NCBI GenBank assembly: GCA_947589545.1
Contig: CANQBA010000042.1
Span: 1-36,050, forward strand
DNA length: 36,050 nt
DNA from: an uncultured Oscillospiraceae bacterium
GTDB taxonomy: Bacteria; Bacillota; Clostridia; Oscillospirales; Oscillospiraceae
Direction of reading: 5' to 3'
Shown: one piece after another, positions 1-36,050 of the stretch
Layout: every line of letters begins with the position of its first letter
Position numbering within the stretch: the first letter of the stretch is position 1
Program-made: the position numbers and the translations under genes
The notes under the pieces: generated by a model
The model's input: the letters and a program-made list of their open reading frames with translations, nothing else
The model's database searches: none
Told to the model about the DNA's origin: nothing

Positions 1-112
1 TGGTTACTACTCTTGTGGGGTACTTCTTTCGCAAATTTTCTCTTATTGCATTCTTGACTTCACACCATTAGACTTTATGAACAGTCATTCGTTGAATATT
101 TGAGCGGCCTGT

Positions 113-140
113 CCGGAAAAGCCCGTTAGGGTTTTTCCGG
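113..140 (-). terminator. Hairpin over the stop codon of the distal exporter gene
   Basis: A 12-bp inverted repeat (113-124 with 129-140, one G-T wobble) has a 4-base loop that contains part of the TAA stop of the ABC gene ending at 126. It could end or stabilise the exporter transcript. There is no U-run after the stem, so it is weak as a classical intrinsic terminator. Bases 1-112 beyond it are AT-rich and hold no gene I can support. Confidence 0.35.
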
Positions 141-2003
141 CAGTTTCGTATAATACTGCGCCTGGGCGGCCCAAAGCTCATGATATTTTCCAGCCTCGTC
201 CGCCACCAGGGTGTCGTGGGAGCCCTGCTGAACGATGCGCCCCTCCTGGAAAACGGCGATCTCGTCGCAGAATTTGCAGGAGCTGAGGCGGTGGGAGATG
301 TAGATGGCGGTCTTGTCACCGGCAATCTTGTCGAATTTTCCGTAGATCTCCGCCTCCGCGATGGGGTCGAGAGCCGCCGTGGGCTCGTCCAGGATGATGA
401 ACGGGGCGTCCTTATAGAGCGCCCGGGCGATGGCGACCTTCTGGGCCTCGCCGCCGGAGAGCTCCACGCCGTCCTCGGAAAGATCCTTATAGAGCATGGT
501 GTCCAGACCCCTGTCCAACATCTCCAGGCGCTCGCCGAAGCCGGCGTCCACCAGTGCCCGGCGTGCCCGGTCCCGGTCATAGGCCATACTGCCCGCCACG
601 TTGGCCCCCAGGGGCTGGGCGATGAGCCGGAAGTCCTGAAACACCACGGAAAAGAGGGCCATATAGTCGTCGTACCGGTATTTGCGGATGTCGATGCCGT
701 TTAAGAGGATCTGTCCCTCCTGGGGGTCGTAGAGCCTGCACAGGAGCTTGATGAAGGTGGTCTTGCCGCTGCCGTTTTCCCCTACGATGGCCAGCCGGGA
801 GCCCACCTTGAATTTCAGATCCACATGGCGCAGCGCCCAGACGTCGGAGCCGGGGTACTTGAAGGAGACGTCCCGGAATTCTATCTCGTATTGGCGGTCG
901 GAGCGCTTTTCCGTGGTGAGACTGCCCTGATACATGGCGTTGGGGATGTCCAGAAACGCAAAGGTCTTATCCAGATACCCGGTGTTCGTCTCCAGGGTGC
1001 CCATCAGGCCCACCAGGGAAAAGATATTGGCGATCATGGCCGTGGCCGCCCCCACGTACTGGGTGATACTGCCCACGTCGAAGGCGCCGCCCCAGGCCTT
1101 GAGGCAGGTGAACACATAGACGGAGCCCGTGATCAGGGTGGTGATACATACGCCCAGACCCGCGTAGACGCCCATTTTCCCCCGGGCCAGCTTCCCGATG
1201 GGGCCGTCGGCGCCGAAGGCGGAGTTTTTGCCCCAATAGGCGCGCACAAGGTCCTGCTGCTCGTACATGCGGATATCCACGGCGCGCTCTTTCGCAAGGC
1301 CGATAAACCCGAAGTGGCCGAAGAGCCTGTTGCCCAGGGTCGCCTCCTCCCCCACGTCGCCCCAGCACCTGGTGGAGGCGGCCAGGAGCTTTCCCGCCAG
1401 GGCGCTGACCGTCACCATCAGGGCCGCCAGAAGCAGAACGAAGAGGGGACTGTTGAGAAGCGTGAGCCGCCCCGCCGTCTCCGGGACGGGGGAGGTGAAG
1501 AGACTCACGGTCAGGGCCACGCCGCTGAGAAGGCCGATGATGCCGCCCACAAGATCGCCGTATACATACGCCGCCTTCATAAGGCCCCAGCTGGACCAGT
1601 TCTCGTTCTCCCGGATCTGCTCCCGGAGGTCGTGGTTTTCCTGCTTGTCCAGCTCGGCGAAGTCCAGGGAGAACATCTTGCGGATGAATAAGATCTCTTT
1701 TCTGCCCCAGAGATCGCTGAGCAGTGTCTCATACCGGCGCTTGAGGACGGCCCCCAGCGCGGAGACAAGGTACACGCATACTACGCCCGCGATCACCCAT
1801 TTCCAAAGGACTTCCGCCCGGCGCAATGCGGCCAGCTCGCTCAGGATTCGCGCCGAGAAGAAGACCGTGACATAGGGGGCAATGGCATCAAAGAGGGCGG
1901 AGGCCGTCCGAACCGGGAAGAATTTGGGCGATACCTGACGGAGCACGCGGACGGCCCGCAGATGCACGGCCGCGGCGTGGCGAAGCTTTCCTTTTCCGTT
2001 CAT
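126..2003 (-). CDS. ABC exporter half-transporter (membrane domain fused to ATPase)
   Basis: This is a 625-residue half-size ABC transporter with an N-terminal multi-helix membrane domain (about residues 30-340) and a C-terminal ATPase. The ATPase shows Walker A (GENGSGKTT), the LSGGE signature, Walker B (IILDEPTAALD) and the H-loop (YISHRLSS). The likely start is ATG at 2003, 8 bases after AAAGGAG; an in-frame TTG at 2009 is too close to that site. The upstream partner gene stops at 2006, so the two are translationally linked and very probably form a heterodimer. The family exports peptides, lipids or drugs across the cytoplasmic membrane. The substrate cannot be told from sequence. Being downstream of an agr-like GHKL/LytTR pair fits export of, or defence against, a peptide. 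Confidence 0.9.
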   Translation of the reverse strand: MNGKGKLRHAAAVHLRAVRVLRQVSPKFFPVRTASALFDAIAPYVTVFFSARILSELAALRRAEVLWKWVIAGVVCVYLVSALGAVLKRRYETLLSDLWGRKEILFIRKMFSLDFAELDKQENHDLREQIRENENWSSWGLMKAAYVYGDLVGGIIGLLSGVALTVSLFTSPVPETAGRLTLLNSPLFVLLLAALMVTVSALAGKLLAASTRCWGDVGEEATLGNRLFGHFGFIGLAKERAVDIRMYEQQDLVRAYWGKNSAFGADGPIGKLARGKMGVYAGLGVCITTLITGSVYVFTCLKAWGGAFDVGSITQYVGAATAMIANIFSLVGLMGTLETNTGYLDKTFAFLDIPNAMYQGSLTTEKRSDRQYEIEFRDVSFKYPGSDVWALRHVDLKFKVGSRLAIVGENGSGKTTFIKLLCRLYDPQEGQILLNGIDIRKYRYDDYMALFSVVFQDFRLIAQPLGANVAGSMAYDRDRARRALVDAGFGERLEMLDRGLDTMLYKDLSEDGVELSGGEAQKVAIARALYKDAPFIILDEPTAALDPIAEAEIYGKFDKIAGDKTAIYISHRLSSCKFCDEIAVFQEGRIVQQGSHDTLVADEAGKYHELWAAQAQYYTKLPEKP

Positions 2004-2005
2004 AT

Positions 2006-3814
2006 TCAAAACTCCTTTCCCTCCTGATAATACCGGCTTTGTACCGCGAAGAGCCGGGCGTATTCGCCGCCCAGGGCCAGGAGACTTTCATGAGTCCCCT
2101 CCTCCCGGATGGCGCCGTCAGATAAGAGGACGATCCGGTCGCAAAACCGGGTGGAGGCCAGGCGGTGGGAGATGAACAGGGAGGTTTTTCCCCGGGTCAT
2201 ATCGCTGTATTTTTGGTAGATGTCGTTTTCCGCCAGGGGATCCAGGGCCGCCGTGGGCTCGTCCAACAGCAAAATCGGGCCGTCCTTATAGAGGGCTCTG
2301 GCCAGCATCAGCCGTTGGGTCTCGCCGCCGGAAAAGAGGGTGCCGTCCAGATAGACCTCCCGGCCCACGTGGGTGTCCAGGCCCTTTGGCAGCTTATCAA
2401 TAACTGATGTCAGCCCCGCCTTCTCCACGCAGTCCGCAATCTTCTCATAGTCGATGCCCACCGTAGTTTGGGCAATCTCCTCCGCCACGGTCACGTCCAG
2501 AATGGAAAATTCCTGGAAGACCGCGCTGAAGAGGGCGTAGAAGCTTCGCCGGTCAAAGGTTCGGATGTCCTGGCCGTTCAGCAGGACCGTCCCCTCCGTG
2601 GGATCTAAAAGGCCGCACAGGAGCTTCACCAGGGTGGTTTTTCCCGCGCCGTTGAGGCCCACCACGGCCAGCTTCTCCCCCGGATGGACGGTCAGGCTCA
2701 AATTGTGGAGCGTGTCCGCTTGGGCCCCGGGATAGCGGTAGGAGACGTTTTCCAATTGAAGCTCATAGCCCTCCGCCTGGGGAACCGCCTCGCCGCCCTC
2801 AAACCGGAAGGGCTCCGGGTAATCCAAAAACTCCCGCACCAGGGAGATATCCAGGCTCTCCCTGTTGAGGGTGCTCAGCTCCCCCAGGATCCCCATGATC
2901 CAGCTGGTGAAGGTGGTCACCGCCGTGAAGTACAGCAGGAACTCCGAGACGCTCAGGCCCTCCCGCAGGGTCATGCGGATGAGGATCACATAGGCGATGC
3001 CGTTCCGGGCCGCGGTCAGCACCGCCGACACCAGATCCGTCAGCACCTCCACCCGCTCACAGCGCAGGGTGAAATCCAGATAGAGGTCGTGGATCTGAGT
3101 CACAAGCTCGTTCAGCCAGCTTTGCAGGCCGAAAATGCGGATGTCCTTGGCCAGCTCCACCGATTCCGATTTTCTGCGCAGGTACGTTTTCTTCTGGAAG
3201 TATTCCTCCTCCTCGTCCCGGCGGGTATACCGCCAGTTGACGGCGTACCGGGAGACGAAAAATCCGGCGGCGCAGGTGGCGGCGATGACCGCCAGCAGCC
3301 AGCCGTTGACCCGGGAGAGGATGCCCAGATAGACGATAAGGCCGCCGATGTTGGTAAGAAGCTTTGTCAGCGTCTCCCAGATGTGCTCCGTGGCCTTAGA
3401 ATTGCCTTCGCAGGCATTGTGCGCCTTGTCCCGCAGCTTGATAAAATCCTCCTCCAGGGTGTTGGGATAGGAGGTGGTGTTACACTTCAAGGAGAGCCGG
3501 GCGATGATGGCACTGCGCACGTCCACCCGGGGGAACATGGTGTTTTCCTCGATATACTGGGAAAAGCCCTGCGCCAGGAAGAGCGCGGCGGTGAAGACGC
3601 CGATGGTTCCCAGAAGTACCCCGATGGGGGCCCGCTCCTGCACCCGGGAGAGCACCTCCGGCGCGATGTACAGCTCGAGCAGATTCAAAAGAACCTGCAA
3701 GGACGCGGCCAGGACGCAAAAGAGAAGCACGCGCTTTCGGCTTTCCCACGCAAGCTTGCACATCCACCGGACGTTTTGGAGGACATTGTATTTTGGCTTA
3801 TCCTTTTTCTTCAT
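2006..3814 (-). CDS. ABC exporter half-transporter, partner subunit
   Basis: This 602-residue fused membrane/ATPase half-transporter is the first gene of a two-gene unit. The N-terminal half has hydrophobic helices (for example residues 27-50, and around 160-200). The ATPase carries Walker A (GLNGAGKTT), the signature FSGGE, Walker B (ILLLDEPTAALD) and the H-loop (FISHRLAS). ATG at 3814 follows GAGGTGAGG. The signature deviates from canonical LSGGQ (FSGGE) and the partner has LSGGE; unequal nucleotide sites are usual in heterodimeric exporters. The gene starts about 100 bp after a two-component system, with a terminator and a direct repeat between them (see those entries). The substrate is unknown. 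Confidence 0.9.
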   Translation of the reverse strand: MKKKDKPKYNVLQNVRWMCKLAWESRKRVLLFCVLAASLQVLLNLLELYIAPEVLSRVQERAPIGVLLGTIGVFTAALFLAQGFSQYIEENTMFPRVDVRSAIIARLSLKCNTTSYPNTLEEDFIKLRDKAHNACEGNSKATEHIWETLTKLLTNIGGLIVYLGILSRVNGWLLAVIAATCAAGFFVSRYAVNWRYTRRDEEEEYFQKKTYLRRKSESVELAKDIRIFGLQSWLNELVTQIHDLYLDFTLRCERVEVLTDLVSAVLTAARNGIAYVILIRMTLREGLSVSEFLLYFTAVTTFTSWIMGILGELSTLNRESLDISLVREFLDYPEPFRFEGGEAVPQAEGYELQLENVSYRYPGAQADTLHNLSLTVHPGEKLAVVGLNGAGKTTLVKLLCGLLDPTEGTVLLNGQDIRTFDRRSFYALFSAVFQEFSILDVTVAEEIAQTTVGIDYEKIADCVEKAGLTSVIDKLPKGLDTHVGREVYLDGTLFSGGETQRLMLARALYKDGPILLLDEPTAALDPLAENDIYQKYSDMTRGKTSLFISHRLASTRFCDRIVLLSDGAIREEGTHESLLALGGEYARLFAVQSRYYQEGKEF

Positions 3815-3844
3815 ACTGCCTCACCTCGCGGGATACTATATCAT

Positions 3845-3876
3845 AAAAACTCGTCCCCGCGTCATTCCGGGGACGA
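3845..3876 (-). terminator. Intrinsic terminator after the LytTR/GHKL operon
   Basis: Stem arms TCGTCCCCG / CGGGGACGA (3851-3859 and 3868-3876) have an 8-base loop and are followed on the minus strand by GTTTTTA. It lies between the kinase stop (3917) and the exporter start (3814), so it should separate the two units and make the exporter depend on its own promoter. A TATGATATAGT stretch just downstream could supply a -10. Confidence 0.75.
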
Positions 3877-3902
3877 ATCGTCGGTTTTGGGGGATGAATC
3901 GT
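3869..3902 (-). promoter_or_regulatory. Candidate LytTR operator: two direct repeats 21 bp apart
   Basis: The 13-mer GGGGAYGAATCGT occurs at 3869-3881 and again at 3890-3902 (plus-strand reading), with start points exactly 21 bp apart. LytTR-domain regulators bind pairs of about 9-bp direct repeats spaced 12-13 bp, a 21-22 bp period. On the minus strand the units read ACGATTCGT and ACGATTCAT and fit the loose LytTR consensus at 7 of 9 positions. The site lies just upstream of the exporter pair and after the genes for a LytTR regulator. One repeat overlaps the terminator stem, so part of the similarity could come from that hairpin. Confidence 0.4.
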
Positions 3903-3916
3903 GGGATCCTATACGC

Positions 3917-4588
3917 CTATACCTGCGGCAGCAGGATCTCGGTGGTAAAGGCCCCGTCCTCGCTGTTGCGGCTCAGGTACCCGCCCAGGCGCTCCACGAT
4001 GGCGTCGATGCGCACAAGGCCGAAGCCGTGGCCCTCGCCCTTTGTACTGTGGAAAAGCTTTCCCTCTTTTTTCAGCTTCTTCCCGGCGGTGAAATTGGTA
4101 AAAGAGATGTAGAGCTGTGTGTTCTTCATATCCATATACACCCGGATCACGCGCTTATCCTCGGGGAGACCGGCCGCCGCCTCGATGGCGTTGTCAAAAA
4201 GATTCCCAAGGATACAGCACAGGTCGATCTCCGAGGAGCTCAGCCGGACGGGGATCTGCGCGTCCGCCACCACCGAGATCCCCTTGGCCTTGGCCAGCGA
4301 GATCTTGGAGTTGAGGATCGCGTCGGCCATAGGGTTGCCGGTTTTGATCACCGTGTCCACCGTGGTCAGATCTTTGTCGAGGAGCTCCAGATACCGCCGG
4401 ATGGCGTCCCAGTCCTCCGCGGCGGCGTAGGCCTTCATGGTCTGGATGTGGTTGCGGTAATCGTGCCGCCAGCCCCGGATCTGGCGGTACATGTTGTCCA
4501 CCTCCCGGTAATGCGTCTCTATGAGCTCCCGCTGATAGGCGGCGATCCGGGCGTCAATCCTTTTAGAAAGCAGTCCCATTTTCCTCAC
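3917..4588 (-). CDS. Soluble GHKL-type sensor histidine kinase
   Basis: This 223-residue protein has the agr/LytS-type kinase core: an H-box (WRHDYRNHIQ, probable phospho-His42), an N-box (NLFDNAIEAA, Asn133) and a G-box (GHGFGL, about 186-191). Residues 1-35 look helical and coiled-coil-like. No membrane segment or sensor domain is present; most AgrC-like kinases have an N-terminal membrane half and are twice this long. The start at 4588 overlaps the LytTR stop by ATGA, so the pair is translationally coupled. It is expected to phosphorylate the LytTR regulator encoded just upstream. Without a sensor it must take its signal through a partner or from the cytoplasm, or it may be a shortened relative of AgrC. 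Confidence 0.85.
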   Translation of the reverse strand: MRKMGLLSKRIDARIAAYQRELIETHYREVDNMYRQIRGWRHDYRNHIQTMKAYAAAEDWDAIRRYLELLDKDLTTVDTVIKTGNPMADAILNSKISLAKAKGISVVADAQIPVRLSSSEIDLCCILGNLFDNAIEAAAGLPEDKRVIRVYMDMKNTQLYISFTNFTAGKKLKKEGKLFHSTKGEGHGFGLVRIDAIVERLGGYLSRNSEDGAFTTEILLPQV

Positions 4589-5283
4589 CTCATGTTGATG
4601 ATGGCCCGGTTGATCCCGTCGTAGGCGCCCCGGGGCAGGGGGAGGGCGGTCCCGTCCAGAAGGCGTATCTCCGTCCTGGTGACGCGGCTTACCTGGGTCA
4701 GGTTCACAAGGGCTGATCGGCCCACCCGGTAAAAGCGCTCGTCCAGCTGCTCCATAAGCCTTGCCAGGGGCATTTTCACGGTGTAGTCCCGGAGGGCGTG
4801 GACGGTCACGTAGTTGGCGAAGACCTCCGCGTACCGGATCTGATAGACCGGCACCCGCACCGTCTCGCCGCCCGACTCCAGCGTCAGGATCTTTTCGTTT
4901 TTGGAAAGCCGCTCCGCCGCCCGGTCCAGCACGGAGCGGAGCTTCTCCTCCCGCACCGGCTTCATCAGGTAGTGGAGGGCCGCCACGTCGTAGCCCTCCG
5001 CGATATAGTCGGAATAGCCGGTGATGAAAACGATCTGAACGGTGTCGTTCTCCCGGCGCAGGCGTTTTGCCATGGTCACGCCGTCCATGGCGCCCATCTC
5101 GATGTCGAGAAGCAAAATGTCATAGTCCTTTTTCTCCGCGTAGGCGAAGAGAAAACTCTCTGCGGAGGGAAAGCCGTCGATCCGCACGCCGTGCCCGGAC
5201 GATTCCGCCCACCGGCGCGCCATAGCGTCCAGCACCTGCCGGTCCGCGTCCGAATCGTCGCATATCGCTATCGTGTACTCCAT
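4585..5283 (-). CDS. LytTR-family response regulator
   Basis: This is a 232-residue response regulator, starting at ATG 5283 (MEYTIAICDD). An upstream in-frame ATG at 5337 falls inside a terminator hairpin and is unlikely. The receiver domain (1-120) has the acidic pair D9/D10, phospho-acceptor D60 (DILLLDIEMG), the conserved Thr/Ser region (FITGYSDY) and the lysine in MKPVREEKL. The C-terminal LytTR DNA-binding domain (about 130-232) contains the typical FYRVGRSALVNL stretch. It is the first gene of a two-gene operon with the GHKL kinase. The likely target is the neighbouring ABC exporter, through the 21-bp-phased repeats at 3869-3902. Confidence 0.9.
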   Translation of the reverse strand: MEYTIAICDDSDADRQVLDAMARRWAESSGHGVRIDGFPSAESFLFAYAEKKDYDILLLDIEMGAMDGVTMAKRLRRENDTVQIVFITGYSDYIAEGYDVAALHYLMKPVREEKLRSVLDRAAERLSKNEKILTLESGGETVRVPVYQIRYAEVFANYVTVHALRDYTVKMPLARLMEQLDERFYRVGRSALVNLTQVSRVTRTEIRLLDGTALPLPRGAYDGINRAIINMR

Positions 5284-5326
5284 CTCGTCACCGCTTTTCG
5301 GTTCCCGGCGGAAGCCGGGGAGAAAT

Positions 5327-5360
5327 AAAATATCCACAGCCGTGGGGCTGTGGATATTTT
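5327..5360 (-). terminator. Intrinsic terminator, perfect 15-bp stem
   Basis: AAAATATCCACAGCC is followed by a 4-base loop and its exact complement, giving an A-run on one side and a U-run on the other. It therefore works in either direction. It closes the sigma-factor operon that ends at 5420 and separates it from the LytTR gene. Confidence 0.85.
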
Positions 5361-5384
5361 ACAACATTTTTCAGGAAAACGCAA
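5356..5384 (-). promoter_or_regulatory. Possible promoter of the two-component operon
   Basis: On the minus strand TTGCGT (5379-5384), a 17-bp spacer and TAAAAT (5356-5361) lie about 70 bp before the LytTR start. The -35 is poor (3 of 6). The -10 overlaps the terminator stem, so the message would begin inside that hairpin. Tentative. Confidence 0.3.
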
Positions 5385-5419
5385 CCGTTTCCCTTTCGCG
5401 CGCCACGGCGATAAAGCGC

Positions 5420-6799
5420 TCAGAACCCGCCGCCGGATCGGAGCTCCCGGTGATATTGGGCTTGGGCCTCGAAGTATTCCGCCATCCCGGCGGTCTCCAC
5501 GGCGGGGACGTAGGTTTCGGCGTAGACGGTATTGCCGTTTTCGGCCTGCCCCAGGGCTTTATAGAAGACGTAGAAGGGCAATGCGCCGGTGAGGGCGTCC
5601 CCCGCCTCGTTCCAGGTGGCGATATAGGTGAGGCCCCAGGCGTCGTAGGCATCGAAGGTCACTGCCTCCTGCTCCGCCATGCACAGCGGGCAGGAGTGGC
5701 CGCCGAACACCCAGCCCTTTTTGAGATATTCCTCCGCCCGCTTAAGGCCCATGAGGGGGCCGTAGTCCTTCTCCGTGTACTCCGTCTCCGCCGCCACGCG
5801 TCGGTGAGAATACAGGATAACAACCTTCTCCAGAATATCGTCGCTGACCATGTCCCCGGAGTAGTTTTCGGCGTTGTCAAAGCTCAGCTGGACGTAGTCG
5901 CTGACCGGCACGTCCAGATACGCGTTCAGAGGGTGGGCGGACGCGTCGTAGAAATACACGTCCAGCCATGCGGCCCCGTGCTCCGACCAGCTGTCGTAAT
6001 GGCGGGACACCCGAATATCCGGGAGGCTGACGCCGAAGATATCAAACAGCTCCCGCTTCAGCGGTTCCAGCGCGGCGACGATCTGTTCGTCACTCAGCCG
6101 CTGATCCACGGCCACACGGACGCCGTTCAGGGCGACGCCCCCATCCTCGTGACTCAGGCTGAGGCAATCGGCGTTCCCGTTCTGAAAGGCGAAAAACAGA
6201 TAGCCGGGTGCGCTGAAATCTGTCTCCGGCCAGCCGTCTGGCCCCTCCCGCGTGACGGCGGAGGGAAGGGACAGTCCCGTGGCTTTGGCAAGCCGGGGGG
6301 CGATGCCGTCCACAAAGCTCTGAAGCTCCGCGCCGTCCGGCGTCAGGCCCCTGTCCAGGTAATCATACCCCGGCAGAGTGTCCGTCTCTGTCACGCTTAC
6401 GCCTAAAAACGAGACGTCCGGCGCGTAGACCTTCTGATAGGCGCGGGTGGGCAAGGCATCGCCCAGCTTCCTGAACTGCTGAAAGGCCGCGCCGGCCTCT
6501 TCGGCGGTCAGGGTCAAATGGGGGGTCACGGTGTCGTCCCCGGCGGTGTCCGGAGGGAGCGTCTCGGCGGTGTCGGCGGTATCGAGGGTATCACCGGTGA
6601 CCGGCGGCGGGACTTCCGTCAAAATGTGGGTGCGCCGGTACCCGTAGCTTCCAAGGCCCCCGGCGACGATCAGGGCCAAGCACGCCGCCAGGGCCAGAGG
6701 CCGCCTTAGATTCATTTTGGGCCTGGCGTCGGGGGCGGCCTGGAGAATGAATCTCCCGTCTATCCCGCCAAGCTCCGTGAGGATCGTTTTTCCGTTCAT
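5420..6799 (-). CDS. Membrane-anchored partner of the ECF sigma factor (anti-sigma-like, uncertain)
   Basis: The protein has 459 residues, starting at ATG 6799. That codon overlaps the sigma-factor stop by ATGA, so the two are translationally coupled. A short cytoplasmic N-terminus (with GGIDGRFILQAAP at 11-23) is followed by one membrane helix (about 33-52). A Thr/Asp-rich linker and a large extracytoplasmic domain follow. The N-terminal motif plus single helix is typical of clostridial proteins encoded directly behind ECF sigma factors. Near the C-terminus is a CPLC pair (GHSCPLCMAEQ) that could bind metal or react with thiols. An anti-sigma role is inferred from position only; no zinc anti-sigma motif (HxxxCxxC) is visible. 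A longer in-frame reading toward 7261 is an artefact of overlap with the sigma gene. Confidence 0.7.
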   Translation of the reverse strand: MNGKTILTELGGIDGRFILQAAPDARPKMNLRRPLALAACLALIVAGGLGSYGYRRTHILTEVPPPVTGDTLDTADTAETLPPDTAGDDTVTPHLTLTAEEAGAAFQQFRKLGDALPTRAYQKVYAPDVSFLGVSVTETDTLPGYDYLDRGLTPDGAELQSFVDGIAPRLAKATGLSLPSAVTREGPDGWPETDFSAPGYLFFAFQNGNADCLSLSHEDGGVALNGVRVAVDQRLSDEQIVAALEPLKRELFDIFGVSLPDIRVSRHYDSWSEHGAAWLDVYFYDASAHPLNAYLDVPVSDYVQLSFDNAENYSGDMVSDDILEKVVILYSHRRVAAETEYTEKDYGPLMGLKRAEEYLKKGWVFGGHSCPLCMAEQEAVTFDAYDAWGLTYIATWNEAGDALTGALPFYVFYKALGQAENGNTVYAETYVPAVETAGMAEYFEAQAQYHRELRSGGGF

Positions 6800-7344
6800 A
6801 GGGGAAAGCCCTCCTTTTCCAGATGCTTTTTCAGATTTTTCCGGGCGCGGCACAGGGCGCTGGTGACGGCGCTTTCGCTCATGCCCAGGCTTTGGGCGAT
6901 CTCTGCCACCGGGCAGGCGTACCAGTACCGGCGCAGGAAGATGATCCGCGTCCGCTCCGGCAGGGAGCGGAGGAAGCCGTTCAGGGCCTCCCGCAGGGCC
7001 AGGCTGTCCGCCGGATCCCCGCCGGGGGCGGGGACGCACTCGTCCAGCTCCGCCGCCAGGGCCTCCGTGCCGCCGCGCTTTTGGGCCGCCCGCTTCTCCG
7101 CCAAATCCAGGGCCAGATGGCGGCATACCGCGGCGGCGTAGGCCTTGAGGCTGTCGGGCCGCTTGGGCGGGATGGCGTTCCAAAGCCGCAGATACGCCCC
7201 GTTGACGGCCTCGGCGGCCTCCTCCCCGTCGCCCAGGATCCGTTGGGCGACGCCCCGGCACAGGGCGCCGTATTTCCGTTCCGTCTCCTCCAGGGCGCGC
7301 TCCGAGCGCGACCAGTAGAGCTCCACGATCTCCCTGTCGGTCAT
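6796..7344 (-). CDS. ECF-type RNA polymerase sigma factor
   Basis: This is a 182-residue extracytoplasmic-function sigma factor. Region 2 covers about residues 5-85 (EEAAEAVNGAYLRLWNAIP in the core-binding segment). An Ala/Gly/Pro-rich linker follows, and region 4 (about 115-180) has a helix-turn-helix (IAQSLGMSESAVTSALCRAR). The start is ATG 7344, behind AAAGGGGG. It directs RNA polymerase to a small regulon, probably including its own operon (see the candidate promoter at 7386-7415). It is coupled to the downstream membrane protein, which may hold it inactive. Confidence 0.9.
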   Translation of the reverse strand: MTDREIVELYWSRSERALEETERKYGALCRGVAQRILGDGEEAAEAVNGAYLRLWNAIPPKRPDSLKAYAAAVCRHLALDLAEKRAAQKRGGTEALAAELDECVPAPGGDPADSLALREALNGFLRSLPERTRIIFLRRYWYACPVAEIAQSLGMSESAVTSALCRARKNLKKHLEKEGFPL

Positions 7345-7385
7345 CCCGACACCCCCTTTCGCGTAAGTGGGAGGGCCCTCATCTG

Positions 7386-7415
7386 ATTAGACGGAAAAAC
7401 CCGCTTCGGCGTCAC
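7386..7415 (-). promoter_or_regulatory. Candidate ECF autoregulatory promoter
   Basis: On the minus strand CCGTCTAAT (7386-7394) matches the CGTC-type -10 of ECF promoters. GTGACG (7410-7415) lies 15 bp upstream as a possible -35. It sits about 45 bp before the sigma-factor ATG. Autoregulation is common for ECF factors but is inferred here. Confidence 0.4.
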
Positions 7416-7432
7416 GGCCGGCGCGGGGTTTT
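7395..7432. terminator. Second hairpin in the rpsI-sigma intergenic region
   Basis: AAAAACCCGC (7395-7404) pairs with GCGGGGTTTT (7423-7432) with one bulge, and inner CGGC/GCCG pairing is possible. T-runs follow on both strands. It may be a backup terminator after rpsI. It overlaps the candidate ECF promoter. Confidence 0.4.
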
Positions 7433-7455
7433 GATGATTTTTCTTTCCGCCGGTC

Positions 7456-7490
7456 AAAAAGGATCCCGGGGCCTTTCGGCTCCGGGATCC
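7456..7490 (-). terminator. Intrinsic terminator of rplM-rpsI
   Basis: The GGATCCCGGRGCC arms (7461-7473 and 7478-7490, GC-rich) have a 4-base loop and are followed by TTTTT on the minus strand, 24 bases after the rpsI stop. Confidence 0.9.
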
Positions 7491-7513
7491 TTGAGCTTGA
7501 CGGAAAATATAAC

Positions 7514-7918
7514 TCAGCGCTTGGAGAACTGAGGAGCTCTGCGGGCGGCTTTGAGACCGTACTTCTTGCGCTCCTTCATTCTGGGGTCGCGGGTCAGGAA
7601 GCCGGCGGCCTTCAGGGGGGCGCGGTAGCTCTCGTCCACCTCTAAGAGGGCGCGGGCGATGCCGTGACGGACAGCGCCGGCCTGGCCGGAGACGCCGCCG
7701 CCGGTGACGGTGGCTTCAATGTCCACCTTGCCGATGAGGCCCACAGTGTTCAGGGGCTGACGGACGATGTATTTGAGTGTGTCCAGGCCGAAATAATCGT
7801 CGATATCACGGCCGTTGACGGTGATCTTGCCGGTTCCGCCGGGGAAAAGATGGACGCGGGCCACGGAGGACTTTCTGCGGCCGGTGCCGTACATATAGGG
7901 CTTCTTGGATGTATACAT
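7514..7918 (-). CDS. rpsI: 30S ribosomal protein S9
   Basis: This 134-residue S9/uS9 has the family hallmarks: [13 protein letters not shown] near the N-terminus, [14 protein letters not shown], and the basic tail ending in APQFSKR, whose C-terminal Ser-Lys-Arg reaches the P-site tRNA on the ribosome. It follows rplM by 13 bp in the conserved rplM-rpsI operon. The length is normal for Firmicutes, with a short N-terminal extension. Confidence 0.98.
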
Positions 7919-7931
7919 TCTCTACTCCTCC

Positions 7932-8363
7932 TTACTCCTGAGTCCAGGCTTCGGGCTTCTGGGCCTCGTGCTTGTGCTCCTCGCCGGCATAGACGCGCAG
8001 GCGGGTCAGCTGATCGCGGCCCAGGGAATTCTTGGCCAGCATGCCCTTGACGGCCTCGGTCATGGCGAACTCGGGCTTCTCGGCCATGATTCTGGAGTAC
8101 TGGACTTCCTTCAGACCGCCGATCCAGCCGCTGTGATGGCGGTAATACTTCTTGGTCAGCTTGCTGCCGGTGAGAACGGCCTTGGAGGCGTTGATGACGA
8201 TGACGAAGTCGCCACAGTCAACGTTGGGGGTGTAATCGGGCTTGTGCTTTCCGCGCAGGAGCGTGGCGGCCTTGACGGCGGTGCGCCCGAGGGGCTTGCC
8301 CGCCGCGTCCAGGACGTACCACTTACGGGTAACTGTCTCCTTCTTAGCGAGTGTAGTGGACAT
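7932..8363 (-). CDS. rplM: 50S ribosomal protein L13
   Basis: This 143-residue L13/uL13 is recognised by [36 protein letters not shown] and the [13 protein letters not shown] segment. It is the first gene of rplM-rpsI and is expressed from a consensus promoter about 70 bp upstream (8432-8460). An assembly protein of the large subunit, of typical length. Confidence 0.98.
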
Positions 8364-8431
8364 GGTATTCCTCCAGCATATAATATTGTTTTTTCGGGAA
8401 AATTTCAGTGGAAAATTTAACGTGCCCTATT

Positions 8432-8460
8432 TTTATAGCACAATCGGGATTTGGTGTCAA
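8432..8460 (-). promoter_or_regulatory. Sigma-A promoter of rplM-rpsI
   Basis: TTGACA (8455-8460), a 17-bp spacer and TATAAA (8432-8437) on the minus strand. The -35 is perfect and the -10 has 5 of 6 matches. The leader is about 60 bases and has no obvious terminator fold. Confidence 0.85.
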
Positions 8461-8551
8461 CACCTATTTTCAAACTTTTTTATCTGCCACTTTAAAATCT
8501 CTTTAAAGCTCTGCTTTTCTCCCGTTTTCTATCGATTGCTCAAATGTCAAA

Positions 8552-9574
8552 TTAAAATTTTCCCGGACTGTCCGCCGCCTTCTTTCCCCGGAGACGGCCC
8601 GCCGCCAGCCCCACGGCCTTGTGCAAGGTCCAGCCCAGGAGGATATTCAGGGCGAAGGAGGCGGCGTAGTAGGCGTAGTGACCGGGGCCGGGGTCGAAGA
8701 ACCGCCGGAGCAGGGCAATCTCGGAGAAGAGACTCACGTTCAGAAGATAGATCTCCAGGCTGTTTTCGCCCAGGAACCGGAGGGCCCGCCAGAGCCAGCC
8801 TAGGGGGAGCTTGTCCATGCACCAGGCAAAAATCAGGCACGCGGGGATTGTCGTGAAGGCGAAGATGTAGGTCCCCTGGGCGTAGGATCCCAGGGAGGGC
8901 CGAACCCAGGCGTAGACCACGCCCAGCGCCAGACTCACACCCCAGACGATGCCGTCGCGGAGAGAAAAGCCCCTGCCCTCCGCGACGTGCAGGCCCAGAA
9001 CCAGACCGGCGGTGTAGATGGGGACACGGTAGATGATGTCCAAATGGTACCACCAGGAATCCCGCATGAGGATCTGGCTCACCAGGAAGGAGCCCACCGT
9101 CACCCCCAGCAGAAGGGGGATCCGGGCGCCGGGGCGGGCCCGGAGCAGCTTCACCGCGGGCGGGGTCAGCACGTACAGCGTCATGATGCCGGTAATGTAC
9201 CAGTTGAAGCCGCCCTCGCAGCGAACCCAGTAGTTCAGCAGGGTGCTGTTCCACACGAACGTGGACAGCGGCGCCCTACCAGTCAGGAAAAGAAACAGAG
9301 TATAGGGGAGCATCACGAGGAAATAGGCGGGCAGAAGCCGGACGGAGCGGCGCGCCATAAACCTCCCGTACTCCTGTTCCCGCCGGGAGAGGGACATAGC
9401 CAGCCCCAGCCCGGAGAGGAGGACGAAGATATCCACACCGCCGAAGCCCAGGGAACGGAGCTGATCCAGGGCGTAGAAGCCCGTCTCCAGATCCGTGGCG
9501 TGAAACAGCATCACGGCGATCATAGCGATCCCCATGAGCTCGGAGCGGTATTTGCTCAGAAGCGCGTAAGTCAT
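8552..9574 (-). CDS. Acyltransferase family 3 membrane protein
   Basis: This is a 340-residue polytopic protein of the acyltransferase-3 (OafA/YrhL-like) family. The N-terminal region shows the typical pattern: a first helix with the conserved His (MLFHATD), followed by GGVDIFVLLSGLGL and an Arg-rich loop (MARRSVRLLP). About ten membrane helices fill the rest. The family transfers acyl groups (often acetyl) to cell-wall, exopolysaccharide or lipid sugars. The start is ATG 9574, 6 bases behind GAGGTG; a GTG at 9583 has no ribosome site. It stands alone, after the pnp terminator, and is followed by about 90 AT-rich bases. The substrate is unknown. Confidence 0.85.
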   Translation of the reverse strand: MTYALLSKYRSELMGIAMIAVMLFHATDLETGFYALDQLRSLGFGGVDIFVLLSGLGLAMSLSRREQEYGRFMARRSVRLLPAYFLVMLPYTLFLFLTGRAPLSTFVWNSTLLNYWVRCEGGFNWYITGIMTLYVLTPPAVKLLRARPGARIPLLLGVTVGSFLVSQILMRDSWWYHLDIIYRVPIYTAGLVLGLHVAEGRGFSLRDGIVWGVSLALGVVYAWVRPSLGSYAQGTYIFAFTTIPACLIFAWCMDKLPLGWLWRALRFLGENSLEIYLLNVSLFSEIALLRRFFDPGPGHYAYYAASFALNILLGWTLHKAVGLAAGRLRGKKAADSPGKF

Positions 9575-9586
9575 AAGCGTCACCTC

Positions 9587-9621
9587 AAAAATACGCGGCG
9601 AACAAGTATCTGTTCGCCGCG
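9587..9621 (-). terminator. Intrinsic terminator of pnp
   Basis: A perfect 11-bp stem CGCGGCGAACA / TGTTCGCCGCG (9594-9604, 9611-9621) with a 6-base loop is followed by TATTTTTG on the minus strand. It begins 16 bases after the pnp stop and ends just before the acyltransferase ribosome site. Confidence 0.9.
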
Positions 9622-9637
9622 TGTGAATTGTGATTTT

Positions 9638-11779
9638 TTACGGCCGGTCGATGGGCAGGCCCATGGCCTCGCGCTCACGGATGGCGTCCTTGCGGGAGAT
9701 GTTCCAGCGGCCCCGCTCGTCTATCCCTAAGAACTTCACCCAGGTCCAGTCGCCCACGTTCAGGGCGTCCTCCACCTTCTCCGTGCGCTTGAACTCCAGA
9801 TCCTTGATGTGGCACATGGCGTCCTTGCCGGGCACCAGCTCCACAAAGGCGCCGATGGGGATGACCCGGACGCACTGGCCGAAGTACAGCTTGCCCACCT
9901 CGGGGACGAAGCAGATGTCGTCGATGATCTTCTTGGCGGCGCGGCAGGCCTCGATGTCCTGATGGCTGATGAACACGGAGCCGTCGTCCTCCAGATCGAT
10001 CTTGCAGCCGGTGTCGGCGCAGATCTTCTGGATGACCTTTCCGCCGGAGCCGATGACCTCGCGGATCTTGTCCGGGTCAATGTGCATGGAGATCATCTTG
10101 GGGGCGGATTTAGCCAACTCATGGCGCGGCTCGCTGATCACAGGCAGCATGATCTCGTCAAGAATCTGGATACGGGCCTCGCGGGTGATCTCAAAGGCGT
10201 TCTTGATGATGTCGTAGGTCAGACCGTCGTTCTTCAGATCCATCTGAATGGCGGTGATGCCCTTCTTGGTGCCGGCCACCTTGAAATCCATCTCGCCGTG
10301 GAAATCCTCCACGCCCTGGATGTCGATGAAGGTCTTCCAGTCACCGTTGTCGTCGTGGATAAGGCCGCAGGAGATGCCGGCCACGGGGGCCTTGATGGGC
10401 ACGCCGGCGTCCATGAGGGCCAGGGTGGAGCCGCAGATGGAGCCCTGGGAGGTGGAGCCGTTGGAGGAGAGAACCTCGCTGACCACGCGGATGGCGTAGG
10501 GGAAATCCTCCTCGGAGGGGATCACCGGCTCCAGGGCCTTCTCGGCCAGGGCACCGTGACCGATCTCACGCCGGGAGGTGGAGCGGCTGGGCCGCGCCTC
10601 GCCCACGGAGTAGTTGGGGAAGTTGTAGTGGTGGATATAGCGCTTCTCCTCCTCCTCCCAGATGGTGTCCAGCTTCTGAGCGGCGGAGAGGGTGGCCAGG
10701 GTGCACACGCTGAGCACCTGGGTCTGGCCGCGGGTGAAAAGGCCCGAGCCGTGGACGCGGGGCAGGACGCCGACCTCGGCGGCCAGGGGACGGATCTCGT
10801 TCATAGCGCGGCCGTCCACACGCTTACCCTCCAGGAGCCACTGCTTGACTACCTTCTTCTGGATCTTGTAGGTGATCTCCTCCAGCTGGGCGGTGATCTC
10901 GGGATACTCCTCGCCGAAGGTCTCAATCATCTTGTTGACCACCGCGTTGTAGCGCTCCTCGCGGACGTTCTTGTCATCGGTGTCCATGGCGTAGCGCACG
11001 TCGTCCAGGTACTTGTCCACGATCTTGTCGAAGAGCTCCTGGTTGAAGGAGGCGTGCTCGTACTCAAATTTGGGCTTGCCCACCTCGGCCACCATCCGGT
11101 CGATGAGGGCGATGACGGGCTTGATGGCCTCGTGGGCGGCGATGATGCCGTTATACATCACATCCTCGGGGATCTGGTCGCCGCCGGCCTCGATCATGAC
11201 GATCTTGCCCATAGTGGCGGCGATGGTGCAGTACATCTCGGAGACCTTGCGCTCCTCGCTGGTGGGGTTGATGATATACCTGCCGTCGATGAGGCCCAGG
11301 CCCACGCCGGCGATGGGGCCCGCGAAGGGCACGTCGGAGATGGACACGGCGGCGGAGGCGCCGATCATGGCGGCGATCTCCGGGGCACAGTCGTGGTCGG
11401 TGGACAGGACGGTGCAGGTCACCACCACGTCGTTTCTCAGGTCGGAGGGGAACAGCGGGCGCATGGGCCTGTCGATCATGCGGGAGGAGAGAGTGCCGCG
11501 CTCAGAGGGCTTGCCCTCGCGGCGGGTGTATCCGCCGGGGATGCGGCCCACGGAGTAGAGCTTCTCCTCGAATTCAACGCTGAGGGGGAAGTAGTCGATG
11601 CCGTCCTTGGGACGGGGGGAGGCGACCACGGTGCAGAGAACGGTGGTTTCTCCGTAGGTCACCAGCACCGCGGAATTGGCAAGCTCAGCCAGCTTGCCCA
11701 CCTCCATGGTGAGGGGACGGCCCGCCAAGGTCATCTCGTACTTTTTATAGTTGGGAAATTCTCTGTGCTTGATAATCAT
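9638..11779 (-). CDS. pnp: Polyribonucleotide nucleotidyltransferase (PNPase)
   Basis: This 713-residue phosphorolytic 3'-to-5' exoribonuclease also synthesises tails. Two RNase PH domains (about 5-220 and 310-540) flank a helical domain. They are followed by a KH domain (IREVIGSGGKVIQKICADTG) and an S1 domain (GQCVRVIPIGAFVELVPGKD). The true start is ATG 11779 (MIIKHREFPNYKK), 6 bases behind AAAGGAG; the 25 upstream in-frame codons are spurious. It follows rpsO in the ancient rpsO-pnp order and acts in mRNA decay, often within a degradosome. Confidence 0.97.
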   Translation of the reverse strand: MIIKHREFPNYKKYEMTLAGRPLTMEVGKLAELANSAVLVTYGETTVLCTVVASPRPKDGIDYFPLSVEFEEKLYSVGRIPGGYTRREGKPSERGTLSSRMIDRPMRPLFPSDLRNDVVVTCTVLSTDHDCAPEIAAMIGASAAVSISDVPFAGPIAGVGLGLIDGRYIINPTSEERKVSEMYCTIAATMGKIVMIEAGGDQIPEDVMYNGIIAAHEAIKPVIALIDRMVAEVGKPKFEYEHASFNQELFDKIVDKYLDDVRYAMDTDDKNVREERYNAVVNKMIETFGEEYPEITAQLEEITYKIQKKVVKQWLLEGKRVDGRAMNEIRPLAAEVGVLPRVHGSGLFTRGQTQVLSVCTLATLSAAQKLDTIWEEEEKRYIHHYNFPNYSVGEARPSRSTSRREIGHGALAEKALEPVIPSEEDFPYAIRVVSEVLSSNGSTSQGSICGSTLALMDAGVPIKAPVAGISCGLIHDDNGDWKTFIDIQGVEDFHGEMDFKVAGTKKGITAIQMDLKNDGLTYDIIKNAFEITREARIQILDEIMLPVISEPRHELAKSAPKMISMHIDPDKIREVIGSGGKVIQKICADTGCKIDLEDDGSVFISHQDIEACRAAKKIIDDICFVPEVGKLYFGQCVRVIPIGAFVELVPGKDAMCHIKDLEFKRTEKVEDALNVGDWTWVKFLGIDERGRWNISRKDAIREREAMGLPIDRP

Positions 11780-11903
11780 GGGTTGACTCCTTTTGTATTT
11801 ATTTCTGGAGTCGCGGCCTTTTAGCACTTGAATCAAGGCCCGGACGCCGGACATTCATTCAAATACTAAAACAGCCGGACTCCTTGTTGACTGTTCCGGG
11901 GGC

Positions 11904-11955
11904 AAAAAAGGAACAATGGGTATTATATGCGATTGATCGACCGCATATAATACCC
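11904..11955 (-). terminator. Hairpin between rpsO and pnp
   Basis: A perfect 14-bp inverted repeat (GGGTATTATATGCG at 11918-11931, complement at 11942-11955) with a 10-base loop starts 7 bases after the rpsO stop. On the minus strand a T6 run (11904-11909) follows 8 bases after the stem. A second short pair, GTTCC/GGAAC, overlaps that run. It could be a leaky terminator that lowers pnp relative to rpsO, or a processing site; in E. coli the rpsO-pnp spacer holds both a terminator and RNase III sites. Confidence 0.65.
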
Positions 11956-11962
11956 GGTTTGC

Positions 11963-12229
11963 TTACTTGCGGATGCCAAGCTTCGCGATGATGGCGCGGT
12001 AACGCTCGATGTCCTTGTCCATCAGATAGTCCAGAAGGCGGCGGCGGCGGCCGATCATCTTGTACATGCCAAGACGGCTGTGGGCGTCGTTCTTGTGAAC
12101 CTTCAGATGCTCGGTGAGCTGGTTGATGCGCTCGGTGAGGATGGCGATCTGAACCTCCGGGGAACCGGTATCGCGCTCGCTGCGGCGGTTGGCGTCGATG
12201 ACGGCGGTCTTCTGCTCCTTGGTGATCAT
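11963..12229 (-). CDS. rpsO: 30S ribosomal protein S15
   Basis: This 88-residue S15/uS15 matches the family almost throughout: [36 protein letters not shown]-like [17 protein letters not shown], and the C-terminal [12 protein letters not shown]. It binds the 16S rRNA central junction. ATG 12229 follows GAAAGGAGCG. The first gene of rpsO-pnp. Confidence 0.98.
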
Positions 12230-12341
12230 GGGTGGCGCTCCTTTCTTTCAGTAGTCCCCGCTGAACATAGAAAAGGGCCGAAAGGCTCCGGCGGCAGCGC
12301 CGGCATACTCCGCAAATCCATGTAGAGGGGCAATCCATGAC

Positions 12342-12370
12342 ATTCTACCATATGTTTCCCCTCTTGTAAA
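12342..12370 (-). promoter_or_regulatory. Sigma-A promoter of rpsO
   Basis: TTTACA (12365-12370), a 17-bp spacer and TAGAAT (12342-12347) on the minus strand. The resulting leader of about 105 bases contains strong GC hairpins (CCGGCG/CGCCGG region, 12283-12302). S15 represses its own mRNA in several bacteria through such leaders; whether this one does is unknown. Confidence 0.8.
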
Positions 12371-12484
12371 GTGTTTTTTGCGGATAAATTGTTCTTTTTT
12401 TTCAGAACTCCCAATTTTCTTTTGTGTTCCCGGCGTATCTGAGCCATAGCCGGGGCAAATATTATCAACCCGGCAAACGGGAAT

Positions 12485-12946
12485 TCACCCTATACTCATA
12501 ACATATACCTGACACGGATTCCATTCATCCCACAGCGTGGGAAACACCTCAAATTCCTTAAAGCCAAGGGAAAGATAAAACTTGTTTGTTCTGTCGTATT
12601 CTTTATATTTTCCCATTTGGACTGTTTTGACCTGAATAAAGGAATATCCCTGCTTCGCAGCTGCTTCTCTGGCGCTTTTGAATAATTCCCGGCCGATTCC
12701 CTTCCGATGAAGCTCTTTTAAAACGCCCATAACGTACAATTCCACTGTAGCGCTGCCGGTTTCTTTCAAATACAGAAAACCGACTGGGCAATTTCTTTCA
12801 AAAGCGCAAAAGAATATTTTATGGGCGCTCTACGCAATGTATTCCTCTCTTGCCTCCGGAATTCCAAACCAATCCGGAAGCGCTTCAAGGATTTGCCTCG
12901 TTATGTTTTTCTTCTCCTCATCGTCTGTGATTTGCCTTATCTCCAT
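12485..12946 (-). pseudogene. GNAT N-acetyltransferase interrupted by an in-frame TAG at codon 39
   Basis: Reading from ATG 12946 (behind GAAGGA) gives 153 codons with one interruption. MEIRQITDDEEKKNITRQIL and DWFGIPEAREEYIA precede a TAG at 12830-12832. The same frame then continues with SAHKIFFCAFERNCPVGFLY and LKETGSATVELYVMGVLKEL. The acetyl-CoA loop RKGIGRELF and FYLSLGFKEFEVF follow. Both sides look like one GNAT protein, so a single change (for example GAG to TAG) suffices. The piece after the stop could be translated only from a TTG at 12769. Base composition is clearly more AT-rich than the neighbours, which suggests recent acquisition. It is a pseudogene unless TAG is read through. 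The GNAT substrate is unknown. Confidence 0.8.
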
Positions 12947-13051
12947 TGTATCTGCTTCCTTCTATAAATCCCGATATGTCGCACAGCCGCTCACGCGACA
13001 TTTAACATTGTACCACCCGCATGTGAAGAAATCTACTGTCCGTAAAGACGG

Positions 13052-13086
13052 TTAAGGCGACGGGAGTTAAACCCACGCCGCCTTAA
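13052..13086 (-). repeat. Hairpin closing the orphan reading frame
   Basis: TTAAGGCG (13052-13059) pairs with CGCCTTAA (13079-13086), and much of the interior can also pair (GTGGG with CTCCC). A small CCGT-CTTT-ACGG hairpin follows on the minus strand. It overlaps the TAA of the reading frame ending at 13083. It may be the terminator of a gene that is no longer intact. Confidence 0.4.
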
Positions 13087-13241
13087 TCGAACTTTTTACA
13101 AAGCTTCTGTCCATATCGAATAGAAAACGCTCCGGCGACTTTGTCATAGCTCTCTTTGTAACCATCTGTGTTCTTATTTGTGCCAGTTGATAAATATTCA
13201 CGCTTTTGACCGGGAACACAAAGTCGAATTGAGACTTTCAA
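13083..13241 (-). other. Orphan reading-frame remnant in the AT-rich gap
   Basis: On the minus strand an open frame runs from the end of prfB to TAA at 13083. It contains VSIRLCVPGQKREYLSTG, then TNKNTDGYKESYDKVAG, then AFSIRYGQKLCKKFD. Its composition looks protein-like but it has no start codon or ribosome site. The KREYLSTG stretch vaguely recalls the N-terminal arm of tyrosine recombinases, which is too short to rely on. I do not recognise it. It may be the 3' end of a gene displaced when the island formed. The remainder of 12947-13250 shows nothing else. Confidence 0.3.
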
Positions 13242-13249
13242 AAAATCGC

Positions 13250-14359
13250 TTACGCCTCCGCCTTCATAGCCAGGTACGCGTTGATGAAGCCGTCCAGATC
13301 CCCGTCCATCACGGCGGAGATGTTAGCGTTTTCAAAGCCCGTCCTGTGATCCTTGGCCAGGGTGTAGGGCATGAAGACGTAGGAGCGGATCTGGCTGCCC
13401 CATTCGATCTTCATCTGCACGCCCTTGATGTCCTCGATCTTCTCCAGATGCTCCCGCTCCTTGATTTCGGCAAGGCGCGCCCGCAGCATGGTCATGCAGG
13501 CGTCCCGGTTCTGGAACTGGCTGCGCTCCACCTGGCAGGACACCACGATGCCCGTGGGCTTGTGGATGAGGCGCACGGCGGAGCTGGTCTTGTTGACCTT
13601 CTGGCCGCCGGCCCCGGAGGAGCGGAACACCTGCATTTCGATGTCCTCCTCCCGGATCTCGATCTCACTGTCGTCGGTGATCTCCGGCATCACCTCCACG
13701 GCGGCGAAGCTGGTGTGGCGGCGGCCGGAGGCGTCAAAGGGGCTCACCCGCACCAGCCGGTGGATGCCGCTCTCGCTCTTTAAGTAGCCGTAGGCGTTGT
13801 CCCCGTCGATCTTGATGGTGGCGGATTTGATGCCCGCCTCCTCGCCGTCCAGATAGTCCAGGATGGTGTATTTGAACCCGTGGCGCTCGGCCCATCGGGT
13901 GTACATGCGGTAGAGCATCTCCGTCCAGTCCTGAGCCTCGGTTCCGCCGGCGCCGGCGTGGAAGCTCAGAATGGCGTTGGAGCCGTCGTACTCCCCGGAC
14001 AGCATGGTGGCCAGACGCGTGGTCTCCAGATCCGCGGCGAAGGTGCTAAATTCCGCCTCCAGCTCCGGCAGCAGGGAGACGTCGTCCTCCTCGATGGCCA
14101 TCTCGCACAGCGTCTCCAGATCGCCGTACCGGCTCTCCATCTTCTGAAAGCTCTCCCGCTTGTTCTTCAGCTGCTTCAACCGCTGGAGCACCTTCTGGGA
14201 GTTCTTCTGGTCGCTCCAGAAGCCGTCGGCCTCGGACTCGGCCTGGAGCCGGTCGATCTCCTCCGACACCTCGTCCAGCTTCATGGCCCGGCGGATCGTC
14301 TCCAGCTGGGGCTTCATAGCGGCGATTTTTGTCTTATAATCCTCGTATTCTACGATCAT
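13250..14359 (-). CDS. prfB: Peptide chain release factor 2
   Basis: RF2 recognises UAA and UGA and triggers peptide release. The SPF anticodon-like tripeptide ([12 protein letters not shown]) and the catalytic GGQ ([17 protein letters not shown]) are both present, and the length of about 370 is normal. Starts at 14365 (ATG) and 14359 (ATG) are both possible. I prefer 14359, 9 bases behind AAGGA. The early region that in most bacteria holds an in-frame UGA and a programmed +1 frameshift (after about codon 25) is here a plain in-frame [11 protein letters not shown], so autoregulation by frameshifting is absent. A 29-codon ORF with a strong ribosome site lies 40 bases upstream. Confidence 0.95.
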
Positions 14360-14398
14360 GTTCATCAATCCTTCTTCGGTATGTAATAGCTTGCGCCT

Positions 14399-14488
14399 CT
14401 ATCTTTCGGAGTGTCCCTTGTCCTCGTCGCCGAAGATCAGCTCGTCGATATCCGGCTTGGGCGCGGGCCGCTCGACCTTTTCCTCCAT
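14399..14488 (-). CDS. 29-codon small ORF upstream of prfB
   Basis: ATG 14488 stands 8 bases behind a near-perfect GGGAGGG ribosome site. The frame encodes a 29-residue, highly charged peptide (MEEKVERPAPKPDIDELIFG, then DEDKGHSER) ending in TAG. It begins 39 bases before prfB. It is too short to assign. The ribosome site is stronger than that of prfB, so translation is likely. It could be a leader peptide or a small protein; its UAG stop is read by RF1, not RF2. Confidence 0.5.
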   Translation of the reverse strand: MEEKVERPAPKPDIDELIFGDEDKGHSER

Positions 14489-14548
14489 AATTCTTCCCTC
14501 CCGTGAAAATGAAATACATATCATTTTATGCGCGGCGGGAAAAAATAT

Positions 14549-15409
14549 TCATTCCGTTTTCGCATGACGCGAAAGCGTCACCAACACGATCTCCGGGTTG
14601 TTGAAGAGTCTGGGCGCCAGGTGCGACCCGGCCAGCCCTCTGGATACCAGCATTTGGGCCCCGTCCTTCTCATAGATTCCGGCTGTCCAGGTGGGGAAGA
14701 AGCCCTGGCCCGGCGCGACGAGCCCGTCGGTGAAGGGCAGGCGCACCAGCCCCCCGTGGGCGTGGCCGCACAGCACCGCGTCTACGCCCAGATCTGCCCA
14801 CATGTCCAGCTCCGTGTCCCGGTGATAGAGCATCAGGATATATTTGCCCGGATGCTCCTCCCGGATCTCCCGCACCACCTGTTCCGGCGTCTTCTGATCT
14901 CTCAACCCGTTGGGGTCGTCCATGCCGGCGATGACGATGTAGTCGTTCCCCCGGCCGTAGGTCACATATTCGTTGCGCAGCACCGTGACGCCCAGCTCCT
15001 CCAGGAGCTTGAAGAGCTCCCTGGCCCAGCCGGCGGCCCACTCGTGGTTGCCGGAGACGAAGTAGACGGGCGCGATGGTCACCAATGCCCCCATCAGCTC
15101 CCGGACGTAGGGCTCCTGCTTTTCCCGGGCCCCGTCCACCATGTCGCCGGTGACGCAGATAATGTCGGGCTCCGCGGCCCTGACGGCCTCGATCAGCTCC
15201 CGGTTCCCCTGCCCGAAGCGCTTGGCGTGCAGATCGGAGAGGTGCACGATCCGCACGCCCTCCAGATCCGTGGGGAGCTTCTCGCCGCCCAGCAGGAATT
15301 CGTCCGTCACCAGGCGCGTGTTGCTGTCGTAGAGGCACGCGCCCAAAATCAGCGCCAGGACCAGGAAAATCGGGAGCGCTTTGCGTTTTTTTCGGGGTCT
15401 TTGCTCCAT
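14549..15409 (-). CDS. Membrane-anchored calcineurin-like metallophosphoesterase
   Basis: This 286-residue protein has a basic N-terminus and one membrane helix (about 11-27), then a calcineurin-type phosphoesterase domain. The two-metal motifs are complete: DLH (D59, H61), GD (D89), GNHE (N121, H122), a mid-domain His (LYHRD, 196) and GHAHGG (H216, H218). Related YkuE/YaeI-type proteins act on phospholipid or nucleotide phosphoesters at the membrane. The exact substrate is not evident. The start at 15409 has no close ribosome site (AAGGAGG is 16 bases away, over the end of the upstream NYN gene), so it may rely on coupling with that gene, 11 bases upstream. Confidence 0.85.
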   Translation of the reverse strand: MEQRPRKKRKALPIFLVLALILGACLYDSNTRLVTDEFLLGGEKLPTDLEGVRIVHLSDLHAKRFGQGNRELIEAVRAAEPDIICVTGDMVDGAREKQEPYVRELMGALVTIAPVYFVSGNHEWAAGWARELFKLLEELGVTVLRNEYVTYGRGNDYIVIAGMDDPNGLRDQKTPEQVVREIREEHPGKYILMLYHRDTELDMWADLGVDAVLCGHAHGGLVRLPFTDGLVAPGQGFFPTWTAGIYEKDGAQMLVSRGLAGSHLAPRLFNNPEIVLVTLSRHAKTE

Positions 15410-15420
15410 AGAAGTTTACG

Positions 15421-16197
15421 CTATGCCTCCTTGTCCCGCACATAGGGGTGCTTCACGTTGGGATCCGTGGTCTGGCGGAAATCCACCTCGAAGCGGTCGA
15501 TGGATTTGATCAGCGCTGACAGGGACTTGAAGCCGTAGTTGCGGCAGTCGAAGTCCGGCTTTTTCTTCATGATGAGGTTCCCCAGCTCCCCCATATAGAC
15601 CGCGTCCTCCCCGTCGGAGAGATCCGCCACCGACTGGGCGATGAGCCGCACCAGGGATTTGGGGATGCGGTTCTCGTTCTGGACGGGCTTTGCCCGCCTG
15701 TCCTTGGCCGGGTGAGCTTCCTCCGGGGCGCTGGGCTCCACCGGCTGTTTGATGTTTTCAATGTAGATGAATTTGTCGCAGGCCGCGATAAACGGCTCCG
15801 GCGTCTTGCGCTCGCCGATGCCGAACACCGTCATCCCCGCCTCCCGGAGGCGTATGGCCAGACGGGTGAAATCCGAATCGGAGGACACCAGCACGAACCC
15901 GTCTACCTTTTCGGTGTAGAGGATGTCCATGGCGTCGATGATCATGGCGGAATCCGTGGAATTTTTCCCCGTGGTGTAGCTGTACTGCTGGATGGGCGTC
16001 ACCGCGTTTTCCAGCAGCGAGTTCTTCCACCCGGCGATGTGGGGTCCCGTCCAGTCCCCGTAAATGCGCTTGATGGTGGGCGTGCCGTAGATGGCCACCT
16101 CCTGCATGATCCCCGCCAGCGTCCCCCTGGGCACGTTGTCCGCGTCGATCAGCACCGCCAGGCGCTTGTTCATGGATGCGTCAGGAACGATAGGCAA
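15421..16197 (-). CDS. NYN (PIN-like) domain protein with C-terminal LOTUS/OST-HTH domain
   Basis: This 258-residue protein has an N-terminal NYN nuclease-like fold (about 10-145) with its acidic residues (LIDADNVP, DSAMIIDAMD, SSDSDFTRLA). A linker leads to a C-terminal OST-HTH/LOTUS RNA-binding region (about 180-255, with VYMGELGNLIMKKKPDFD). The start is probably TTG 16197, 7 bases behind AAAGGAGG; the in-frame ATG at 16173 has no ribosome site. NYN proteins of this LabA/DUF88 type are thought to process RNA, but the bacterial targets are unknown. It has its own promoter (16237-16265) and leads a possible two-gene unit with the phosphoesterase. Confidence 0.85.
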   Translation of the reverse strand: MPIVPDASMNKRLAVLIDADNVPRGTLAGIMQEVAIYGTPTIKRIYGDWTGPHIAGWKNSLLENAVTPIQQYSYTTGKNSTDSAMIIDAMDILYTEKVDGFVLVSSDSDFTRLAIRLREAGMTVFGIGERKTPEPFIAACDKFIYIENIKQPVEPSAPEEAHPAKDRRAKPVQNENRIPKSLVRLIAQSVADLSDGEDAVYMGELGNLIMKKKPDFDCRNYGFKSLSALIKSIDRFEVDFRQTTDPNVKHPYVRDKEA

Positions 16198-16236
16198 GCC
16201 GTCCCCTCCTTTCCAAAAGCGTAATCAATTAGAAAA

Positions 16237-16265
16237 AGTATACCATAGCCCGCTTGATTTATCAA
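16237..16265 (-). promoter_or_regulatory. Sigma-A promoter of the NYN gene
   Basis: TTGATA (16260-16265), a 17-bp spacer and TATACT (16237-16242) on the minus strand, about 40 bp before the TTG start. Confidence 0.8.
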
Positions 16266-16324
16266 CCCCCGAAAATCGGCTCTTTTTTTGCGAAAAAAGA
16301 TGAAAAAACAGCCCTGACAGGCCG

Positions 16325-16349
16325 AAGCCTCCGGCTTGGCCGGAGGCTT
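16325..16349 (-). terminator. Terminator-like hairpin after cdd
   Basis: An 11-bp stem (AAGCCTCCGGC and complement) with a 3-base loop lies 15 bases after the cdd stop. A second small stem (CCTG/CAGG) and TTTTTT follow about 15 bases further on the minus strand. It probably ends the deoC-udp-cdd message. Confidence 0.6.
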
Positions 16350-16363
16350 TGATTTTCATGACT

Positions 16364-16780
16364 TCATCGGGGGCCGTCGGGGAGGCTCGCGCCGTCAAAC
16401 CCATAGGGCATGAGCTGGCGGAGGGACACCGTTCTGACCTCTCCCTTCCGGTTCACCATCAGCACGTCCATATCCGGCGAAAACTCCGTCATCACCTGCC
16501 GGCAAACGCCGCAGGGAGCCGTAAAATCCTCTGTTTCCGCCGCCACGGCGATGCGGCGAAAGCGCCGATGCCCCTCGCTTACGGCCTTGAAGATGGCGGT
16601 TCGTTCGGCGCAGTTGGTGGGGGTGAACGCGGCGTTTTCAATGTTGCAGCCGGTGTACACCGTGCCGTCGTCGCACTCCACCGCCGCCCCGACGCGAAAA
16701 TGGGAGTAGGGGGCGTAGGCCATTTCAATCATGTCCATGGCCTTTTGGCACAGCTCCTCAGTTGTCACGATGCACCTCAT
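16364..16780 (-). CDS. cdd: Cytidine deaminase
   Basis: This 138-residue zinc enzyme converts cytidine or deoxycytidine to uridine or deoxyuridine. The zinc ligands and catalytic Glu are in CAE (C57, E59) and PCGVC (C90, C93). The substrate loop ([17 protein letters not shown]) is typical of the short tetrameric class. The start at 16780 overlaps the end of udp by 23 bases; a GTG at 16768 is an alternative. The last gene of a pyrimidine salvage operon, where its product feeds the phosphorylase encoded upstream. Confidence 0.95.
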
Positions 16781-17549
16781 TTCCCCTCGCTCTGTCCAGG
16801 GCGATCAGCCGTTTTACGGCCTCCACGCCCACCTTGACGGCGGCGGAGGTGTCGTGGCTCTCCTTCTGATCCAGGCCTGCGGCCTCCCGCTCCTGGTTCC
16901 ACACCACGTGAAAACAGCTCCCGCACCGCACCTTCAGCGCCGCCGCCGCCACAAAGAGGGCCGCGGACTCCATCTCGCTGGCCTTGACGCCCAGGCGCTT
17001 CCATGCCTCCCACTTCTGCAGAAGCTCATAGCTTACCGGCATACGGCCCGGGGAGTGCTGACCGTAGAAGCTGTCCTTGCACTGGACGACGCCCATATGG
17101 GTGCGGTAGCCCAGAGCATCGGAGGCATCCCGGAGCGCCGCCGCCACGTCGAAATCGGGCACGGCGGGGAACTCGATGGGCGCGTACTCCATGCTGGTGT
17201 GTTCAAAGCGGATGGCGCCGGTGGCCACAACGACGTCGCCGGCCCGCACGTCCAGGTCGATGCCGCCGCAGGTGCCTACGCGGACAAAGGTGTCGGCCCC
17301 GATGGCCGTCAGCTCCTCCAGGGCGATGGCCGCGGAGGGCCCGCCGATTCCGGTGGAGCACACGGAGACCTTCTCACCCAACAGCGTGCCGGTGTAGACG
17401 CGGTATTCCCGGTTCTCCCCGACGAAACGGGGCTCGTCAAAAAGCTCGGCGATGGACGCGCACCGGCCGGGATCTCCGGGCAGAAGCACATACCGGCCCA
17501 CGTCTCCGGCCCTGCACTGGATGTGATACTGCAATTCGGACGGTATCAT
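16758..17549 (-). CDS. udp: Uridine phosphorylase
   Basis: This 263-residue nucleoside phosphorylase of the PNP/UDP (NP-I) family has [10 protein letters not shown] (phosphate site), [16 protein letters not shown], the VRVGTCGGI strand, and [11 protein letters not shown] (ribose site MES motif). It splits uridine with phosphate to uracil and ribose-1-phosphate. A purine-type specificity is less likely, given the pairing with cytidine deaminase. ATG 17549 lies behind AGGAGGGG. The middle gene of deoC-udp-cdd. Confidence 0.9.
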
Positions 17550-17600
17550 GGGATCACCCCTCCTGAAAATCTTTTCCTTTTTAAACCTCGGGCCGCCTTC

Positions 17601-18272
17601 TCAACAGGTGCTCTTGTCTGCGGCGGTGTTCTTGACCAGCTTCACGATGCGGCTTGTCCCCAGGCGCGAAGCGCCCAGCCGGATAAACGCCTCCGCGTCC
17701 TCCAGAGAGCCGATGCCTCCCGCCGCCTTGATCTTCACGTGGGGCGCCACGTTGGCGGCAAAGAGCGCCACATCCTCCCGGGTGGCGCCTCCGCCGGCGA
17801 AGCCCGTGGAGGTCTTGATATAGTCAGCCCCGGATGCGGAGACGATTTGGCACAGCTTCACCTTCTCATCTTCGGTGAGCAGGCAGGTCTCGATGATGAC
17901 CTTGAGGATCCGCTCCCCGCAGGCGGCCTTGACGGCGCGGATCTCGCCCAGAAGCTCGTCCCAGCGCCGGTCCTTGACCCAGCCGATGTTGATGACCATG
18001 TCGATCTCGTCCGCGCCGTTTTTCACCGCGTCCGCCGTCTCGAACACCTTCACCGCCGTTGTGGAGTAGCCGTTGGGGAAGCCGATGACCGTGCAAATGG
18101 CCAGCCTGTCCCCCACATACGCCCTGGCCTGCCGGACAAAGCAGGCGGGGATGCAGACCGACGCCGTGCGGTATTTTATCCCGTCGTCACAGAGGCTTCG
18201 GATCTCGTCCCAGGTGGCCGTCTGGGCCAGAAGCGTGTGATCCACCTTTTCCAGAATTTCGCTGATGTCCAT
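17601..18272 (-). CDS. deoC: Deoxyribose-phosphate aldolase
   Basis: This class I aldolase of 223 residues (from ATG 18272) cleaves deoxyribose-5-phosphate to glyceraldehyde-3-phosphate and acetaldehyde. The Schiff-base lysine lies in [11 protein letters not shown] (about K153), and the second active-site lysine in VKIKAAGGI (about K182). CTVIGFPNG and [10 protein letters not shown] are family hallmarks. The start is chosen by the GGGGGAG ribosome site; an upstream in-frame GTG at 18290 has none. The first gene of the pyrimidine nucleoside salvage operon, with its own promoter. Confidence 0.95.
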
Positions 18273-18303
18273 GATCTCCCCCGTTTCCACGTTTGTATTC
18301 GTT

Positions 18304-18332
18304 ACTATATCACATAATCACGGCCTTGTAAA
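18304..18332 (-). promoter_or_regulatory. Sigma-A promoter of deoC-udp-cdd
   Basis: TTTACA (18327-18332), a 17-bp spacer and TATAGT (18304-18309) on the minus strand, about 32 bp before the deoC ATG. No operator palindrome is obvious around it. Confidence 0.8.
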
Positions 18333-18366
18333 GACTGGCCTTAGATACTTTGACGAAAAATCGGTC

Positions 18367-18957
18367 TTACCGGTCGGGCAGATTGCCCTTGCGGATGTTG
18401 TCCTTCAGAAGCTGATCCGTGACCTCGAACAGCTTTTCCGAGCCCAGGCGGGTCTTCCGGTGGCGGCCGTAGACCGTGCTGGCCGTCACGCCGTGTTCCT
18501 TCCAGTCGCCGCCGTCGTTGCTGTTGTTCAGGAGCAGGGGCTGAAGGTTATCCAGCGCGTGGGCGTACCGGGCTTCCGGCGTCTCATAGGCTTCAAATTC
18601 CTCGAACAGCGCCGTCAACTCCGTCCCCTGGTCGGCGGGGAGCAGGCCGAAAAGCCGCTCCTTGGCCCTTCCCTCCCGCTCCCGCTGGGTTTTCAGCCCC
18701 TCCGAGTCAAAGGCGTAGGTGTCCCCGGCGTCGATCTCCACGATGTCGTGGATCAGGCACATCAGCATGACCCTGACAAGATCCACGTCCTCGTTGGCGT
18801 ACTCCCGCAAGAGATACGCCATGATCGCCATATGCCACGCGTGCTCCGCGTCGTTTTCTCTGCGCCCGTGGCCGGACAGATGGGTCTGGCGGAAAATATT
18901 CTTTTCCTTATCGATCTCCAGGGAAAAGTCCAGCTGCTTTTTCAACCGTTCGTCCAT
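18367..18957 (-). CDS. HD-domain phosphohydrolase (YfbR-like)
   Basis: This 196-residue protein has a full HD metal site: a His in NDAEHAWH (H39), the HD pair (H70, D71) and the distal Asp in ALDNLQ (D135). The layout matches YfbR/YfdR-type 5'-nucleotidases and related HD hydrolases acting on deoxynucleoside monophosphates. Its location before deoxynucleoside salvage genes fits such a role, although it has a separate promoter. The substrate is not certain. Confidence 0.85.
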   Translation of the reverse strand: MDERLKKQLDFSLEIDKEKNIFRQTHLSGHGRRENDAEHAWHMAIMAYLLREYANEDVDLVRVMLMCLIHDIVEIDAGDTYAFDSEGLKTQREREGRAKERLFGLLPADQGTELTALFEEFEAYETPEARYAHALDNLQPLLLNNSNDGGDWKEHGVTASTVYGRHRKTRLGSEKLFEVTDQLLKDNIRKGNLPDR

Positions 18958-18989
18958 AGCCCGTTTCCTTTCCGACAGCTTTTTGTCCT

Positions 18990-19018
18990 ATTGTATTCTC
19001 TTCGCGGGGAAAACACAA
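18990..19018 (-). promoter_or_regulatory. Promoter of the HD-domain gene
   Basis: TTGTGT (19013-19018), a 17-bp spacer and TACAAT (18990-18995) on the minus strand, about 33 bp ahead of the start codon. Confidence 0.65.
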
Positions 19019-19048
19019 GCACAAATTCGGATCCCCCGGCAACGGAAG

Positions 19049-19076
19049 CGCCCCTCCGCAAAAACGCGGAGGGGCG
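19049..19076 (-). terminator. Hairpin after the surface-protein gene
   Basis: A perfect 11-bp GC-rich stem (CGCCCCTCCGC and complement) with a GTTTTT loop lies 15 bases after the stop at 19091. There is no U-run after the stem, so termination may be partial. Confidence 0.55.
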
Positions 19077-19090
19077 TATGGGATAATCAA

Positions 19091-22000
19091 TTATAGACTC
19101 AGGTATTTTGTCAGGACTGTGGCAAGCTCCACGCGCCTGGCGGTGCCGGCGGGGTCGAAGCTGCCGTCGTCCTTGCCCTGGACGACCTTGTTCATACTGC
19201 ACCAGGCAACCGCCTCGTAGGCCCAATCGCTGACCTTCGCGCTGTCGGTGAAGCCCAGCGGGAACATCCACGCGCCGGTGAAGCCGCCGTCGCCGTATTT
19301 CTGCTCGTACCGGTAGAGCATGACGGCCATCTGCTCGCGGCTGATGGGATCGTCGGGGCCGAAGGTGCGGGCGTCGTAGCCGGTGACGATGCCCTCGCTG
19401 GCGGCCCAGCGGATGGCCTCCGCGTACCACTGATCCTCCTGCACGTCCTCAAAGGGCATCATGTAATTGACAACGCCGTTCCCGTTCATGTTCCAGAGGG
19501 TCGTGACCATCTGGGCGCGGGTGACGGTGCCGAGGGGATCAAAGGTGACGCTGTCCTCGCCGTGCATCAGATCGTGGGTGATGACGTAGTCGGTGTACGC
19601 ATGATACCACGCCGCCGCGTCCAGATCCTTGAACCTCCGGGACGGGCAGTCCGCGCCGCCGTCGCAGGCTGTGCGCTTAAAGGAGGCCCGGACGGTCACG
19701 CCGCTGTCGGGCATGGTGAAGGAGTAGGTGCCGTCGGCGTTCCTGACGGCGTCCACCGCCTTACCGGCGGCGTCGGTGACGGTGAGGGAATCCAGCTCAT
19801 ACCCGGTATCGGGGGTGACGGTGAGGGCCACCTTGCCGCCGGCGGCGGTCCGGGTGGGATCGGCTGTCACGGTACCGTGCTCCGGCTCAGTCACGGTGAC
19901 GGGGTAGACGGCGGCGGGCATCGGCGTGTTGGGCACGGGCGGGATGACCGCCGCGCGGATGATGGTGACGGTGTAGGTGGTTCCGTCGGCTACGGTTATC
20001 GTGACGATATTTTCGCCCACCGCCAGGTCGGAGACGGTGATGGTATAAACATCCTTGCCGGTAACAGTCTCATCCTTGGCGGGCGTCAATTCGGCGTCGC
20101 CCAGCTTCGCTGTGACCGTATCGTTCCGTATCGCCGTCGTGGCGGTGAGGGTCAGCTCCGTGACGTCGTTGGGGACGTTGACGGTGTAGGCCGTCTTGGA
20201 CGGGTCGAACGTCTCCATGGCTTCCGTTGAATCGGTCAAATCAAAAAGCATACCGTTCTTCAAGCTGACTACTGTGAAAGTAGAAAAGCCCTTTGCCGTA
20301 AAGCTCACAATTCTGTTTTGGAAATCAATAACGGTGTCGGTATAACGGTTTATTTTTCCATTATGATCGTGAATAATGAGTATTTTGGTGGAACCGGTCA
20401 GCCCACCTCCGAAGCCGCTGGGCAGCTTGATTTTCATCGGCACGTCAACTTCGATCTGCAAAGGCTTTTTGTCCAGTTCAACGGCGTTGACGTTTTCGCC
20501 TTCTTCTGATTCTTCCGGAAGGACAATATCGTCCATATCCGCCGCCGTGGTGGCCACGACCTCATAATACGGGGTGATGTCCAGCGTGAGGATGCCGGCG
20601 GCCTTGTCATATGTCTCTACCGTGGTTTCGACGATGGTCAGAACGTGGATGTAGACCTCCTCCGTGGCTTCAGGTTCTTTTCCGGTGGCACCCTTCAGCT
20701 GCTCTTTGACAGTCTCGGCCTTTTCCTCATCCGCCCATTCGCCGGCGGCGTCGTTCTGCTCCTCCATGGGAAGCTCCGCCGTGATACCGTCGAGGGCTTC
20801 GGTCACCGCCTCTTTATCACTCTCGCTGACCTTGTCAACATTCGCCTCCACGCTGGGCCTATCCACCTTGGCGGCCAGATCGTCCTCGTGGGCTTTCAGA
20901 ACAAGACTGCCCATGTTGTCCACGTAGGATTCAGCATAGCCCTCCCCCACCTTCGTGGAGGTAGTTCCGTCGGAGTAGGTGGAACCGGGTTTCAGATCCG
21001 CCGCCTTTTTGAAGCCGGACTTGACCCGGCTGTCGTCCTTCACCGTGAGGGTGGAGCTCGCGGCGCACTCAACGGCGGCGGTGGTGGTGCTGTCCGTCTC
21101 CACAAGCGTGGACACGGCTCTGGAACCGCCATCCTCAGACCCGTGCTTAGACAACTCCAACGTTCCGTTATTCACTATGACAGGCTCGGTCATGCTCTCG
21201 CCCTTCACATGGACGCCGGACAGGGTAACATCGCCGCTGTTTGTAAACTGTGTGCCGCTGAATTCAAAGATTGTGCCGTAATCATAACCTCTGTAAGGCT
21301 TTTGGGCAACACCTGGCGAGGTGACCGTCCATTGTGGAGGCGCCTTGTGTCCTTCCACCGACAGCGTTCCGCCCTCGTCCACCACAAGATCACCGCTGAA
21401 GACACAAGTCATCTGGGCGGAAATCCAAGATCTGCTTCCTTGGTATTTTCTGTTTGCATTATGGGAAAATTCCACAGAAGCGCCGCTCTGGATTTGCAAG
21501 CCATTTTCAAAGGCGATCGTGTTATTTTCATAGTTTTGCGTTGAAACGGACAAACCGGCGGGAATGGCCGTTGAGTCGTTCACGAACTTAAAATTGTCGG
21601 CGTAGATGGTGATGGTGTCGCTCTCATCCACTGCCGCGACAGCGGCATCAACGGGTTTTTTCGACGTGGGGGCAAAAACCAGCTTTTTGCTGATTTTCTT
21701 GTTGGCTCCGTCTTTGTTAAAGAAATGCAACTCAATCGGTTTTGAAAGATCTATCTTTTTTTCCTGCGTACCATCAATTGTACAGGAGCCTTTGGAAAGC
21801 CCCTCAAATAACGCTGTAAGTGTCGAAATCTTCCATCTGCTATATCCGGTGCCTTCGCCAAATTGATAATCATACCAGTTAACTTGAACTCCGTTCAAAT
21901 TTAATTCACTCTGTAAATGCTTGTCAGATCTAACGACGGTCGGCACTCCTTCATCTTCAAAATAGACAAGAAGCCAAATATCATCCAGGTTATCATTGGC

Positions 22001-22105
22001 CCCTGCGTCAGGCCCCTCCGCCGCTAACACCACTCCCGGCAGCAGCGCCGCGACCATGACTACCGCCAGAAGAAATGCAAGAAACTTACAAAAAAGTCTT
22101 TTCAT
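19091..22105 (-). CDS. Secreted surface protein with three S-layer homology domains
   Basis: This 1004-residue protein is exported by a signal peptide (about 1-28, cleavage near VVLAAEG). The first 400 residues are Ser/Thr/Asn/Gly-rich repetitive beta-structure of unknown role (for example NSGDVTLSGVHVKG and VDEGGTLSVEG). An acidic region follows (about 415-560), then a Cadherin-like beta-sandwich (about 640-715) and a bacterial repeat domain (HGTVTADPTR, VTPDTGYELDSL, about 735-805). Three SLH domains follow (about 820-875, 880-940, 947-1004; FKDLDAAAWYHAYTDYV, FEDVQEDQWYAEAIRWA, FTDSAKVSDWAYEAVAW). SLH domains hold proteins on wall polymers, so it is displayed on the surface. ATG 22105 follows AGGAGG by 7 bases. 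The only strong promoter upstream points the other way, between two inverted repeats (see 22119-22259). Confidence 0.9.
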   Translation of the reverse strand: MKRLFCKFLAFLLAVVMVAALLPGVVLAAEGPDAGANDNLDDIWLLVYFEDEGVPTVVRSDKHLQSELNLNGVQVNWYDYQFGEGTGYSRWKISTLTALFEGLSKGSCTIDGTQEKKIDLSKPIELHFFNKDGANKKISKKLVFAPTSKKPVDAAVAAVDESDTITIYADNFKFVNDSTAIPAGLSVSTQNYENNTIAFENGLQIQSGASVEFSHNANRKYQGSRSWISAQMTCVFSGDLVVDEGGTLSVEGHKAPPQWTVTSPGVAQKPYRGYDYGTIFEFSGTQFTNSGDVTLSGVHVKGESMTEPVIVNNGTLELSKHGSEDGGSRAVSTLVETDSTTTAAVECAASSTLTVKDDSRVKSGFKKAADLKPGSTYSDGTTSTKVGEGYAESYVDNMGSLVLKAHEDDLAAKVDRPSVEANVDKVSESDKEAVTEALDGITAELPMEEQNDAAGEWADEEKAETVKEQLKGATGKEPEATEEVYIHVLTIVETTVETYDKAAGILTLDITPYYEVVATTAADMDDIVLPEESEEGENVNAVELDKKPLQIEVDVPMKIKLPSGFGGGLTGSTKILIIHDHNGKINRYTDTVIDFQNRIVSFTAKGFSTFTVVSLKNGMLFDLTDSTEAMETFDPSKTAYTVNVPNDVTELTLTATTAIRNDTVTAKLGDAELTPAKDETVTGKDVYTITVSDLAVGENIVTITVADGTTYTVTIIRAAVIPPVPNTPMPAAVYPVTVTEPEHGTVTADPTRTAAGGKVALTVTPDTGYELDSLTVTDAAGKAVDAVRNADGTYSFTMPDSGVTVRASFKRTACDGGADCPSRRFKDLDAAAWYHAYTDYVITHDLMHGEDSVTFDPLGTVTRAQMVTTLWNMNGNGVVNYMMPFEDVQEDQWYAEAIRWAASEGIVTGYDARTFGPDDPISREQMAVMLYRYEQKYGDGGFTGAWMFPLGFTDSAKVSDWAYEAVAWCSMNKVVQGKDDGSFDPAGTARRVELATVLTKYLSL

Positions 22106-22118
22106 GTGCTTACCTCCT

Positions 22119-22144
22119 GTTTGAAAATGTGTACTTTTTCAAAC
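22119..22144 (-). repeat. Inverted repeat L, 26 bp, abutting the ribosome site
   Basis: On the minus strand it reads GTTTGAAAAAGT-AC-ACATTTTCAAAC. It is an imperfect palindrome with 11 of 12 matching pairs around a 2-base AC centre. It matches the repeat at 22234-22259 at 23 of 26 positions in opposite orientation. The AGGAGG of the surface-protein gene (22113-22118) is immediately outside it. Confidence 0.85.
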
Positions 22145-22177
22145 TGAAAATTCGCAGAAAAAATCTGTATTTTTTTC

Positions 22178-22206
22178 TTGCAAAAGCGGTCTAAATAAGG
22201 TATAAT
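22178..22206 (+). promoter_or_regulatory. Sigma-A promoter inside the inverted repeats, pointing right
   Basis: TTGCAA (22178-22183), a 17-bp spacer and a perfect TATAAT (22201-22206), with an A/T-rich upstream stretch. It points toward the 3' end of prmA and no plus-strand gene follows for over 1 kb. A weaker minus-strand pair, TTTTCC / 17 bp / TATAAA (22238-22243, 22215-22220), could give basal expression of the surface gene. Confidence 0.75.
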
Positions 22207-22233
22207 AAAATCGTTTTATAATCCCGTTTCGGA

Positions 22234-22259
22234 TTTTGGAAAAGTACACCTTTTCAAAC
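22234..22259 (+). repeat. Inverted repeat R, 26 bp
   Basis: On the plus strand it reads TTTTGGAAAAGT-AC-ACCTTTTCAAAC, the mate of the repeat at 22119-22144. It differs from it at positions 1, 6 and 17 and shares the AC centre in inverted orientation. Confidence 0.85.
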
Positions 22260-22290
22260 AAATTTTCCGCGTTTTTCCATATACTACGAC

Positions 22291-22320
22291 AAGGGATCTC
22301 TCCGCCGGGGGAGGTCCCTT
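22291..22320 (-). terminator. Hairpin downstream of prmA
   Basis: AAGGGA/TCCCTT outer and CTC/GAG plus GG/CC inner pairing make a stable stem 43 bases after the prmA stop. It has no U-run. It could limit readthrough from prmA into the surface-protein gene and also end transcripts from the right-pointing promoter at 22178. Confidence 0.5.
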
Positions 22321-22362
22321 GCGCCGTATAGGGCGTGCGCCCGCGCGGGGATAGACGCGCTT

Positions 22363-23286
22363 TTACCGGCAGATATACGCGTGCCAGCCGTCCTTTTCGC
22401 GGTGCTCCAGTACTCGCAGGCCCGCCTTTTCCAACGCGGCCTTCACCTCGGCTTGACGGCCCTCGATGATGCCGGAGCAGATGAAGGCGCCGCCGGGGGC
22501 CAGGAATTCCGGCACCTTGGGGGACAGGGCGATGATCACGTCGGAGACGATATTCATCAGCACAAGGCCGAATTTCTCCCCGGACAGCCGGCGGGAGAGC
22601 TCCCTGTCCGACAGTACGTCCCCGGCAAAGACGGCGAGCCTGTCCGGGCCGATGCCGTTGAAGCCGGCGTTCTCCATGACCACCGCCGGGGCCTTCTCGT
22701 CGATGTCCACCCCCACGGCCCTTTCCGCGCCCAGAAGCAGAGCCCCGATGGCCAGGATCCCGCTGCCGCACCCCAGATCCAGCACCGTTTGGCCGGGGGC
22801 GTATTTTTCGATTTCGGCAAGGCACAGCTGTGTGGTGGCGTGGGCGCCGGTGCCGAAAATAAGGCCCGGATCCAGCCGCAGCTCCACCCGCTCCGTCCCC
22901 GGGGCGGCCAGCCACTGGGGGACGATGACCAGCCTTTTCCCCACCTCGATGGGACGGTAGTACGCCCGCCAGTTGTTCTCCCAATCCTCGTCGCGAACCT
23001 GACGGGGGATCAGCTCAAAGGCGGGGAGCGCCGCCTCCAGCCCCGCCAGCGCCGCCCTGCCGGCGTGGGAGTCCTCCAGATAGAACTTCACCCGGCACAC
23101 CCCGGCCATGCTTTTCATGAAGTCCTCGTCCACGTAATCCCAATATTTTCTGTTATTTTCCAGAAAATCCCTCACATCCGCCTCGTCCTCGGTGATAAAG
23201 CCCTCCACGCCCAAAGCGGTGAGCCGGCTTGTCAGGGGCTCCAGCTTTTCATGGGAAGTGTTCACGGTTATCTCAAGCCAGTTCAT
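22363..23286 (-). CDS. prmA: Ribosomal protein L11 methyltransferase
   Basis: This 307-residue SAM-dependent enzyme trimethylates lysines and the N-terminus of L11. The N-terminal substrate-recognition domain (about 1-90) starts with the typical MNWLEITVNTSHE. The Rossmann domain has VLDLGCGSGILAIGALLLGA (SAM motif I), VGVDIDEKAP (motif II) and LVLMNIVSDVI (the NI(V/L) active-site motif). ATG 23286 follows GAGAGG. It diverges from the ferritin-like gene at 23365, with a shared 78-bp promoter region. Confidence 0.95.
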   Translation of the reverse strand: MNWLEITVNTSHEKLEPLTSRLTALGVEGFITEDEADVRDFLENNRKYWDYVDEDFMKSMAGVCRVKFYLEDSHAGRAALAGLEAALPAFELIPRQVRDEDWENNWRAYYRPIEVGKRLVIVPQWLAAPGTERVELRLDPGLIFGTGAHATTQLCLAEIEKYAPGQTVLDLGCGSGILAIGALLLGAERAVGVDIDEKAPAVVMENAGFNGIGPDRLAVFAGDVLSDRELSRRLSGEKFGLVLMNIVSDVIIALSPKVPEFLAPGGAFICSGIIEGRQAEVKAALEKAGLRVLEHREKDGWHAYICR

Positions 23287-23318
23287 AATTACCTCTCCGG
23301 TTTTCGTTTATTTTATCT

Positions 23319-23347
23319 ATTCTATCACAGACTAAAGGCGAATACAA
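23319..23347 (-). promoter_or_regulatory. Promoter of prmA
   Basis: TTGTAT (23342-23347), a 17-bp spacer and TAGAAT (23319-23324) on the minus strand. It lies within the intergenic region shared with the divergent gene, whose own promoter is less clear (TATTCT around 23317). Confidence 0.65.
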
Positions 23348-23364
23348 CGAAAGGAGCGGATTTT

Positions 23365-23802
23365 ATGCCTGAAAATGTGGACATGGCCGTTTTGAACTCC
23401 GTTTATCGGAACGCGAAGACCGGCTCCCAGTCCATTGTGGATCTCCTGCCCAGCGCCTCCGACTCTTCCTTCATCGCGGATCTGGAGACGCAGCGGCGGG
23501 AATATGACTCCATCGGCGGCGAGGCCGCGGCCAGGATCGTGGGTCTTGGCGGGCATCCCGAGCCCGTGGGCGAGATGAAGAAGCTGGGAATGAAGATGGG
23601 CGTCACCATGAACACCATGATGAACGACGAGACGGAGCACCTGGCGGAGCTGATGATCAAGGGCTCCAACATGGGCATCATCCAGATGACCAAGGTGGTC
23701 AACGGCCACCAGGACGCCAGCCCCGAGACGCTGGGCCTGGCCCAGAAGCTCATCACCTGCGAGCACGACAACATCCAGAGGCTGAAAGCGTATCTGAAAT
23801 AA
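23365..23802 (+). CDS. Small ferritin-like (DUF2383-type) helical protein
   Basis: This 145-residue, cytosolic, all-helical protein (MPENVDMAVLNSVYRNAKTG) has Glu/His residues spaced as in a ferritin-like four-helix bundle (RREYDSIGGEA, MNDETEHLAELM, CEHDNIQRL). No signal peptide is present. Similar short proteins are common in clostridia without an assigned function; a stress or metal role is a guess from the fold. ATG 23365 is 8 bases behind AAAGGAG. It is a single-gene unit on the plus strand, ended by the terminator at 23806-23832. Confidence 0.75.
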   Translation: MPENVDMAVLNSVYRNAKTGSQSIVDLLPSASDSSFIADLETQRREYDSIGGEAAARIVGLGGHPEPVGEMKKLGMKMGVTMNTMMNDETEHLAELMIKGSNMGIIQMTKVVNGHQDASPETLGLAQKLITCEHDNIQRLKAYLK

Positions 23803-23805
23803 GCG

Positions 23806-23832
23806 CCCCCCGAAAGGGGGTACATATTTTTT
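23806..23832 (+). terminator. Intrinsic terminator of the ferritin-like gene
   Basis: A CCCCC(C)-GAAA-GGGGG stem starts 4 bases after the stop, with TTTTTT at 23827-23832. Confidence 0.8.
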
Positions 23833-23843
23833 GAAAAAAGCTC

Positions 23844-23872
23844 TTGACAAGGGCGGATCGTCCTGATATAAT
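23844..23872 (+). promoter_or_regulatory. Consensus sigma-A promoter of infC-rpmI-rplT
   Basis: TTGACA (23844-23849), a 17-bp spacer and TATAAT (23867-23872). Both hexamers are perfect matches. Transcription should start near 23879, giving a leader of about 135 bases. Confidence 0.95.
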
Positions 23873-23879
23873 ACTCAGG

Positions 23880-24014
23880 CAAAACAAAGCAGAAGCGGCA
23901 TCGTTTCTCACCGGCTCGAGCCTTCGCAGTTCGGTTAACAGCGTCATAAAGCCCAGGCGGGCTTTGCGCGGGTGCCGTTTGGCATCCGTTTTTTGATTTC
24001 GGAGGTGTTTTACC
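23880..24014 (+). promoter_or_regulatory. Structured leader of the infC operon (L20-leader-like)
   Basis: The leader holds a stem AAAGCCC/GGGCTTT (23948-23965) and then a terminator (23970-23994), ending in the infC ribosome site (GGAGG, 24001-24005). In Bacillus the same operon is controlled by L20 binding to its leader and causing early termination. The operon, position and terminator match that scheme; the L20 binding site itself I cannot prove from sequence. Confidence 0.6.
23970..23994 (+). terminator. Attenuator terminator in the infC leader
   Basis: A 7-bp stem GGGTGCC/GGCATCC (one G-T pair) with a GTTT loop is followed by GTTTTTT, all ahead of the infC start codon. Confidence 0.8.
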
Positions 24015-24533
24015 ATCGCTAACATCGCTCATCAAATCAACGAGGAGATCATCGACAGCGAGGTGCGGCTCATCGGCGAGGACGGCGCGCAGCTGGGCAT
24101 CATGCCGGCTTCGGAGGCGCTGAAGGTGGCCGAGGGGAAGGGAATGGATCTGGTGAAGATCTCCCCCAACGCCGTGCCGCCCGTCTGCCGCATCATGGAC
24201 TACGGCAAATACCGCTTTGAGCAGGCCAAGCGCGAGAAGGAGGCCCGCCGCAATCAGCACGTCATTGAGATCAAGGAGATCCGTATGTCTCCCGGCATCG
24301 CCGACAACGATTTCAACGTCAAGCTGAAAAACGGCGTGAAATTCCTGAAGGACGGCGACAGGCTCAAGGTCTCCGTGCGCTTCCGGGGCCGCGAGATGGC
24401 CCATACCTCCATCGGTGAGGAGCTTTTAAACCGGTACGCCCAGGAGTGCGCCGCCGTGGCCTCCCTCGACAAGCCCCCCAAGCTGGAGGGGCGGAACATG
24501 AGCATTTTCCTGTCCCCCAGGCCCAACAAGTGA
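24015..24533 (+). CDS. infC: Translation initiation factor IF-3, ATC start
   Basis: This 172-residue IF-3 binds the 30S subunit and checks the start codon. Conserved parts are QINEEIIDSEVRLIGEDGAQ, the KISPNAVPPVCRIMDYGKYRF stretch and the C-terminal domain (KEIRMSPGIADNDF, VSVRFRGREM). The first conventional start codon in frame is GTG 24063, which would remove the conserved INEEI region. The frame is closed upstream by TGA at 23994. ATC at 24015, 9 bases behind GGAGG, is therefore the likely start. IF-3 from E. coli also starts at a rare codon (AUU) that IF-3 itself rejects, which gives feedback control. Confidence 0.93.
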   Translation: MANIAHQINEEIIDSEVRLIGEDGAQLGIMPASEALKVAEGKGMDLVKISPNAVPPVCRIMDYGKYRFEQAKREKEARRNQHVIEIKEIRMSPGIADNDFNVKLKNGVKFLKDGDRLKVSVRFRGREMAHTSIGEELLNRYAQECAAVASLDKPPKLEGRNMSIFLSPRPNK

Positions 24534-24646
24534 CGGCCTTCGGGCTTATTGTGCCCCGAAGCCGGCCTGTAAGCAGTATATTTCCGCGCGTTTCCGCGCG
24601 TGAATAGGGCGGTATACCGCCAAAACAATGGAAGGAGTAACCAAAG

Positions 24647-24844
24647 ATGCCCAAGATCAAGACCCATAGCGGCGCGAAGAAGAGATTCAATCTCACCAAG
24701 ACCGGCAAGGTCAAACGCGCCCACGCATACAAGAGCCACATCCTCAATAAAAAGACAACCAAGCGCAAGAGAGGCCTCCGCAAGGGAACCTATGCCGACG
24801 TCACCAACGAAGCGGCGATCAAGCGCATGATCCTGTATAAATAA
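24647..24844 (+). CDS. rpmI: 50S ribosomal protein L35
   Basis: This 65-residue L35/bL35 is recognised by [20 protein letters not shown], then [17 protein letters not shown] and the basic C-terminus. It is preceded by AAGGAG 9 bases from ATG. The 113-base spacer after infC holds a stem (CTTCGGG with CCCGAAG, about 24534-24565) that may tune or process the message. The middle gene of infC-rpmI-rplT. Confidence 0.97.
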
Positions 24845-24858
24845 GGAGGTCACTGAAC

Positions 24859-25212
24859 ATGGCAAGAGTCAAAGGCGCGATGATGACGCGCAAGAGAAGA
24901 AATAAAGTCCTCAAGCTGGCCAAGGGCTACTGGGGCGCCAAATCCAAGCACTTCAAGATGGCCAATCAGGCCATGATGAAGTCCCTGACCTACGCTTACA
25001 TCGGCCGCAAGCAGAAGAAGCGCGACTACCGCAAGCTGTGGATCACCCGTATTTCCGCCGGCTGCAAGGCCAACGGCATGAACTACTCCACCTTTATGCA
25101 CGGTCTGAAGAAGGCCGGCATCGAGATGAACCGCAAGATGCTCTCCGAGACCGCAATCCACAATCCCGAGGCGTTCTCCCAGCTGGTCAGCACCGCCAAG
25201 GCGGCCCTTTAA
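24859..25212 (+). CDS. rplT: 50S ribosomal protein L20
   Basis: This 117-residue L20/bL20 begins [20 protein letters not shown] and contains [18 protein letters not shown] and the C-terminal [18 protein letters not shown]. It is needed for early assembly of the large subunit. In related bacteria it represses its own operon through the leader. It follows rpmI by 14 bp, with an AAGGAGG site. Confidence 0.98.
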
Positions 25213-25246
25213 GCAAGAGCATACAAGAGCGCAAAGCTTCCTTTTT

Positions 25247-25280
25247 AATGCCTGAATGTGATCACATTCAGGCATTTTTT
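25247..25280 (+). terminator. Intrinsic terminator of the infC operon
   Basis: A near-perfect palindrome (TGCCTGAATGTG / CACATTCAGGCA) lies 35 bases after the rplT stop, followed by TTTTTT. Confidence 0.9.
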
Positions 25281-25308
25281 CATGCTTTCATGACCGCGTA
25301 ACGGCAAT

Positions 25309-25350
25309 AAAAGACCGGGCAAAGGGGGCGGTGAGCCCGGCTTTGCCCGG
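25309..25350 (-). terminator. Terminator at the end of the fructan operon
   Basis: CCGGGCAAAG (25315-25324) pairs with CTTTGCCCGG (25341-25350). On the minus strand TCTTTTATT follows. It lies about 80 bases after the fructokinase stop and is convergent with the infC-operon terminator. Bases 25351-25427 hold no further signal. Confidence 0.75.
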
Positions 25351-25427
25351 CGGAAAGGGGAGGAAAGGAAAAAGCGATATTCATTCCCGCAAAGCGGGGT
25401 TCGGCTGTGCGCGTACCGGATCCGCGA

Positions 25428-26402
25428 TCACGCGTCAAAGGTGGGCAGGATGGCGTCCACGGCGTCCCGCTCCGGCATGGAGCGGATGGCGCCCTTTTTA
25501 GTGGTGACCAGATATGCGGCGGCGTTGGCAAAGCGGAGCATGGCGGTGAGATCCTTATCGGACAGGGCCGTGAGGCCGTGATCCAGTACGAAGTTCAGCA
25601 CACAGGCGCAGAAGGTGTCGCCGGCGCCGGTAGTCTCGATGGTGCCGCCCAGGGTGACGCCGGGGACGTAGACGTGCCGTCCGCCGTAGTAGGCGTGGCT
25701 CCCGTCGGGGCCGGCGGTGACGTTCAGGAGCCTGATGTTGGGGTACTGGGCCAGGAGCATGGCCGCGCCGGTATCGAAGTCGGTCTGGCCGGTCATGAAT
25801 TCCAGCTCGTTGTCGGCTATTTTTACCACATCCGCGTGGGCCAGGCCCCAGCCGATGCGCTCCTTGGCCTCCTCCAGACTCGCCCACAGGGGCGGGCGGA
25901 GGTTGGGGTCGAAGGAGACGACGGCCCCGGCGGCGCGGGCGACGGTGACGGCGATCTCCGTGGCGGCCCGAACGCCGGGATGGGTCATGGAGAGAGTGCC
26001 GAAGTGGAAAACGCGGGCGCTCTCGATGAGTTCCCGGGGCAGCTCGTCGGCCCGGAGCGTCATATCCGCGCCGGGGTTGCGGTAAAAGGAGAAGTCCCGA
26101 TCCCCGCCGGGGAGGGTCTTCACAAAGGCCAGGGTGGTACGGGCCTCCCGATCCACCAAAAGGCCGCGCATGTCGATGCCCGCATCCTCGGCCACGGCCT
26201 TGAGGGTTTTGCCGAACATATCGTCCCCCACCTTGCCGATGAAGGCGGTCTTTTTGTTAAGCTTCCGGAGCATGGCCAGCACGTTGCAGGGCGCGCCGCC
26301 GGGATTGGCCTCAAAGAGGGTGTTCCCCTGGGGACTTACGCCGTTCTCGGTGAAGTCCATCAGCAGTTCGCCCAGGGCCGCTACGTCAAACCGTTCACGC
26401 AT
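25428..26402 (-). CDS. scrK: Fructokinase (PfkB/ribokinase family)
   Basis: This 324-residue sugar kinase has the two PfkB signatures: GGAPCNVLAMLRKL near the N-terminus and ETTGAGDTFCACVL near the C-terminus, whose Asp is the catalytic base. FDPNLRPPLW and VKIADNELEFM are typical of fructokinases. It converts fructose with ATP to fructose-6-phosphate. The last gene of the fructan locus, 12 bases after the cytoplasmic GH32, so its substrate is very probably the fructose released by that enzyme. Specificity is inferred from context and family. Confidence 0.92.
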   Translation of the reverse strand: MRERFDVAALGELLMDFTENGVSPQGNTLFEANPGGAPCNVLAMLRKLNKKTAFIGKVGDDMFGKTLKAVAEDAGIDMRGLLVDREARTTLAFVKTLPGGDRDFSFYRNPGADMTLRADELPRELIESARVFHFGTLSMTHPGVRAATEIAVTVARAAGAVVSFDPNLRPPLWASLEEAKERIGWGLAHADVVKIADNELEFMTGQTDFDTGAAMLLAQYPNIRLLNVTAGPDGSHAYYGGRHVYVPGVTLGGTIETTGAGDTFCACVLNFVLDHGLTALSDKDLTAMLRFANAAAYLVTTKKGAIRSMPERDAVDAILPTFDA

Positions 26403-26414
26403 AGGTGCGCCTCC

Positions 26415-27902
26415 TCAATCGATAATCAGGTCGTATTTCTCCACATCCATGATCACGCTGCCCATGGACTCGAAGCTGATGGCGTCGGCGCTGACGTCGG
26501 TGTAGATCACCGTGGTGGCCGCCTGTTCGCCGTCGTTGACGAAGAGCTCCATGCTGTACTTGTCCAGCAGGATGCGCAGCTTGATCTCACCGCCCCGGGG
26601 CCTTACCACGAAGTCGCGGACATTGACGATGTCGTGGGGAAAGCCGCAGCGGGTGCGGTCGATGCGGATGGTGTTGCATTCGGGCTTATAGCGGATGGTG
26701 GTCATATGCTCGCCGTCCCCGGCCACGTTGATCTTGAACCAGCTGTACATGGCGTTCTGGGAGGCGGGACGGATGTTTACCGTCATGTCCACCACGCGGC
26801 CCCGCACGTTTTGCAGGGTAGTCATCCCCGTGAGAAGTACGTTGCGGTACAGGATCTGATAGCTTCTGCATGCCTTCAGCTCCCGCACCGGGTTCTGATA
26901 GAGCCGGCCGTCTCTGAGGGCCAGCTCCCGGGGCACGGTCATCTGGCCGAAGCACCGCATACTGGAGGACTGGCAGTTGGACGTCTCCCAGTTCTGCATC
27001 CAGCCGATCATCACCCGCCGCCCGTCGGGGGTCAGGAGCGTCTGGGGGGCGTAGAAGTCGAGGCCGTAGTCGATGGCCTGGACATTCTCCCGGACAAGAT
27101 GGCACCTCTCCCTGTCCAGCTCGCCGATGAGGCACAGGGTGCCGTTGCCGGCGTGGAATTCCAGGCCGATGGCGGTCATCTCCTGGGGGCTGGTGAGCAG
27201 GACGTGCTTGCCGTTCAGCTCGAAGAAGTCCGGACACTCCCACATTCGACCGAACTGGTTGTGGCAGGCGGCCAAGACGCCCCCGTATTTCCAGTGGAAG
27301 CCGTCGGCGCTCTCATACATCAGCACGGAGCCGCTCCCATCGGCGGGGCGGTTGCCCACCACCAGATAGAAGGTGTCCCCCTCCCGCCAGATCTTGGGGT
27401 CGCGGAAGTCGAAGGGACTTCCGCCCGCGGGCAGGTCGTCGGCTGTGATGACGGGGTTTTCGGCGTATTTTTCGTAATTGAGGCCGTCACCCACCGCCAC
27501 GCATTGGGTCTGATGTTCCCGCAGCTCGCCGTTTTCCTCCCGCACCGCCTTGACGCCGGTGTACACCAGCAGCTGGCGGCCGTCGTCCAGCTCTATGGCG
27601 CTGCCGGAGAAGCAGCCGTTTCTGTCGTAATCCATATCCGGGGCCATCGCCGCGGGCAGGCGCTCCCAGTGGATAAAGTCCTTCGTCTTCACATGCCCCC
27701 AGTGCATGGGGCCCCACTTGGTGTCGTAGGGGTGGTACTGGTAGAACAGGTGGTACTCCCCCTTGTAGAGGGAGAAGCCGTTGGGGTCGTTCATCCAGCC
27801 GATGGTGGGGGTCAAATGATAGGACGGACGGTTTTTATCCTGGATAAAGGGCCCGTAATGGGCCTCGAAATCTCTCGCTTTTTTGAGTTTTTCACTGATC
27901 AT
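26415..27902 (-). CDS. Cytoplasmic GH32 beta-fructosidase (sucrose/sucrose-6-phosphate hydrolase type)
   Basis: This 495-residue GH32 hydrolase has no signal peptide. The catalytic triad is clear: WMNDPNG (nucleophile D39), FRDPK (transition-state Asp 168) and WECPDFF (acid/base E222). The five-blade propeller (about 28-340) is followed by a C-terminal beta-sandwich. It should cleave imported fructo-oligosaccharides or sucrose into fructose and a remainder. As the importer is an ABC system and not a PTS, an unphosphorylated substrate is likelier than sucrose-6-phosphate. ATG 27902 follows AGGAGG by 12 bases and overlaps the YesL-like gene by 11 bases. Confidence 0.93.
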   Translation of the reverse strand: MISEKLKKARDFEAHYGPFIQDKNRPSYHLTPTIGWMNDPNGFSLYKGEYHLFYQYHPYDTKWGPMHWGHVKTKDFIHWERLPAAMAPDMDYDRNGCFSGSAIELDDGRQLLVYTGVKAVREENGELREHQTQCVAVGDGLNYEKYAENPVITADDLPAGGSPFDFRDPKIWREGDTFYLVVGNRPADGSGSVLMYESADGFHWKYGGVLAACHNQFGRMWECPDFFELNGKHVLLTSPQEMTAIGLEFHAGNGTLCLIGELDRERCHLVRENVQAIDYGLDFYAPQTLLTPDGRRVMIGWMQNWETSNCQSSSMRCFGQMTVPRELALRDGRLYQNPVRELKACRSYQILYRNVLLTGMTTLQNVRGRVVDMTVNIRPASQNAMYSWFKINVAGDGEHMTTIRYKPECNTIRIDRTRCGFPHDIVNVRDFVVRPRGGEIKLRILLDKYSMELFVNDGEQAATTVIYTDVSADAISFESMGSVIMDVEKYDLIID

Positions 27903-28569
27903 CGGAATCTGTTTCCTCCTCGCTCTCACGCGCTTCCGCCGCCGTCTCCTTTTCCAGATCCTCGGGCCGCATGTGGAGCCTGAATACGCGCTCCGTTGTG
28001 AAGCTGACCACCGCGAACACCGCCGCCGGCATGATCAGCGCCATAAACGGAACCAGCAAGATGAGCGCCAGCCCCGCGAAAAGCACGGCCAAAACGCCCA
28101 GCATTTTAATGGGGTGGAGCGCCATGAGCATGAAGCCGAACTTCAGAACCTCTTTCACGCTCCCGTCAAATCTGGCCGCGTAGGCGGCCACATAGACGCC
28201 CCAGGTATAGGCCAGCGCCCACAGCGCCAGCACCACGTAGTAGAGCGCCCCCATGGCGCCGCCGGCCAGCCGGATCCCCCGCAGGACGGACACGTCCACG
28301 GTCAGCAGGGCCAGCACCGCCGCCACCACCAGCCAAAGGAGGGTGGAGCGCCTGAAATTTTCCCGGAAGGCGTTCCAGAAGCACCGCCACAGGCCGCCCT
28401 CTTTTTTCCGGATCACGTGGTAGGCCGCGGCGTAGAGGGCGGTAGTGGAGGCGCCTGCGGTGACGACGGGCAGGGAGAATACGATCCACAGTACGCTGAG
28501 ACAGATGCAATCTCCGATGGAGGTGAGCGCAGACATGAGGGGACTGTCGTAGCTGAAAAGACCTTTCAT
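27892..28569 (-). CDS. YesL-like (DUF624) membrane protein
   Basis: This 225-residue integral membrane protein has about five hydrophobic helices (for example ALTSIGDCICLSVLWIVFSL, and around 75-92, 105-130, 150-185) and an acidic tail rich in Glu/Asp. The start MKGLFSYDSPLM and the GD(C)xxLSxLW pattern are typical of DUF624/YesL proteins. These accompany CUT1 sugar ABC systems in Firmicutes; their molecular role is not known. Here it sits between the extracellular and cytoplasmic GH32 genes, so it probably supports fructan uptake. Confidence 0.85.
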   Translation of the reverse strand: MKGLFSYDSPLMSALTSIGDCICLSVLWIVFSLPVVTAGASTTALYAAAYHVIRKKEGGLWRCFWNAFRENFRRSTLLWLVVAAVLALLTVDVSVLRGIRLAGGAMGALYYVVLALWALAYTWGVYVAAYAARFDGSVKEVLKFGFMLMALHPIKMLGVLAVLFAGLALILLVPFMALIMPAAVFAVVSFTTERVFRLHMRPEDLEKETAAEARESEEETDSDDQ

Positions 28570-28623
28570 ATGTTCTCCCTTGCCTTTCGCCGTCCCGCGA
28601 GGACGGAAAATAGTCGCCGATTT

Positions 28624-30363
28624 TTACGCCCTTGTGTACTCCCGGAGGGAGGTGAAGAGCACGGAATTGTTCTCGGCGAAGATCTGGATGGTCTTGCCGC
28701 TGACGCCGTAGAGGCGGACGGTCAGGGCCGCGATCCCGTCGATGTAGAAGATGCCAACGGAGCCCTCCTGGATGTAGGTGAAGGAGTAGGTCTCCCCGGC
28801 CTGAAGCGGGGCGGCTGTCTCGGTGATCAGGGTGCTGCCCTGGTTAAAGCTGAGGCTCAGAGTGCCGTTGGCGGGGTTGATGGTGATGAACTTGTTCTTT
28901 TCGGCCCTGTTGTTGTAATTGAAGCTGAGGCCGAAGGAGCCGGCACCGGTGAATTTGAATTCGCCGGTGAGCAGGAAGCTCTCGTAGCAGGTGAAGGCGT
29001 CGGCGTAGTTGTAGGCCGCGCCGGCGGCCACATAGGCGTGGGTGCCGCCCTCACAGGGCAGCTCCCGGCGGGCCGTGAAGGTGTCGGCAATGGCGTCCAC
29101 CGGATCTAAGGCCAGGGTGCCGTCGGGGTTCTGCAGGATCTCCTGCACCGCCACGTTGCCGGCCCAGGCCGCCACGTCCTGGGTGGAGGAGGGGGATTCG
29201 GAGCGGCGGGCCCAGCCCACCATGTAGTACTTCCCGTCGTTCTCCACGTGCTTGGCCGCGTAGAAGAGCTTGCCGTCCAGACGGACGGGGTCGCCGTAGG
29301 GGCCGTAGGGGGTGTCGGACATGGCATACCAGAGGGTGTCGTCCTGGGCGGAGTAGGTGATGTAGTACTTGTCGCCAATCTGGAAGGTGTCGCTGCACTC
29401 CAGGTTCCAGAAGTCGCCGTTCTTCGCCTCGTCGTTGGTGAAGATGACGCCATCGTAGTGCTTATTCTCCAGATCCGGCGACACGGTGTATTTGAGGATG
29501 CGGGCCACGCCGCCCTGGGCGGCGGTGACGGTCAGGATGATGTTGCCGGTGTCGGGATCCACATAGCCCTGGGGATCCCGGAAGTCGTTCTTCTGGCCCA
29601 GCTCTGCGGGAGGCGTGATCTCCCAGCCCTCCAGCTTCTCAAAGGAGGTGGGGGTGTCGCCCACGGCCACCATGATCTTCTCGGCGTACTCCAGAACGGC
29701 GCCGTTGCCGTGCCCGGTATAGAAGAAATAGTACTTCCCGTCAACCTTTACCACGGATCCGGTGCCGATCCAGCTGTCCTGGCCGCCGTCGTGGTTGGCC
29801 TCCAGGACGGACTCATCGTACTCGGTGTAGGTGACGAAATCCGTGGTAGTGGCCAGGTAGGCCGAGTGGTTGTAGGAGTCTCCGGCCTCCTTCAGGTAGT
29901 AGATGTAGTAGGTGCCGTCCTCGTAGTAAGGCATGGTGTCGCCCACATAGGGCTGGCTGGTGCCATCCTTTTCGGGCTGGAAAAAGGCGCTGTATTCATA
30001 CGCCTCCTCCTGGCTTCCGGGACTTCTGAGGGAGGAGAAATCCTTGTCGTTGCCGGGATCAGTGACGGTGTCGCCGGTATCCCTGTCCCAGCCGGCGTAG
30101 AGGGTCATATTGCCCTCCACCTTGTCCTTGGCCATATCGAAGCTCTCGGTGAGGCCGGCGTCCTTGAACCAGCCGATGAAGCTGTAGCCGTCCTTTGTGG
30201 GGGCGGCGGGGGCGGACGCCTTTTTCCCGCCCTTGATGGTCTGGGCCTCGATGGCTGTCCCGGCGGACTCCGCGTCAAAGCTGACGGTGTATTCGGCGGA
30301 GGAGCAGGCCGCCAGGGAGAGGATCAGGACGAGGCACAGCGCCGCGCAAAGAAATTTTTTCAT
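28624..30363 (-). CDS. Extracellular GH32 lipoprotein (fructan hydrolase) with N-terminal InlB-type repeat
   Basis: This 579-residue lipoprotein has a signal peptide with lipobox LAAC (Cys20). A Listeria-Bacteroides (InlB B / Flg_new) repeat follows at about 26-92 (KDGYSFIGWFKDAG, MTLYAGW). The catalytic propeller starts near 125: GDTMPYY (predicted nucleophile D142), FRDPQGY (D263) and LECSDTF (E322 acid/base). The GDxMPYY form differs from WMNDPNG of the cytoplasmic enzyme and belongs to a separate GH32 branch. The C-terminal third (about 420-579) is a lectin-like beta-sandwich that may bind fructan. It should cut fructans such as levan or inulin at the cell surface. Endo or exo action cannot be told. 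Confidence 0.88.
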   Translation of the reverse strand: MKKFLCAALCLVLILSLAACSSAEYTVSFDAESAGTAIEAQTIKGGKKASAPAAPTKDGYSFIGWFKDAGLTESFDMAKDKVEGNMTLYAGWDRDTGDTVTDPGNDKDFSSLRSPGSQEEAYEYSAFFQPEKDGTSQPYVGDTMPYYEDGTYYIYYLKEAGDSYNHSAYLATTTDFVTYTEYDESVLEANHDGGQDSWIGTGSVVKVDGKYYFFYTGHGNGAVLEYAEKIMVAVGDTPTSFEKLEGWEITPPAELGQKNDFRDPQGYVDPDTGNIILTVTAAQGGVARILKYTVSPDLENKHYDGVIFTNDEAKNGDFWNLECSDTFQIGDKYYITYSAQDDTLWYAMSDTPYGPYGDPVRLDGKLFYAAKHVENDGKYYMVGWARRSESPSSTQDVAAWAGNVAVQEILQNPDGTLALDPVDAIADTFTARRELPCEGGTHAYVAAGAAYNYADAFTCYESFLLTGEFKFTGAGSFGLSFNYNNRAEKNKFITINPANGTLSLSFNQGSTLITETAAPLQAGETYSFTYIQEGSVGIFYIDGIAALTVRLYGVSGKTIQIFAENNSVLFTSLREYTRA

Positions 30364-30431
30364 GTAATCGACCTTCTTCCGATGGGAGGTTATTGATACA
30401 GAATGTGTTGGAAAAGTTGAAGGTAAAGGGG

Positions 30432-30462
30432 CAGAGGGGATGGGTAGTGCTCATCCCCTCTG
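30432..30462 (-). repeat. Stem-loop between lipoprotein and GH32 genes
   Basis: A perfect 11-bp stem CAGAGGGGATG with its complement and a 9-base loop lies 18 bases after the stop at 30480. There is no U-run, so it is more likely to stabilise the upstream mRNA (abundant binding proteins) or to cause partial termination inside the operon. Confidence 0.6.
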
Positions 30463-30479
30463 TGAGGTATTGATCCGGT

Positions 30480-32288
30480 TTACGCTACGCTTCTCTGGGA
30501 GATGGTGATGCTGCTGATCTCGATGGTGACCTCGCCCATGGCGGCAAGATCGTTGGAGCCGAACTGGAACAGCATCTCAAAGGGCATCTCCATGATCAGG
30601 GTGTCGGTGGTCTCAAAGGTGAAGGTCTGCTCCTCGGTGGTGAAGTCGATGCCCTCGGAGACTCTGGGATCCCAGCTGCCGGCGGGATTCAGGAAGAAGC
30701 CGCAGGAGACGGGCTTGGTGGCCTTGCCGGTGATGGTCACGGTGAAGTAGCTGTCGGCGGGCAGATCCATGTTCATGTAGAGCTTGTTGTGCCAGTCGGT
30801 GGTGCCGCCCTGGTCGATGCGGTAGTAGAGCTTGCCGCCCTCGGTCCAGATGGTGCCGACGCCCAGCTCGTTGTCCTCATCGGTGCCGTTGTAGACGCCC
30901 CAGGTGTAATCCTCGGCCTCGGCGCGGACGGCGGCGAAGCTGTCGATGGTCTTGTGCGTCTCCAGGTCGCCCTCCATCTTGCCGAACTCCAGGTTCGTCA
31001 CAGTGATGGTGTTGCCGGTGACGCCGTCGGCGGGATTGCCGATCTGCATACGGATGACGGGGTCGTCCACGTTGTTCCCGGCGGTGAAGATGTGCTCGAT
31101 GGTGATCTCCTCACCGGCCTTCAGGTTCAGGCTGTAAAAGTCGGCGCGGGCCGCGTCGTTCTGGGAGGCGCTCTCCACCAGGAGCTCGCCGGACTGGTCG
31201 TTCTCGGCCACAACGGTGAACCTGTAGTAGTACTTGGTGCCGGACTCGATCTTGTTGCCGCCAAGGCCCATATCGGCCTTGATGCTCCAGATGCCGCCCT
31301 CGGTGGGATAGTTGGCGATGGTGTAGACGGCCTTGCCCTCGCCGTCGGCACCGGTGCCGTTGGCGCCGTCACCGGCGTTCAGGACTACAGCGTCAATGGA
31401 CTTCTGGGAGAAGTCGTTGGTGTAGACGGGAACCTCCGTCTGGGAACCGGTGATCTCGTAGATCTCGATCTTGTCGATGGTGACGGTCACGTCGCTGGCG
31501 GTGGTGTCAGCGGGGTTATCGGGGTTGGGGGTGATCTTGCCCAGGTGGATCAGGAGCTCCGCGCTGCCCTCGCCGGGGGAGGTGAAGCTCAGCTCATAGG
31601 GGGCGATCTCGGTGCCAATCTTCACGTTGTAGGCGCCGCCGAAGGTCTCCCAGCCCTCGGCCTGCTCGTTGCGGGCCAGCAGGTGGGCGTAGGTCTCCTT
31701 GGTGGCCTTGGCCCAGACCTTCACCTTGTAGTCGGCGGCCTTCAGCTCAAGGCCGGCCTTGGCCAGCTTCACGTCGCCGTCGCCCTCGCCGGGGTTGGCG
31801 ATCTCAAAGACGAAGGCGCCCTGCTTCAGCTCGCCGGTGGCGCTGGCGGACTCGCCCACAGAGGCGGCCCAGCCGTGAGCGTCGGGAGTGATGTCGGAGA
31901 AGTCAAAGTTGAAAAGCTCCACCGCCTCGCCGGTCTGGCGGGTGACGGTCAGGGTGGCGTAGGCCTCGGCGGTCTCGCCGCCCTTGTCGGTGACGGCGTA
32001 GGTCAGCTCATAGGAGCCGGCCTTATCAGGGACGACCTTGCCGTTGGAGAAACTGAGGGAGGGGTTGGAGGTGACGGTGATCATGCTTGTCAGGTCGCCG
32101 TCCTCGGCGTCGGAGGCGGTGACGCCGGCCAGAGCGTTGAACTCGCTGCCGGCCTCAACAGCCTGATCGGCCACGCCGGAGATGGTGGGGGCGGTATTCT
32201 CGCCGTCCTGGCCGCCGCCGCAGGCGGCCAGGGAGAGGGCCATGGTCAGGCAGAGGACCAGGGCCAGAATCTTGTTCAGTTTTTTCAT
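30480..32288 (-). CDS. Carbohydrate-binding-module lipoprotein of unknown exact role
   Basis: This 602-residue lipoprotein (ATG 32288; lipobox LAAC, Cys23) has no catalytic motif I recognise. Modules in order: an Ig-like/DUF5011 domain (about 29-110, AEDGDLTSMITV, DKAGSYELTYAVTD), then two beta-sandwich modules like CBM4/9 (about 125-275 and 285-430). A third sandwich (about 445-600) has WTEGGKLYYRI and GFFLNPAGSWDPR. Aromatic residues suit sugar binding. It sits between the solute-binding protein and the extracellular GH32, so a surface fructan-capture protein is the simplest idea. That role is inferred from location and fold, not demonstrated. Confidence 0.75.
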   Translation of the reverse strand: MKKLNKILALVLCLTMALSLAACGGGQDGENTAPTISGVADQAVEAGSEFNALAGVTASDAEDGDLTSMITVTSNPSLSFSNGKVVPDKAGSYELTYAVTDKGGETAEAYATLTVTRQTGEAVELFNFDFSDITPDAHGWAASVGESASATGELKQGAFVFEIANPGEGDGDVKLAKAGLELKAADYKVKVWAKATKETYAHLLARNEQAEGWETFGGAYNVKIGTEIAPYELSFTSPGEGSAELLIHLGKITPNPDNPADTTASDVTVTIDKIEIYEITGSQTEVPVYTNDFSQKSIDAVVLNAGDGANGTGADGEGKAVYTIANYPTEGGIWSIKADMGLGGNKIESGTKYYYRFTVVAENDQSGELLVESASQNDAARADFYSLNLKAGEEITIEHIFTAGNNVDDPVIRMQIGNPADGVTGNTITVTNLEFGKMEGDLETHKTIDSFAAVRAEAEDYTWGVYNGTDEDNELGVGTIWTEGGKLYYRIDQGGTTDWHNKLYMNMDLPADSYFTVTITGKATKPVSCGFFLNPAGSWDPRVSEGIDFTTEEQTFTFETTDTLIMEMPFEMLFQFGSNDLAAMGEVTIEISSITISQRSVA

Positions 32289-32303
32289 GCTGTCGTCCAC
32301 TCC

Positions 32304-33995
32304 TTATTTCACGGAAACATACCGGTCATAAGCGGCCTGATAGACGCCCTGGATCTCATCCAAGTGAGTGCGCCCGGTCAGATCGTTCTGGAAGGTGGTC
32401 CAATCGCCGTCGCTGACGCCGCCGTTCATGAGCCACTTGATGAGGTTGGTGCGGATGTAGTCGTTGAGGGCGGATTCATACTGGGTGATGGTGTTCAGCT
32501 CGTCGGCGGTGAACTGCAGGTTGGGGGTGGGGGTGGTGCCTTCGGGCAGGTACGGGGTCACATAGGCGTCCAGACGCTCAAGACGGAGCTTGGCGCGGGG
32601 CTCCATGTTGACCACATGCTCCCAGGCGTAGTCGCTGAGGTAGATGATGCCGAGAGGGGCGTTCTGGAGACGGAGCTCGTCGGTGGTCATGCCGGCGGGG
32701 ACTTCCTTCTGCACCAGCATACCGTTGGCGTCCAGCTCCTCCTCATAGACGATGCCGATGGGGCCGTAGTTGATCTGCGCGGAGATCATGGGATCGTAAT
32801 AGCGGTCGAAATAGGTCAGCAGGACTTCCACGTTGGGGGTGTCGGAGAAGATGATGACTTCGCCGGTGCTGATTTCGGGGCTGTTGGAGACGCAGGCGGT
32901 CTGGGACTTGCCGTCAGGCCCGATGAGGGGGGCGCAGACGATGTAGTTCTCGGGGTTGGAGACGACAGTCTCGCTCTCCCACCAGTAGAAGAAGCCATAA
33001 GTCTCGGCGCCCTTGCCATTGGCCAGGAAGTTATCCTGGCTGATCTCGAAGGAGACCTTGTCGATGAGGTTGTTGGTGACCCAGTTTGCGATGAAGTTGG
33101 TGGCTTCCTTGAAGCGCTCGTCCTGGACGGTGTAGGTGATCTTGCCGTCCACCACGACGCGGTGCTCCAGGTTGTCGTTGAGGCCGAACATGCCGTAGAG
33201 GTCGCACTGATTGCCCTGCCAGTTGTTGTAGACGAAGCTCATGGGACGCTCGTCGTCGGTCTTGCCGTTGCCGTTCATGTCGTTGTCGCGGAAGTAGGTC
33301 ATCAGCTTCTCGGCCTGGGCGGCGGTGAGGCTGAGACCGTCCTTCAGATCCGCCTCGGTGAGGCCGTCAACAGCGCCGGCCTTGATGGCCGCGGCGGCCC
33401 AGTTCTTGTTGAGGAAGAGGATGTTGGGGCTCTGGAGAAGGCCCATCTCCTCTACGCGGGGCAGGGAATAGATCTTGCCGTCCTCGCTGGTGAGCTGCGC
33501 CTTGATGTCGGGGCGCTCGTCCAGGATCTTCTTGAAGTTGGGCATGTACTCTAAGTAGTCGCTGACGGGCAGGAGCTTGTGACGGGAGGCGTACTTGTTG
33601 ATCTCGCCGGCGGTCATGCCCGCGTGATAGATGGCGTCGGGCTGATTCTCGGCATTGCCCAGGATCAGGTTCTTCTGCTGGCTGTAAACGGACTCGGACA
33701 CGTTCTCCCAGGAGACGTTCACGTTGGTGCTCTCGTAAAGATCCTGCATGATCTTCATGTCGTTGTAGTCAAGAGCGGACGCGTTCTTGGAGGAATAGAT
33801 GGTGAAGGTGATGTCCTGAGCGCCCTTGTCGTTGAGGATGGGGGCGCTGGTGTCGGCCCACTGGTAGCCGTATTCGGAGACCAGGGAATCCACGTCGGAG
33901 CTCTCGCGGTTGTCGTTTTTCTTCCCGCCGCCGCCGCAGGATGCCAGGGTCAGCACCATGGCCAGGAGAAGAAGGATGGATACTGTCTTTTTCAT
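32304..33995 (-). CDS. Extracellular solute-binding lipoprotein of a CUT1 sugar ABC importer
   Basis: This 563-residue lipoprotein has a signal peptide ending in LASC (Cys20) and a Gly/Lys/Asn linker. The mature part is the large LipO-type binding protein of family 1 (ITFTIYSSKNASALDYNDMK, then GKIYSLPRVEEMGLLQSPNI; DNDMNGNGKTDDERP looks like a calcium-binding loop). It delivers oligosaccharide to the two permeases encoded upstream. Size and order (permeases, then binding protein) are typical of this class. Within this locus the ligand is probably a fructo-oligosaccharide. Confidence 0.92.
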   Translation of the reverse strand: MKKTVSILLLLAMVLTLASCGGGGKKNDNRESSDVDSLVSEYGYQWADTSAPILNDKGAQDITFTIYSSKNASALDYNDMKIMQDLYESTNVNVSWENVSESVYSQQKNLILGNAENQPDAIYHAGMTAGEINKYASRHKLLPVSDYLEYMPNFKKILDERPDIKAQLTSEDGKIYSLPRVEEMGLLQSPNILFLNKNWAAAAIKAGAVDGLTEADLKDGLSLTAAQAEKLMTYFRDNDMNGNGKTDDERPMSFVYNNWQGNQCDLYGMFGLNDNLEHRVVVDGKITYTVQDERFKEATNFIANWVTNNLIDKVSFEISQDNFLANGKGAETYGFFYWWESETVVSNPENYIVCAPLIGPDGKSQTACVSNSPEISTGEVIIFSDTPNVEVLLTYFDRYYDPMISAQINYGPIGIVYEEELDANGMLVQKEVPAGMTTDELRLQNAPLGIIYLSDYAWEHVVNMEPRAKLRLERLDAYVTPYLPEGTTPTPNLQFTADELNTITQYESALNDYIRTNLIKWLMNGGVSDGDWTTFQNDLTGRTHLDEIQGVYQAAYDRYVSVK

Positions 33996-34037
33996 TTTGT
34001 GACCTCCATAATATTTTGCTTGGGTTTTTGTCTCGAA

Positions 34038-34946
34038 TCAGCCCTTGAGGGAGCCGATCATAACGCCCTGGCTGAAGTATTTCTGTACGAAGGGGTACAG
34101 GCACAGCACGGGGACGCTGGACACGATAACGGAGACGTACTTGATCTGGTTGGCCATGCGGTACTGCTCCAGGATCGTCTCGCCTGTGCCGCCCATGGTG
34201 CTCTCGGAGGCGATGAGGATCTCCTTCAGAACCAGCTGCAGGGGGTACATGTTCTCGTTCTGCAGGAAGATCATGGCGTTGAAGTAGCTGTTCCACTGGC
34301 CGATGGCGTAATAGAGGGCCATGACCGCCAGAATGGCCTTGGAGAGGGGCAGAACCAGGGAGGTGAACACCCTGTATTCGCCGGCGCCGTCGATCTTGGC
34401 GGCCTCCACCAGACCGTCCGGGATGCTGGTCTCAAAGAACGTCTTGGTCATGAAGAGGTTCCACACCGAGAGGATGGAGGGGAGCACGATGGCCCAGATG
34501 TTGTTGATGAGTCCCAGGGAGCTCATGACGTTGTAGAAGGGGATCAGGCCGCCGCCGAAGAACATGGGGATGATGAAGTAGATCATCCAGAACTTCTTGC
34601 CGGGGATGGTCTTGCGGCTCAGGCCCCAGCCGGCGGGAATGGTCACCGCCAGGGACAGGATCACGGTGAGGCCGGTGTAGATGATGGTGTTGAGGTAGCC
34701 TCTCCAGATGCTGGTCTCCTGGAGGATCCGCTTGAAGCCGTCCAGGGTGATCTGCACGGGGTACAGGATCACCTGGCCGCCCAGAACGGCGTCCGGGTCG
34801 GAGATGGAGGCGATGACGATGAAGTAGAGGGGGTAGATGACGATGATGGCCATGAGGGCCAGGAAGATGGTGTTGATGGTATAGAACACCTTATCGCCCG
34901 CGGAGAGGCGGATGGGAGCGCGCTTCGTCGCTGCTTTTACTGACAT
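34038..34946 (-). CDS. CUT1 sugar ABC permease (LplC/YtcP type)
   Basis: This 302-residue permease has six membrane helices. The cytoplasmic EAA loop that contacts the ATPase is at EAAKIDGAGEYRVFTSLVLP. ATG 34946 is 8 bases behind AAAGGAGG; a GTG at 34967 would overlap the upstream gene and has no ribosome site. It forms a heterodimeric channel with the permease encoded 14 bp upstream. Confidence 0.93.
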   Translation of the reverse strand: MSVKAATKRAPIRLSAGDKVFYTINTIFLALMAIIVIYPLYFIVIASISDPDAVLGGQVILYPVQITLDGFKRILQETSIWRGYLNTIIYTGLTVILSLAVTIPAGWGLSRKTIPGKKFWMIYFIIPMFFGGGLIPFYNVMSSLGLINNIWAIVLPSILSVWNLFMTKTFFETSIPDGLVEAAKIDGAGEYRVFTSLVLPLSKAILAVMALYYAIGQWNSYFNAMIFLQNENMYPLQLVLKEILIASESTMGGTGETILEQYRMANQIKYVSVIVSSVPVLCLYPFVQKYFSQGVMIGSLKG

Positions 34947-34960
34947 TTCTTTTTCCTCCT

Positions 34961-35941
34961 TTACCACAGGGAATTCTCGGAGAACTTCTTGGAGGTGGTA
35001 TTGGCGATGATCAGCAGGATCACGTTGATGATGGAGTTAAAGAGACCGATAGCCGTGGCGTAGCTCTGGTTGGGTACGCCGGTAAGACCCTGTTTGTAAA
35101 CGTAGGTGGCGATGATCTCGCTGACCTCCAGGTTGCCGTCGGTCATCATCAGCAGGACCTTCTCGTAGCCCACGCCCATGAGGCCGCCGATGGACATGAT
35201 GAGCATGACGCTGATCATGGGCATGATGGCCGGCAGATCCACGTGGATGACCCGCTGGAAGCGGGAAGCGCCGTCCAGGATGGCCGCCTCGTGCTGGCCC
35301 AGGTCAACGTTGGAGAGGGCCGCGATGTAGATGATGGAGGACCAGCCGAAGTCCTGCCAGTTGGAGGAGAGGATGTACAGGGGCCGGAAGGCCTTGCTCT
35401 CCAGGAAGTAGGACACGCGCTCGCCGCCGAAGTGGGCCACGATGTTGTTCACCAGACCGTAGCGGCCGAAGAACAGGGTCAGCATACCGACCAACACCAC
35501 CAGGGAGATGAAGTGTGGGCCGTTGAAGATGGTCTGCAGGGTCTTGCTCATCTTCTTGCTCTTCATGGCGTTGAGCATCAGGGCGATGATGATGGGCAGG
35601 GGGAAGCCGATGATGAAGCCGTAGATGCACAGCAGGAAGGTGTTCTTCATCAGGGGCCAGAACTGCACGTCGGTAAAGAACCGGGTGAAGTTCTTAAAGC
35701 CGATCCAGCGGGTGTACTCGCCCAGAATGGGGTCGCCGGGCATGAAGTCCTGGAAGGCGATGAGCACGCCGTAGATGGGCAGGTAGTTGAACAGGAACAC
35801 GACGAGAACCGCGGGGAAGATCATGATCAGGAACGGGTGGTTGTCCCGGAGCCTTCTCCATGCCCTGGCGGATTTGCTGCCGCCCTTCTGCACCGCGTTG
35901 GCGGGCGCCTGGGAGGCGGGGCCGTCTTTGACTTTTTGCAT
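34961..35941 (-). CDS. CUT1 sugar ABC permease (LplB type)
   Basis: This 326-residue permease has an N-terminal cytoplasmic tail rich in Ala/Lys, then six helices beginning with FLIMIFPAVLVVFLFNYLPI. The EAA loop is EAAILDGASRFQRVIHVDLP. It is the typical LplB-like partner of LplC/YtcP permeases. It is followed directly by the second permease and preceded by the end of an ATPase gene. Confidence 0.93.
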   Translation of the reverse strand: MQKVKDGPASQAPANAVQKGGSKSARAWRRLRDNHPFLIMIFPAVLVVFLFNYLPIYGVLIAFQDFMPGDPILGEYTRWIGFKNFTRFFTDVQFWPLMKNTFLLCIYGFIIGFPLPIIIALMLNAMKSKKMSKTLQTIFNGPHFISLVVLVGMLTLFFGRYGLVNNIVAHFGGERVSYFLESKAFRPLYILSSNWQDFGWSSIIYIAALSNVDLGQHEAAILDGASRFQRVIHVDLPAIMPMISVMLIMSIGGLMGVGYEKVLLMMTDGNLEVSEIIATYVYKQGLTGVPNQSYATAIGLFNSIINVILLIIANTTSKKFSENSLW

Positions 35942-35977
35942 ATGTATTCTCCTTTCACCGTTGAAGGTAGAATTGAA

Positions 35978-36050
35978 TTACAGCAGGTTGTTTCCGTCGG
36001 CGCCGAAGAGGTGGCAGAGGGCGGGATTGAAGGAGAAGTTCACGTTCTTG
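35978..36050 (-). CDS. C-terminal end of a probable sugar ABC ATPase (partial)
   Basis: Only the last 24 codons are in the window (KNVNFSFNPALCHLFGADGN, then NLL and TAA). The pattern (V.FSF.P...HLF....NLL) matches the C-terminal TOBE region of MsmX/UgpC-type ATPases that power CUT1 importers. If so, the system carries its own ATPase, unlike many LplB/LplC systems that use a shared MsmX. The gene continues past the right edge. Confidence 0.65.
   Translation of the reverse strand, partial: KNVNFSFNPALCHLFGADGNNLL

Follow-up and report, generated by a model that had tools for sequence, protein, structure and literature searches.

A dispersed family of probably invertible promoter cassettes in front of large surface-protein genes in an Oscillospiraceae genome

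Mpi of Bacteroides fragilis is described as inverting 13 regions (PMC4747536), and BT1927 of Bacteroides thetaiotaomicron as an S-layer gene behind an inverting promoter that lies between inverted repeats (PMC12548429). The Cdi switches of Clostridioides difficile are presented as short segments that can invert, placed ahead of genes for cell-wall proteins and flagella (PMC5903667). An account of a defined gut community gives a median of 3 invertons per genome for Firmicutes_A, and links a clostridial group most strongly to tyrosine-type enzymes (PMC11892184). Among the matches listed in our literature search there was no paper on invertible promoters of SLH proteins.

Here we describe a locus of this kind from an uncultured Oscillospiraceae bacterium, whose genome assembly (G000) comprises 3.83 Mb in 148 contigs; the window, that is, the whole stretch of 36 050 nucleotides analysed, is contig C42. 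The original prediction was that an SLH surface-protein gene in the window is phase-variable through an invertible promoter and is off in this sequence. As the state in this assembly the off call stands, the promoter facing away from the gene. The phase-variable reading is strengthened by 12 further complete cassettes in the same genome, by the occurrence of both orientations among them, and by a family of serine invertases found beside such sites, which together suggest that inversion occurs in the strain. The window cassette is one of about fourteen near-identical, dispersed, probably flippable cassettes before large surface-protein genes, and it very probably forms part of a phase-switch regulon flipped by a small serine invertase, most likely that of contig C34.

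The window cassette

The inverted-repeat search reported a single repeat at the settings used between positions 21700 and 22700, namely the pair of arms listed in Table 1. The predicted 26-bp inverted repeats therefore exist, and the number of identities is corrected from 23 to 24 of 26 (92%), with 91 nt between the arms. With up to 3 mismatches, the 24-bp motif matched the window at these two arms only (three rows, one of which is the left arm on the other strand), and it was absent from 100 shuffles of the window. The promoter TTGCAA/17/TATAAT was found between the repeats and directed away from the surface-protein gene, as had been claimed; it scores 10/12 against TTGACA/TATAAT, and no minus-strand promoter passed the scan of 21900-22500. 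Reading of the sequence also bore out that the AGGAGG of the SLH gene touches the left repeat. Since prmA is encoded on the minus strand, nothing visible on the right needs a plus-strand promoter, in agreement with the prediction. The leader of approximately 60 bases expected after inversion agrees with simple arithmetic: 52 bases separate the -10 box from the end of the site and a further 14 lead to the ATG, from which about 7 are subtracted.

The product of the presumed target gene has three SLH domains, one divergent InlB B-repeat and one cadherin-like domain, and its N-terminus resembles a signal peptide by eye. The hairpin in the distal flank was likewise seen by eye, and none passed the terminator scan. 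Farther to the right, an apparent fructan locus occupies positions 25428-35941 of the minus strand, with two GH32 proteins, a pfkB kinase, two ABC permeases and surface/lipoprotein genes.

Table 1. Positions of the cassette components in the window, and of related features in the same genome
Feature	Position	Strand	Remark
Left arm, gene-proximal recombination site	22118..22143	+	24-bp motif at 22120-22143
Right arm, distal recombination site	22235..22260	-	24-bp motif at 22235-22258
Interior of presumed invertible segment, 91 bp	22144..22234	no strand	comparison with other cassettes
Promoter TTGCAA-17-TATAAT, directed away from SLH gene	22178..22206	+	promoter scan; same place in 13/13 complete cassettes
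Ribosome-binding site AGGAGG, abutting proximal arm	22112..22117	-	read from sequence
SLH-domain surface protein gene, 1004 aa, presumed target, OFF in this assembly	19091..22105	-	domain matches
Distal flank with hairpin-like stretch	22261..22322	no strand	~84% identity over 64 bp to C35b distal flank
prmA, next gene to right	22363..23286	-	gene call and domain match
Complete inverted pairs in G000	contigs C2, C3, C13, C26, C35 (two: C35a, C35b), C38 (C38b), C42 (window), C67, C72, C85, C89, C96		
C34 serine invertase, close family member in G000	G000:C34:40640-41257 = L090 7641-8258		helix GTFYSRA
C11 serine invertase	G000:C11:80308-80908 = L092 end		61% identical to C34

Cassettes of one build across the genome

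A search of G000 with the motif TTTGAAAANGTGTACTTTTYCAAA, allowing up to 3 mismatches, gave 42 strand-wise matches at 27 places, 21 of which are exact; the reversed motif, used as a control, gave 0. These 27 sites make up 13 complete inverted pairs and one half-pair at the start of contig C38, and a search of G000 for a second copy of this half-cassette (a mixed junction) found the one copy only. The spacing of the pairs from start to start is 115 bp, except in C26 (114 bp). All 13 pairs enclose a promoter, TTGCAA-17-TATAAT in 10 and TTGCAA-17-TATACT in 3, whose distance to the downstream end of the pair is 52 bp, and the segment interiors are 58-100% identical among cassettes. For fourteen genes, including the left gene of C35a, which is cut by the contig start and was read by eye, the start lies exactly 14 bp beyond a site, and the encoded N-termini are of the type MKRQICKLLAILLA. 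The cassettes have the arrangement of an inverton, a promoter between inverted repeats upstream of a gene. SLH domains were recognized in eight of the 14 genes (C42, C2, C3, C35a right, C38 start, C85, C96 and C13). The gene fragments of C67 and C72, cut at contig ends, gave none in a domain scan, and for the similarly cut genes of C26, C38b, C89 and C35a left, which were covered by the genome-wide listing, that listing shows none.

Homologous cassettes occur in both orientations. Among the 11 complete single-gene cassettes the promoter points toward the gene in six (C3, C13, C26, C67, C72 and C96) and away from it in five (the window, C2, C38b, C85 and C89); C35b and C85 also differ in this respect. 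The promoter of the C38 half-cassette faces its gene, as judged by eye from the -10 box. No flip was seen in this strain, which is represented by one assembly in which the cassettes are repeats.

Each arm is a near-palindrome, and the bases that vary within it suggest where exchange takes place. Twelve cassettes were compared, C13 being left out because of its degenerate arms, and segment lineages were assigned from interior identities. At base 9 of the site, 11 of 12 distal arms carry G and none of the 12 proximal arms does, so that this base stays with the flank. Of the 12 arms in which segment lineage predicts C at base 20, 10 have it, as against 1 of the 12 others; base 20 is also associated, less strongly, with the flank (9/12 versus 2/12). 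Because base 9 is tied to the flank and base 20 to the lineage, strand exchange would most simply be placed between base 9 and base 20, around GTGTAC. In 12 of the 13 cassettes both arms share one central dinucleotide, and C67, the exception, is predicted not to flip. Use of the arm variants as a record of each flip was given up, base 20 being not simply an ON/OFF mark and fitting segment lineage better.

A second genome of the family, G203, carries contigs C60 and C208 that end in the same 55 bases, starting exactly at a GTATAC core, and that differ at base 9, just outside the shared bases. This segment end is found nowhere else in that assembly; one segment end on two flanks is probably what an assembler makes of a segment present in both orientations. 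The C208 flank leads to csrA and flagellin, and the C60 flank to a hairpin seen by eye.

Contig C35 has a more complex arrangement. C35a sits between two divergent genes, so that one would be on while the other is off, and C35b, 4.7 kb away, has a gene start 14 bp outside on neither side. C35b and C85 have interiors that are 100% identical, and over 300 bp the left flank of C35b is 97% identical to the distal flank of C85, with the promoter in the opposite direction relative to the flank. Both arms of C35a are of the proximal type at base 9, and both arms of C35b of the distal type. Since inverting the stretch from C35a to C35b would give two tandem genes, each with its cassette, the arrangement appears to have arisen by a 4.7-kb inversion between cassettes; taken alone, it could also be a misjoin at a repeat.

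Recombinases beside the sites

We screened 250 genomes of the family, G000 among them, for a strict pair pattern in which the outer arms were left free. Seven genomes matched, with 10 pairs in G000, three in G239, two in G005 and one in each of four others (control, 0); in this sample no genome other than G000 had more than 3 pairs by the strict pattern. Seven of the nine pairs outside G000, which were found blind, lie within 100 bp of a related serine recombinase, the exceptions being G239:C22 and G239:C45.

We then compared 30 recombinase loci, comprising the C34 enzyme and relatives 68-82% identical to it, and counted inverted pairs with at least 18 of 24 positions matching that lie no more than 330 bp past the stop codon. 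Such a pair is present just past the stop in 17 of the 25 related invertases with enough sequence and absent in the other 8. On the 5' side of the same loci pairs were found in 0 of 29, and two shuffles per locus gave none. The other serine and tyrosine recombinases of G000, a control set from which the family members L040 and L041 are excluded, had pairs in 0 of 41 (3') and 0 of 48 (5'). L065, L071 and L074 have no pair on the 5' side, and L071, the one with sufficient 3' sequence, has none there. With the threshold lowered to 17 of 24, the counts are 17/25 (3') and 1/29 (5') for related invertases and 0/40 and 1/45 for other recombinases, without L065, L071 and L074. All this argues for a strong linkage of this serine-recombinase family to such sites.

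The site cores at these invertases are, by reading, GTGTAC, GTATAC or GTGTAG, and are the same in both arms in 16 of 17 pairs (L109 differs). Enzymes with an FYxKA helix have a TTTG-type end in 5 of 6 pairs and those with a TFRxxA helix in 0 of 10 (Fisher p = 0.0014, for classes drawn after the data had been seen; L113 fits neither). The C34 helix, GTFYSRA, corresponds to the TTTG-type sites of G000. In G239, an enzyme 76% identical to C34 abuts a pair nearly the same as those of G000, with an SLH protein next in line; another SLH protein of that genome lies behind a second pair.

The enzyme that would flip the cassettes is most likely the C34 invertase, acting in trans. Beyond the invertase gene, contig C34 ends in 77 bases of which 75 agree with the terminator and SLH gene end of C85, so that an SLH gene seems to converge on the invertase from 112 bp away. 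The nearest solved relatives of the C34 enzyme are Sin and gamma-delta resolvase, with a DNA-invertase also among the solved relatives. At the codon that is ATG in its relatives, C34 reads ATC, and an in-frame TTG lies upstream; its expression is therefore uncertain. Translation may in fact begin at this TTG or at a rare codon, and expression could then be low. There may also be a second enzyme, since the contig that carries the C11 invertase breaks off, at the end where the gene lies, within a site-like fragment, AAAAAGTACACTTT. The C11 invertase may serve a separate switch.

Sites of this type also occur elsewhere. The region 21800-22500 had no match in phage records. The 24-bp motif had no exact match in IMG/VR, and it matched none of the other four genomes that represent the window's genus in the family sample. 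In GTDB r220 contigs one exact pair only was found, in a rabbit Lachnospiraceae MAG (these collections may omit the window's own genome). This locus (L083, 2206-2357) has two perfect 24-bp GTATAC palindromes 128 bp apart. In G203, such sites precede csrA and then flagellin (L088, contig C208, 680-3353, and the end of L087), and in G212 a csrA-like gene follows an invertase-linked pair (L114, 822-1376); phase switching of a global regulator and of flagella is thus possible there. A TnpB-like gene (Cas12f1-like, OrfB_IS605) follows an invertase-linked pair in L100 (969-2243), and L106 and L114 look similar by eye; L100 may hold an RNA-guided nuclease, or a derivative of one, behind an invertible promoter. 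In G005 a flagellin-like gene lies beyond an invertase-linked site pair (L113, 3-938). In G030 a divergent pair, 126 bp apart, is found near a flagellin-like gene (L086, contig C73, 7793-8404), beside a 148-aa protein that has an invertase C-terminus and no family match and is perhaps an invertase turned regulator.

Alternatives and comparison with known systems

In the mechanism that we propose, each cassette would be a promoter segment of approximately 91 bp between inverted 24-bp sites, directly before the ribosome-binding site of a surface gene, the targets being of the SLH type wherever a C-terminus is readable. A small serine invertase, most likely that of C34 in trans, would recombine the two sites and so flip the promoter. 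Directed toward the gene, the promoter would give a leader of about 60 bases and the gene would be on; directed away, it would fire into the distal flank and the gene would be off. Sites of different cassettes could also recombine, which would invert whole genes.

The cassettes could be invertible and yet be flipped by another recombinase, the serine invertase at C11:80308 or a tyrosine recombinase, which is unlikely. The genome has many recombinases (27 resolvase-domain and 56 phage-integrase-domain matches), and the C11 enzyme has both its similarity to C34 and the site-like fragment at its contig end; however, the helix of C34 goes with TTTG-type sites and that of C11 is different, C34 adjoins an apparent SLH gene end, and none of the 41 other recombinases with enough 3' sequence has a pair beside it. 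Less probable still is that the cassettes were once invertible and are now frozen, with orientations as evolutionary relics and each gene constitutively on or off. The doubtful start codon of C34, the unlike central dinucleotides of C67 and the degenerate arms of C13 would be in keeping with this, as would the partial agreement of orientation with segment lineage (lineage I is off in four of five single-gene cassettes and lineage II on in four of five), because of which some orientations may be old. In contrast, the sites have remained nearly identical despite the drift of the interiors, which suggests that they are still under selection, and the difference in orientation between C35b and C85, with their identical interiors, is recent.

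Two further readings deny inversion itself or the family. If the arms were operators for a DNA-binding regulator, flanking an ordinary promoter, their near-palindromic form and the G030 protein, with its invertase C-terminus and no recognised resolvase domain beside such a site, would find an explanation; operators, however, leave unexplained a promoter directed away from the gene in 5 of 11 cassettes, and recombinases adjoin the sites, so that this reading is very improbable. Equally hard to maintain, and if anything harder, is that the family or its differing orientations are artefacts of repeat assembly. The assembly is fragmented into 148 contigs and several cassette genes are cut at contig ends, but interiors and flanks differ between most loci, the 14-bp distance is the same for every gene, and the same build precedes two SLH genes in G239.

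A regulon flipped most likely by the C34 invertase is preferred to these four readings, and a wider view may be put forward tentatively, with chances somewhat short of even. In this wider view the genome would hold a Gram-positive combinatorial coat switch, in which about fourteen interchangeable cassettes, served by one serine invertase, control a large SLH repertoire, flip singly and also recombine with one another, moving whole genes under active promoters. It would amplify a single-site type of module that is common in its family and consists of invertase, invertible promoter and target gene; in that family the C-terminal helix of the invertase would predict the site, and switches and targets could be read from sequence. 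Under the proposed mechanism itself, one DNA-flipping enzyme could change the surface coat of the cell, about fourteen cassettes would allow up to 2^14 coat states per strain, and such variation would perhaps help the strain to evade phages or immunity. The helix-site link would give a rule by which such switches could be found. The community median for Firmicutes_A given above (PMC11892184) may be set against the roughly fourteen like-built cassettes of this one genome.

Among the systems described, Hin/Gin likewise combines dyad sites with a small serine recombinase that carries a helix-turn-helix at its C-terminus; G000 differs in its many sites per genome. Sites of the Hin/Gin type are dyads of approximately 26 bp. 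BT1927 is alike in being a phase-variable S-layer protein gene with a promoter between inverted repeats, and its product is not known to be an SLH protein. The C. difficile switches share short invertible segments before surface genes in a clostridium. Their master enzyme, RecV, is a tyrosine recombinase, whereas the enzymes adjoining sites of the G000 type carry a resolvase (serine) domain. The original prediction had drawn on invertible surface-gene promoters of Bacteroides and C. difficile; the likeness to C. difficile is less apt than that to Mpi, because the sites are linked to a serine recombinase.

As in the Mpi regulon, in which one serine recombinase is held to invert many dispersed surface-gene promoters, the sites in G000 are many and dispersed; the likeness is one of sites, with one enzyme predicted to act on all of them. 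Unlike Mpi, the C34 enzyme scores 47.4 bits on the NCBIfam Mpi model NF009949, against a cut-off of 272 bits (C11, 59.9; the G239 enzyme, 49.6), the targets would be SLH proteins in a bacterium of another phylum, and in relatives of the C34 enzyme the invertase adjoins a single site pair. Our verdict is that the regulon would work like that of Bacteroides Mpi, but with a different serine recombinase and with SLH targets. The mechanism is a known one; what appears to be new is that a set of SLH cassettes has been amplified under a single invertase and shows signs of exchange among its members.
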